A DNA stretch of 64,000 bases from Kappaphycus alvarezii (Eukaryota > Rhodophyta > Florideophyceae > Gigartinales > Solieriaceae). A model generated the notes under the pieces. It had not been told where the DNA came from and did not search any database. It saw only the letters and a list, made by a program, of their open reading frames with translations. The stretch covers positions 248,001-312,000 of the forward strand of contig NADL03000084.1 of NCBI GenBank assembly GCA_002205965.3, read 5' to 3'. The position numbers and the translations under genes were made by a program. Positions 1 through 64,000 of this stretch are shown in pieces (the first letter of the stretch is position 1; each line of letters starts with the position of its first letter).

Positions 1-1026
1 GTTCGCCCTTTTACTCTTTTCATTCTGCCTATCAATGAAAACATCAACATATTGCAATAGTTAAGAGCCAATATGGAACATGCAACCTACCACTAGGGGA
101 TCAGTGTTTTCAAATTTCAAGTTGAGAAGAAATAATTAACCCCAAAAGCTTCAATTTAAGTGGAAAAGTAGATATTAAATTAAAAAGTGCGTGCAGACCT
201 TTGTCGGTAGAAGATGAAGTATCAGTAACTAAGGGACCTAGAATGCTTTACAAGTGAAACAGTGCTGCAATTATGTAAGTACAGTTTGGTTAAATTGTAA
301 AATAAAATTATGACTATATGGTAGTATTTATCACAATGTTACAACATCCAAAAATTTCTCTTGAGGCATCAAATTTTATGGAAATCGAGATGATAACTTT
401 TTATCAAAAAATAGGAAACTGCAAATATAGAAATGAAATATTTTAATCTAATCCATTTACTTCTCCAGTTAAAATCAAGTTACGTTCAAAAATTTAAACT
501 ATAAAACTGCTGTCCAGAAAATTATGAAATCCTCTGCAATAAGCTTGACGCTAAATTTACCTTCATAGCTAACATTGGACATTTTCGTTTCATTTCATTC
601 CCAACTCAGAATTTATGTTCTTTACGTTTATAAACCATAATTAAAAAACTGAAATTAAGCCTATTTCACACACCATATCATATTTGAATCGTTTTAAATA
701 TCTCTTAAAATAATTACAGAAAAGAAGAGAAATGGTTTACATGAAAGTAATCTCTTTTTAAAAGTTTTACTTTTTCTTCCACCTTTTTGGAATAATAGCA
801 AAACTGTGTTTGCAAGAAAAGAAACTAATTCCAATATTTACTTAGTAGGATAAGAAAAATACTAGAACTTCAGCAGTACTTGAAAGTTTCATTCCCGAAT
901 TGGTACTGAACTTGATTAATAACAAAACAAAAATTCCTGGAATCTATTATAGTTCCATGCGCTACCAATGACATTTAAAATGCGGTAATTGAACTTTGCG
1001 TTGAGATAAACTGATCAAGATAATAG
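1..1026. other. AT-rich intergenic DNA, no gene seen
   Basis: Low-GC sequence with stops in all frames. Nothing coding, no tRNA-like structure and no transposon motif could be supported. It ends abruptly at the C-terminal codons of the first small secreted-protein gene. Confidence 0.6.
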
Positions 1027-1338
1027 TTAGAGGACCGGAGAAGCTTCGAGCTCACCTGCGAAGGCAAGTCCAACTCCAACACCAGCACCAGCAAGAGCAA
1101 CGTCCCCACCAGAGGCAGCAGCAGATCCAGAGGTAGTGTCACCGCCAACGGCAACAGCATTGTCCCCGGTAGCAGAGGCGCTGGTAGAGTCTGTCGTCAC
1201 GGAAACAGTGGAAGTTTCCGCTCCCATCCCAGGCACCATGGCGGCGGGAGACATTGAAGGTGTCGGGGAGGCCGGCGCGACGCGGTGGGCGTTGGCGAAG
1301 GCGAAGATAGCGGCGATGACTGCAGTTGTGAACTTCAT
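1027..1338 (-). CDS. Small secreted Ala/Ser/Thr/Gly-rich protein, copy A (103 aa)
   Basis: Intronless 103-residue ORF. Residues 1-17 (MKFTTAVIAAIFAFANA) form a classic signal peptide with a likely cleavage site after ANA. The mature part of about 86 residues has no Cys, Trp or Tyr. It runs from a Pro/Ser/Met-rich segment (20-40) through a Ser/Thr-rich middle (41-58) to a Gly/Ala/Val-rich hydrophobic stretch (78-95) ending in S-P-V-L. I do not recognise the family. A cell-wall or extracellular structural role is possible, and a GPI-anchor signal is conceivable, but the acidic tail argues against it. The gene is GC-rich in very AT-rich surroundings. The ATG sits in an A-rich context with a TATA-like box near 1443-1451. 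This copy ends with Val-Leu where the others end Ala-Leu, because the palindrome boundary falls in the last codons. Coding is supported by five paralogues with synonymous changes at the C-terminus. Confidence 0.8.
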   Translation of the reverse strand: MKFTTAVIAAIFAFANAHRVAPASPTPSMSPAAMVPGMGAETSTVSVTTDSTSASATGDNAVAVGGDTTSGSAAASGGDVALAGAGVGVGLAFAGELEASPVL

Positions 1339-1442
1339 TTTTTAGGATTGAGGCGGAGGTGTGATTTCAAAATGAATGAATGCTGAGTATGCTGCTTCTT
1401 ACCTTAAACGGAAAAACATTTTCTTTCTTTTGAAATTTGGTT

Positions 1443-1451
1443 CCTTATATT
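1443..1451 (-). promoter_or_regulatory. TATA-like box of copy A
   Basis: The minus strand reads AATATAAGG about 105-113 bp before the ATG at 1338. It is the mirror of the box of copy D. The spacing agrees with the other four copies. Confidence 0.5.
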
Positions 1452-1542
1452 GTATTTGAAGAGATGGCTATATGATTAGTGCCACGAAGTACAGTACTGG
1501 CGTAACAAAGACAATCAAATTAGAGACCATATTCATTCAGTG

Positions 1543-1722
1543 GAAATCGTGAAACTAATTTTTGAGTCTTTTTCTGAAAGGGTTTCGTTTTTAACGATCT
1601 TCCCTTGTGTAAAGACACGCTGCGGCGACGGTTTATTCCAACACAGCATGACTTTCCGGTGGCCTTAGACAAGCCTTGTGATGTCGCCCCGGCTGACCTG
1701 CCTCCTTTCCGGACTCTCTAAT
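1543..1722 (+). other. Coding-like islet, left-arm version (possible exon relic)
   Basis: A patch of higher GC inside the AT-rich arm. The mirror version at 7470-7652 is open for about 60 codons and contains a charged, Pro-containing stretch. It has no ATG at its start. The left version has one T fewer at 1588-1592 and so is out of frame. I do not recognise the peptide. It could be an exon or a transposon scrap. Confidence 0.2.
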
Positions 1723-3918
1723 ACACAGACCTTTCACTTTAGTCTCAGAAACTAACCGTCTTACATACATAATCAGTAATGCACCCTAAATACCCGTTTT
1801 TATTGACAGTTATAGATATTTCGTGTTTCGAAAGAATGTTTAGGGAAGCTAGGTGTTTTTGGTTCCGTAATGTTTGGAAAAACTTTTCATTCTCTTCCAT
1901 GCATCATAACTTACTGATTGTTTTGATAATTTTAAGAATATTTTTTGTTAATATATTCCAATACTTAATAAAGCTATTAAACGAGTTATTTAGTTTCAGT
2001 ATGGACCGCAAATTCTTAAAGATTAGTGCACTTTTGCGAGCAACTTCTATTTGACCAATTCAAAATTTTACATTGAACTTTTTTAACACTATCTTATTGT
2101 TCTATAGGTTATGGAACAATAGTGGTATCTATGCCCTAAAGCTTTTTCCATTCTGTTTTCAGTGCAAGAATATTGCTTCTTTAAATAAACTTCTTCAAAC
2201 ACCCTTGACCCTATGTACGTAAAGTAAATACCATGGAAGTTGCAGTCTAACATAGAGGGAAAAACAAATTCTGTTCAATATTGTTTTGGGTCCAGACAAA
2301 TTCATCTATAATGATTAACATTTGGTGCTGCTTTACTGTTTAGAGCAAGCTTCGAACAAAAATGATTTGAAATAAGTAATCAAATGCTTGGATACGTTTT
2401 GATAAACAGTTTAAACACTTTTAAAATATTTATTGCCTTTATTTACCTATAAATGTAATTAAAATTTCTTTTTCGGACATTTTGTGGAAAGATTAACTCT
2501 TGTCAAGTATAGATTATGTTTTTTGCTCACCGACATAATATCCTTCATAATTAAGTTTTAAATGACATTGCGTTGTTTCGCATACGTATGTAAGTTAACG
2601 TTACCTTACTCGAATTAAAAATGGTTCAACTTTATTAAAACATTTCAAATCTATATTTGATAAGAAATATTATGTTATAAACCAAATTCTCTCTATGCCT
2701 TCATAGAAAATTTGGTAATAGATATTCAATTGCATTTTTATAAATCTGAAAGATGAAGTAAAAATTCATTCAGTTATTTTTTCTATTTGGAATCATTTTC
2801 ATGCATTTCTTAGAATCACAAATAAATTTCTTGAAATCTGCTATACTAGAAATTAGAGAACTTTAATCTTAATGTTGATAGCAGAAACTTGAAGCAGCTT
2901 TGTTTGTTAAGAATATGTTTTCCTAGCATAAATTATCATAAATACTTTAGAAGCTGTACAAAGAAATTGCCTACTTAATGTCTAGAACGATATTTGATTT
3001 TTCTTTAAGAAGTGAATGCATGTTTTCTTTTCTCTTTAGAGTTTTTTCGATGGAGCCATTTATTTTCATGTTTTTAATTTACACTATTTTTTTGAATGGA
3101 TTCCAAACGAAAGGAGATATAAACAAAGTATTGCTTTCAAAACTTAAGGAAATGATTGACTGATACATAAAGATAAAATAATCATAAAATATGAGTGAAG
3201 AATGATTTTTGAAATGTTGTGAGTTTTTTCTCTACATTTTTATCAATACATGCATTCCGGGCGAAATGATTTGAAGCGTACAAAATTATTTAATACTCTG
3301 TAAGACAAACCAAACCCCTTCATGCTGACTTTGGTAGAAAGTGTCTCCCGGTTGTCCAAAAACTATTTATATGCGTAGTAAATTAATGGAGAGAAGATGC
3401 TACAATAGGTATAAAGATTTTGCAAGTAAAAAACCAAATATATTTCAAATGGCTTTCTCTGTACCCTTACTTGAGATTTTTATGGTCAATTCTTGGATTC
3501 TCTTCATAATCAACACGATATTCAATTAAAAGTAATTGATGTATTGTTAGAAATAATTTATATAGCTTTATAAAACTTTATCGCAATGTTTCCACCACAA
3601 ACTTTAGAAATTATGCGCCAACACGATCGAAAGCAACGAATACTATACCAAATGTATTGTAATTATTGCATTGTGAAAGTTCTAAGTATACGCATTGAAC
3701 GATATTTGTGACTCAGTATTACATTTTAATTACCATAACACATTTCTGTAATCATTCAAAAAAACTTCCAAACGATATCTAAGAAAGCCTTAAAAAAATC
3801 CTGTATGGACACTGTAATACTCGAACTGGTCCTTTGAATTGCAAGGAAAGTTTTCCTTGGCACTATTGCAGTCCCGAATTCACCTAGCGCATAACTATAG
3901 CGAGCCAAGCGAAAACAT
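1723..3918. other. AT-rich interior of the left palindrome arm, no gene seen
   Basis: About 2.2 kb of low-GC DNA between the two gene copies. It holds short open stretches (about 60-90 codons at 1779-2054, 2978-3163 and 3341-3529) whose Phe/Ile/Leu/Lys-rich composition is what random AT-rich DNA gives. The mirror image is 5273-7469. Confidence 0.6.
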
Positions 3919-4230
3919 TTAAAGTGCTGGTGAAGCTTCGAGCTCACCTGCGAAGGCAAGTCCAACTCCAACACCAGCACCAGCAAGAGCAACGTCCCCA
4001 CCAGAGGCAGCAGCAGATCCAGAGGTAGTGTCACCGCCAACGGCAACAGCATTGTCCCCGGTAGCAGAGGCGCTGGTAGAGTCTGTCGTCACGGAAACAG
4101 TGGAAGTTTCCGCTCCCATCCCAGGCACCATGGCGGCGGGAGACATTGAAGGTGTCGGGGAGGCCGGCGCGACGCGGTGGGCGTTGGCGAAGGCGAAGAT
4201 AGCGGCGATGACTGCAGTTGTGAACTTCAT
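3919..4230 (-). CDS. Small secreted Ala/Ser/Thr/Gly-rich protein, copy B (103 aa)
   Basis: Same 103-residue product as copy A, with the C-terminus S-P-A-L. It lies at the inner end of the left arm and is transcribed outwards, divergently from copy C across the 624-bp spacer. The shared leader of about 50 bp directly before the ATG reads, on the minus strand, actcagtattcattcat followed by a CCTCCGCCTC core and an A-run. Upstream of that it uses spacer sequence, with its own TATA-like box near 4337-4349. No disruption is seen, so I consider it as likely to be expressed as its twins. Confidence 0.8.
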   Translation of the reverse strand: MKFTTAVIAAIFAFANAHRVAPASPTPSMSPAAMVPGMGAETSTVSVTTDSTSASATGDNAVAVGGDTTSGSAAASGGDVALAGAGVGVGLAFAGELEASPAL

Positions 4231-4336
4231 TTTTTAGGATTGAGGCGGAGGTGTGATTTCAAAATGAATGAATACTGAGTATGCTGCTTCTTGCTTTGAA
4301 AGTAAGGACGTTTTCTCTTTCCATCTCAATCGTTAA

Positions 4337-4349
4337 CTATATATATAAT
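4337..4349 (-). promoter_or_regulatory. TATA-like box of copy B
   Basis: The minus strand reads TATTATATATATAG about 107-119 bp before the ATG at 4230. It lies in the unique spacer, so it is not simply inherited from the arm sequence, yet its spacing matches the other copies. Confidence 0.5.
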
Positions 4350-4846
4350 ATTTATGTAAATTCTTTGCGTAGCTACAAAAAAAATATTTGAATCACTGCA
4401 TGAGAGCCATAAACTATTGAATATTTCGTGTTTAAATGACTTTTTCTGTTAATATTTCAAAGATGCAAGCTTCAGATGTACCTATTTGAATATTAAATGA
4501 ACCATTGGGAGAACATATGAGAAAAATACGGAAAAATTACGTAGAAATTTTGCATTTTTCATGATTTTCTCGGTTTTCATATTTTACATAAAAACGGAAC
4601 TGATGTAAGAATACTAGCAGAATTCTTCTTGCAAAACGTTAATAACGGAAAAACGTTACAACTGTTTTCTAAATCAAAAAATTTTACTCTTCCCTATGAA
4701 AAGGTTGGTCACCAATGGACACATCAGAAAACATTCTATGTAAAAACTTATTGGCATTCAAACAAATATGAATGATTCCTGCAAGATATTCACGAAACAG
4801 AAAAAATACAAATGTCTAATTTCAAAATACAACTCGTCATACTTTG

Positions 4847-4857
4847 TACTTAAACGG
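4847..4857 (+). promoter_or_regulatory. TATA-like box of copy C
   Basis: TACTTAAACGG about 104-114 bp before the ATG at 4961. This is a weaker match to TATA, but at the common spacing and in unique spacer sequence. Confidence 0.35.
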
Positions 4858-4960
4858 TTCCCCTGGAACTGAAATCGGCCAAACATAAAATTCAAGGCAA
4901 GAAGAACCATACTCAGTATTCATTCATTTTGAAATCACACCTCCGCCTCAATCCTAAAAA

Positions 4961-5272
4961 ATGAAGTTCACAACTGCAGTCATCGCCGCTATCTTCGCCT
5001 TCGCCAACGCCCACCGCGTCGCGCCGGCCTCCCCGACACCTTCAATGTCTCCCGCCGCCATGGTGCCTGGGATGGGAGCGGAAACTTCCACTGTTTCCGT
5101 GACGACAGACTCTACCAGCGCCTCTGCTACCGGGGACAATGCTGTTGCCGTTGGCGGTGACACTACCTCTGGATCTGCTGCTGCCTCTGGTGGGGACGTT
5201 GCTCTTGCTGGTGCTGGTGTTGGAGTTGGACTTGCCTTCGCAGGTGAGCTCGAAGCTTCACCAGCACTTTAA
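4961..5272 (+). CDS. Small secreted Ala/Ser/Thr/Gly-rich protein, copy C (103 aa)
   Basis: Mirror twin of copy B, encoding the same 103 residues with signal peptide and the S-P-A-L terminus (codons TCA CCA GCA CTT, stop TAA). It starts at the first ATG after the conserved CCTCCGCCTC leader. The coding region is near 60 percent GC against roughly 30 percent around it. Homology to the other copies stops shortly after the stop codon, so the conserved module is leader plus CDS. A second reading frame on the opposite strand is also open, but it begins without a leader or promoter and is taken as a shadow. Confidence 0.8.
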   Translation: MKFTTAVIAAIFAFANAHRVAPASPTPSMSPAAMVPGMGAETSTVSVTTDSTSASATGDNAVAVGGDTTSGSAAASGGDVALAGAGVGVGLAFAGELEASPAL

Positions 5273-7469
5273 ATGTTTTCGCTTGGCTCGCTATAGTTAT
5301 GTGCTAGGTGAATTCGGGACTGCAATAGTGCCAAGGAAAACTTTCCTTGCAATTCAAAGGACCAGTTCGAGTATTACAGTGTCCATACAGGATTTTTTTA
5401 AGGCTTTCTTAGATATCGTTTGGAAGTTTTTTTGAATGATTACAGAAATGTGTTATGGTAATTAAAATGTAATACTGAGTCACAAATATCGTTCAATGCG
5501 TATACTTAGAACTTTCACAATGCAATAATTACAATACATTTGGTATAGTATTCGTTGCTTTCGATCGTGTTGGCGCATAATTTCTAAAGTTTGTGGTGGA
5601 AACATTGCGATAAAGTTTTATAAAGCTATATAAATTATTTCTAACAATACATCAATTACTTTTAATTGAATATCGTGTTGATTATGAAGAGAATCCAAGA
5701 ATTGACCATAAAAATCTCAAGTAAGGGTACAGAGAAAGCCATTTGAAATATATTTGGTTTTTTACTTGCAAAATCTTTATACCTATTGTAGCATCTTCTC
5801 TCCATTAATTTACTACGCATATAAATAGTTTTTGGACAACCGGGAGACACTTTCTACCAAAGTCAGCATGAAGGGGTTTGGTTTGTCTTACAGAGTATTA
5901 AATAATTTTGTACGCTTCAAATCATTTCGCCCGGAATGCATGTATTGATAAAAATGTAGAGAAAAAACTCACAACATTTCAAAAATCATTCTTCACTCAT
6001 ATTTTATGATTATTTTATCTTTATGTATCAGTCAATCATTTCCTTAAGTTTTGAAAGCAATACTTTGTTTATATCTCCTTTCGTTTGGAATCCATTCAAA
6101 AAAATAGTGTAAATTAAAAACATGAAAATAAATGGCTCCATCGAAAAAACTCTAAAGAGAAAAGAAAACATGCATTCACTTCTTAAAGAAAAATCAAATA
6201 TCGTTCTAGACATTAAGTAGGCAATTTCTTTGTACAGCTTCTAAAGTATTATGATAATTTATGCTAGGAAACATATTCTTAACAAACAAAGCTGCTTCAA
6301 GTTTCTGCTATCAACATTAAGATTAAAGTTCTCTAATTTCTAGTATAGCAGATTTCAAGAAATTTATTTGTGATTCTAAGAAATGCATGAAAATGATTCC
6401 AAATAGAAAAAATAACTGAATGAATTTTTACTTCATCTTTCAGATTTATAAAAATGCAATTGAATATCTATTACCAAATTTTCTATGAAGGCATAGAGAG
6501 AATTTGGTTTATAACATAATATTTCCTTATCAAATATAGATTTGAAATGTTTTAATAAAGTTGAACCATTTTTAATTCGAGTAAGGTAACGTTAACTTAC
6601 ATACGTATGCGAAACAACGCAATGTCATTTAAAACTTAATTATGAAGGATATTATGTCGGTGAGCAAAAAACATAATCTATACTTGACAAGAGTTAATCT
6701 TTCCACAAAATGTCCGAAAAAGAAATTTTAATTACATTTATAGGTAAATAAAGGCAATAAATATTTTAAAAGTGTTTAAACTGTTTATCAAAACGTATCC
6801 AAGCATTTGATTACTTATTTCAAATCATTTTTGTTCGAAGCTTGCTCTAAACAGTAAAGCAGCACCAAATGTTAATCATTATAGATGAATTTGTCTGGAC
6901 CCAAAACAATATTGAACAGAATTTGTTTTTCCCTCTATGTTAGACTGCAACTTCCATGGTATTTACTTTACGTACATAGGGTCAAGGGTGTTTGAAGAAG
7001 TTTATTTAAAGAAGCAATATTCTTGCACTGAAAACAGAATGGAAAAAGCTTTAGGGCATAGATACCACTATTGTTCCCATAACCTATAGAACAATAAGAT
7101 AGTGTTAAAAAAGTTCAATGTAAAATTTTGAATTGGTCAAATAGAAGTTGCTCGCAAAAGTGCACTAATCTTTAAGAATTTGCGGTCCATACTGAAACTA
7201 AATAACTCGTTTAATAGCTTTATTAAGTATTGGAATATATTAACAAAAAATATTCTTAAAATTATCAAAACAATCAGTAAGTTATGATGCATGGAAGAGA
7301 ATGAAAAGTTTTTCCAAACATTACGGAACCAAAAACACCTAGCTTCCCTAAACATTCTTTCGAAACACGAAATATCTATAACTGTCAATAAAAACGGGTA
7401 TTTAGGGTGCATTACTGATTATGTATGTAAGACGGTTAGTTTCTGAGACTAAAGTGAAAGGTCTGTGTA

Positions 7470-7652
7470 TTAGAGAGTCCGGAAAGGAGGCAGGTCAGCC
7501 GGGGCGACATCACAAGGCTTGTCTAAGGCCACCGGAAAGTCATGCTGTGTTGGAATAAACCGTCGCCGCAGCGTGTCTTTACACAAGGGAAGATCGTTAA
7601 AAAACGAAACCCTTTCAGAAAAAGACTCAAAAATTAGTTTCACGATTTCCAC
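7470..7652 (-). other. Coding-like islet, right-arm version (open for about 60 codons)
   Basis: Mirror of 1543-1722, here uninterrupted up to a stop. The frame begins at GTG with no ATG, so on its own it is not a gene. It could be an internal exon or a transposon remnant. The product is unrecognised. Confidence 0.2.
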
Positions 7653-7742
7653 TGAATGAATATGGTCTCTAATTTGATTGTCTTTGTTACGCCAGTACTG
7701 TACTTCGTGGCACTAATCATATAGCCATCTCTTCAAATACAA

Positions 7743-7749
7743 TATAAGG
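7743..7749 (+). promoter_or_regulatory. TATA-like box of copy D
   Basis: TATAAGG about 105-111 bp before the ATG at 7854. Confidence 0.5.
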
Positions 7750-7853
7750 AACCAAATTTCAAAAGAAAGAAAATGTTTTTCCGTTTAAGGTAAGAAGCAG
7801 CATACTCAGCATTCATTCATTTTGAAATCACACCTCCGCCTCAATCCTAAAAA

Positions 7854-8165
7854 ATGAAGTTCACAACTGCAGTCATCGCCGCTATCTTCGCCTTCGCCAA
7901 CGCCCACCGCGTCGCGCCGGCCTCCCCGACACCTTCAATGTCTCCCGCCGCCATGGTGCCTGGGATGGGAGCGGAAACTTCCACTGTTTCCGTGACGACA
8001 GACTCTACCAGCGCCTCTGCTACCGGGGACAATGCTGTTGCCGTTGGCGGTGACACTACCTCTGGATCTGCTGCTGCCTCTGGTGGGGACGTTGCTCTTG
8101 CTGGTGCTGGTGTTGGAGTTGGACTTGCCTTCGCAGGTGAACTCGAAGCTTCACCGGCATTGTAA
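7854..8165 (+). CDS. Small secreted Ala/Ser/Thr/Gly-rich protein, copy D (103 aa)
   Basis: Outer copy of the right arm and mirror twin of copy A, encoding the same protein with the S-P-A-L terminus. Its last codons are TCA CCG GCA TTG and stop TAA. Copy A uses TCT CCG GTC CTC TAA and copy C uses TCA CCA GCA CTT TAA, so the C-terminal residues are kept while the codons drift. The leader differs by one base from copies B, C and E (cagcattc instead of cagtattc). Downstream DNA is unrelated to that after the other copies. Confidence 0.8.
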   Translation: MKFTTAVIAAIFAFANAHRVAPASPTPSMSPAAMVPGMGAETSTVSVTTDSTSASATGDNAVAVGGDTTSGSAAASGGDVALAGAGVGVGLAFAGELEASPAL

Positions 8166-11100
8166 ATATTTTATAGACTCAAAGCATATTTTCGAGGCCT
8201 ATTGTGTGCAAGAATGAACTGAAGCTGAGATGGACTTCTAGTGTCTAAATGGATTCATTATGGAATGTTAAGTAGTAATGCAAAAGGATACTCATGGGAT
8301 TGTATCTGGCCATACGAAAACGCCTCAAAAAAGGACTTTGCACACTCTGTCTGCGACACGATGAAATATCGGTTTTTGTGGATCATATTGTTATATTTGG
8401 TCACTGGAAACATTCTGACTGTATCTTTGACCTCAGTCTCCTATTTGGCAAACTTTTGCCGAAGTCGATCTGATTTGTACAGTAAAGTCTAAATTGTCTC
8501 TAGGTTTAAGGAAATTAAAAAATAAGTCATGGAGCCCAAGTCACACGAATTACAACTGTCTCTCTAGCTTGGCGGAAATACCACCTATATTTTTTAAACT
8601 TTTGCATGATAGAAGTTTGCGTTGTTCCGGATTAAAGCCGAGTAAGTAAATTAGTATATTTTTCAGGAGACTTTTATTTCTTGCAAGAGTTTTATCTATT
8701 TCCAGATGACTGCAGTCTTTTGTAGGTGGAAAACTCTGGCGTATCGAGGTAGCAATCATGATATAATCCAAAAAGTACCTACTTTCTAAGATTAAATATG
8801 GGACAGGGAAAATTTAAAATTACCTGACAAAACAATGTTATTCAATCCTAAATATACATATAGTCCCTATCAAGTTAAATTGTTGGTATTTATGACAAAC
8901 GTGATTTCAGATACCGGAAAAAACGTGATAGACCTTTTCTCACGTCATTTCATTTATATTTTTCGGAGTGAGGAAGACAAAATTTTACCTAGCTAAGCTC
9001 CAATAGGAGAATATTTCAGATATAATATTATTCAGAGGAAATGAATTTAAATTTAATTCATAGAATCTAGAAATAAATCTATATTTTAGGGAGCTATTGG
9101 TTCTATACATCCTGAAATAATATTTTACGAGTCTCAATAATATTTTACACAGTAATTTACGATTTCTTCAAAATTATAAGCCTTGTAGCGAACTAATTCT
9201 TGAAAATTCATGAAACTAATTATTTAATTTGTAGTTCTCTAAAGTAAAGAAGTATTTTGATACTGAACTAGTTTTTGCCAAGTTACATACTATTAAGTTT
9301 CCCTGCTGCATTGTATTGAATATTTAAAATAAAATTACGAACTATCCATATTTACTCATCTTTTCTTCATATAATTTATCTTTTTTTATTTTCTTCTCAA
9401 TTAATTATTTTTTAAACCCCTTGCTGCTCATTAGTGGAACAGTCAAATTTTTGTTGTTTAGAAATAAGTGAAAGCAGTAATAATATACAATTTTCCAATG
9501 AAATGAGTAATAATAATTTTAGTTTCGATATATTTCATATTTATTGTTGAAACATTTTCCATTGACGTTTTTCCTTTAATCAAAGAGGAATAAAGTCAAT
9601 TGAAAAGCTTTCTAAAACTAAAATTTATCGTCTCAATAATAAATTTTGAACATTGAATGTACTCCAAATATTAACATTGATACTGAAATTTTTAAATTTT
9701 GTTCCGTTATTAGGTGGTGAAATGCTTCTTTTTCATCAGAAGTACACGAAAAATAATTTAAGCCGTTTCTTACAGCCTGAATTACATTAAGCTTATAAAT
9801 TCCTTAATAAAAAATCAATTATTTTTTTTTGTTTTGAGAACTTTATCTTCAGCAAAGCTTCAATATTTTATCATTTATCATGAATATTTTTTCACTTGGC
9901 TGTTTTAATGATAAATCTCTGAGCAAAGAAGGATCGTATACTTCTTTGCTGAGATTTATCATACTTCTTTCCACAAAAAACCTATCATGCCCATTAGTAC
10001 CTCTATTTTTCGGGTAAATTAATATTCACTACTAAAATACTGTTTACATTTGGATTCGTAGATATCCTTGAATATGAGAAATGTTTTTGTAAGCTTCTTT
10101 AGAAAAGGATCTCTTGTGTATTTCATACCTGAAATTGTAAACCATGAACAGTTGCATGAAGAATTATGATTGATTTTGAAACAGATATTTATGCGAGTAG
10201 GTCCAATCTAATTCACGACAAATTTCATCCAAAAAGCGCAGATATTTTCTGATAATAAAAGTGCAAAACTTCAATTTCATCTGCACATTCAACAAGATTT
10301 CTCTTTTTTTAATGTAGGGACTGTTTAAAAAATATCTCTAATTATCTTGAGGGAACTAGTTTTGTCGGCTAAAATATTGCTCTTACTATTTTTTGTAGAT
10401 AAAGTTCTGATCAATTATTCAGAGACCAACATTGCATAGTAAGAATCAACGATTAAGAAATTTAAGAAAGGTTCAATTAGTATCTGCTAATTACAATTAT
10501 GATTTGAATGAAACTATAGCATACAAGCAAGCCTTCTTAGCGCAGGACGATCAATATTTCATGTCCAAGTAGTTGGTTTGGCATCTCTACTAGATATTTG
10601 TGAAGTTTGTAGCTATTGTAAATATTTAAAGCCTCTAAGCAGTTCCGAATAAATTTGTTAGATAAAACAAATACAGAAGAATATTTAAGCTATAAATAAA
10701 CTGTACTCTATCCCTTTACAAAAACCAAAAAAAATCTGGCTTATTCCAGAAGCCTACGAGATCCTGTTATTTTACAAGATTTATCTGACATTAAATTCGA
10801 GAATTTTTCTACCGCTAGTACAGATAACATACTTCGCCTTTATTATAATTTCTGTTACTTTTTTCTCATTTAACTCCATTAGGTAGGAGTTCAACAATTT
10901 TCCTGGAAAGCAAAGAAATCAATTTTTTCATATCTGTCTTTATGTTTTCAAATTTGTTTTGATAATTTGCAATTGTGTCTGCTCGCATGACATCAAATAT
11001 GTATCTAGAAAATCATCCTCAATTATTTTGTACTTGAAAATATTTTTTTAAAATGATGCATATCTCTACTTCCTTTTTTATGTTCATGTATATTAAAATA

Positions 11101-13640
11101 TACATCAATAATTTTTAAATACTTTTCACTGCTTATTGAGCAATCTAACTAGAATATAGTTTAAAACTGAAATGACCTGACGATAGGAAACGCTTTAATG
11201 TGCTTTTTGACTTATTGTGTATTGTAGTAACTTTTTTGAGAGCTTTACCCTTATTTCTCGTGTCATTAATAAGTGAAGGAACCCCCTTTTTTGCAAGACT
11301 GATACGTAATAAAATATTATACGTAATGATTGATATGCATTTAAGTCTATTTAGATTTTCGTTTAGTTTAAATCGTATTAAAAGCAATTCAGTAATGGGT
11401 TCAATTCTAAGGATTCATTTAATGTTCTCTTCTATATTATCTAATCAACAAAGTCTATAAAGTTTCTCTCTGATGTGCAAAATGAAAATTTCCGTATATT
11501 CACATAAATGGGCATTTTTCCCGCACATTACGATCTTTCAATACGCGTTTTGAACAAAAGGAAAATTTTTGACCTAATATTGAAGGTGTAGTATATTCAG
11601 TATGTTTTCTTGATTTCTGAGAGATTTATTATTCCATTATCAAGAAACAAAAAAATCTTAGTACGAATTTCGCAATTAACAATACACTGGGTAGACTAAT
11701 CTCTATGCTATGTGACCTGACTAGAACTGTACATGTAGAATTTGAAATGAATTCTGAAGATACTTTTCAAACCGAATACAAACTATTTTTAGTAAAAAAT
11801 ATTTCGAGATAAAGGATCTTTCGCGAATACAGAATACGCACTTTAATCATAGAAAAAGTTTAGTTCCTGACTGTTACTGTAATTTATTTTCAAATGGGTA
11901 AAAATAAAATATCAACAATAAGACTAAAACTATTGTTTGAAGAGCGGAAATGTTTTAATTTTATAATGTATAGTATGAAGTGATTTTTGCCTATCCACGT
12001 TCGCTTTAATCTATATTATTAGGCTCAAATTCTAAATAATCTGTCTTTTTTTTGTAAAAGTAATATTTCCGTTCATGCCAATAGCAAAGATAATCCAAAT
12101 GGACGCTGAATTGGTTAAAAGTACCTCATCAAATTCATTTTCATATTCGGGCTACACCAAGGCTCCATTACAGGCTATTTTTTTTCTATTATTGTAATTA
12201 ATGGCCAGGTATTGAAATAATAAATGTAAACTCTGGCTTTTCACATGGTGCGGGAGTGACTGTGTAAGTGAATACAGGAAAAACTGTTCTCTTTAATTAT
12301 TCTCCTTAAAATTTTACATGTAGAGATACCCTCATGACAAAGAGAGTGAGGTGTTGGATAGAACCTTCGTAAGATTAAAATTCTGATATAGATCATGTGT
12401 ATATTTTAAGGTATGTTTCAGTGGAATGTTACGAAAAGCAGAGACTAGAACATATTTTCACTTTGCAGATGATATGTAAATTACAACATTTTTCTTGTAT
12501 GTAACTGGAACATTTCCAAGCCTGAGACTTCCGAAGATTATCTCAGATTAGATGAACTGAGATTCCCTCCCACGGCATTTAAACTAGTCTCTCCTGATTT
12601 AAACTACACTTCGAAATCATAAGCTAACTATATAGAAAAATTTAATAGCAGGCTGAGGAGTTCCATATTTACTTTTATTTCTGAAGTTCACATGCATTCG
12701 AATCTTACTCGGAATAATTATCTGAATATGCAGAAAGTACTCCTATCGGATTGAAATAAATAATAGACCAAGAAGCAGAAACTTTTTCGGCTGTATGGGC
12801 AGAAAGTTGATTTAAGAAAGACCTAGAATGAAATCCACGGTAAGGATGGGGAAAGTAATTTGATGTATTGAATATTTTCTGTAGTCAGCAAGTTTGGTAA
12901 ATCCGAGGAATCAGTAAGCCTTTTTTTATGTAAAATGAAATTGATAGATAATCAGGGGCAAAACATTTGTGGATGCCCAATTCACTTTGAAAAAAGAGGA
13001 TTTAGCATAAAATTTTTAAAAGGTTGCAGCAATATTCTACAGTAGATGGCGTTCAAACAATGAATCTTGAAAGCCATCTTAAAGCCAGCGATTTTTGCAT
13101 TGTCAGATAGGTGTTACAAGCTATTTCACTCATTCTTTCGTCTAAAGTAGCTGCTATTGATGAAAGTTAATTTTTATGAAAATATTTGTCAACTCTTTAC
13201 TAAAACTGACATTTTGGTTGAGTTACAAGGCTTGAAAAGTTTCTAGGAAGTAACATGATATAAAATATCAATTTTTCCTAGTGTTGATGCAAAGTTACTC
13301 CTCTTGTATGAATTACATGTCCTTTGTGCCAATTAAAACCAAATCAGAAGAATAAAAACGTTAATTAGTAGCTTAGGTCCAGTATAGCATCCGTCTTCAA
13401 ATGTTGTAAGAATTTCCAATACAACAATTTTAATATTTATTTGACGCCTTACGATGAGTAATTTCTGATATATCCATATTTTACATTCTTTGGAAATTAG
13501 TTAAAAACGACATATTATAAACTTTACACCGCAACAGCTTTCGTAAGAAATTTGCTTCAACTTTGCCATCTGGCAACGAAAATTTCAAGGCGCAAAACTT
13601 CGCATTATTTATTTACGATAGCGAATTTGATTGCAATTTA
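8166..13640. other. AT-rich gene desert
   Basis: About 5.5 kb of low-GC sequence. Open stretches such as 8241-8492 (83 codons) and 11200-11460 have the composition of random AT-rich DNA and no recognisable motif. Apart from one hairpin near 9.9 kb I see no gene, RNA or transposon that can be supported. Confidence 0.55.
9908..9962. repeat. Hairpin-forming inverted repeat (about 22-bp arms)
   Basis: Arms 9908-9931 and 9941-9962 are complementary apart from a two-base bulge, with a loop of about nine bases. The arms read atgataaatct...gcaaagaag and its complement. It is isolated in AT-rich DNA, with no flanking ORF or T-tract that would make it an obvious terminator. Confidence 0.7.
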
Positions 13641-14229
13641 TGAGTAATACCTCGCCGAGCAGTACTACACGAACACTCTTCAAAACTTCTTCGGCGTTGG
13701 TCTACTATGGTTCGACTAGCCGACTACTGCGTTTGCAGGGCAAGAACTCGACTTGGTCGCACCTCACGAATGATTCTTTTGGCACTACATGCTGATTTCT
13801 CGGACGATATATTACTTCCAGTGTGGCGGTAAATGAGAGACACACGTATTGACGTCACAAGCATAAGTGCTCGGGCACTTTATATTCAGGGTGCAAAATT
13901 CAATTTAAAAGCTTACTTGGAAGAGCAGCCACTGCAGAGCTTTAGATTTCGTAAGCGAGACATTAGGCCGATCTGAGGGGCTACTTGTTGGTTTACTGGA
14001 TGTACGGCACGCGATCGAACTGATTGTGACCCTCTCACCGCCTGTTGTATTTTACTACATCTCCTGTCTTCTGCGAGCACGTGGTTCGAACTAGAAACCA
14101 TCTCCGGTATCCGCTACTCTCATTTCAGCGAAATATTCTGGAGGTTGTTGGGCACTTTTAGCAGTCTAAGGGACATTTAGTTACTACTTCACAACAGGGA
14201 ATACTGCAGTCTAGAGCCCATATTTATGC

Positions 14230-14700
14230 TAAGACTATCCATGAATCTGGTGCACCGCATGACAGTTGTCTTGGATTCAATTACTACACAAGGTAACGAT
14301 CTTTTGGCCAGGTGGAGATGGCTCGGATCAACAGGCATGCTATTTTGAGTATAAAAGAATTCACTGCTTTGTGTACCAAACAATCAGCACCCAGATAGTT
14401 TGATATTTTCCCTGTTCGGACCCGAAGTAGGTCGTCGCCATGACATGACATTACTGCAACATTCAGGAATTGGGAATCTTACAAGAGGCATTTGTCATAA
14501 ACGAGAGGCAATTCTATATATATGGAGAAGCTGCATATATATTGTGCCATTGGCTGAAAACCGAGTTCGACAGAGCTTTAGCTACGCGGTTTCAGGCTAC
14601 ACATAATACTGGAATGAAAAGGGCACGAACCGCAGTGGAATGGAACTATTAAAGACCTCAAAAAGATGTGATTCAGAAATTATATTGCGCGTCTTCTAAA
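14230..14700 (+). pseudogene. PIF/Harbinger-type transposase remnant (DDE_Tnp_4)
   Basis: The fragments match the catalytic region of PIF/Harbinger transposases. A Y-K-R-x-H-C-F-V-Y-Q segment begins near 14347. It is followed by F-G-P-E-V-G-R-R-H-D near 14410, where the HD carries the second catalytic Asp. After a frameshift near 14480 come Y-I-Y-G-E-A-A-Y and R-T-A-V-E-W-N-Y, the block with the catalytic Glu, ending near 14652. The first Asp motif (usually D-G-T) could not be identified upstream. Stops and at least one frameshift show it is dead. Family knowledge: these transposases cut and paste with 3-bp target duplications. I could not find convincing terminal inverted repeats. Confidence 0.7.
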
Positions 14701-14999
14701 ATTCCGCCACTTTCCTGTCGATCTGCTCTATGCCGTGTCGGCTCTCTTATTGAATTTCAAGCTTTGCATTGAAAAAGGGGTATAAATTAGTCACTACTTC
14801 ATGTGCGACGCACCTAGCTTTGAAGAGTACGTATCAATGTACACTGGTCCGCTATACCAGATTATATGGTAACAATGATTGAGCGGAGGGCGGATCTGCT
14901 AACAAAAGTTGGCAGCAAGCGACTGAGCGCACCTCGCGAGCTTGCGACCGTTGTGAACGTCTGATGTGCCTGGATCAATCGTCGTTGCCGCTGTTTCTA

Positions 15000-16080
15000 G
15001 CGGCAAGCTGACCAAAAAGAGACTCCAGAACACCCACAATTTCTTTCCTCCTCTATGACCAGATTTCTCTCTTCTTTCTCCAGCTGAGACCGTTGCTCAT
15101 CCAGGTGGCTGTTTGATGCCTCCTGCATCGCCTCAAAACATTCCAATTCTTATGCCTATCCAGCACGCACAATAAAAATACGCTCCTATTCCAAGCTAAG
15201 CATTTTTGTTCCATCTCCTTCCTGTTCTTTGCATGAGACAGGAGCCGAGCGGCGACATTATCCCCACTTGGACCCAAACCAAATATCCTAGCTCTCTTTC
15301 TACCAAAACTTGTTGAACTTGATGTACTGCTTTATTCCTAGCAAACCCAAGGAATTGAGCTTCATTCCAGCACCATTCCTTGAATAGAGTCTCCAGCAGC
15401 TACCAGGCGCGTTTCGGATTGCGTCGGCTCGCCCTTCTGGGCACTAGTAGCTTCTATCTTGGCATCTACTTAAGTTATTAGTTCATCGAGTAATTCATCT
15501 TTTCCCACTGCTTCTGAACAATAACCAATGCCGCTTCGTTTTCCTTGACTTCCACGCAACGTTGAGTGACGAGATGATTGAGTCGGGTTTTAAGAGTCTT
15601 GGGGGATGACCCATGCATGTTTTAAAAATCACAGATTGCATCAGCTCGAACGAAGTTTGATTAACCTTATAGTACAGCGCATCAATTTCGCCCAGGTCTT
15701 CAATGAGAGCATTTACAGAGCGAATGCAGCGCAGTAAGAAGACATCAAAGGTCTCTATAAAAAGAAATAGCACAAGTGCTGCTGCCGGTGGTGGTGAGCC
15801 ATTAGACTCGGATAGTAAATCCAGAGGCGGGGGATGTCAAGGTTCAGACGCAACGACTCGAGGCTCAGAAATTTCTACGCTATTAGACGGATGAGTGCTA
15901 CCGGATCTTGGCTGTGTTGGGAAAGAGGGAATGTCAGTTAACGCTATATGGACAGAGGGGACATCGGAGCTCGCTGTGATGGTCGCTACGCTGTGCTGGT
16001 TCAGCACAAGTTCGTCACCATTAGCTGAGGTCAAAGTAACGGGGGAGTCAGTTGTGCTGTTTTTTGGTTCTGGGTGCAAA
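15000..16080 (-). pseudogene. Probable accessory (Myb/SANT-like) protein remnant of the Harbinger element
   Basis: On the minus strand three open segments in different frames (16079-15837, 15773-15495 and 15277-15053) lie tail to tail with the transposase remnant. Near 15140-15010 another frame reads a heptad-like coiled coil (EAMQEASNSHLDEQRSQLEK and following acidic residues). PIF/Harbinger elements normally encode a second DNA-binding protein with a SANT/Myb domain and a C-terminal charged helix, and the position and coil fit that. The Ser/Thr-rich segment 16079-15837 would be the N-terminal side. I could not see the tryptophan pattern of the SANT domain, so the assignment rests on context and the coil. 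Confidence 0.4.
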
Positions 16081-16159
16081 CGGCACCAGTCAGCACGAAA
16101 AAGTGCTCGTGTACATTCTAATTTGCACGAGGATTCCTATTCGATTCTCCCATAATTTC

Positions 16160-18282
16160 TCTGTTTGTCGTACAGTTTTGGGATGTGCAATACGTTTCCA
16201 CGAAATTTCTACGAAATTTAATACAGCATAAACTCTGTATTGTTCAATATTCCTCTACAATCGCACGCTTTTCTCAAAATGCTGAGTATGTAGAAAAAAA
16301 TCAGTTCAACACTAAATACGACCGACGAAACCGAGAACAATGGGTAACGGTATTCCTCTGTGTACCCCTTTGTAGTACTGAAGACCGAAAATGAAAAAAG
16401 TAAACCGTAATATATCGTGTAGCTATGGCAAAACTTAAAGCCATGGCGAACCGAGCGCAAAGTATTCCTGCTGTTCAATCTGGTTATCACATTATTTCCA
16501 TACCTGAATCTATAATTCGTACTTCACCTTTTATCTACGTATATTGACATATTTTGAGGTAATAATACTGCATTTTTTGCTTTTCAACAGCAACAGGTTT
16601 GTTCTGAAACCCGACAAGTCCTTTCATATACCACTACGTAGATATTTTTGAATAATACATATATCTGAATTCGTATCTTAAATTTTTGTGGTTATAATAT
16701 ACTTCAAAACTCATATTAATTAAATGAGGAACTACTTTTTATCATCAAATGGGGGACAGATATTATATTTTTGGCTCCAATTTTATTCACTATAACTGCC
16801 CATTTGATTATTTTATCTGATAGGTTCGGTGAGATATTGATACAATCTTACAAGAATTGTATCTTATAACATGAGATTCAAACGTTCTATAGAGTAGTAG
16901 ATCATATAATTTGCCTCTACCTCATACTTTTACTCATACAAAGTTTGTTTCCTAATCACTATGCTTCCCGAAAACAATTATAAACGAAATTAGATTTCCA
17001 TTCAATTGTCTTCGCTGTTTCTGAATGAAAACGTTTTAAACTCAGCGTACTTTAAACACCTACTAAAGTCTACTGAACGCTTTCATCATTAGGGAGAATG
17101 ATTTTCTCTTTGAATACTGCATGAAAAATTTCAGTCATCAATGAATTATACAGATTTCAATACTTTCAACCCGTACGTCTATTATCCATTTTAGCAAATT
17201 TAGATAATCGGAAATAATATTGAGCGCCTTTAAGAAATCTATCCCTAAATCTTATTGTAAATTGCTTTTCACTGAACACATGGATTTCCTACTGATTTTG
17301 AAAATTGTAATACTTTGCGTATATGGCTTTTGAACACTTCCTAAAAGTTACAGTTATTCTATGAGCTTCGAAATGAAATGGATGAGTTATGTATGAAAGA
17401 AATTCTATTGAAAGTCTTGAAATCGTGCAAAACAAACATTGTGTGTTCCTTCTTTTACTTTTCGAGATTACATTTATACAAAACACTATTATGTTTAATT
17501 TCAGAACTTATTTTAGAAAAGTATATTTTAATTTCCTTTTTGTCCTGGAATTTATCACCATTTCATATTTTATTGATTTTATTTGCATTCAGAAAATTTA
17601 ATTCTCTTTAATTTCAGTACAAAATACTCCTAAAAATGCAGTCATTGTTTTCAAACTTAGCGTCCAGTAAATAAGAACGCTTTGTTATCCATTTGTTAAA
17701 AAAGTTTGTAGACGATTCTTGCCCATGTTACAGGTATTTTTTTTAATAGCTTCAACTGTTGAGGTATAATATGGTAGATGATCATTCAATGTTTTAAGAA
17801 TTTGCATCTCACTACAATTCAAATTTGTAACATTTTGCATTTTATTTTGCTTCAACTGAGTTTCCCAGAACATATTTATTTTTCGGGAACTTGTAGTTTA
17901 TCAACTGAATCTTTGTTTTCAAACTACCCTCGCGGGGGAGTCTATTCTTTAGATTATTAAATATGTTATCGGAAAGAAATTCAGTAGCGCGAATAGATAG
18001 AGGTTTTGATATAAATCCAACAGACTATTGAATGAAGCTTTTAAATTAAATATAAAACGAAGAGGCAGTTTAAGAAAATTGAACTTTTGAAATTTTTCAT
18101 TTTTAATTCTTAAACTTTCATTGTTCAGAAGTATCAAAATGGTACATTATTTAGCATGGAAGGATAAAATGAATAAAATTATTCCCTTTTACACAATTGC
18201 AATTCATGTACTAACAATCGAAGAAATCATTCTATTGTACGAATTATATTTTGCAGTAGACAACTTAATGTTTTCAAAGTAT
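16160..18282. other. AT-rich intergenic DNA, no gene seen
   Basis: Low-GC sequence between the Harbinger remnant and the fifth secreted-protein gene. Short open stretches (for example 17378-17611 and 18121-18396) are hydrophobic Phe/Ile/Leu strings typical of AT-rich noise. Confidence 0.55.
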
Positions 18283-18291
18283 TATTTAAAG
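18283..18291 (+). promoter_or_regulatory. TATA-like box of copy E
   Basis: TATTTAAAG about 102-110 bp before the ATG at 18393. The surrounding sequence is unrelated to the palindrome copies, but the spacing is the same. Confidence 0.45.
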
Positions 18292-18392
18292 GATTGCATT
18301 CCGCTAATAGAAACATTAGCCCTCTCTTGTAAGAAGCGCTATACTCAGTATTCATTCATTTTGAAATCACACCTCCGCCTCAATCCTAGAAA

Positions 18393-18704
18393 ATGAAGTT
18401 CACAACTGCAGTCATCGCCGCTATCTTCGCCTTCGCCAACGCCCGCCGCGTCGCGCCGGCCTCCCCGACACCTTCAATGTCTCCCGCCGCCATGGTGCCT
18501 GGGATGGGAGCGGAAACTTCCACTGTTTCCGTGACGACAGACTCTACCAGCGCCTCTGCTACCGGGGACAATGCTGTTGCCGTTGGCGGTGACACTACCT
18601 CTGGATCTGCTGCTGCCTCCGGTGAGGATGTTGCTCTTTCTGGTGCTGGTGTTGGAGTTGGAATTGCATTCGCTGGCGAGGTTGCAGCCTCTCCTGCTCT
18701 CTAG
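18393..18704 (+). CDS. Small secreted Ala/Ser/Thr/Gly-rich protein, dispersed copy E (103 aa)
   Basis: Fifth paralogue, about 10 kb from the palindrome. The leader and the first ~77 codons are almost identical to copies A-D (one visible coding change, His to Arg after the signal peptide, and a one-base leader change). From about codon 78 the DNA differs at roughly one base in five. The protein is still conserved: changes are Gly/Glu, Ala/Ser, Leu/Ile, Leu/Val and Glu/Ala, plus many silent changes, ending S-P-A-L and stop TAG. This contrast between a homogenised 5' part and a diverged but constrained 3' part is strong evidence that the ORF is real and that conversion or recent exchange covers only part of it. 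Confidence 0.8.
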   Translation: MKFTTAVIAAIFAFANARRVAPASPTPSMSPAAMVPGMGAETSTVSVTTDSTSASATGDNAVAVGGDTTSGSAAASGEDVALSGAGVGVGIAFAGEVAASPAL

Positions 18705-20297
18705 GGGATTTATGGACTCGAAGTATGAGTTTTAAGCTTCACTAATCTACAAAAGTACTCGTAATTGCGAAGGAGATAACTAGCGAGTAGTGAATTCAAA
18801 TATTTCACTATCAGGATTTCTGAAGTAAAAACGTGTTTTGATACTATTATATTGTTCAAAATTTTCCCGTTGAGCTTAGGAAAAAATTTGAACTTTGAAA
18901 GAGTTCTAGCTTGATTAATTGTTATATTGTATTTTGGTTAGATTAATTCATGTATTCGTTTGAGTTAATTAATTGCTTTAGTCTTCTCTGTATATCAACA
19001 ATATAACTAAATTTTATTTAATTATCTTTTCTGATTATTTTTAGTATTTTCTCTGATTTCCATTCATGCGCGATAAATGCACGATAAGGATATCGTCCAA
19101 ATTTCGAGGAAAACATTTTCTGCTTGAGGTACTCTCATTCTATTTAGTGAAGTGCGGACTACCGGATATGTAACCTTTAATCTTGTTACACTGTTGATAG
19201 AACTAAGGCAAAACAAAACTTGAGATTTTCATTTCATAAATTTCAGTAAATGTCACCCTAATATCCAGCAATGTCTTTATATCCTGCTTCTCTTACGAAA
19301 TTCTGGATTTCTTTAAAAAAAGCTAATACTTTACGTATTAAACATTCCATAAGAAATGAGGGAAACATTTTCATTTATAAAAATGTATTTAAATGAAAAT
19401 TATATCTGCACATAAGTTATTTCCATACAAGAGTAAACTTACTTGATATGTTAGCCTGACCACCTTCTGTGAGTGTCGCTCTAAATCTTTCGATAATTTA
19501 ATGTAAAATGTATCAAACTTCAGAAACTTTTCGTGAAAACACTTTTAAGGCTTCAGTATTCTAATATTCGCATCGATAACATAGCAACATCTATAAAGAA
19601 GAATTTTTTTGTTTAGATTCCATTACTCTCCCTGGATGAAGTAAAACTATCGTTACTTTTTAAACTTTTGAAATTCTTTTTTCATCACCGAACCAATTTC
19701 AAGGACGAAATGCGATGAATAAATTTAGAACTGGTATAGTTTTTTAACATTAAAAACTTATTTTACTCGAGAAAATTGGTGATGAATGTGAAAAAATAAT
19801 AGATAAGGAACCTGGTTCGTGGAAAAAAGTTTTTGATCATTCTGCTCTCTTTCAGGTACGGTATTACCGAAAAATGTCTTTCAATTAGACGAAAAACGCA
19901 TAAGGTATGATGTATTTCGTATAAAAATTGAACCTTCCCGTAAAACTGGCAAATATTTCTGAACTATAAAAAAATTAACCAAGGTCAAAAACTTTAAACT
20001 AAATACCTTATGGACTAGATTATTTGCTACAAAACTAATATTCCTAGTTTGGGCTTCAAATCGGCTGTATTATTTCAAATACCTCATAATTAACAATTGT
20101 ATACTGTACATCAACTAGGTTGGGACAAAAAAACTTAAGATTGTTCATGTTTATGGATAAGTAATTTTACTTGAGACCGTCTCTAATAATTGCTTTCAAT
20201 TATTTTCATGTTCTGTTTCATTTCTCTAATTTGTTTTTGTGAAACTGAATAAATATATTTATGAAATGTTTTGAAATGTTTTGAAATTTTTATATAT

Positions 20298-20332
20298 ATT
20301 TAAAACGAGAAAAGTTATTTCTCGTTTTAAAT
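20298..20332. repeat. Perfect 15-bp hairpin with 5-base loop
   Basis: ATTTAAAACGAGAAA at 20298-20312 pairs perfectly with 20318-20332 across the loop AGTTA. It is isolated in AT-rich DNA and its role is unknown. Confidence 0.75.
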
Positions 20333-21969
20333 ACGAAAATGTTTGTCAACATGACTATTATTTGCAGTTGATTTCAAAAAAAACCCTAGCCAAATAACAC
20401 AATCCGTAATGTCAGTAACTTTAATCCATTTAGACTTTGGAGTTAGGAATAGATGAGAGTAATCCATCTTGGTCTTTTTCATGGCCTTCTGGTTTTTTTG
20501 TTTCTTGTGTAAATGTACCTTCGTTTCTTTTTCCTTTGAATAATAAATATTCTAGTTATTTAAGAGATAAATGAATGTTTTATGGAAAGCTATCTTGATA
20601 TGTCGATAGAACTCATTTCTATATTTTTTTGCTCTAGTGATAATGTTAAATAAGTCCTCATGCTTCAGATAAAGAATTTTACACATCTTACTCCGGGCTT
20701 ACTCGGCGTCATGCGTTGATTTGAGGGGAATTTTCTAGTGAATAAATTTGATTATTTTTGGAACTTTTCCTGTCTCAGAAGCATAGGAGAAATATTACAA
20801 TAAGTTGAGTAATTCAATAATGTCCGGTAAGCTTACTCTAAAAAGGAATGGAAGATTTTGGATAAATATGAATGCCTTCATTGCATATTATCTTTCCTAC
20901 TGTAATTTTTTCTCCATAAAATAAAAAGTAACCACACAAAAGAAGACTAATGTTATTACCCATATGCTTGTCCTATTCCAGGTAAAGAGATTTATAGTAA
21001 CGATTTTACTATACTAATAGGTGCACAAACTACTCGAAAAATAATCACAGTAACGATAAATGTTTCCATTAAGTTGATTATTGATCTTTCCTGGGGTCCC
21101 ATTTCTTCCGAGAGGCAATTTGAGTGAAAATATCCTGCAACTACTGCAAATAAAGGTTCACTCATTGCATTTTCTAAAGGTAGGTAAAAGTGTTTGCTCC
21201 ATCTTATTTCTTTGAAATTACTACATATTAACATATATGAGAGCTTTTTGGCGAGAATAAGCTCTAGTTGTCTTTGTCTTGCTTCTATGGAATATTGTGG
21301 GGCTACAAGTAAATATTTCTCTTGCGGTAATAAATATTTGTAAAATTCGAGGGGTAGTCAAGTCCAGTCTCGAATTATTGCAATATTTAACTTTTGATTT
21401 TCTCTCAAAAGAATAACCTTTAATTTTCAAATTCTTCATGAAGATTAGTTTAGATATTAAAAACATAGTACATCAAAAACCTTTCAAATATATCGTTCTT
21501 GTTATTTTAAAAAAGGAATAGTTTGTGGAAATTTCTGAAAGATTAACTGATTTTAGCATTATAATATATAAAAGGATTGTACCGATTCAACTGGGAGTGG
21601 TGTTTTCCGCTTTAATATCTGTTAGTTATATTTTACCATACCTTAGTTTTCATTTCTCGAGAACATTTTCGAAGGGTACGCTTACCTAATAATTTATAGT
21701 CCTACTGTCATATCTCGAAAACTAAATTTGGAGAAGTATGGAAAATTTTCAAACAATTTGATAAAGAAAGAGTATAATGAAATTCAAATATTCATAAAAA
21801 AAGGTACTTCAAGATCTTCAGTTTGAAACGATTCGATGATATGCCTGAAACTGCTTCAAAAATTTTACATTATTACAATATTCGATTGTCGTTACGTAAA
21901 AGATATAAAAATTAAAATCAATGCAATTAAACCTGTGGGAAATTTTTGGGTTATTTTAATGGGTTATGC

Positions 21970-22130
21970 GGTATAGGTCGTCGCTGATGGGTAACACTAC
22001 AGTACATGACCTTCCTTATAGAGCAGACTCAATGCAAGCGAGCAGGCATGCCGCGTTGGATATGACGGCCGCTGCAGCGTGCCTTGGGTAAGCACCGCTC
22101 TAACCATCCCATAGGTCTCCATCGCTCGAA
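21970..22130. other. Isolated GC-rich islet, unidentified
   Basis: About 160 bp at near 55 percent GC in DNA of about 28 percent GC. No ORF runs through it and no tRNA cloverleaf could be folded by eye. It may be a scrap of an old element or a short non-coding feature. Confidence 0.3.
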
Positions 22131-25100
22131 CGGTCATTAAATCTGTTGAATTATCTAATCTATAGCATTTACTCTACTTTATGTATTAACGGAAAATATT
22201 TCATCTCTTACATTGAAATAGAGTAAATTTACCCAGGTAAATCAATTTTCCACCCAAAGAACACAAAATTGATGAATTTAAGTATTTTTTAAAAATTTTG
22301 AAATTATTAAAATAAAAAATACATTTTTTACACAATGCTTCATCACAAAATGTATAGCCAGGAGACATTGCTTTCAAGTGTCCAAATATTTGATTCAAAA
22401 ACACATTCTAATGTTGTGCTAGCAAAATTGAGATAAATAACAGATTTTTCTTCAAAGTAAAGAAACATTTCAAAGGTATTTCACTCTTAATCTATTCATT
22501 TCTCATTATTCACCACCAAATTGACAGTTATTTACTCTCTTTACTTGAACATATTTTTTTTAAATAATTTGTTTAAAACGGGTGTTGAAATTTTCGTATC
22601 AGCCTCAATGTAAACTAAGAATTATTTCCCTGTATTTTTATTTGACATTTTTCAGAATAATGTATTTCTGGGCCCATTCGAGACCTTTCCCCTGCAGATA
22701 CTCATCATATTATAAAGTAGATACTCAGTTTTTCAAAAACATAATTTTCAAGCACTAGCCAAGGGTTCCAATCAGAACTATAAGAATCTATTTATTTTCA
22801 ATGGAGCCTAAAAATCATATTAAGGATGTCAAGAAATAAAATAAAGGTTCAATGAAAAGTAATTTATATACCAAATCCTGTTGAGACGATAACATGCACG
22901 CAGACTAAAATTGATGTAGATAAAATGGCCTCCACCAAAAAGCAAAGGCACTTCTTTCCATAAATCGATGATAAGTTTCTTTTACTCTATTGTATTGTAA
23001 ATTCTATCTCAAATCTTTTCGTAGCTTCAAAATTTGGTGGCTGAATAGTTAAATTACCTGCTGTATCTTTATAACTCCCAGGCACAAACTGTTGCCGTAG
23101 ACAGTCTGTTTTGTATTATGAGAGTAATCATATCTCAAGAAACCATGGGTTATTTCGACAGTTCAATAAGGAAGTAATAATTTTTTTATGTAACCAGATG
23201 ATTTTCTTCTAAGCTTTTGCTCATTTTATTTACTTTATGTTTAACACTATTCCTAGAAAAAGTTTAATCCAAAAAGTCCGGAGTTCATATGTTGAGAATG
23301 TGTAAAATATTTTTTTCTTTATATAGTGACTATTATAGGATTCAGACCAGAAAAGGAGATGGGCTTGAAGATGTACCTTTTCCCATTTTTTACGGTAAAT
23401 ACTGCAATATCAGAAGTAAATCAGCGGAAAAAATTTATACTTGGTGTTTTCAGTCTATTCATTTTAAACCACTCACTTGATAATGAACTTTACCTGCAAT
23501 TTTGCCAATTTTGATTTACGTGACTCTCATCTAAAATAAGATGGTATTTTACCGAATTTAGTTATTTTTATTTCTTTCAATACAGTACATAATGACATAA
23601 TTGCCTAATTTACTGTATGGAATTAATTTCTATCCCTATAATAGGAGATCACTTGATTAAGAAAATTACCAGGATTTGTTTCGGCTCAGAATGGTTTCTG
23701 AACATTGTTACTATGTCCCTGATGAATATGTCCTGCATCGGCTGTTCGGAATATAGTGAACAAATACAAGGAAATACACAACAGTGAGTTCAGCAATTCC
23801 CCCGCTCTTATGTGGGAGCTCTTTTAGAAATTTTGATCTCATGTACTTAATCTAAGTAGAAAAAAATCGACCCCTCCACTATTATTTAAACCGATCTCAT
23901 CAGAAGATTAAAATTAACTGTGCTCTTAATTAGCTAAATTGACGATTTGCATACATATTCCAATTATCAGATGGATTTAATGCTTTCTGAGCTTAAAATA
24001 TTGTGAAGTTTCATTCCTTTAGATATATTTTTTCATGTATATAAAAATCGACTTCTCTCGGTTAAGAGAAATCATAAAATTGAAGTTAATGCGGTATTAA
24101 TTAATCATATAAGAATAGTATTTGGATAAAAGAACGAAGAATTGCATTTTCTGGGAACTGCGTAATACCTCAATTGCGAATGCAATGACTGTAATCCTCA
24201 AATTATTGATTTCATTTCTGCGTATTCAAAAAATAAACTAAAATATGTACTATGCTCGTAAACGACCCATACTGCTATTGAAAATACGCCAAAAAGCCAA
24301 CTATACTTTATCTTGAGATAGTTGGGATAAATTTACTCTGTACGACATTGTTAATTGAAAATAGGATCAAAGTTAGTCATAATTTGGTGTAGAGACTCCA
24401 CGATTGCCAAAATCTCGAAATGATCTCGAAATTCGGCGAAATTTGTATTGTAGGTTTATCTCGCTCTAATGTAACAGCGTGAATGACATTTCCAGCACCT
24501 TTCAAGAAAATTTTTGAATAGTTATGGTAGTCTTCAGCCTTTAGACTGTAGAAAAATATACCAGGATTACAAATATATGAAAAAACTGCATCAAGCCATT
24601 AATATTTCGATTACGTGAAACAGACTCATTCAGGCCATTTCTTTGAAAGAGAATTTTATCTCCGGAAAACTTTCATGAAAATCAACTTTACCACTTGACT
24701 TCCTAGCTCGAACAGTCAAATTTAGTTTAAATCGTGAATGATAAAAGATTTCACATCTGTGTCTGAGCGGGTGCTCAGCTTCTGCTGCTCAGCCTGACTT
24801 TATCTGTGTGACATGCTGTGGGTAAACCTATTTTGCAAAAAAATGAGTACAGCTACCGCTCATTCTGTCTATGGTCACACAATTGACTGTAAAAGATCTA
24901 TACGAATGTATTTTTTGTCTTATAATTGTGCCCTTTAACAGCTGATTTGCAAGCAACTTCAAGCTCGACAGGCATTAAATAGACGTTTCGATATAAAAAT
25001 TTGTATATGTCTTGTCGTAAGCATCCAATTTGACTCCATCTGGCCCATTTCTTTAGCGCCATGTTTCTTTAAGGTTTTCAGTTCAACCGAAATATATTTT

Positions 25101-28100
25101 GCTCTTTGAATTCCTATCTGTTTAGTAAGTGAAGCGCTATTTGTCGCCTTTGTAACGATTTTTTTGTTGATAACTGACTATATACAAGTTACTTTCATCT
25201 GATTTTCCATTTCATAAATGCATGCTTCAGTTACAATTGCATGTTTACGGAGTAAAGTTCAGGAAAGACGACTTTTATAATTCCATTTGACCAAGTACGG
25301 TGCGATGTCTGGAAAATGTAATGGGTGCCCAAGTTAGATGCGAGAATTACTATCATAGCATTACGAATAAGATGGTATTGGTTTGAGCCCCACCTCAAAA
25401 CTAGCTCAAATGCAGTGAAATATTCAAACAGCACAGAATAGAATGTAGATGATAGTATTGATCGCGGGGAAGAATATAAAAAATACCCGAAACATTCATC
25501 ATTGATGACGAGAATGTATTCATGACCATATGCTAGTCACTAATAAAAACGAATTAAACTTGATCAAGCTCGCTTCCTTTTTCTAAATAAGTTTGTTTAC
25601 CGATAGTTTAAGGGGTTTTTTCCAAGCGATGATACATGGCACAAAAAGAACTCCTCGCAAATTTCGTCCATATTAGCCTACAGTTTATTCCATGCAAATG
25701 TTTTATATGCTCTTATTCGTATCTGGATAGCCAATGTGGTCCCCACCTCTGCAATGTGCTTCGATAAATATGTTTAATTTTAAATCGAAGTCACCAGAGG
25801 GATTCAAATCTGTCCCATTTCACTCATCCACAACGTATGACTTTCAATTAACTTAACTGTGAAATCAGAAGTATTGAAATAAAGATATTCGACTATCAAT
25901 CCGATAGCACCCTGCCTTGTGTAAGCTCAGCGACTTTCATCGTAATGAGCGGAGCTCCAAGAGATTATATGGGTTCCACCGGGTCTGCATTATTATCTGC
26001 GGGAGCCCTGTGTGAAAATTTTTGCCCAGATTTTTCTATCGTCTTGGATGCGCCCAATTCTGTAGTTTAGCTTGGCGAGTCGTTTGGAACAACTCTGTAT
26101 CTATTACAAATTTTGATCGGCAATTTGGTTTCAAGCATTGCTTTTGACATCAAATGCAGTAGATATTTATGGGCTTTGAATATTTAAATTGGATACACAG
26201 TGCAGATATATGCGAAAATCCGGTATAACTCGCAAAGACATCGGATTAGTTTTGCCAATGTTTTGCAAACGGCAGAAAGTACGATTTGAATGATCTGCAC
26301 AGAAAACAGACCGGCTTTTTCTCCCAGATATGCAACGTATCAGTGCTCTGGTCACCATCAAAATTATCAACTTCGGTCAGTACACCTTATCTATTCATTT
26401 ATTCGGTAAAAAAAGCGCCGATGAACAAAACATTCTTTTCAGTGGGATATAAACAACTATCTCAACCTGGTCAGTACGGGTGTCGGACAAGAAAGGTACA
26501 TAGAACGCCTATTTCGGGTCCTGTTATCAAAAAAGAATGATTGAATGTGGTGTATTTTATAGTGATGAACGTTCATCAAAAAGACTTAAAATGGGACCAC
26601 ACATTTCATCAAAACTTGGTGTGGGTTTTCACATCCAGCTCGCATCAGTCACGAACTGCAGAGGAGCACAAACCTCTTTTCGGGGAGCGTATAAACAATT
26701 GCGTCACGTTTTGTCGGTTTAAGCTTCACTCTAATGCTGTCGAAAATATCATCAAAAATTACTTCTCATTGGCAGCCAATTCTCACTATTGCATTTCAGG
26801 TTGAACTTCTTTGCAAACGTTTAGAGATTTTCAGGCTCAGAAGAAAGCCCTTGTAATTTTTTTCGTATCCAGGAATATCATTGGTCCACATGAAACCTTT
26901 TATATTGTATGTACGGCCTCGATGGATGACTTAAGGCATGCCGCACGGTTTGTTTTCATGTGGCGTACAAGATTACCTTGAAAGAGACCGAAAATTTTGT
27001 AATGAAATAAAATTCCGCGAATGAATTGAAGCTGTACTATTCTTATTTGCCTTTCTCATTGGCTTTTCGGAAATCCGGACCAGACCTGTAGCCCTAAGTT
27101 TTTCGTTTCAGGAGATTATCGTAGCACAAGTCCACTTCAAATTTGTAGTTCTGCTGTTAAAAGCCATTTTAAGTCGTTACTCGCATTTTTCTTTGACAAA
27201 TGCTGACAATTTTGGAGTTCATTCAATTTGATGACCCCTTTCCCGGTTTTTACTATCATCAGATTCGATTTCTAGAGGTTAAACATTATCTGAATCTTTC
27301 TAATCGAGTCAAAAGGGAGAGTCGTCCGTCCACTACGTGACAGTTTCATCAGTTTTTCCGTGGTTAACTTACTTTATGTTTTGTTTAGTCCAATTCATCA
27401 GATTGAGATACTACCTCTACACTATTGTGTTCTACAACGTCATCATACAAGGGAATGTCACCATTCATCACGAGAATGGTAAATTTATTGCCAATGGGAA
27501 CCCTATCACTGCGCGGTGATCTCCCAAGATCTATCAACTGTGTAATTAGTTTCTATATATTCTCCAAGGCAGATATAATTCGTACCCATAACCAAAGTAG
27601 AGACATCAAGTCTTGCTAAGATTGATGAAAAAAATTAATTCTAGTTGATTATAGCTTGAATGGAAAATTTGTTACCAGGAAAATCCCCCCAGGTTACACA
27701 GGGCCATGGTTAGCACAAATGGCCTCATCAAACTCGAAAAACTGAGAAATTCACCTTTAAAAACTTTTATCTCACGTTTGAGAGTATAGTCTATCCGTTT
27801 TTAAGCATGAGTGGTTGTATCACCTTCAGAACATGTTCCAGGACTGCTTTCTTGTCTTTCTCAGAGAAATTGCAGTCTCATTCCTCACAAAGAGAATCAT
27901 ACTCTGTTTGAATCATTTTAAAAACTAGGTCTCCATCATCCTTAGAACATTCAAGAAGATCTTTGCTTTGAACCTCCCCTTAGATTCATCACAGTGCTAG
28001 TTCTTAAAAATAGTTCCTCTATCATGGTTAAAATCGCTTTATCTATCAATTAATTTAATCAATTTATTTTCAATATAAATATATATATATATATAAGGAG

Positions 28101-29989
28101 CTCATTTTATAGCTATGAGGCCACTTTGCACGGCCATAGCTTTATCGTAGTTTATTTCAGTCAAGATTTTTAGTACAACGCTTTTGAGGAAGCTCTTTAA
28201 TTTCAGGACCGAGGTTGGTGTGAATAGCTGCGCTGAGAAATATTGATTGACCTGCGATTCCTGGCTGTGTAACTTTTCGTGTGAGACAGTTTAATCTTTA
28301 TGCATTAGAGTCGATAGGCCAAGAAATATGAAGAAATGCCGTCCATTCTGGTATGCCAACATTTATTATGTTCATTCTTAGGTGAGCTATTTTGTAGCGA
28401 AAGTAATACACCTCGATATTAAAGAGAGTCCTTGTAATGGTACGTCACCGAACCATTACTTTGGCGCTGAGCTTTAGATCCAAATTTATTTCTCTTCGTT
28501 AAGAGGAAATTTGTATGAACTTCAGTGCTATTGTCCGAAGTGAAAACTACTCTGGAGCCGAATACTTCTCGGAGGTTGGGAGCCCAAAAGGTAAGCAATG
28601 ATTAAACTGATTGTTTATATTTCTTATCAAAAAGCAAAATGTTTCAACCAGAGTTAAAATAGAGAGGGACCCAATGGAATCATTGGCAAAGCATACATTT
28701 ATGAATTCAAATTTCTTATGGAACAACCGCCCTAGAAGTTTCAAATTAAAATATTATGAAGGTTCCCATAGCATTAATTATGGAAGCTTACGGCACTGAA
28801 CATCATGATAAAGCTCCTTTCGGTGGTAATTTATAGAAACATTTCCGATTTGTAAGCGGAGGACAGGCGAGTTATCCATTGTGGCTTCACGTAATTGCCG
28901 TAGAACAAAAAAGTATAATGTTTTTGCCAAGGTACGATAGTTTCTGATTACGGAGCGAAAGTTAAGATGGCGCTTACGGGCAGAATAATGAAAGCAATAA
29001 TGCAAGATACTGTTAGTAAAAGAAAAGGTTAGGATATTCGTCAAAATTAGCTATGAGTTTTCTTGAAAAATATAGCCCAAATAAGACAGTAATCGCTTAC
29101 TGTTTCAAGTTTTTATAATCCATACGAGTTATTGGCCACTACTGGTGATGAGTTGATTGGTTGAAAATTCAAATTATGATTTACGGTTCTACTTCTTACG
29201 CCACTGAAAATGATCTATTTTTGAGGTGTAAACCCGTTATGGTTCACCCTTGTTACCTGTCGGACGCCTCCGGTCGGTACGCAAAGATCTCAATAACTCA
29301 GTAAAGCCATAAGATGGGGTCCAATACATTCCAAAGGACACATAATGGTAATTATAGGGAAGCACAAGAATGAGTTTGGCTCACTCTCGGGCGCGCTTTC
29401 CTAACCGGGTTTCAGTATTGTATGCATGGACGGAGAAAGGCGCGGTAAAAACTAATGTAGCTAGTACCAGGAGGAGTAACAAAATTGCAAAATGATAGGA
29501 AGGGTTTGAATGAGGGTAAGTAGGTTACTCGGGGGTGTAAGCTTGCTCACGTTTTACTTTTTGGGCACCAGAAAGAGAATTCAATCCAATAATCACGACA
29601 TTTTCGCGGCTCCAAATGCCACGGACACAAATAGTCTTTTGAATGTAAGCACTAAATTCAAAAAAAATAATTACGCTTTACACTAAAACCCTACTGTACA
29701 GATATGCCGTAACGGTACACTATTGCATCTTTTACGCCCCCGCGTATACTGTGCTGCAGTATGGCTGCTCAATTCGCATTCGTTACTGAGCTTTTGACGT
29801 TGTAACTTTCACTCTTCGTATAAGTGGCACCGGTCAGTTTTCATCGCATCGGCACCACTACACCGAAATTTCATTTTCAGTCTTGGTGTATATACTATAT
29901 CGTAAATGCGTAACTAATGTGCTGTATCAACTCACGAATTCTTATCAAAATCAATCGCAATATGCTAAGCAAGTAGGAATAGACAAGAT

Positions 29990-30900
29990 GATTCGTACCA
30001 CCATAGAGGCCCGGGCTCAACTTCGACGATTTGTTAAGCTCATTGGTTTACTGAGTGTGATATCTAAGAAAAGGCTGAGTTCAACGCCCAGGCCAAGTAC
30101 GGAATGCTGCGTAAGGCAGCAATGGAAGATAAAAGGCTCTCCGATTTCCTCCTTATAATGGGCCCTCACGCTGTTAATGTCCTTAAGGTTACCCTAGTAG
30201 AGTTGGTCAAGAACTCGGATATATTGCAGTCGCCGAGTGAAGTATCGAGGGGGACCTTAAAAATATTTCTTTCATACATCTTGAAAAGAATTACCATTAG
30301 GTTAGAAGTCGCTGTGTGGGGAGTAACCGACCGAAGCTCTGCTGGCCTCTGGGGAATAAAGCTGAAGTCTTCTGTCATAATACGAATTGTTCGTTTATAA
30401 TTATTGTGACTAAGCAGGAAGATGGCTACACGCAACCCAACAAGCTGTCGACCTTTGAGGGTAAGAGGGGCTTCTTTTCTTTGAGCTCTTGGTTTTATCA
30501 ATTTAGTGAGTACCTCGCTCTGGTTCATGAAGATTGGTACGAAAAATCTAAAGGCTATGAAGATTTCAATAGATGTTGAAAGTGCTTACTACCGGGCTGT
30601 AATGTTCTCGAATGTACAAAATTCTGTATCCATCAAAGGCTCTGAGAGTATCGTGCGCGAAGGGACGTTGATTTGGTTAGAGTTGGAGCGTTGAAGTAAG
30701 ATGGATGTAACACCAATGTAGTATCGAAGAAGTTCTTGCATAAGCATCAAGATTAGTTCTTGATGGCCAGGATGCCTTTTACAGTGAGGTACTAAGTAAA
30801 GGAGGCAATGTAAGAATAATTGAAAGATATCATTGGAGGAAAGATTCCTATTGGAGCCCATGATTATACATCAAACTGGGCTGTGCAAAGTTTCTGACAT
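29990..30900 (+). pseudogene. Gag-like remnant of gypsy B
   Basis: Broken open segments (29883-30158, 30104-30400 and 30506-30694) lie immediately upstream of the polymerase remnant. They contain a charged, helix-rich stretch near 30060-30170. No CCHC zinc knuckle is visible. The call rests on position before pol, not on a family match. Confidence 0.35.
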
Positions 30901-31224
30901 GAGGTTTTTCTGGGTATACCATGGCATGCTACAAATAATTGCAGAACATTTTGTCGTGGAAGGGTAGCGAAATTTGGTGATAAGAAACTACCAATACGGT
31001 CTTCTCATGAGGAACAGGATATATACGATGATGTACCTCGTCGTGAGAAACAAAAGCTTGAAGTGACCAAACTTGCAGTGAGAACTTTCAGAAGATTTTT
31101 GAGAAAGAAATAACATCGGGAAGAACTCCAAATGTTTCAAGTTGTTAATGTGAACAATTCGGTTATGAATAAGAAGATTAGTGAAAGCAAGGAGTTGATT
31201 AATAATTCCAATTCAAGCCTGAGG

Positions 31225-33560
31225 ATAATTCTGAAATGTACGATTCTGTTTTCCGGGAGAATCTGCCTGAAAGGCTCCCTACAGAGTGTGGTGTTGATTA
31301 TTCTAGTCAGACTAAGGAGGGTTCAAAAGCACTGCACAGATCATTTTTTAAGCTTTCGCCTGCGGACTTGGAAGATGCACGTGACTATGTATAAATCTTG
31401 TTGCTGAAAGGAAATATTAGGCCAAGTAAGCCATTTCGGGGTGCTTCTTTGTTCTTCTTGAGTGATAAAGAAACATTGAGAGGAGTTGTCCACTACCGCA
31501 CTCTGAATCGGATCAAGAAACTGAATAATGCGCCACTGCATAGATGTAGTGAAATGCATGACCGAGTTAGAGGACTATCTGCTTTTTCAAAGCTAGATCT
31601 CATTACTGGATCTCATCATATTAGGATGAGGGTCAAAAACGTGGTAAAGACGGCTTTAAATACGAATTATGGATAGTTTGAGAATCTAGTGATACCAATC
31701 GGAATATTTAAAGCTACAGCTAAGTTTTAGACGCTAAGAGCAGCATATCTTACGATTACATGGAAATGTTTATCTTTGTATACATTATTGACTTGCTTAT
31801 AACCAGTAATAATGAGACGTATCACCTGGGGCACATCAAGATTTTACTCTCAAAGTTGAAAAAGCACAATCTGTTCGTTGCTGAGAGGAAGCCAGAGTTC
31901 ATGAAGACGAAGATTACCTTCCTCGCGATGATTGTAGATAGTTTTGAAATGCGTGCAAATCGTGATAGAGTTGAGTTTTTGAAGTCGTGGTCGTGACCGA
32001 AAATTTTGTTTGAGTTTAGTAGTTACCTTGGACTGATTCAATTATTTCGAAGGTTCATCAGGAAATTCTCCTGGATTTCTGCTCCTCTGACTAATCTCAG
32101 AAGATATATTACGGCATTGATAAGTGGGATGACAATTGTGATGACTCATTTCTGAAATAGAAGGATCTAATTACTTTTGCTCCAATCCTGATCACACTGG
32201 ATTGGCAGATGCCATTCAGAGGTGACATTGATTTGTCACAGAGATCTTTTGTAGTGATTCCGTTCTTTTCTAAGAAAATAACTGATCCTGAGCAAGACTA
32301 CACCGCCAATGATCGTGAAGTCTGGGATTGATCTACTTCCTGGAAAGGTCACGGTGCTACTTGGAGAGCTGACGTTTCGAGGTTTTCACCGACAACCAGG
32401 GTTTGGAAACATTCTGTATGAAGCCTAAGCTGAGTAGGCGGGAAGAGAGATGGGTATGAACCTTAGGATACTTAAAAGTATTCCAGGTTGTGCTGAAGCA
32501 CGGGAGGATATATGTACTTAGAGATCCATTGCCAAGAGCTTCTCTTATTTCAGGAGTAGTTGACCAGTTTCTGAATCTGAAGCATATTGATATCCCACAT
32601 GTCGAGCTTGGTTCTGTGATTGGAAGCTGTGAGGACGACCATTTCTTCGGCCCCATTTCTAAGTTTTTGCACGGTGAACGAATTGAAGATTATTTGAAAT
32701 TAGGCAAGTTGAGAGGCTTTTGCAGTTTGTTCCACAGGAAATGAAAGCGTCAATTGAGCGTAGAAAACTCTTTGTAGCTCTAAAATCTCTTCAAAGGATC
32801 GTAGATATTGCGTGTGACTCAAAGATCGCGGGTCTCTTTAATTTCTCAAAGACTGCGTCAAGGCTCGAGAATTATCGTTAGGAATACAATGGAAAATATG
32901 TGGATATATACATGAAAGGCTGCTTGAAATTTCAGAAGAAGAGAGATAACGCTGTAAAGTAGCTTTAGTATCTATCTGCGTTGGAGGCAAAGATCTGGAA
33001 ATGGGTTTCCTCTGCCACCGATTTCATTGTTGAACTTTCGAACTTTCGATGAAAAGGTATTGATATGAAAGTGCTGCAATATTGGCCGACAGGTTTTCAA
33101 GAAGAGCTCATTCTATTTCATTAAAGGGAACTGACACAGCAGTAGATGTCGCTGATAGGGGTTTCAGCAACGTAATCATGCTCCATTAGATGTAACATGA
33201 CTTTTTTTCAAACCTCAGCGCCAAGTTCACATCGAAGTTTTGGGAACGCCTGATGGATCTGTGGAGAGTAAAGTCGAAGATATCGAGTATTCTTCAACCT
33301 TTAAGCAGATGTAGATTCGTAAATATTGAATAATATAGTTGAAAACTATCTACGATGCTGTTGTATTTACAGAAAGATGCCTGGGATGAACTGTTTACCG
33401 GAGCAGAGTTTGCCTACACATCAGCAGTCAGGGAATGTCTCTTTTTGAAGTTGGGTTGGGCTGGAGCTCTAGTTACACTATGGATCTACTGATAGCATTT
33501 AATTATCCGGTAAAATATTTTGAAGAGTTAAAATCGAGACTTAAGACATTATAAAGTGTG
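31225..33560 (+). pseudogene. Gypsy B pol remnant: RT, RNase H, integrase
   Basis: The pre-RT signature (L-P-E-R-L-P-T-E-C-G-V-D) starts near 31270. L-x-x-G-N-I-R-P-S-K follows near 31400 and F-S-K-L-D-L-I-T-G near 31590. The catalytic box near 31775 reads V-Y-I-I-D-L-L-I, so one of the paired Asp residues of the usual Y-x-D-D is replaced by Ile. The tether segment (F-M-K-T-K-I-T-F-L) lies near 31900. RNase H traces include V-F-T-D-N-Q-G near 32385. Integrase traces lie between about 32,880 and 33,540, including the zinc-finger side and a late V-E-N-Y-L-R-C segment near 33340. Several stops and frameshifts mean it is inactive. Confidence 0.75.
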
Positions 33561-33599
33561 TTACATGAGTGTAAATCCCTCCGCCCAAGAAAAGGAAAA

Positions 33600-34330
33600 A
33601 GAATAAGAAATTCAAAAGTATCCCAGATGAAGTACTAGAGTACGTGAAGAAGTACAATTTGGTAGCGTAGCTGGCATCGGCCCCAACTGAAATAATTTTG
33701 TTCAACTTTTGAGGGACGACTCAGAGAATGCGAGAAAAGAACCCAAAAAATTTATAAGGCCTAATAAGTCCGCTAAGGGTAAGAAATTGTTTCTTCAATC
33801 GGCCTCGACAGCACCAAGATTTTTTAAAATGATACGAGTCAAAGTATCGAGAATGAAAGCCCAAGATGTTTTCGACTCGGGCGCTGTTCTAAATATCATT
33901 TCAGGAAGTTTGGTGACAGATCTAGATCTCTAAATTATTCCAACTACTCCAAGAATAACTGCTGCGGATGGAACTGTATCAAAATGCATGGGCACTGTTG
34001 ACAAGGTTTCCTGTCTACTTTCTGGTCTTTCCTGGTCTACCTTTCGAGTAAATCATTTGTTGTCCTACCATGGAAAAACTAGGGATATGTATTGACTTGG
34101 GAACCATGAAGATGCCCCTGGACTTCGACAAAGGTATATATCCGGAAGATTTAAGAGATACGGACGGTGAATATTTCATTCATAGCTTTCAATTCACTTC
34201 TAACCATGAAATCGAAGAATTCGAGCAAGCCAACACTTTCGTAAATGGAAAAAAGTACGCTCGAGGAGTATCAAACATGGCATGGGATCATTATGATTCC
34301 GGGTTTGAAACAGACAACGACTGAAATTAT
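33600..34330 (+). pseudogene. Gypsy A#1 aspartic protease region
   Basis: Open segments at 33709-33933 and 34070-34324 match the protease side of copy #2 (63.34-64.0 kb). The active-site motif is V-F-D-S-G-A-V near 33870. The stretch following the second segment keeps an acidic linker ending D-Y/H-D-S-G-F-E-T-D. Unlike copy #2, the junction into the acidic linker is in frame here. Point stops interrupt it. Confidence 0.7.
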
Positions 34331-34549
34331 AGGGCAAATTGGAGACCCTAATGTGTTTCTTTTTACGATATTGTCGAGTCAAAGGACAGAATTCGGAGTA
34401 TGAAAGGCTAATACCTTTGGAAAGAGAATAAGAATATGTCTAATTCTATATCTGAAGATATGGACACGCCGAAAGAGGACCTTCAAAGTAGGGAGTGTAA
34501 GGATCACCAAGAAGAACAGCACAAGACCGCATAAATTCAAGAGAAATTG

Positions 34550-36374
34550 CAGCATCTCCCCTCCCACGCCTCAATGAAAATATCCGACATATTAACATCT
34601 TCCAAAGCAATGGCATCGACCTTTTCAGATCAAAGACAAGCAAGTGTACCGGTCACTCAATCATTCGAACTTCCCGATACTCAACCAATTTACCATGGCC
34701 CTAGACGTCAACCGGCGAAATATGACCAATTTATCCCATGAAATGTTACAAATATGCTATAAATGATATTTCTGAGCCAGTTTCATCTTCATGGTCATTT
34801 ATTGTTTTGGGAACACCAAAGAAGAATTAAAAACTTCATTTTTGCATCGGATACAGACAATTGAACCAAATATTAATACCCTGTCGATTTCCGATTCCAA
34901 ATATGGAGGAAGTCATCGAGGGCTTGAAGGACGTAAGATACCTCACATCAATTGACCTTTACGCTGGCTATTGGCAGATTCCGTTGGATGAAAAATGTAA
35001 AAAAAAAGACCTTTACCAGCAAAGTCTGTACATTCGGGTTCGAAGTGATGCCTTTTGGTCTCATGAATGCACCACCTGCATTCCAAGGAATAATGAACGA
35101 GGTTTTGGAAGGACTTCCATTTGCAAGAGTTTATGTCGATGATGTGGTAATATTCTCAAAAAAATTGGACCAGCACCTATCGCATGTCAAGATAGTGGTG
35201 GAGAGGATATCTGCATACAGCCTGAAAATTAAGTTGAGCAAATGCTTCTTTGCGAAAACTTCTATCCAATTACTCGGCCATATCGTCGATCAAGAGGGAA
35301 TTAGAGTGGATGCAGAGAAAAACGAAAAAAAATCAAGTTGGCACCAAGGCCCGCTTCAAAGACGGAGGTTCGAAGCTTCTTAGGACTTCCCTCATATTGC
35401 CGAAGATTTATCAAAGATTTCACCAAGACAGCAGCACTTTCACATGCCAGTACTATGACGAACGGAAAGTTTTACTGTAACAATAAAATTCAAACTACAT
35501 TTAAAGAGCTTATAGATAAGGTATGTGTCCTCTCAGTTCTCATGAATCCAGATTTCAATAGACCATTTTTTGTCGAAACGAATGCCTCAGAAAGGTCTCT
35601 GGGCGCCGTTTTGTGCCAAAAGGATGAAGAAGGAAGACTATACCCTCTTCAATTCGCAATTAGTACTCTGAATGATGCTTAAAAAGATACTCAATCTGCG
35701 AGAAAGAAGCACTAGCTGTCGTATTCGAGCTGAAAAAGTTTCACGTCTACTTTTAGTCACTCGAAAAATCTTTTTTGATAGCTGACCACCAGACACTTAA
35801 GAATGCATTCCAAAAGAAAGATGTTCATCACCGCTTGGCTCGATGGCTCGAAATTTTTGCAGAATATTGGTTAGAAATTGTGTATAGACCCGGACGCAAT
35901 ATTCAGCCTGCTGATTGCATATCCCGCCGGAAGTGTCCAATGAATCCAAGTGAAAAATTCTCCGATGACATCGCCAGAGTTGCCGAGGGGCAAATTTCAA
36001 ACTGTAACGAGTACAAACCTTATCTACAGAGGCTAGTGAAATTTCTTGACGGACTAGAAATGATAAACGTTGATCTTGAACACATAAATTGGGTATGCAA
36101 GAATCAAAAAGTTTTTATAATGTGGGAAGGGAAACTCTTCCGGTACACTAAAGCCTTTCCTCGAAACATAGCCCCTTTGAAAGGAATAATGAAGACCTTG
36201 AGTTCTATTCATGATTCATTAGGGCATTGGGATCTGGAAACAACCAAGCAATTCATTACGGAAAGATTCTGGTGGCCCAGTTTCCATAAGGATGTCTATA
36301 ATTTATTGAAAAGCTGCGACAATTGTCAAAAACTCACACCGAAGAAGAGGAAAAGGTGGATGCTCACAATTTGA
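34550..36374 (+). pseudogene. Gypsy A#1 RT-RNase H-integrase N-terminus
   Basis: RT motifs include R-F-P-I-P-N-M-E-E near 34885, S-I-D-L-Y-A-G-Y-W-Q-I-P near 34955, M-P-F-G-L-M-N-A-P near 35050 and R-V-Y-V-D-D near 35135 (catalytic YVDD intact). RNase H traces lie at about 35,570-35,900 (F-V-E-T-N-A-S-E-R-S, with the first catalytic Asp changed to Asn). An uninterrupted segment from 35775 carries the end of RNase H and the integrase HHCC finger (C-D-N-C-Q-K near 36320). It stops at 36374 just after a KKRKRW junction, where copy #2 has a further ~480 bp encoding the catalytic core. Frameshifts lie near 35,005, 35,340 and 35,680. Confidence 0.8.
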
Positions 36375-36824
36375 GCTAATGTACGGAAGGGCTCCAAGGA
36401 TACTCAAGAGAGACACAAAAACAAATAATATCGGTGAGAAGAGTAGAAAAGTCGAATTACTGATCTCAGAAGGCTAGAGATCACACTGCGCGTTAACATA
36501 GACAAAAAACCATAGTGTAGAGGCTCCAGTTCAAACCTGGTAAAATCGGCTCTAGATTACTTGTTTTAGATGGATAGGCCATGCAGCAGGCTGTGAAGTG
36601 TACGGCCTTCCAAACAAAATACCCGAGCCCTTGCATCGTCACGGAGGAAAGAAAAGCTCTTTTCAAGCTCGGGGAAGAGATCAAGGAGGGCCATCCATGC
36701 AAGTCGTCTTGTATCTTACCACCAGAGGCCTAAATAACTCCTCCCACAGGACTATGTGCAACCACGAATCATACTCACCAATAACTATGCAATGATTCCT
36801 ATGTGAGTAAAAGGAGCCTAAAAG

Positions 36825-37790
36825 CGTATAATCTTGACTGCGCGTGACTATTACGAACTCTACGTAATCATATATTTCTACATTAATACATGTCTATGTA
36901 TTCGTACTTTGAACGGCCCACTGATACCCGAAGAAGGTTTCCAACTATTAATAAGAGTTCCATTTTCGTTCCAAAACGAATGTTTCATGGAAGCAGGTCC
37001 AGGTTTTGTGGAAGTAATATATCATTAATCTATAGGAAGGTATGGGAAAGTAGCTACCAGAGACTTATCGAAAACCTATCCGAACATTATTTGCCCGGTT
37101 TTCATATTTCTCAAGAATAATCAAGATGCGCAACTCAGAGGTTACAGCTTATCCCCTGATATGGAATACCAATTAGTCCCATATCCTCTATAAGAATCTT
37201 ACGTTTCCCTGCCAAGGACCGCGGGTTCTGCTGAAGACCAAGATCCTGTCGACACCGTCGTTATGATTCGAGCAGGACCATTCATTGATAGAGGCGGACT
37301 ATGAAAGAGGGTAAAGCGTCGAGAGCGAGACGGAAGATCACCAAGGAGATCAATTCCAACACAGTCCAGTCCCCCAGGGGGGAAGAATGTCTCCTTGATT
37401 ATTGGACGGCTACAAATTAGACTATGGCTTCGTTAAATAACGGAGGACTCTCGAGAAGCAGAGGTAATTTCCTACTTTGCTATTTGCATTTTCATGTGCT
37501 TCCAAAGCATACACGGGCACTCGTGGGGACTTGATTTTTATGTTGCGTATTTTTTTATCCCTCAGATACCTGTTCCGAGATGAGTAACCAGAGAATTTCG
37601 CATACTACATCTAATATCTCACATATTGACGATTTGGAGAAGTAAATCGAGAGTAGTTCTTCAGAGAACACTATGAAACTATCCATAGGATTTGTGAAAC
37701 CCTTAACCAAGGAACAGAGCCGTTCATCGCACGATACACACTCTCCCACCAACTCGTAAATCAGCTACTGTCATATCCTTTCAGTCAACT
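36825..37790 (+). pseudogene. Gypsy A#1 C-terminal tandem domains (remnants)
   Basis: The first repeat (about 36,840-37,205) keeps Y-Y-E-L-Y-V-I-I, C-L-C-I-R-T-L-N-G-P, G-F-V-E-V-I-Y-H and L-V-P-Y-P, with one or two stops. The second repeat (about 37,465-37,790) is more decayed but begins V-I-S-Y-F and keeps F-M-C-F-Q-S-I-H-G. Both correspond to the two domains in copy #2, so the duplication predates the split of the two copies. Confidence 0.65.
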
Positions 37791-37931
37791 ATATACTCTC
37801 CCTGATGGATGGATAGAGCTACTAGAGGGAAACCAAGAGCAATAAAGACGAGCCAGGAAGATCGTTCTGAGTGGGAGGGTGTGGTGCGCACTCAACTTTC
37901 ACGCGAAAAAAATCTAGAAGAGGACAAAATT

Positions 37932-38602
37932 TGAATGCTGTAGAGTAATTTACAAGAGATTTTTACAGTATCTGAATTTGCAAGATATTTTAATTTGGAT
38001 GAGTGTGACAAATTCATGGGCTTCTTTTTTTATTTAAGTCATGCCGTTATTAATATGTATCAGTACACTTCCAGGTTCTGGGTGGTATTAAGAGTTACTC
38101 TTAAAGATCTATATTATGGTCACATTAATTCCCACCCCTGCCCGATGGGTGGCGGGATTAGGTATGGTACCTCAGTATTTAGATTAAGTAAATATTTCGT
38201 ACTAGTCTCTTTCGTCCACTCTATTCGCTTCAACGCATTTTGTGGTACTTATTATGTTCGTTTGAGACTTAATGCTTACCCAAAACGTTTATATAAGCTT
38301 AGTAAACTGCTTCTTCTTGTGGAAATCGAGCAACTTGGTAGACAACTTGAAGCCAAGTCCCGACTAGTAGCAAGTTGAGAGTCACATTCAGACCCAAGAA
38401 CCATTTTCTGACGCTGGTCACAGAGCATCAGTGGTAGAAGCTGACCCTTCAATACTTTCTTGTAGCCCCCTCAACTGTCGTCCTTACCAACTCCTTTTTG
38501 TTCGCTTAAGTATACCATGGTAGAATTTTTGTCGCTTGCAACACGCCATTATTGAGGTAATTTGTTCTGATTATACCTTCTCCCGACGATTTACGCCTAC
38601 CA
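37932..38602 (+). repeat. 3' LTR of gypsy A#1 (about 671 bp)
   Basis: It begins TGAATGCTGTAG after a purine-rich AGAAGAGGACAAAA and ends CGCCTACCA. It matches the 675-bp LTR at 58,495-59,169 along its length. TATA-like boxes (CTATATTATGG, TTTATATAAGC) lie near 38,110 and 38,288. The last ~320 bp is the module shared with the solo LTR and the ORF-bearing units. Confidence 0.7.
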
Positions 38603-38689
38603 GACTCCTCAGTACTAGTCCCTCTAAAAACTACGTTTCAACCAGTAGAAATGCTCATTTACTCCTATTTTAGATCCAGTAACGTGATT

Positions 38690-39797
38690 CGAGTGCAAAA
38701 ACATTGGCTCCCAAACATAGCACAACTCGCAGTAATCCAACTCTTTTCATCTCGTGTACCGGACGATGCTGCACCCCCTGAGGCAGCTTCCGCCTCAACC
38801 AATCTACCCGAACCACACCCCATCCCGGATGCAACTCCTCCTCCGCCTTTGCCCACCGCCGCTCCCTTATTGAACGGCCCGAGGAGACAGCCGCTTCCCC
38901 CTTTGCACTCAATCTGCACTACTCACGTCAGCTAGCGCAACACATACCGCGACGTGAACTTCAGCGGATTTCGAGGGAGCTAGCTCTTGTGCTTGGAGAA
39001 TGCGAGGACGCACCACATGGTTCTCTTCAAGCTGTGCAGGCATTGCCCAAGTTGTTCCAAATCCCATCCACGATTATCGCCAGTCCCAAGCCCTCCACCC
39101 TCTCATCCCGCGTTCGGGCACACCATCAAATTCCTGTATTTTTGCTGAACGCATTCAATTGTGGCGTCATGGACAGTACGAAACTTTGATGCGAAGGGCA
39201 AACGCCTTGGCAACGTCCCGCCATAACTGAAGAGGAACAAGCGGGGGTCAAAAAACGGCGTTCCCTGAGGTTTGCAAAGGAGGTCGCTTACAGCAAGGCA
39301 GCGCGTGCGCTGGGATCTTCGGGGACCGCATGACCCTCTGCAGAAGTGGTTTCCATTCTTTGGGAGAAGCATCCACAGCGCTCTCTGACTCATGAGTCGT
39401 ACCAACCCGCTTCCCTTGACTCGGTGCCGGCTTGCCCCCACTTCACTCCCGAACTTGTTCTCCGTTGCGTTCGGTTCTTTCCAATGGGTAGCGCCGAAGG
39501 GGTATCTGGACTCCCCTCAAACCACCTCGTTGAGCTTTTACAGCTCCTACCAGTTTTCAATGGCGGACGAAGCTTGCTAGCTGCTCTGACTAGTTTGGTC
39601 AACTTGCTAGCCAAACGGGAAGGCCCTTGTTGCTATATCGGTATGGAGCGCAGGTGCTCCGCTTACGGCACTCCTGAAACCGGACGGTGGAATAACACCG
39701 ATCGCCGTTGGCGAGACCTTACGTCGCTTGGTGGGCAGTTGTTTGCTGACTTGCATTTCCGAAAAGGCTTCCGAATAATTTCAGCCACTACAGTTGG
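38690..39797 (+). pseudogene. LINE#2, 5' portion (ORF2 N-terminus to early RT)
   Basis: Plus-strand fragments match LINE#1 ORF2. They include a Pro-rich leader, L-Q-A-V-Q-A-L-P-K-L near 39020 and a G-V-S-G-L-P-S-N-H segment equivalent to the LINE P-G-A-D-G-L-S motif near 39500. A K-P-D-G-G-I-T-P-I-A-V-G motif near 39690 is the fingers region of RT. The sequence is broken at 39,797 by the copia LTR and resumes at 51,316. Several frameshifts are present. Confidence 0.75.
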
Positions 39798-39802
39798 GAG
39801 TA

Positions 39803-39947
39803 TGATAGAAAGTAGATGGGTCTTGATAGTCTAAAAGTCTCTTTTTTTTTAGTGTTTACTAAAATTCATCTGCTTATATACAGAAGACCGACGACCGTTA
39901 ATATGCATAAAAAAATAACTTGATTAGTAAGATTCAATATGGTGTCC
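39803..39947 (-). repeat. Copia 3' LTR (about 145 bp)
   Basis: It runs from tgatagaaa at the left edge to ggtgtcc. The minus strand just before it reads ACAAGGGGAC, a plausible polypurine tract. Its divergence from the other LTR fits the decayed coding region. Confidence 0.8.
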
Positions 39948-40089
39948 CCTTGTCGTGTGGTTGATGTGGAGTGTCCATTTGTTTTCCATATTGTACAGTG
40001 ATGTGACGAGTGAGTTTTCCATGTGGTGGTAGATCTTTATTTGTCATACAATGTCGCACAGAGGCGTGCGGAGGGTATTTATAAATTAA

Positions 40090-42955
40090 CTACGGATGCG
40101 GGCGGCGGGTAGAAACTTGTCGCGCCTGCATTATTTGGAGACTAAATGCAAAACGGGTAACGAAGTCGCGGAGCTCCTGATGAGGGGAGGAACCGCGACG
40201 AGAAGCAGCGAAGGAAGCAAGGCGGCGGAAAAAAGCCTTACCGTCGTCGCCCAAGGCGCCATAGATATCAATCCCGACGGGGGAGAGGAGGATATCGTTT
40301 CGGTTGCAGTAAGTGCCGTAATGACGATGTTTCTCGCGCTCTGCGAGTGTCGCGGCGGCGCCGGCAGTAACCGTACTTGGCGAAATGTGGCGGCGTGCGG
40401 AGGGGTGGGCAACAGTAACGTCGACGGCTATATCGGTACTGTGAAGCCCGTATGCAGCGGGTATGTAGATATCCATTCGTAGCACGGGGGACTCCGAATG
40501 CCCAGATGAGTCGGGAACCTGGTGGAGGAGCGGATGTTCGACGAGGGCGACGATCCCAACTTCCTTGCAGTAGCGGGCAAGAACGTTGCGGAGGATGTGG
40601 TGACGACGAGTCATTCCGTCTTCGTATTTGCAGGTCAACGCGTGTTGACCACTTGGATCTAAGACGGGTGCGATGTCGGCCGAGCGGCGGGAGCAGACCG
40701 GACAGCGAGTAGATCCAGGGAATAGCGCGATGCCGAGACGTAGAGCCAGAGCGACTTTCCAGGCGGAAGAGGACATGTACGTACCGCGGTGGGGTGAGGA
40801 AGCGAAGAGAAAACAGTCGATGCGGAGGATGTGCGCACGGAGAGGAGCCGTGCTCGGTCGTGGGCTGCCGCGGACGAGAACAAGCTATCGGACTTCGATA
40901 GCATGAGTTCAGTTGTGATCGCAGACTGGAGCCTTTCGCCGGGGACCGGCGATGAACAACGCTCGAAAAGAGCCGTAGCTGTAAGCGACGAAGACAGCTG
41001 CGGGTGGCGGGAGGATAAGAGCGAGATGGCAGACCGAGGGATCTCTTCCAAGTGGCGGTCCTGGGAAAGGGTAAGCAGGTCGGAGATAAGTCGAAAAGAA
41101 TCAATTACAGATGCTGCGTATGCAGCCTCGGTAATGTCTGAAGTTTGCAGGAGACCTAGACCGCCCATTGAGAAGGGGAGAGAGGCTTGGAGCCAGGCTC
41201 GCTCTGGACAGGGCAGCTGCAATTGGTGGAACGCTTCCCTCTGCTTCTGATCGAAGCTAGCGGCGAGAACCGCAGATTGAGTGGAGGGAAGCGTACGCAG
41301 CAAGTGCATGACCTTGGAGGCGTTCGCGCAGAAGCGGTGTAAGTGGAAAGCCAATTGAGCATCATCCAAGTCTCGAAGGGATTGGAAGATGCGGTCAACT
41401 TCGTTTTGGCGGCCTGCGAAAAATTGGGAAACAAAAGCGTCCGAGCCAATCGGGGATCCCAGCACGATAAAACCAGGGGGGGTTGAAAAGGGGCAAGGAA
41501 GTGCCAAAGGGGAGTGGGAAGGGGAGAAGCCGTAAACTTGGGTCTTGGCAAGGTTGAGCTGGAACCCTAGTGGACCTCCTTCAAGCTGGATGAAACGGAT
41601 GGCAGCAGCGGCTTGGGATCGAGGAAGAACAATGTTACCGTCATCTGCGTACCAAGCGTTCAGGGCAGGTGAGAACTTCTCCTGTAACGATAGCAAGAGC
41701 GGATGGAGAGCCAGGGCAAAGAGCAAGGGACCGAGGGGATCACCTTGCTGAGTGCCCTCTGAACTACGGACATAGTAGGGTCCGAAAGCAAGCTCTGTAG
41801 GAGCATCGTAACAAGAGTGTACCCACCGTGCGAGGCCTGGGGCATGTGTCTGTACGGCTTCCAGAATGCGCTGGCGGGAGATGCAATTGAAAGCGTTGCG
41901 AGCATCTATCTGGACCAAGACGTGATCGTGGAACTCGGGTCTCTGGGAAAGACGACGCACAGAATGAATTATTGCATCGATGCCGTTCTTGACGCCTACC
42001 CCGACCTGATGGGGCAGAAGGTAAGAGCGGATGGCGGGGGCGGCTTTGTGTGCCGCGAGCCTAGAAATTAGGCGCCGGTAGAGAAGCCCAACCGCAATCG
42101 GACGGATTCCCCCGTTTGGCTTCGGCAGCGCAATAAGACGGCCTCCGCAGAAATACGGGCGGCACGCGGCCGGCAGATCGCTGTTCAAACAGAGGTTGAG
42201 GAACTTTGTCAGGGCATGTAGGCAATCCCTCGCGGGCGTGACCCCACCTGCCGGGCGAAGCAGCATTCGCAGGAACACTGGGGATAGACCATCGGCCCCA
42301 GGAGCGGTTGAAGGATCCAGGCTGTGAATGGCACGGCGGACATCCGAGACCGAGAACTTTAGCGCCGGAGGCAAACCGTGAGGGGGCATGGGAGTGATTG
42401 GGATGGGGGGCGGGGGATGAAGTGAAGCCAAGGATTGAAAGGTAGCTTCGCTGGGGGAGAGTGGGGGATCGACTTGGAGAAGGGCTGCTGTGGCCCGGGA
42501 AGGGCTACCCCGGGAGAGGAAGCGACGGCATCTGCGAAGGGCCGTGTCAGGGCGGGCGAGGGTGGGAGGGGATGGAATCGGAGAGGGGGTGGCGGAGATG
42601 AACAACGAGGAGAGGCCTCATCGAAGAGGTCATCATAGAGGCGGCTAGAGGCCATGCGGATGCGGTCGACAAGGCTGGAGCAATTTTCCCTGCGGCGGCG
42701 GCCAAGAGCGCGGGGGCGGTTGTGTCGGAAAACCAACTTCGGGATGGCAAGAAGTTCCAGAAGGGCTCGAGTCCTGTGCTCTGGCGATGGAGCAGATATA
42801 ACGCGGTACAAGGCAGCAAAGTATAAGTCGTAAGCCGCGGCTTGGACCGGGCGAGGAATGAAGGTGAGAACAGGGAAGGGGGCGGAGAGGAGGGAGCGGA
42901 AGGTGAGGGGTGACTGGGATGGTCCTGAAACTAGATTCACAGCTGGGAGATTCAT
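40090..42955 (-). CDS. LINE#1 ORF2: reverse transcriptase plus restriction-like endonuclease (two frameshifts)
   Basis: ORF2 begins MNLPAVNLVSGPSQ at 42,955, where ATGA couples it to ORF1. It shifts frame near 42,590, then stays open for over 600 codons to about 40,760, where a second shift leads to the C-terminal segment ending at 40,090. Motifs in order: a P-G-A-D-G-L-S block near 42,295, K-P-N-G-G-I-R-P-I-A-V-G near 42,105, Q-I-D-A-R-N-A-F-N near 41,900, E-G-T-Q-Q-G-D-P-L-G-P near 41,745 and the catalytic Y-A-D-D at 41,640-41,651. A C-x2-C-x16-H-x3-C finger follows near 40,690-40,625. An R-x-D-I...V-D-V-T-V pair near 40,480-40,410 resembles the PD-(D/E)xK nuclease of R2/CRE-like elements. 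The product would carry out target-primed reverse transcription. Confidence 0.85.
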
Positions 42956-44125
42956 GCGTTAGGATCCATGTCGGCATCGGGGGCAGGAATGTGTTCGAGG
43001 AGACCATAGGGGTTGGTGTCTGCTGGTGTAGTAGGGAGCGGAGGGATGGGCGATTGGGCATTCGGGGCGCCGACTGTAATCCAGCCATCCGTTTGAGGCG
43101 GAACAGGGGCAGTCTGGGTACGGCGGCGTTTGAATCCACCTGCCGCTGCTGGTGGGGGAGGCAGAGGGACTGCTCCAGGGAAACCAGGGAGGTCCGAAAG
43201 TTTGGCAAGTATTTTCGTATCGATATCCCGGAGAGCGGTGGCGAAGGATCGAGCCGGAGACCATTTGCAATTGTCGTCTTCCAAGCGAGAGATTTCAGAA
43301 CGCAGACCTTGCCATACTGCAACGAGGTCATCAGCCGAGAGATCATTCTCTAGATCCATTATGCCGGAGAAGGTAAGCTTTGGTGCGTCGAAGTTGTCAG
43401 AATGCTGCGCTAGGGTGCGGTAAGAGTCGTATGCAGCGTTGACCGTAGATAAGTCGCGCTCCGCCGCACAGATATAGAAGTGGTTCGGATCTGCGGATTG
43501 GATAATGGAGCAGGAACCAGGGAATCCCCCGGCAGAGATGGCGGCGCGAAACTGGGATGGGTTGTGGATCTGGAAGGTCGACGGAACAGAAACGCGAACG
43601 AAACGCTTCTGATTACCTCCGAAAAGGCCGCGGGTGGCATTGCGAACAGTGCCTGCAAACTTACGGGCTAGGCGGGCGTCGTCGAGATCGCGATGCTCAG
43701 TCAAGCCTTGACGACCGAGGGCGGAAGCCGCCGAATAGGGTGGGTCCGCACCGGGGCTGGGGCCGCCGGAGCTTTGACTGCTCGCAGATACGGGGCCGGG
43801 CTGTGGCCGCAGGATCCTCTTCAGGCGAGTTGGCGTCGGAAGCGGAAGGAGAACGGGGTGCGGAAACGTCAACGCCGACAAGCGCGTTAAGAATGTTCAG
43901 GACAGACCTAAACTGCGGGTTGTTCTGGAAAGACGGCTTAAGCGCGTTGAACGTAGAGGTTTGCAGGGCGGATGCGAGGAAATGATCGGTAGATGCGGGG
44001 TCAGCAAGGTTCACAGCTCCGTCAAGCAGTGAGGCGGATTTAACCAAGAAATCCAGCGCAGCATGTGATAGAGCAACGACGGGGTTGCTGAGGGTGGCAG
44101 CGGGACGGTTTGTTTTCGGCGCCAT
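42952..44125 (-). CDS. LINE#1 ORF1 protein (one frameshift near 43,800)
   Basis: It starts MAPKTNRPAATLSN at 44,125 and runs in one frame to about 43,800. It then continues in another frame (P-G-P-V-S-A-S-S-Q onward) to a TGA at 42,952, together close to 390 residues. The N-terminal third is Ala/Leu-rich and helical. A central globular segment (R-F-V-R-V-S-V-P-S-T-F and following) precedes a conserved-looking D-L-V-A-V-W-Q-G-L region. The C-terminus is Pro-rich with a basic G-F-K-R-R-R-T. No CCHC knuckle or RRM is evident, so the RNA-binding role usual for ORF1 is inferred from position only. The stop overlaps the ORF2 start as ATGA. Confidence 0.65.
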
Positions 44126-44539
44126 ATAGTGTGGTATGACGAGGGCTGGCCTAAGGACCGATGAAGAAAGGGACCGAAGGGGCGGGACTGCACGTGCAGG
44201 CGCGAGATCACTCGGGTAGTCGGGAGATCACAGACACGAAATAGTGTTACCCGCGGGAGTAAATACTTGAAAAACAAAAAGAGAAAGCAACAAAACAAGA
44301 AGGATGAACGCGTTTCGCGAGAAGGAACCCGCGAGCTTTTCCATACCGTAATGTGGATTCTTAAGTACAGACGTGAGTGTGCTTGATTGTATGGCGTTGG
44401 TTTGGTGTTGAGCTGTCTTTAAATGGAGGGTATGCATGTTTACAGACGCCTTCAAAGCTGCTTCAATTCTCCCACTCGGGGATAAAGTTTGAATATTGAA
44501 GCGATCGAGTGATGTGCAAAATTTGGGACTGAATAGCGG

Positions 44540-46844
44540 CTTCGTTAGACCGTTGGTCAGCATCTGATCCGTAGGAAGTTGCATGATCTTTACCGTGTTG
44601 TTCTCAACCAATTCACGTATGTGGTGAACACGAACATCAACACGTTTGTTGCGCTTGAAATTTGAGATGTCTGTAGCCCATACAAGTGATCCTCCGTTGT
44701 CCTGAAAAATTTCTGTCGGATTTTCTTGGGTATGTCCAAGTTCGTTGGAGAGGTTCCGCAACCTTTATATGTCCTTGGCATCTGTAGAGAAGCTCATGTA
44801 CTCAGCTTCGGTGGAAAAGAGTGTGACACACGACTGTTTGAAGCTTCTCCATCATATAAGGCTGTTGCCGAAGAGTACTACATTCCCAGTGACAGACAGG
44901 AGGTCGGTCCCTCATGCCGAGTCAGATTCAGCATATGCCGATAACATGTTGCTCGCTGGTGAAATGAGTAATCCGTGAGACTGTGTTCCACAGAGGTATC
45001 GAAAGATCCCTTTGACTCTAATCGATTGTATGGGAAGCGGAGCACTCACATGATGGCTCAAAACATTGACAAAGATGGAAATATCGGGTCTAGTGTGGGT
45101 GCTGAGATACAGTAAATTTCCGATCGCTTCTCGATACGGTATTGTTTCCATTTCAAGGGCTTCAGTTGTTGTGCGTTCCTTTTTCTCAGTGAGATAATGG
45201 AACGATCCCGGGTCCATAGGTGCGAGTACTGATCTCAATTCGTTAATGGAGAACAGTTTGAGTATTTTCTCGATATACCCCGTTGTGATACGTAAAAACC
45301 ATTGTTGGATTGCTGTATTTTCACCCCTAGAGAACTGCTTATGGGGCCGAGTTCTATTAGTTGAAAAGACGACTGAAGGCCCTTTCTAACATCTTCAAGA
45401 GCATTTTTTATTTTTTGACATCAACGTATGCAAGTACTATTGCTTTGATGCCTTCGTGTTGTTTGATATACCCGCTTTCGGCGTTTTTGAGTGTGTCAAA
45501 TTCCATTTCTATGAGTTTATCTCTGAATAGTTGATACCAGACCCGTACTGGTTGTTTAAGACCGCATATGCTTTTGATAATCCGGCATACATGATTAGTT
45601 TTCTAGAGATTTTCGAATCCCTTAGGTTGTTCCATATAGATTTTTTCTTGTAGAGTTCCATAGAGAAAATCACTTTTGACATCGGAGTTATGGATCATTG
45701 CCCTTTCGAGAGCAGCTATACTTAAAGCAAATTTTATTGTAGTGAAGTCAACCACGGGCGAGACCATTTTGTCTTATTCCAATTTACTCTGTCGAAAGCC
45801 CAGTGCAACGAGTCTTGCTTTGTATTTGTCTATCGTTTTAAATTTGAGTGCGATTTACCAAGGGAGAACGTTAGCTCCCACTGGCCTTGGCACCAGTTCC
45901 CAGGTTCCACAATTCTTAAGTTCTTGCAATTCCTTTTGAATTTCAATGTTCCAATGGGTCTTTTCTCGCGACTCTAAGGCTTTCTTGAAAGTCGTCTTGT
46001 CTCTATTTGCTTTGGACGATGCATTCGCTAGTGCTTTGTTTTATATCCTTGCGCTTCTCCTTGGAGGAAGAGATTGATGAGTCAGTAAGTCTTGGAGGTC
46101 TTGCTCGCTACGTTGCGTACTTCCGTCTACGCCAGTGAGCAATTGCTCTTCCTGGTACGAATCTGTGTCGATAACATTTTCATACAGAATTCTATGTTTG
46201 TCGAGCTATTGTTGTTGATTGACATTGCTGTTCGCGGGTGGGTATCTAAGGAATACGTTCTCGTCAAATGTGTAGTCTCTTGTGCAAACTATTTTGGAAC
46301 CGATAGAAAAAATGCGCTGTGTGCCTGCTCGCCCACTAGGCAATTTTGTCCATTCTAGTACTTAATGTAAGCGTGGTCTCTACATTACAGGAGTGAGGAA
46401 GATCACACGAGCAGATATTTGTTAAGCGTATTCTCTACAGTCCCCGTGTGATCGTGGTTATCTTCTAAACGAGTTATACAGCAGTGAATTCTGGTGCAGG
46501 CAAGTAGCTGTTCGAGGGGCGGCGGGTGGCGTTCGAGAGGCGTTGCACTGGACACGTGTATTCATTGGAATGCTTGAGCAGAATATTTGTCGTTGAGCTT
46601 GCGGTTGAGTTAGAACTGAACTCGGGTTGCGTAATGGCCCTTAACTTGTTGGAACCGATAGACAAAATGCGCTGCGTGCTTGCTCGCACACTAGACAATA
46701 TTGTCCAATCTAGTATTTAATGTAAGCGTAGTCTCTACAAACTAGTTTCCTTTCAGAGGATTGAATGCTTTTGATATCCGTTTCCCGATCCCCATAAGAA
46801 TCACCTGTATAGCCCTTGGGTACAACTTATTGCGAAGTTGCGAA
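44540..46844 (-). pseudogene. Copia integrase C-terminus, RT and RNase H
   Basis: From 46,844 the frame resumes with the integrase C-terminal block and the C-T-R-D-Y-T-F-D-E-N motif (copia R-D-V-x-F-D-E), split by the TRIM-like element at 46,292-46,739. RT follows between about 45,950 and 44,915, with many stops. Recognisable pieces are D-V-K-S-D-F-L-Y-G near 45,680, a decayed Y-V-D-D near 45,430 and P-Y-R-E-A-I-G-N-L-L-Y-L-S near 45,140. RNase H lies at about 44,915-44,540 (S-T-E-A-E-Y-M near 44,800, V-H-H-I-R-E-L-V near 44,620). It is non-functional. Confidence 0.75.
46292..46739. mobile_element. TRIM-like miniature LTR element (448 bp)
   Basis: Two 93-bp direct repeats (46,292-46,384 and 46,647-46,739), about 88 percent identical, flank a 262-bp non-coding interior. 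The right repeat reads TGTTGGAACC...GTCTCTACA, the TG..CA ends of an LTR. The 5-bp AACTA flanks both sides (46,287-46,291 and 46,740-46,744) and removal restores the copia integrase reading frame (C-T-R-D-Y). No clear primer-binding site is seen, so the orientation is unknown. Confidence 0.75.
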
Positions 46845-46849
46845 GGTAC

Positions 46850-47459
46850 TGATAGGGGTAAATCGGCGGGGGAAGAGATCCTCAGAATCAATTACCCTGA
46901 GAAGGAGGTGTTGCGAGCGACAAAAGTGCTACCGTGGTATTGTTGAACGAACGAAAGGGCTTGTATATAGAAGGGAGTTGAGGAAGCTACAAACAAGTAT
47001 GGAAGGGGCAAGGTCTACCACTTATGCTTAGTGACCAGCGAAAAAGAAATGCTTCTTGGGGTCTGAAGTGGACTCTCAACTTCCTAACTATTTGGGACTG
47101 GGCTTGAAGTTGTCTGCCAACTTCCTTTATGCTTTGTGTTTGACTTAACTTGTTGAGCGCCCCGCGCTGGTATGCTGGCTTCCAAGTAGTCCTACCATTT
47201 CATGAAAACAGCCCCTTATATAGAGTTTTCAGCCTTCACATTCTGTAGCACCTATACAGTACCTATGTGCCAAATCTGCACCGCCACAGTACAGTGCAAA
47301 GCATCCCTCTAAAAATAATTAAAAATATAATTGTAAGTACAGTGACAGCTCAGCCAGCGCAGCATGCCAACGCAGCCAGCACAGCATGCCAACTCGGCCA
47401 GCACAGCCAAATCAGCCAGCGCAGCATGCCAAGGAATATCTACAATTTTCATTATATCA
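46850..47459 (-). repeat. Solo LTR of a gypsy-A-like element (610 bp)
   Basis: It starts TGATAGGGGT and ends TTATATCA on the plus strand. It is flanked by a perfect 5-bp target duplication GGTAC (46,845-46,849 and 47,460-47,464). The ~300 bp at its left end matches the ends of the gypsy A LTRs. In element sense it has a CTATATAAGG box near 47,215. It lies inside the copia integrase. Confidence 0.9.
47348..47432 (+). repeat. Short tandem repeat inside the solo LTR
   Basis: About four imperfect copies of a ~20-bp unit (cagccagcgcagcatgccaa and variants) lie near one edge of the solo LTR. They are absent from the gypsy A LTRs in this window. Confidence 0.7.
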
Positions 47460-48485
47460 GGTACTTGTACAAAAACTCGGCATCCGAACATTCTAAGTTT
47501 GATTAGGTTTGGACCTTGATTTTGCGGCACTGCGTAAGGACATTTGTCATTCAACGCAGAATGATGACATATATTTTGCATGAATACTACGTGTATTAGT
47601 GCTTCACTCCAGAAATGGTTACTCAGCTTTGCTTGTTTTAGCATGGATCGAACACTATCCATTAATGTTCTGTTCATCCTTTCGACCAGTCCATTCGATT
47701 CGGGGTTATATAGAGCTGTGGTCGACTGCACAATGCCTTTTTGGCGCAGTAGTGTGCGAATCTGTTCGTTAACGAACTCTCTGCCATTGTCTGTATGCAT
47801 GTTTGCGATATTTATCTTGTGTTGTCGCTTAAATATTCTTATTACTAACCCGACTATTGTTACGGTTTCATTATTCCTGTGGGGTAGATAAGCCCATGCA
47901 AATCGGCTTGCACCGTCAACAAATAATACAAATTATTTCGCCTTTTCGTAACTTCCTTGTTCAATAGGGCCACAGATGTCTGCAAAGATTGCATCTCACA
48001 CTGAATCTGTATTGTCAGGTAGTTTATGTTTGTGTGGTCCTTTGGCCTATTTTTTGTTCAACAAAGATGTCACAATTCACACTTTCGGGTTTCATGGTAT
48101 TCTCAATACCATAGTCCAGTTTTCTTTTGAGAAGCTGTTGAATAGTATTCTCATTGACGTGTCCTATTCGTTTATGCAACATGTTGACGTGGTTTTCCTT
48201 TGGGGCGTTCAGTTTCTCGGTTGCTTCGATTTTTTTCATCCCTTACAACGATTTTGTTGGCACGCCACCGCGAGGCAATATTGTGGATGCCTGGTTCAAT
48301 CCAGCAGAGCCCGTCATTTGCCTCATTGCAGTTTCTATACCTCGTTTTGTGTTGTTTGTGTACATGGAGCACTTTCCGCTGCCGATGTGCACATTAATGT
48401 ATTTCTTGTCCAAATATGGGACCTATAATAGATTTAGTCCTAGGTAAGGGACTAATAATACATCGGTGAGTCGAACCTATGATTC
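47460..48485 (-). pseudogene. Copia GAG-pre-integrase and integrase core
   Basis: The minus strand gives the zinc-binding pre-integrase domain (L-H-K-R-I-G-H-V-N near 48,180). The first catalytic Asp (L-F-V-D-G-A-S-R-F-A-W) is near 47,920, the second (H-T-D-N-G-R-E-F) near 47,790, and the Glu region (N-G-L-V-E-R-M-N-R) near 47,680. The segment 47,800-47,465 is a single open frame ending at F-G-C-R-V-F-V-Q-V-P. There the 610-bp solo LTR is inserted with its GGTAC duplication. Without the insert the reading frame continues unbroken at 46,844. Confidence 0.8.
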
Positions 48486-50059
48486 TGTTAGGCGCGTGCT
48501 GATAGGAACGGATTTTTTGTCGCCGTTATCTACAGACATTTAGGTTACTGTACTACCTCTCCTTGTCCAAATTATAACTCCGGTCCTTCCTCGTCCTCCC
48601 TGAGCCTCGCTTATCATTACCGCGGTACTATCCAAATTTACTTCCATTTTATCTAGATATTTTTATACTGTATATACCCCTCTGAATCGATCCCGAATCA
48701 AGTTCTTTTTCCCCTTTTGCTTGCCTCCTCCTCCAAATTCGCTTTGTTTGATAAAAAGGGCGCAAATTCACTACTACAAAATCCCTTGCAGATTTATTTT
48801 ACCTATTCCTAATCTATAGAACCTGCCCCAGGAGCCTATTTAAACCCCTTTATTCCAAGTGTTAAACGTCCCTGATCATTTTACGCATCACCTCTCCCCC
48901 CCCACACACCCAAAACACCCTCCATTGCCTCCCATTCTACAAAGCCTACTAAAATGAACAATCTATGCCCCTCGAAAGTCATTTCCAAAAATCGCCATCC
49001 CCGCCCCCTAAACTCTATTCCCCTACTCCCTTTCGGTCTTACTGACCGCGAGGACTACCTGCGCCGGCAAACCAAGAAAAAGTTCATCGAATTCGTGCGT
49101 CGCCTTTTTATTGAGTATGAGGCGGAGGAGGTAGGTAAGGAGCGGGAGTGGGACATCGGGGAGGGAGCTGGGGAGAGCTTCGAGGAGTGGGTTGCCCCTG
49201 AATTAGTCTACGAGGTTAATAACGAGGAGGTCGGGGAGGATGAGTAGGATGAAGAGCAGGATGAAGAGCAGGAAGAGGAGGAGGATGAAGAGGAGGAAGA
49301 GGAGGATGAAGAGGAGGAAGAGGTGGATGAAGAGGTTGAAGAGGAGAAAGAGGAGAATGATGAGGACGAGGACGAGTTGGATGAGGGAAAAGGGGGCATG
49401 GAAAGTGTTGGACTGGTGGGTCCTGGACTGGAGAGTACGGAGCAAGTGGTGCCGACCTTGGAACCGTACGGAGATATCTTTAGTAGTTTAGATATCTCCC
49501 AGGAGGGAATAGAGAGCTAAGAGGCTATGAGGGCTCGCAGATATTTGTGGGGACTGCTTGGACAGCATGGATATTTAGAGGAGTTGTTTGGATCTGATTT
49601 AGAGAATAGGAAATAAGAGGACCTCATTGATTGTTAGTTTCTTAAGTATCTCTTTTGTTTAGAGTATATCATTCATACAAATTGTTTCTATGCATTTCCT
49701 GGAACCTTCTGTAGTTTTGTTCTGACTTTAGGGGTAGCCGAAAGTCTATATAAGCTGAGTAAACTGCTTCCTCATGTAGAGGTTAAGCAAGTTGGGAGAC
49801 AACTTCAAGTCAAGCTCCGAGTAGTAAGAGTTGAGAGTCAACTTCAGACCCAAGAAACATTTTTCCTACGCTGCTCGCAGAGCATCAGTGGTAGACCCTG
49901 CCCCTTCCATACTTGCTTGTAGACCTCTCAACTGTCTTCCTTATTCACTCCTTTCTGTTCGTTCAACTATACCACGGTAACATTTTTGTCGCTCGCAACA
50001 CCTCCTTCTTGGGGTAGTTGTTCCTGAGTATCTCTTCTCCCAACGATTTACCCCTATCA
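48486..50059 (+). mobile_element. ORF-bearing LTR-like unit #1 (1,574 bp)
   Basis: It begins TGTTAGGCGCG, ends CCCCTATCA and is flanked by a perfect 5-bp GATTC duplication (48,481-48,485 and 50,060-50,064) within the copia element. The last ~330 bp (49,731-50,059) is the module shared with gypsy A LTRs. Upstream of that it carries a promoter-like TATTTAAA near 48,838 and an ORF. No internal terminal repeats are seen, so it behaves as one very long solo LTR or a non-autonomous element. Confidence 0.7.
48954..49520 (+). CDS. Unknown acidic protein encoded in LTR-like unit #1 (frameshifted)
   Basis: The first frame (48,954-49,247, 97 codons) starts MNNLCPSKVISKNRHPRP. It has a charged helix L-R-R-Q-T-K-K-K-F-I-E-F near residues 35-47 and turns acidic. 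Across a GAG/GAA/GAT-rich tract (about 49,225-49,390) the frame changes, giving an acidic run and a C-terminus with T-L-E-P-Y-G-D-I-F-S-S and D-I-S-Q-E-G-I-E-S at 49,455-49,517. That C-terminal block recurs in unit #2, which supports a real protein. A stop near 49,518 is followed by readable sequence (E-E-L-F-G-S-D-L-E) matching unit #2, so the original ORF was longer. The function is unrecognised. Confidence 0.5.
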
Positions 50060-50064
50060 GATTC

Positions 50065-50290
50065 ATAGTTGTTTTGACAGAATTTTAAGTTAATTGTTCC
50101 GCATTTTGTACTTTGAACAGTAAGTGAATCTTCCTAGAACGATTTCTTGTTGCTCAGTCTCCGTGAGGCTAAAAAAGGTTTCCTTATCGTAACACATATG
50201 ATGTGTTGCTCCACTGTTAACGATACACTTGCACTTTTTCGATGAATTTGAGTTCTTTTTGATGCGATTAGAGGTCTGGTCACCCTGGCA
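50065..50290 (-). pseudogene. Copia protease remnant
   Basis: The minus strand near 50,220 reads C-I-V-N-S-G-A-T-H-H-M-C. The copia protease active site is normally D-S-G-A-T-x-H-M, so the catalytic Asp is Asn here. The frame runs on to about 50,090. The protease is then cut at 50,064 by the 1,574-bp unit. Confidence 0.7.
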
Positions 50291-50549
50291 TGTGCTAATA
50301 GAAGTTTTGCTTTGCTTTCTTTGGCGGCATTTCCGCGCTTGAAGTTTTGTCTACCTCTATAGTTTGTGAAGTCTGTGTTTGGGAATCTTTGGTTTCGCTT
50401 TTTTCCTTTGTTGTGACGTTAATGATACGATTAGTTAGAGTGGTAACGTTGTGTATCTGTATTTCCCCTTGAAAATGGAACAATGGTTTCGCCTTTTTCA
50501 CTGGTCTTCATCTGGTGTTCCTCTTTGTATTCATTAATTAACCTTGTTT

Positions 50550-51113
50550 TCACGACATCCAGTTTGTCTTATCTTCGTCCATATTCCTGATAGCGGCTAC
50601 GGTAGAATCGAAATCTGGGCAATCTTTGATGGATGCTTGTAGTATAGAAACTTGCATCAAATCATTTAAATGCATTCCAGCATTACTTACCGTGAAGCAT
50701 TTCTCCAGTTCACCAATGTGATCTGAAAGTTTTTCATCTGAGCTTGACGTTTTGCTAAAGACTTCGTAAAATAAGCTAAGTTTTTTTCTAGTCTTCTTTC
50801 CTTCATACCTAGTCGAAAGCTTTTTACACATTTCTTGCAGATATTTAGAATACTTTTGAACGACATTTAGAGTTTCATCACCAAGAGCTATGATTAAAAT
50901 AGCCAAAGCCTTTGCCTTGCGCTTGTGAGACGCCGAAAGTAGTGCCTCATGGTTTTCATCGTCTGAGCTTGGTTCTTGCTCGCTTCCGTCCATAATACGC
51001 ATACAACTTTTGGTTGTTAGTATTGCTTCCAGTCTGAGCTTCCAAAGATGAAAACTTTCGCTATCCTTGTCGTCGAACTTAGGAATAGATAGTTTGTCTT
51101 CTTTCATGTCCAT
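50550..51113 (-). CDS. gag: Copia Gag (open for 187 codons, then frameshifted)
   Basis: The first ORF after the primer-binding site starts MDMKEDKLSIPKFDDKD and matches copia Gag of the UBN2/retrotran_gag type. It has an N-terminal F-x-x-W-K-L-R-L-E segment (about residues 25-35), a long helical middle and a Y-E-G-K-K-T-R-K-K-L-S-L motif near residue 105. It assembles the virus-like particle of the retrotransposon. The frame ends near 50,550. Sequence downstream to about 50,295 continues in another frame with a charged linker. No intact CCHC knuckle is visible, so Gag is truncated. Confidence 0.75.
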   Translation of the reverse strand: MDMKEDKLSIPKFDDKDSESFHLWKLRLEAILTTKSCMRIMDGSEQEPSSDDENHEALLSASHKRKAKALAILIIALGDETLNVVQKYSKYLQEMCKKLSTRYEGKKTRKKLSLFYEVFSKTSSSDEKLSDHIGELEKCFTVSNAGMHLNDLMQVSILQASIKDCPDFDSTVAAIRNMDEDKTNWMS

Positions 51114-51145
51114 TTTGGTAGTTGGCAGTTCAATGTAAAGATTTA

Positions 51146-51158
51146 TGCGATGCTACCA
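51146..51158 (-). promoter_or_regulatory. Copia primer-binding site
   Basis: One base inside the 5' LTR the minus strand reads TGGTAGCATCGCA. It begins with the TGG complementary to a tRNA CCA end and continues like the initiator-Met site used by many copia elements (TGGTATCAGAGC in plants). Confidence 0.6.
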
Positions 51159-51159
51159 C

Positions 51160-51314
51160 TGATAGAAAATAGGTGGGCCTGGATTGTCTAAAAGTCTATC
51201 TATTTTTATTTTGTTTATTGTTTACTGCAATTCATCTCCTTTTATACAAAAAAACGACGACGGTTAATATGCGTACATAAATATCTTGATTCAATAGGAT
51301 TCAATATGAGTTCA
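51160..51314 (-). repeat. Copia 5' LTR (155 bp)
   Basis: On the minus strand it starts TGAACTCATATTG and ends TTCTATCA. It is similar to 39,803-39,947 throughout (shared blocks gtctaaaagtct, ttaatatgc and gattcaatatg), with many substitutions, so the element is old. Confidence 0.85.
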
Positions 51315-51315
51315 T

Positions 51316-53364
51316 TGGAGTCAATATTCGCCTTCATGCTTCAACAGAGTAGCAACTTCAGGAGGATAAGAGGCGGTTGTCCAAGCCGTACGGCGACTTT
51401 ATGAGGAGCATGGCGAATAGGCAGAGTAGGTACTGTTAACCGTTGACCTTCAAAACGCCTTCAACCTGGTCAGCCGAAGTGCGTTTTTGAAGAAGGTCGA
51501 GCAGAGGTTCCCAGAGTTATTACCTTGGGTCAATTACACGTACGCGGTAAACCCGGTTCATCTGTAGTGTGGGAATTATATACTCCGAAGCGTGGTAGGC
51601 GTGCAGCAAGGGGATCCTCTGCGTCCACTTTTATTCTCCCTTGTGCTCCAAAACGTGACGCGGGAACTGAAAACCAGCCTGGAAAGTGTGGGCGACAGAA
51701 CAGGCAGGCCTTCTGTACTCCTTCAGCTGTGGTACTTAGACGATGGGTACATAGTGGGCACCCACGAAGCCATTCGAACGGCACTAAGGTTCCTCTCGTC
51801 TGCGGAGGTGTGCAGTTTGGGTCAACACCTTCGCATGGATAAGTGTGCCGTCTGGTGGCTAACCGCCCCCCCCCACCTGTTCAGCAGTCCCTCCCATGTG
51901 AGCTTCGCTAGAACTGTGACGCCGGGACAACAGTGATCCTCGCACCCATCGGGTCGGACTTATTAATGGAGCGCGAGTTCTCAAAGCACGTCGCTTCGTT
52001 ACAGCCTCTCCTCAAATCACTGTTAACCCTGGAGGACACTTATGTCGTTCTCCACCTACTGCGGACCTGCTTTAGGGGAAACGTTTGAGTGTTTTACTCT
52101 TGGAAGATATATCCGACCTATCCCATTGGTTTCCAGACACCCACAATCGACTCAAAAAGGGTAGACCTGCTTTAGTGTATGTCGGATCAACTACCTCTTA
52201 CGTGTAGTTGCCCCCCATTACACCCTTAAGGGAGCAATTGAATTCGACAGAATTGTTGAAGACACGTTGCGGGGGGGTTGATTGGCGGGGTTCTGGATGT
52301 CGAAGCTTTTCGGGAATTACAACTTTCTAGTGCGCCCTTTGGGCCCCGCAAGCCAAAATTTGGCATCGGTCTCCGCTCCGCTAAGCTCACTGCGGCGGCC
52401 GCCTTCCTTTCCTCCTTATCCCTCACGCGTGCCCTGTGCTCTACCTTTCTCCCTGTGCTACCGAAAACTGCTCTCCAATCTTACATATCTGCAGTTCGGG
52501 CACATGATGAGTGGAAGTCACAAGTTGCACCTGCGAAGGTTGTTCAGTTCACGGCTATTGACTCAAGGCAGCGGTTTGGGCAAGGGCAACTCGCTCTCCC
52601 AGTTTATGAAAAGTCTTTTGACCCAATGCCAAAGGGGAATGAGAGGACCATGACATTCCGAGCTTCGTTGTCAGGTGATGGATGCAAGGACTGGTTTTCA
52701 TGCCAACCGGCTCCAGACCTTGGCACCTACATCTCGGACCACAATTAAAAGACTTGCTTGCAGTTCTATTGCCGGGTACCATTGTTTCCTCCCGCATCAA
52801 AATGCCACAAGCGGTGATGTGTGGCGCTCATGGATCAGTAAGGTGACCATGCGCTGTGCTGTGGCTATGGATCCACCTGTAGGTGACGGCAAGACTCGCA
52901 AACACGGTTGTTTGTGGCAGACATCTCCAAAGCCGCCCGACACACTGTCTTCGAGCCCCCACAACCAGTCCATGCAGTTGGCCAGGACGTCAATGCGCTT
53001 TGAGAGAACGGGGGCACGAACTACTATGACGTAACCGTTATCCATCCGTTGACCCCCGCCCGCCTTCCCTCCCTGGCGCGATGCCCACTCAATCCCCTTA
53101 ACCATGCTCGCCTTGGCAAGGACACTCGCTTTGCCAAGTTGATACATTCCAAGGGTCCTGGGCATCGCTTCATCGACCTTCCACTCTCCACGTTGGGGGT
53201 CTGTCCCCCTAACGCGCGGGACTTCGCCAACCGGGTTGCGACAGGCATTGCCGCACGGGCAGCCGTTCTGATTTCTGATGCGCAGCGAACATTTTTCGCT
53301 CTTCACGCAGCGAGACTAGTCCACAATAACGTCAGTTGTTTGTTGAAAGTAGTTTTGAACGACA
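51316..53364 (+). pseudogene. LINE#2, 3' portion (RT palm to restriction-like endonuclease)
   Basis: It continues the RT after the copia insertion. G-V-Q-Q-G-D-P-L-R-P-L-L-F occurs near 51,600, and W-Y-L-D-D-G near 51,728 is the catalytic box. About 1.25 kb further on, Y-Y-D-V-T-V at 53,023-53,040 matches the PD-(D/E)xK-type endonuclease motif seen in LINE#1, followed by a basic stretch and an Ala-rich helix (A-A-R-A-A-V). It is broken off at 53,364 by an LTR-like unit. Stops and frameshifts make it inactive. Confidence 0.75.
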
Positions 53365-54943
53365 TGATAGGGGTAAATCGTCAGGAGAAGAGATCCTCAG
53401 AAACAACTACCCCAAGAAGGAGGTGTTGCAAGCGACAAAAGTGCTACCGTAGTATAGTTGAACGAACAAAAAGGATTGTATATGGAAGAGAGTTGAGATG
53501 ATTACAAGCAAGTATGGAAGGGGCAGGGTCTACCACTGATGCTCTGCGACCAGAGTAGGAAAACTTTTTTCTTGGGTCTGATGTTCACTCTCAACTTCCT
53601 ACTACTCGGGACTTGACTTGAAGTTGTCTGCCAACTTGCTTGACCTCCACAAGGGGAAGCAGTTACTCGGCTTATATAGACTTTTTGGCTAACCCTAAAG
53701 TCTCAAATAAACATACTAAGAACCATAAAATGCATCAAATGGAATCGTGTGAACGAGAAAGACTAACAGCAGATACTATCAGAATAAACATCTAGATTCT
53801 TTCCTTAGTATCTTAGTCCTCTAAATCAGAGACGAACAGCTCGCCTAAAATATCCATTCCACCCAGGAAGTCCACACAAATATCCACGAACGGCCTAGAA
53901 TTCTCCATTGCCTCCTGCGAAATATGCAGATCACTGAGGACGCCCCCATCCGGTTCCAGATTCGGGACCTGGTCGCGATTCCCGAACCCCCTCGTCACAC
54001 TATGTACCAGAGATTCGTCAACGCATCCGCCGTAACGCTTTTTTGCACACACCTGCTACGGCATTCCTCACTGCCCATCCGTCTGTGATCACCCACATAT
54101 ACGATGATGTGTGATCAGTGATGCTGCGGCGCCACTTAGAAGTCCCTGTCTTCGACGAAACGGCGACGCTCCTTTGCGCAGAATTCAAGGCGCCTATGGA
54201 CCACCTCGGCGACCATGCCGCTGACCTGTGTAACAAAGGTCACCTTTAGAAGAACCGCCACGAAGCAGTGGCAAAATTGCTCTTCAAAGACCTGTTCAAA
54301 GCCGCTGGAGCTGGCGTCCCCTATGAAGTCCCGTATGTACTTCCCGGACAGGACGCCCGACCTGCTGACATACTCTTCCACCTGACTACTTCTCCGTAAA
54401 ACCCTACGCCCCCTCTCCCGGATGCGTATGACATCCTAGTCTCCTCACCTTTCCAAAATTGCTCCCTATCCAAGGGAGCCCGGGGAGCGCGCGCTGCCGC
54501 CAATTCGGCATAACGATGGAAACTGAGGGACTTTGCGATCAAAATCGCCGCCATTCTTGGCCATGCTTCACCGAGACGCTCGCTTTTCGGCGGGCAGTTT
54601 GTCCCGCCAGCCTTTGGTTCCCTGGGATGACCGTCGGAGACCACATTCAAAGTGGTCGAGGAGTATGCGGCCGCCATTGCGGCCGGTATCGGAAGCTTTA
54701 AGGCGAAGGTATCCTCTTGGCTTTATCAAAAGTTCAGTTATGCCATTTGGTCCACGTGTGCAACTTCAGCGGTTGGTCGTTGTAATGCTTGTGAGTGTCC
54801 TTTATTTTTCTTTTCCTTCCTTTTGGCCAAGCGGAACCTATCCTTCTCTTTTCCCCCGTGTCCTCGACACAGGACAGTTTATATGTTATATATACTGTAC
54901 TGTACCAGGTGGTGAATACACTACAGTATGCCTAACCCTAACA
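53365..54943 (-). mobile_element. ORF-bearing LTR-like unit #2 (1,579 bp)
   Basis: On the minus strand it begins TGTTAGGGTTAGG and ends CCCCTATCA, the same termini and nearly the same length as unit #1, in the opposite orientation. It sits at the 3' end of LINE#2. Flanks (cgaca and gacta) give no clean target duplication. TATA-like sequences (TATATATAACATATAA) lie near 54,880-54,897, at the start of the unit. The 3' ~330 bp is the shared LTR module. Confidence 0.6.
53813..54677 (-). pseudogene. Unknown protein of LTR-like unit #2, broken
   Basis: It starts MAAAYSSTTLNVVSDGHP at 54,677 and is open for 118 codons. It then continues in other frames (54,381-54,136 with F-I-G-D-A-S-S-S-G-F-E-Q-V-F, and 54,052-53,813). 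The last part reads N-L-E-P-D-G-G-V-L-S-D-L-H-I-S-Q-E-A and ends F-V-S-D-L-E-D. It aligns with the C-terminal region of unit #1. The N-terminal parts of the two ORFs do not align by eye. No known domain was recognised. Confidence 0.5.
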
Positions 54944-55718
54944 GACTAGGGAGGTATAGTGCAGTATCTCCCCACATTACTAGGTGAGCTCACACCGCTC
55001 ACAGTCAAAGCCCGCAGCATGCAGAAGTTTGCCTCCCGCTCCAAAGCTAGTCAATTTTAGTGGCCCTTTACAAGTATTGAAGAAAATTAATGAGTAAACG
55101 CATAGCCAACCCATTTAAGCAAACCTTGTTCATCCCCTGTCAATAGGTTCAACCAAGAACGTATGTCTTCAAATGCTGTGGGTGGAACAAAAAGCTTTTC
55201 GCAGTTCCAAACTTTGAACACTACTGTACTGTACCATTGAAAAGCCAGTGTAAGTAATGCACACTAAACGTACAGGAAGATCTTGTTCGGGAGTCTACAG
55301 TTTCTACCCGGATCTTTTAGCTTACAAGCCTACAACCAAAACGCGAAATCCGTGGGAAAAGCTCTCATCCCTTTTCCAGCAGAAACAATCATCACAATTC
55401 TCATCTTCCTATAGTGCAACAGGTACGGATAATCTTCAGAGAACAGACTGTTTGGATACCCTCCGAGAATACACTTGTCCAGACAACTTTGCATCACAAA
55501 TAACCTAAGGGACATTACTGCTTTATTTGCGTGTCGGGAATGGAAACAAATATATTTGTTGTATCAAAACTCGGACACTTGAGTTCAACAGTCGGATTCA
55601 AAAAATAACTCCTGCAATAGTCACGGTGCCTAATTTTTTTGTTCAGGGATGAAGTAGCGTATTGCTTCAAAGAGATCACGTCAAGTATTGCCGATCGCCG
55701 CATGCCATGCGAAAAGAA
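54944..55718. other. Intergenic sequence, no gene seen
   Basis: It lies between the LTR-like unit and the Cys-rich gene. It may hold the last bases of LINE#2 and the 3' flank of the Cys-rich gene. Open stretches (55,257-55,508) are unrecognised and without promoter signals. Confidence 0.5.
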
Positions 55719-56357
55719 CTAGATATCATCACAACCAATCCCCGCTTTCTCACAACAAACTTGCCTGAATCGCCTTCTAATGCGCCTGCTGCGCCCAACC
55801 CTACGACAAGGGTTAACTGCCACTGGTCCAGAAATCATGAAATTTGAACCACAACTGGCACCCCTCAGTTGACATAATGTACAATACAGCATCCCGTCAC
55901 TTCCTAAGAAACGCGGACAGAACTGCAACGTACATGCGAAATTGCAATCCGGTGGAGTTCCCACGACGCCTCGCCGAGTCGCCCAAGCCTTGCAAATGGT
56001 TGTTTCCCCATCGATTCGGCACACACCACCCGGACCATTCCGGGTACAAAAGGGGACAGAACATCTCGGTACTCGCCCCCTCAACCTTCTGCACTGACCA
56101 CGGGATGGTATGTCCAGCGGCAGAAATCCAAAGTCAGTTATGACACAAGTCAATCCATCGGCACACGGTGTTGGTCGGAATAATAGCGCTGCCGTTGTTG
56201 AACAACTTTCGGACCTCCTCAGACAACCAACGGAAAACTCAATGCAACAAGTTGGGCGATCTAAAGGACTAATATCGCCCCTGCATTTTGCCGGAACTCT
56301 CTGCCCAAGCGTGACGGTCAGCGCCAAGAGGAGTGTGGTGAAGAAAAAAAGACGCAT
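55719..56357 (-). CDS. Secreted cysteine-rich protein with a Kazal-like motif (212 aa)
   Basis: Single-exon ORF starting at the ATG at 56,357. The open frame extends seven codons further but without an ATG. Residues 1-18 (MRLFFFTTLLLALTVTLG) are a signal peptide. The mature chain has 22 cysteines, an even number, suggesting a disulphide-rich extracellular protein. Near residues 145-165 the pattern C-P-x4-G-S-D-G-x2-Y-x3-C-x-L-x2-A-x-C resembles a Kazal-type protease-inhibitor domain, although the upstream cysteine spacing is unusual. An earlier C-A-D-G-L-T-C region resembles small Cys-rich growth-factor-binding-like folds. The C-terminus is basic (R-R-I-R-R-R-F-R) and then C-C-E. A TATA box lies 84-92 bp upstream. 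No stops or frameshifts are present, in contrast to the transposon debris on both sides. Confidence 0.75.
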   Translation of the reverse strand: MRLFFFTTLLLALTVTLGQRVPAKCRGDISPLDRPTCCIEFSVGCLRRSESCSTTAALLFRPTPCADGLTCVITDFGFLPLDIPSRGQCRRLRGRVPRCSVPFCTRNGPGGVCRIDGETTICKAWATRRGVVGTPPDCNFACTLQFCPRFLGSDGMLYCTLCQLRGASCGSNFMISGPVAVNPCRRVGRSRRIRRRFRQVCCEKAGIGCDDI

Positions 56358-56440
56358 ACTTGCAAACGTGGCTGACAAATGTGATCGTGCCTTTTCGGAA
56401 AGACTCAGAAGGTTTGCAGAGGTACAAAGAATTGCCTTGG

Positions 56441-56449
56441 CTTTATATA
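56441..56449 (-). promoter_or_regulatory. TATA box of the Cys-rich gene
   Basis: TATATAAAG on the minus strand, 84-92 bp before the ATG at 56,357. Confidence 0.6.
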
Positions 56450-58196
56450 CTCCCAGAATCTACAAAATCTCGTTGTTGGCTGGCAAATAGTAGCGATACT
56501 CAACATAGGGTTTGGAAATGAAAAGCATACAAATCACTATGTGGAGCGCCAATCGGTTCTCTGCAAATAGCCAAACCAAGGCGTAATGGATCGCAACGTC
56601 ATTTGCGAGGGCTACCGTATTGATCACAAGCAGGCTGCATCCACCCACGGTTGAGTTGATTAGCAGCAAGTCAATCGTATGACCATATCTAACTCTGAAA
56701 CGGACTGCATTAGGGAGATTTACCGAGATGACGCGTGCACCTTAACGCCAAATTCGTAGCACTGTACAATACGGTATAGTGCGTACAGGACAATATTCAA
56801 GGCTTCCCCTTAAGGTCTCGGTCTCAGATCTACTTCAAACGATTCATCCAAATTTGTAGACTTCCAACAATTAACTTTTTGGACTGTGGATTTGCACCTG
56901 TTGAATTTTCGAAAAGGGCAGCTACCCTGAGCATATCTGTGGACATCAGGAGGCTTTACGGCTTGGTTATCACTGAGTATTCAACCCCGAAAAGCTCTCT
57001 AATCGACCCTTCTTTGTGCTCCTACAGCTCTCGCAAGATCTATCATTCTTATCAATTCAAACACCATGGGAAATACTGCTGCCAGCAACAATGTCAGGCA
57101 TCATAGCTGATTCAGTGGAATCACAAAATAATCACAGAAGTCATGGGCTTGGAAATCTACCTATCTACTCTTGCTGACTCCATGTACACTTGAACTCTGC
57201 GAATGAAGCAAAGAATCAACAAGTGTAATTACAAGTATCATACACAACTCAAAAGACTGTACCTTGACTGCAACAGTACCGATAGCTCCTGTAATTGCCA
57301 GAGTTGCGGTCTGTTTGCCAAGAATGATTCTTGAAGAATCTGCAGCTAGAGTGCCGTTCAAAGCATGTTGATTGTACTATACAATGAAAGATCTACTCGG
57401 AGCTGGAACTGGTCGTTATGGCAGCCAAATGTAAATTAGCCTATCCCTTTATATGAAAAAGGAACATTTTGAACTTTGGGGGAATTGTAGGTGTCCACGA
57501 TGATACCTGTAGAATGTTAGATTGAATCTCGACTTGAGCAGACGGGATACAAATGCAAATGCTGTAATATGATATCTACTAAGGGTACAAGGTCCAAGTA
57601 TCCTTCGAGGGATAAAGGTGGCGTGTATGCGTAATCAGCAGTGCAATAGTGGAATCCGATTGCTCGCGAAGGAGATGAAATGTATTGCTTTAATGCGTGG
57701 TCGGAGTGTGGAGATGTAATGATCAGTAGAGAGAGCAATGTGGCGGAGGGGAAGATACTGTCCTTGCAGATTGAACAGTGCGAACTCTGTTGGCACATTT
57801 CTCACCGATTTGGCGATTCCTGCTCGTCGCCTATGTACAGTACGGGCCATGATATCATAAGCCCACAGGGCAGTTAATTAAACATTACACTGTTTACTTT
57901 TTGCCTCAACACAAGTTTTGGAAACTTCCCTGCTTTTGAAATTTTGAATTTGAGAAAGAATGGCGGCCTGTCACTATGTCTTCCTCCAAGTCTTGTGTTG
58001 GTCAAAAACCTACAGCCGCCGAAGATTGGGGCCAGGCTAACAGCCTCCGAGCATTGAGATGGGGACAAGAACTAGCTCGCTTTTCCCTGGCAATTCAGCA
58101 AGAAACCCTTTGTATTTGCGCTTCTCCGCATAGGCTGGAGCCTCGTAAGTGGGTTCAACTTCTCTCTGACATGGAGGGGGCTGGGGGGTTACCGAA
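56450..58196. other. Intergenic sequence, no supported gene
   Basis: It contains a TATA-like CATATAAAGG on the minus strand near 57,445, followed by a short frame (57,361-57,161) that lacks an ATG and contains a possible 66-bp GT..AG intron. An ORF from 57,976 runs into the foldback below and ends in the LTR. Neither is convincing as a gene. Confidence 0.45.
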
Positions 58197-58401
58197 GGTT
58201 ACGTCGAGAAAGTCCGTGCCACCGACAGCTCTCATCGCCCTTATGTCCGGTCTTGTGCTGTGTTGGCAACTTCGAAGGTACCAACTTGCAAGTTATCAAC
58301 TTTCGTGTCCTGCGTACCAATTTCGAAAATGCCAGCACAGGACAAGACTGGACATAATGGCGATGGGAGCTGCCGGTGGCACGGACTGTTTTGACGTAAC
58401 C
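58197..58401. repeat. Foldback (inverted repeat) of LINE endonuclease sequence
   Basis: 58,197-58,281 is an imperfect reverse complement of about 58,317-58,401. For example ggttacgtcgag...gtccgtgccacc on the left pairs with ggtggcacggac...gacgtaacc on the right. Complementarity continues inwards to a perfect AACTTGCAAGTT palindrome at 58,283-58,294. The right arm encodes the LINE endonuclease motif, so the left arm is its antisense copy. Confidence 0.8.
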
Positions 58402-58494
58402 TTTGTCATCATTTTCCCCCTCCAAGCCACAGTCAAGACGTTCAACCCGCTCACCACCCTCAACGCAGCCCGCGCGGAAAGGGAGCGAAAATAC
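58340..58494 (+). pseudogene. LINE#2-type endonuclease-domain remnant
   Basis: It reads R-L-D-I-M-A-M-G-A-A-G-G-T-D-C-F-D-V-T-F followed by N-P-L-T-T-L-N-A-A-R-A-E-R-E-R-K-Y. This aligns with the R-x-D-I...D-V-T-V endonuclease block of LINE#1 and with LINE#2 near 53,030 (also tgacgtaacc at the DNA level). It is cut at 58,494 by the gypsy A#2 LTR. Confidence 0.65.
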
Positions 58495-59169
58495 TGATAG
58501 GGGTAAATCGGCGGGGGAAGAGATCCTCAGAACCAATTACCCTGAGAAGGAGGTGTTGCGAGCGACAAAAGTGCTGCCGTGGTATTGTTGAACGAACAAA
58601 AGGGAGTGTATATAGAAGAGAGTTGAGGAAGCTACAAGCAAGTATAAAAGGGGCAGAGTCTACCACTGACGCTCTGCGACCAGCGTAAGAAAAAGTGTTC
58701 TTGGGTCTGAAGTTGACTCTCAACTTCCTACTACTCGGGACTTGGCTTGAAGTTGTCTGCCAACTTGCTTCACCTCCACTAAAGGAAGCAGTTTACTCGG
58801 CTTATATAGACTTTTGGCTACCCCAAAAGTCTCCAACAAACATACTAATAACCATAAAATGTATTCACGGTAATCGTGTGAACCAGAGAGACTATTAGAA
58901 GATATTTCCTCAAGGTAAATATCTAGGTGCCATACCCATGCCAGCCACCATCGGCCAGGGGTGGGAATTGATGTGGCCATTATATAGACCTTTCAGAGCT
59001 ACTTGTAGTATCACCCACAACCTGGAACTGTACTGACATCTACTATGACAGCGTGTCCTAAAATGAAAAAATCAACCGACGAATTTGCCACACTCACCCA
59101 AATTAAAAATATCTTGCAAATTCAAAAACTGTAAAAATATCTTCCCAATTCCGATACTGTATACAATCA
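58495..59169 (-). repeat. 3' LTR of gypsy A#2 (about 675 bp)
   Basis: In element sense it starts TGATTGTATACAG just after GATGAGGACCA (likely polypurine tract) and ends CCCCTATCA. TATA-like TCTATATAATGG lies near 58,985 and GTCTATATAAGCC near 58,805. Its length matches the A#1 LTR. Confidence 0.75.
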
Positions 59170-59247
59170 TGGTCCTCATCTAGATTTTTTTCGTGCGCGA
59201 ATTTGCGCACATCACGCCCTCTCGCTCAAGACGAACGTCCCGACTCG

Positions 59248-62200
59248 TCACTGCTCTTCTTCTGCTTCCGTTAGTGTTCGCTGTCTTATTGATAAAATGT
59301 ATGGTCTCTCAAACGGGTACGGATGCAACTGATTACCAATATGATGCTCTAAAAAGTAGGTTCGCATTACTGGTACCTCACTTTGTAGCATAGCCTCATA
59401 TATTGGTTTGATCACATCGAGGTGGGGTTGAATACATTCTTCTTCCGTGACTCTTCCGAATCTTCCAAGAGTGAAAAAATATATGTGATATGCAAACTCT
59501 TCTGGAAGATGCCGGAGGAATGGATGTCGATAAGAAAAGAAGACGCGCATCATCAAGAACGAATCTTCGTAAGATAAGTGCGGTCCATGTAGCGCCCTAA
59601 AACATAAACAGATGCTTATCATGAAATAAGAAATGACCTGCGCATCGTTCGCATCCTCGGAGATATTGCGCAGCCAAAAAGATAATCTTCTTCTTCCGAC
59701 TGTATGCTGTGCATGGTTGTGAAGGAGAGCTAGAGATGAAGTTGTGGTGGACGGTCCCGATGAATGGCCGCGACCAGCTCCTGACGTACTGGGACCTGCA
59801 CGAGGTCCTCTCGGGGGACGACCGGAACCTCTTCTGGGCGGGTTGTTGTCTCCTGAAGGTCCTCCTCTGGTCATCATCACTGCTTCAGGAGGATCCTCGC
59901 CGCCTCCAACGTTCCCAATTTGTGGCGGAGAAACGTAAGGTTCCCATAGAGGATACGGGACCAGCCTGTATTCCATATCCGGGGGTAAGGCGTAACCTCT
60001 CAGTCGCACGTCTTGGTTGTTCTTGAGAAATACGTAAATTGGACGGATAATATTCAGATACGTTTGCGACAAGTCTCCAGCAGCTACCATTCCATATCTT
60101 CCTATAGAGTAATGATATATTACCTCCACAAACTCTGGACCTGCTTCCGTGAACCTTCCGTTTTGGAATGAAAATAGAACTCTTATTAATAGTCGGAAAT
60201 CTTCTTCAGGTAGCAATGGTCCGTTCAACGTACGAAAACATAGGCATATATTAATGTAGAAATGGATGATTACGTGGAGTTCGTAGTAGTCCCGCGTAAC
60301 CGAGATGATCCATTCCCAGGCCCTTTTTCCTCCCATAGGAATCATTCTATAGTTAAAGATGAGTATGCCCCGTGGTTGCGCATAGTCCTGTGTGAGAAGG
60401 AATTCTTCAGGCCTCTGATGGTAAGGGACCAGACGACGTGCATGGATGGCCCTCCTTGATCTCTTCCCTGAGCTTGAACAGAGCTGATAGTGCGGGTGTC
60501 TTTCCTCCGTGACGATGCAAGGGTTCGAGTACTTGGTTTGGAAGGCCGGCCACTTCACAGCCTGCTGCATTGCTTTTCCATGTACTACAAGTACTTTAGA
60601 GCCAACTGAAAAGGTTCTGACTGCAGGTTCTGCATCCTTATTTCTTGTCTGTGTTAGCGCGCGGTGTGATCTCCAGCCTTCGGTGGCCAGTAGTTCAACT
60701 TCCCTACTCTCTTCATCGATAATATTTGTTTCCATGTCTCTCTGTAACATTCTAGGAGCCCTTCCGTACATTAGCTCGAATGGTGAGCGTCCATTTCTTC
60801 CTCTTCTTCGACGGTAGCCGTATAACACTTTTGGTAAGGCATCTTCCCACTGGATTTCATTCTCCAACATAGTTTTCGATATTGCTCGTTTGATGGTTCC
60901 AACCATCCTCTCCGCTTTCCCGTTGGACATAGGAGCGTATGCGAGAACGGTCTTCAGCTGAATCCCTTTCTCTTCCAAAAAACGAAGCAGTGAAGTTGCA
61001 GTAAAACAAAGGGCGTTATCCGAGATGATCCTTTTTGGAAGACCAAACGGTTCAATTATTTCTTTTTCGATGAATCTCAGTACCACCTCAGCATTTGCCT
61101 CCTCGACTGCAACTGCTATTGGCCATCCAGTAAGATGTTCCACCCCTATAAGGAGATATTTGTTTCCGGAAGAAGTTTCCTTGAACGGGCCCGCGAAGTC
61201 AATTGAGAAGGTTTCAAAGAGACCGGAAACTGGAAAACTTAGAGTTGTCTTATACTTCCGTATTGGAGTGAATTTTTGGCAGTTGTCGCAGCTTTTCACG
61301 AAATTATAGACGTCCTTATGGATACCGGGCCACCAGAATCTCTCAGTTACGAATTTTTTGGTTGTTTCGAGATCCCAATGCCCTAGCTCATCATGGAAAG
61401 TCCTCAAGATCTTCATTCTTTCTTTCAAAGGGGCCACTAGTCGGGGACCGGCTTTAGTGTGCCGGAAAGTTTCCCATTCCACAATGTAAAAGCCTTTTGA
61501 TTCCTGCGTACCCAATTTCTGTTCAAGATCAACCTTTCTCATTTCTAGTCCATCGAGGAATTTGATCAGTCCGTGAATATTAGCTTCGTACTCGTTATCG
61601 TTCGGCAACTGCAACTCGGCGACTCCGACGATGTCCTCCGAAGCTTTTTCATTTGGAATCAGTGCGTCCCTCAAGCGGGATAGGTAATCGGCAGGCTGAT
61701 TATTGCGTCCGGGTCTATACACAATTTCAAACCGATATTCTGCGAAAATGTCGAGCCATCGGGCCAAGCGGTGATGTACATCCTTCTTTTGGAATGCTGT
61801 TTTAAGTGCCTGGTGATCAGTTATCAAGACAAATTTCTCGAGTGATAAAAGGTATACGCGAAACTTTTTCAGCGCGAAGACGACAGCTAGCGCTTCTTTC
61901 TCGCAGACTGAGTATCTCTTTTCCGCGTCATTCAGAGTTCGGCTTGCGAATTGAACAGGGTGTAGTCTTCCGTTTTCATCTTTTTGGGACAAAACGGCAC
62001 CCAAAGACCGTTCTGAGGCATCTGTCTCCACAACGAATGGTCTCTTGAAATCTGGGTACATGAGAACTGGGGGGACACATAGCTTATCTTTAAGCTCCTG
62101 AAATGCAGTTTCCATTTCCTTGTTCCAGTAAAATTTTCCGTTCTTCGTAGTGCTGGCATGTAACGGTGCTGCAGTCTTGGCGAAATCTTTGATAAATCTT

Positions 62201-63333
62201 CTGTAATATGAGGCCAGTCCTAAGAAGCTTCGGACCTCCGTCTTTGAAGCGGGCCTTGGTGCCAACTTTATTTTTTTCGTTTTCTCTGGATCCACTCTAA
62301 TTCCCTCTTGGTCGACGATATGACCGAGTAATTGGATAGAAGTTTTCGCAAAGAAGCATTTGCTCAACTTAATTTTCAAGCTATACTCCGATATCCTCTC
62401 CACAACTGTCTTGACGTGCGAGATGTGCTGATCCAATGTTTCTGAGAATATGACGACATCATCGATATAGACTCTTGCGAATGGAAGTCCTTTCAAAACC
62501 TCGTTCATCATTCTTTGGAATGTAGCTGGTGCATTCATGAGACCAAAAGGCATCACTTCGAACCTGAACGTACCGGCTTTGCTGGTAAAGGTTGTTTTTT
62601 CCTTACATTTTTCATCCAATGGAATCTGCCAATAGCCAGTGTAAAGGTCAATTGAGGTGAAATATCTCCCGTCCTTCAGGTCCTCGAGGATCTCCTCCAT
62701 GTTCGGAATCGGAAATCGATCGGGTATCATTCTCTGGTTCAGTTGTCGGTAATCGACGCAAAAACGCAGCTTTCCATCCTTCTTTGGTGCGACCACAACT
62801 GGAAACGACCATGGGGATGAAACTGGTCGAATAATATCATTTTTCAGCATACTTGTAACATTTTCTGAGATAAATTGGTCATATTTTGGCGGTTGACGTC
62901 TAGGCTTGTGGTAAATCGGTTGAGTGTCGGTAAGTTCGAACGAGTGAGTAACCGGTACACTTGCTTGTCTTAAATCTGAAACGCTCCATGCAATTACTTC
63001 GGAAGATGTTAACATGTCGGATATTTTCAGTGAGGCGGGGGCGGGAAGGTGCTGCACTTTTCCTTGGATTTCTGCCATTTGGCGCCCTTTTTCTTCTTGA
63101 TCCTCAACCTCAATATTTTGAAGGACCTCTTCCGTCGTGCTCACATCTTCATATATGGAATTCGACGTATTCTTATTTTCTTTGCAAAGGTAATCTTCTT
63201 TCATGCTCCGAATTCTGTCCTTTGATTCGATATCATCGCAAAAAGAAACACATTCGGGTTTCAAACTTATCCTAGAATCCCAGTCGTCATCTGTTTCAAA
63301 CCCGGAATCATAATCGTCCCATGCCATGTTCAT
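59248..63333 (-). CDS. pol: Gypsy A#2 Pol: RT, RNase H, integrase and two C-terminal unknown domains (1,361 codons)
   Basis: One uninterrupted frame. An acidic linker (residues 1-100) precedes RT (about 165-345), with F-C-V-D-Y-R-Q-L-N, M-P-F-G-L-M-N-A-P and catalytic Y-I-D-D near residue 288. RNase H (about 425-550) has E-T-D-A-S and I-T-D-H-Q-A-L. Integrase follows with its H-H-C-C finger (H-D-E-L-G-H-W near 646, C-D-N-C-Q-K near 680), catalytic Asp near 711 (S-I-D-F-A-G-P-F), Asp near 771 (I-S-D-N-A) and Glu near 808 (G-K-A-E-R-M). After the integrase come two copies of an unrecognised ~120-residue domain (about 1015-1134 and 1229-1350), joined by a Gly/Pro/Ser/Arg-rich linker. The frame begins at ATG 63,333, one base after a frameshift from the protease, so this ATG is probably not the original start. 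Confidence 0.9.
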   Translation of the reverse strand: MNMAWDDYDSGFETDDDWDSRISLKPECVSFCDDIESKDRIRSMKEDYLCKENKNTSNSIYEDVSTTEEVLQNIEVEDQEEKGRQMAEIQGKVQHLPAPASLKISDMLTSSEVIAWSVSDLRQASVPVTHSFELTDTQPIYHKPRRQPPKYDQFISENVTSMLKNDIIRPVSSPWSFPVVVAPKKDGKLRFCVDYRQLNQRMIPDRFPIPNMEEILEDLKDGRYFTSIDLYTGYWQIPLDEKCKEKTTFTSKAGTFRFEVMPFGLMNAPATFQRMMNEVLKGLPFARVYIDDVVIFSETLDQHISHVKTVVERISEYSLKIKLSKCFFAKTSIQLLGHIVDQEGIRVDPEKTKKIKLAPRPASKTEVRSFLGLASYYRRFIKDFAKTAAPLHASTTKNGKFYWNKEMETAFQELKDKLCVPPVLMYPDFKRPFVVETDASERSLGAVLSQKDENGRLHPVQFASRTLNDAEKRYSVCEKEALAVVFALKKFRVYLLSLEKFVLITDHQALKTAFQKKDVHHRLARWLDIFAEYRFEIVYRPGRNNQPADYLSRLRDALIPNEKASEDIVGVAELQLPNDNEYEANIHGLIKFLDGLEMRKVDLEQKLGTQESKGFYIVEWETFRHTKAGPRLVAPLKERMKILRTFHDELGHWDLETTKKFVTERFWWPGIHKDVYNFVKSCDNCQKFTPIRKYKTTLSFPVSGLFETFSIDFAGPFKETSSGNKYLLIGVEHLTGWPIAVAVEEANAEVVLRFIEKEIIEPFGLPKRIISDNALCFTATSLLRFLEEKGIQLKTVLAYAPMSNGKAERMVGTIKRAISKTMLENEIQWEDALPKVLYGYRRRRGRNGRSPFELMYGRAPRMLQRDMETNIIDEESREVELLATEGWRSHRALTQTRNKDAEPAVRTFSVGSKVLVVHGKAMQQAVKWPAFQTKYSNPCIVTEERHPHYQLCSSSGKRSRRAIHARRLVPYHQRPEEFLLTQDYAQPRGILIFNYRMIPMGGKRAWEWIISVTRDYYELHVIIHFYINICLCFRTLNGPLLPEEDFRLLIRVLFSFQNGRFTEAGPEFVEVIYHYSIGRYGMVAAGDLSQTYLNIIRPIYVFLKNNQDVRLRGYALPPDMEYRLVPYPLWEPYVSPPQIGNVGGGEDPPEAVMMTRGGPSGDNNPPRRGSGRPPRGPRAGPSTSGAGRGHSSGPSTTTSSLALLHNHAQHTVGRRRLSFWLRNISEDANDAQVISYFMISICLCFRALHGPHLSYEDSFLMMRVFFSYRHPFLRHLPEEFAYHIYFFTLGRFGRVTEEECIQPHLDVIKPIYEAMLQSEVPVMRTYFLEHHIGNQLHPYPFERPYILSIRQRTLTEAEEEQ

Positions 63334-64000
63334 TACCCCCGAGGGTACCCTTTTCCACTTCCGAAAGTGTTAGTTGGTTCCGAATCTTCGCTGTCATAGC
63401 TAGAAGTGAAATCTTCACTGTCCGTTTCTTTTAAATCTTCAGGATGCGTGCTTTTGTCGAAATCCAGGGGCATCTTCACGGTTCTGCCGTCAATATTAAC
63501 TGAAACCATTTGGTTGCCCAAGTCAATGCATGTCCTAGTCTTTCCATTGTGGGGCAGCCAATGATTGCATCGAAAGGGAGATCCGGCATGACAAGAAAGT
63601 CTACATCAACTTTAGAGTCCCCAAAGAACACGGAAACCTTGTCAACAGTGCCCATGCATTTTGAGACGGTTCCATCCGCTACAGTTATTTTTCGAGTCGT
63701 TGGAGTAATTTCGAGACCTAGATCTGTCACCAAAGTTTCTGAAATGAGGTTTGGAACAGCACCCGAATCGAAGAGAGCTTGGGTTTTCATACCCAATACT
63801 TTGACTGGTACCAGCTTAAGACGTCTTGGTGCTGTCGAGGCCGATTGAAGAAACAGTTTCTTACCCTTAGCGGACTTATTAGACCTGATAATTTTTTTGA
63901 GTTCTTTTCTCGCATCCTCTGCGTCGCCCCTCAAAAGTTGACCAAACGTTATCCCAGTTGGGGCCGATGCAAGCTCAGCCACCAAATTGTACCTCTTCAC
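63333..64000 (-). pseudogene. Gypsy A#2 aspartic protease region (two 1-bp deletions), partial at window edge
   Basis: 64,000-63,476 is open. It carries a basic segment (N-K-S-A-K-G-K-K), the protease active site A-L-F-D-S-G-A-V-P-N-L-I-S near 63,770 and the flap-side I-I-G-C-P-T-M-E-R-L. Compared with copy #1, one base is missing near 63,530, so the frame derails, and another near 63,336, giving a TAATG overlap with the pol ORF. Hence protease and RT were one polyprotein originally and this copy probably cannot make it. Confidence 0.75.

What the first reader, a model, noticed from the sequence alone, without database searches (positions are those of the whole stretch)
59248..60300. Tandem-duplicated unknown domain at the C-terminus of the gypsy polyprotein
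Downstream of integrase, residues about 1015-1134 and 1229-1350 align with each other. Shared features are ICLCFR-x-L-x-GP, R-V-x-F-S, P-E-F-x3-IY, G-R-x-G-x-V, I-x-PIY and L-x-PYP-x3-PY. A Gly/Pro-rich linker joins them. Copy A#1 keeps both repeats, so the arrangement is heritable in the family. I know no gypsy family with this extension. It is not an obvious chromodomain or envelope, and no signal peptide or long hydrophobic anchor is seen. It could be a targeting, capsid-related or host-derived module.
Basis: partly seen in the sequence, partly recalled or inferred. Interest (0 to 1): 0.75.

Follow-up and report, generated by a model that had tools for sequence, protein, structure and literature searches.

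The report
Duplicated unknown domain on retrotransposon integrase
An abundant Ty3/gypsy-type jumping gene carries, fused to the end of its integrase, two related copies of a protein domain with no recognised relative in the databases searched; selection keeps the domain, and its second copy appears to have been swapped between element lineages, so it may be a new module that guides or assists integration.

Summary
Residues 1008-1134 (A) and 1220-1346 (B) of the pol ORF (window 59248-63333, minus) align without gaps at 36% identity (E 1e-28; score 230 against a maximum of 55 in 1000 shuffles). They follow a Ty3-like integrase CTD ending near residue 978. Pfam, PDB, IMG/VR, GTDB genomes and 5.8 billion proteins gave no significant relative except two decayed fragments. 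The fold is unresolved (pLDDT 56 and 36).

The protein is selected: against 28 closely related copies of a sister subfamily, A has dN/dS 0.10-0.14, near the enzymes. A and B split before the subfamilies. In the sister subfamily pol and A stay 92-95% identical in DNA, but linker and B are replaced by a divergent version: protein 54% identical, synonymous sites saturated. The 3' module thus seems exchanged by recombination while its protein is conserved.

Best mechanism (inferred, about 0.4): an integrase-tethered host-binding module that works like Ty3's or chromoviruses' chromodomain, but is not one by sequence. No direct evidence of targeting was found. New variant of a known kind.

The parts
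59932..60312 (-). Repeat A, residues 1008-1134 of the pol ORF
   Evidence: 36% identical to repeat B, E 1e-28; dN/dS 0.10-0.14 against 28 sister-subfamily copies
59677..59931 (-). Gly/Pro/Ser/Arg-rich linker, residues 1135-1219; fast-evolving
   Evidence: composition; about 43% aa identity to the sister subfamily where aligned, different length
59296..59676 (-). Repeat B, residues 1220-1346; a weak model is all helical
   Evidence: model mean pLDDT 56; 54% aa identity and saturated synonymous sites against two sister copies
59248..59295 (-). C-terminal end (residues 1347-1361) and stop codon
   Evidence: translation
60400..60630 (-). Integrase C-terminal domain (limits approximate, read by eye), directly before the tail
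   Evidence: pol 125-978 aligns to Ty3 Gag-Pol 581-1451, PDB 7q5b
60940..61431 (-). Integrase zinc-binding H2C2 and core (rve) domains
   Evidence: PF17921 2e-18, PF00665 6.9e-9
61735..62787 (-). Reverse transcriptase and RNase H
   Evidence: PF00078 8.1e-35, PF17917 2e-38
63476..64000 (-). 3' part of the gag-pro ORF with aspartyl protease; continues outside the window
   Evidence: PF13650 7e-12; L031 1-1710
58495..59214 (-). 3' LTR, short-U3 type, preceded by a purine-rich tract at about 59215-59227
   Evidence: in 19 of 30 copies similarity to the window stops at 59213, the LTR start, and in one (L017) 12 bases earlier
36810..37842 (+). Decayed older copy with both repeats; its second repeat is of the sister (beta) type
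   Evidence: tblastn; pieces; one B piece has 33 of 45 aa identical to B-beta against 16 of 42 to B-alpha

Best explanation
The feature is the C-terminal tail of the integrase of a multi-copy Ty3/gypsy LTR retrotransposon, probably in a red alga (host inferred). The tail is two tandem, anciently duplicated copies of a domain of about 127 aa of unknown, perhaps helical fold, joined by a flexible basic linker. Shown: the fusion to integrase, the duplication, purifying selection, and a divergent homologue in place of linker plus second repeat in a sister subfamily. Inferred: that this arose by recombination; and that, after integrase binds the cDNA ends, the two repeats project from its CTD, where Ty3 and chromoviruses place a chromodomain, and bind a host chromatin or nuclear factor that carries the complex into the nucleus and onto target DNA. 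Repeat A would be the constant arm; B and its linker a variable arm renewed by recombination. The mechanism is a bet of somewhat less than even odds; the anatomy is firm.
For: Position: in the window copy RT-RH-IN-tail is one ORF; in 111 of 113 scored copies the tail's open frame reaches at least 73 aa upstream, into the integrase CTD region (sample chosen by tail match). The Ty3 match runs to residue 978 and stops before the tail. Ty3 integrase carries just after its CTD a chromodomain that contacts Brf1/TFIIIB and target DNA (PMC8632968, passages). Selection: A dN/dS 0.10-0.14, pol residues 501-900 0.06-0.094, IN CTD 0.12-0.24 over 28 sister copies (the copies are close relatives, so this is nearly one comparison). 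B-alpha against B-beta: pN 0.31 with pS 0.93 (two beta copies), codon identity at shared residues 21 of 75 against 26.9 expected by chance. The linker is Arg-rich in both subfamilies, which would suit a nuclear or nucleic-acid role. No envelope-like anchor, no Gag similarity.
Against: No targeting signal was seen. 34 LTR-end flanks show only a weak site preference (T at +7 in 25 of 34, p 9e-9), and the 30 flanks whose ARAGORN output was shown (up to 800 bases each) hold no tRNA gene. Alpha and beta, with very different B repeats, do not differ in T at +7 (7 of 10, 11 of 17, p 1.0) or in flank GC (9 and 16 flanks, p 0.50). The fold is unresolved. The full RT-to-tail frame is rare among assembled copies: 5 of 113 have an open frame of 1199 aa or more. 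The tail could be cut from integrase by the protease and act alone.
Confidence: 0.4

Rival explanations
1. A separate accessory protein: the tail is released by the protease and acts away from integrase, for instance as an anti-silencing, RNA-export or particle-assembly factor.
For: A long Gly/Pro-rich linker and a duplicated compact domain. Accessory domains occur in gypsy elements, e.g. the orchid AlkB-like RNA demethylase (PMC9289625, abstract and outline seen). Exchange of B between lineages resembles proteins in an arms race.
Against: In 111 of 113 scored copies the tail is in frame with at least 73 aa of upstream pol. Cleavage sites and internal starts were not searched for. Expression as part of pol would be low for a structural protein (general knowledge).
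Confidence: 0.3
2. A captured host or viral gene that was duplicated and keeps its old activity (nucleocapsid- or matrix-like, or a host interaction domain).
For: A domain-sized repeat, helical in a weak model, with no match to any retroelement family in Pfam.
Against: No relative in two IMG/VR scans, the phage collection, PHROGs or PDB, and only two decayed fragments in three searches of 5.8 billion proteins; no fold match at E <= 0.001. These searches reach close relatives only, so divergence could hide one.
Confidence: 0.2
3. A divergent tandem duplication of the vestigial chromodomain that Ty3 carries after its CTD.
For: Same place in the integrase.
Against: Repeat of 127 aa, about twice the Ty3 chromodomain (residues 446-511 in PMC8632968); no chromodomain Pfam hit at E <= 10; the weak model of B is helical.
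Confidence: 0.07
4. Non-functional passenger sequence kept only because the copies are recent.
For: Alpha copies are almost identical (110 of 113 print 100% aa identity, 3 print 99%), so within-subfamily data carry little selection signal. In 6 LTR-picked copies only 2 have an uninterrupted tail.
Against: dN/dS 0.10-0.14 between subfamilies (28 related copies), and protein conservation of B at synonymous saturation.
Confidence: 0.03

Closest known systems
Ty3 (Saccharomyces) integrase with CTD plus vestigial chromodomain (PDB 7q5b; PMC8632968)
   Same: Homologous RT-RH-IN through the CTD (residues 125-978 to Ty3 581-1451); an extra C-terminal module in the same place
   Different: The tail has no sequence match to Ty3; it is duplicated and about 380 aa long; no tRNA gene in the 30 flanks whose ARAGORN output was shown
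Chromoviruses (gypsy elements with a C-terminal chromodomain; class recalled, abstracts seen)
   Same: A module fused after integrase, thought to steer integration
   Different: No chromodomain Pfam match in the tail; different length and motifs
Gypsy/errantivirus elements with an env ORF (recalled)
   Same: Extra coding capacity downstream of integrase
   Different: Here it is in frame with pol, with no transmembrane-grade segment
Gypsy elements with acquired domains, e.g. orchid AlkB-like demethylase (PMC9289625, abstract)
   Same: A lineage-specific extra domain in a gypsy element
   Different: There an identified enzyme in an additional ORF; here an unknown, duplicated domain fused to integrase

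Membership tests
Ty3/gypsy LTR retrotransposon | Gene order protease - RT - RNase H - integrase | tested here: met
Ty3/gypsy LTR retrotransposon | LTRs starting TG and ending CA, with a polypurine tract | tested here: met
   but the two LTRs of this copy are of different subtypes and the flanks show no shared target-site duplication
Ty3/gypsy LTR retrotransposon | Primer-binding site next to the 5' LTR | tested here: inconclusive
   Sequence after the 5' LTR read, not matched to a tRNA
Chromovirus | Chromodomain after the integrase CTD | tested here: not met
   No Pfam family in the tail at E <= 10; of 8 members of A4, one gave one weak unrelated hit (E 0.18). A sequence test only; fold not resolved
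Ty3-type vestigial chromodomain | Small beta-barrel after the CTD | tested here: inconclusive
   No sequence match past residue 978; models too weak
Errantivirus-like Env | Hydrophobic anchor | tested here: not met
   Best 19-residue hydropathy in residues 961-1361 is 1.44
Errantivirus-like Env | Signal peptide | not tested
   No signal-peptide program was run; the tail lies inside an ORF in frame with pol
Gag/capsid module | Similarity to retrotransposon Gag | tested here: inconclusive
   No match to the element's own Gag (hhalign probability 0.2%); no Pfam gag family in the tail; fold unresolved
Integrase targeting domain (functional class) | Changes or directs integration sites | not testable with these tools
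   Flank statistics show a weak site preference that does not differ between alpha and beta

The most novel reading that the evidence does not exclude
The tail is a new class of integrase-borne recognition cassette with one constant and one exchangeable repeat. Recombination among element lineages replaces the second repeat, its linker and parts of the LTR, letting an element change its host partner (or escape a host factor) while keeping the same enzymes.
Probability: 0.15. Interest if true: 0.75.

Novelty: new variant of a known kind. Interest (0 to 1): 0.5.

Why it matters
Few integrase-appended modules are understood, and those that are help decide where retroelements land. A conserved, duplicated domain with no recognised relative, in a family with at least 113 near-identical tails (and thousands of unscored candidates) in one genome, is a tractable new case. 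The natural alpha/beta difference in the second repeat, on an almost constant backbone, is a ready-made comparison of what that repeat does. It also points to modular exchange acting on the 3' end of an LTR element (repeat B and U3) rather than on its enzymes.

Tried and rejected
Tail more intact than pol within copies: in 27 beta copies (chosen by similarity of the tail region; L040 as reference) pol showed 151 gap openings in 40.3 kb against 6 in 28.4 kb of tail. I took this as a possible sign of tail-only selection and tested it on copies chosen by their LTR (40 places listed; 6 fetched). There, against the window copy, the tail had 7 gap openings in 6 x 1086 bases, 3 of 6 copies without any, and 2 of 6 with an uninterrupted frame (the third gap-free copy has a stop); pol had 42. 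The earlier contrast is at least partly sample bias; no claim is made. Many single-base length differences recur at the same places in different copies and may be assembly errors.

Avoidance of shared codons between B-alpha and B-beta (suggested by pS 0.93): rejected, since 21 of 75 shared residues use the same codon against 26.9 expected, which fits plain saturation.

First idea of LTR bounds (58495-58840) was replaced by 58495-59214 after comparing copies.

Literature: 9 searches of open papers; in the rows listed I saw no description of such a tail. Listings only, except PMC9289625 (abstract and outline) and PMC8632968 (passages). No Kappaphycus genome paper was among the 10 rows listed, and one search found no paper. 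Host identity rests on a nuclear COX1 fragment that reads TGA as Trp and whose best PDB match is COX1 of 7jro. That 7jro is a plant structure, that red algal mitochondria read TGA as Trp, and that the assembly size fits Kappaphycus alvarezii are recalled, not tested. A phycobilisome search did not complete.

Full report
What was checked. The pol ORF at 59248-63333 (minus strand, 1361 aa) contains RT, RNase H, integrase zinc-binding and integrase core domains. A gag-pro ORF with an aspartyl protease lies upstream and runs out of the window. The two C-terminal repeats are real: 46 of 127 identical residues, no gaps, blastp E 1e-28; Smith-Waterman 230 against a maximum of 55 in 1000 shuffles. A is residues 1008-1134 (60312-59932), B residues 1220-1346 (59676-59296), and the linker between them is rich in Gly, Pro, Ser and Arg with net charge +6.

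Where it sits. The pol matches Ty3 Gag-Pol (PDB 7q5b) from residue 125 to 978, that is through the integrase CTD, and the match stops before the tail. In Ty3 the next thing after the CTD is a chromodomain that contacts Brf1/TFIIIB and target DNA (PMC8632968, passages). So the repeats occupy the place where known integrases carry a targeting module. In the host genome the 361-aa tail is open in 113 of 113 scored places, the window copy included; in 111 of them the open frame reaches at least 73 aa upstream of the tail, in 2 only 4 aa, and in 5 it is at least 1199 aa long. These are the best-scoring 113 of 5646 first-look candidates. The short frames come from length differences in pol: each of the 30 fetched copies L001-L030 differs from the window there, by real decay or by assembly error.

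What it resembles. No significant relative was found. No Pfam family at E <= 10, no PHROG at E <= 1, no PDB sequence below E 0.6, no phage record at E <= 10, no confirmed IMG/VR or GTDB locus. Three searches of 5.8 billion proteins gave one hit, none, and one hit: two short proteins from a source named only lgn that look like decayed relatives of the same tail. These searches need shared short words, so distant relatives can be missed. The element's own Gag is not similar. AlphaFold2 with a 4-row alignment gave an all-helical B at mean pLDDT 56; the whole tail with 6 rows failed (pLDDT 36). Foldseek found no match at E <= 0.001. The fold is open.

Selection. A search with the decayed window copy (40 places scored of 2130 candidates, 30 fetched) led to 28 copies, L034-L061, of a sister subfamily, beta. 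Against the window copy (alpha), repeat A has dN/dS 0.10-0.14, pol residues 501-900 have 0.06-0.094 and the IN CTD 0.12-0.24. The 28 are close relatives, so this is nearly one comparison, resting on 14-19 synonymous and 6-9 nonsynonymous differences in A per copy. In 24 of the 28 the tail aligns in one stretch (one of them, L051, with two compensating length changes), and in 4 (L037, L041, L044, L048) it is split between frames. The two decayed older copies, L032 and L033, show higher ratios in A (0.29 and 0.35), as expected of dead copies.

Module exchange. Beta copies are 93-95% identical in DNA to the window copy in pol (1.5 kb) and 92.5-94.5% in the first 415 bases of the tail; beyond that, in 28 of 28 copies, there is no DNA match at E <= 1e-5. 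Yet both subfamilies encode a linker and a B repeat. B-alpha and B-beta (two beta copies compared) are 54% identical in protein, pN 0.31, pS 0.93, with codon identity at shared residues at the chance level (21 of 75, expected 26.9), while A keeps 113 of 125. Neighbouring parts of one ORF thus have very different ages, which I read as recombination. One detail does not fit a single clean breakpoint: identity already falls along A, from 0.98-1.00 to 0.87 in 30-codon windows, before the break. A tree of nine domain sequences separates the 4 A rows from the 5 B rows with 100/100 support, so the duplication is older than the subfamilies. The decayed copies carry B of beta type; of the two database fragments, P0001 has a linker and P0002 a B repeat closer to alpha. 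Alpha therefore looks like a chimera of a beta-like 5' part and an older alpha-like 3' part. The LTRs are mosaic too: in L001-L020 similarity to the window stops at the LTR start (in L017 12 bases before) and resumes in the 3' half of the LTR where that was fetched (in all but L004), in nine of L021-L030 it runs through the LTR, and in L025 it runs part of the way. The window copy has a long-U3 5' LTR and a short-U3 3' LTR without a shared target-site duplication.

Integration sites. Of 44 LTR ends with sequence beyond them, 6 had under 60 bases and 4 more were dropped (3 internal LTR ends, 1 duplicate), leaving 34 flanks; two of these (from L023) share bases. They show a weak site preference: C at +6 in 18, T at +7 in 25 (p 9e-9, 14 positions looked at), G at +9 in 19. 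The 30 flanks whose ARAGORN output was shown hold no tRNA gene within the up to 800 bases examined. Four flanks of 34 (L026, L030, L036, L049) begin inside a non-LTR element like the one at window 40.0-41.4 kb. Alpha and beta do not differ in T at +7 (7 of 10, 11 of 17) or in flank GC. This gives no support for B-specific targeting at this sample size.

Mechanism. Shown: fusion, duplication, selection, and two divergent versions of the 3' module on one backbone. Inferred: exchange by recombination, and a protein-protein interaction module that helps integrase reach its target, as in Ty3 and chromoviruses. I put the latter at about 0.4. A released accessory factor (0.3) and a captured gene retaining another role (0.2) remain open. 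It works, at best, like a chromodomain; by sequence it is not one.

Limits. Within-subfamily conservation cannot be used: copies were picked by tail similarity, and in 6 LTR-picked copies (of 40 listed) the tail frame is uninterrupted in only 2. Copy number is known only as first-look candidates (5646, 2130, 2240 and 3913), not as confirmed matches; pattern counts did not complete. The host is inferred to be a red alga from a COX1 fragment read with TGA as Trp (with recalled facts as told under Tried and rejected), and the assembly contains bacterial-looking contigs. Whether a host gene carries a single copy of the domain could not be tested.

Noticed in passing
L031:2241-2840 (minus), just outside the window: The long-U3 5' LTR of this family (about L031 1800-3329) contains an ORF of 199 aa with a long acidic stretch; no Pfam match at E <= 0.01. 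An LTR-encoded protein would be unusual.
   Followed up: partly
window 58495-59214 and L031:1800-3329: The two LTRs of the window copy belong to different subtypes and the flanking bases do not match, so this copy is probably an ectopic recombinant.
   Followed up: partly
window 63372-63476: The gag-pro stop and the start of the open pol frame are separated by about 106 bases in this copy, so pol is not reached by a simple frameshift here.
   Followed up: no
3' flanks of 34 LTR ends: Weak insertion-site preference, strongest at +7 (T in 25 of 34), not different between the two subfamilies.
   Followed up: partly
window 40090-42605: A GC-rich ORF region that looks like a non-LTR element (by eye); 4 of 34 flanks (L026, L030, L036, L049) start inside a relative of its part at 40.0-41.4 kb. 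Its abundance was not measured.
   Followed up: partly
window 55719-56378 (minus): A 219-aa ORF with a hydrophobic N-terminal stretch and many cysteines, no Pfam match at E <= 0.1.
   Followed up: no
G000 contigs C546, C562: The assembly contains bacterial-looking contigs (COX1 family ORFs with bacterial-type neighbours by eye, GC 0.55-0.56).
   Followed up: no
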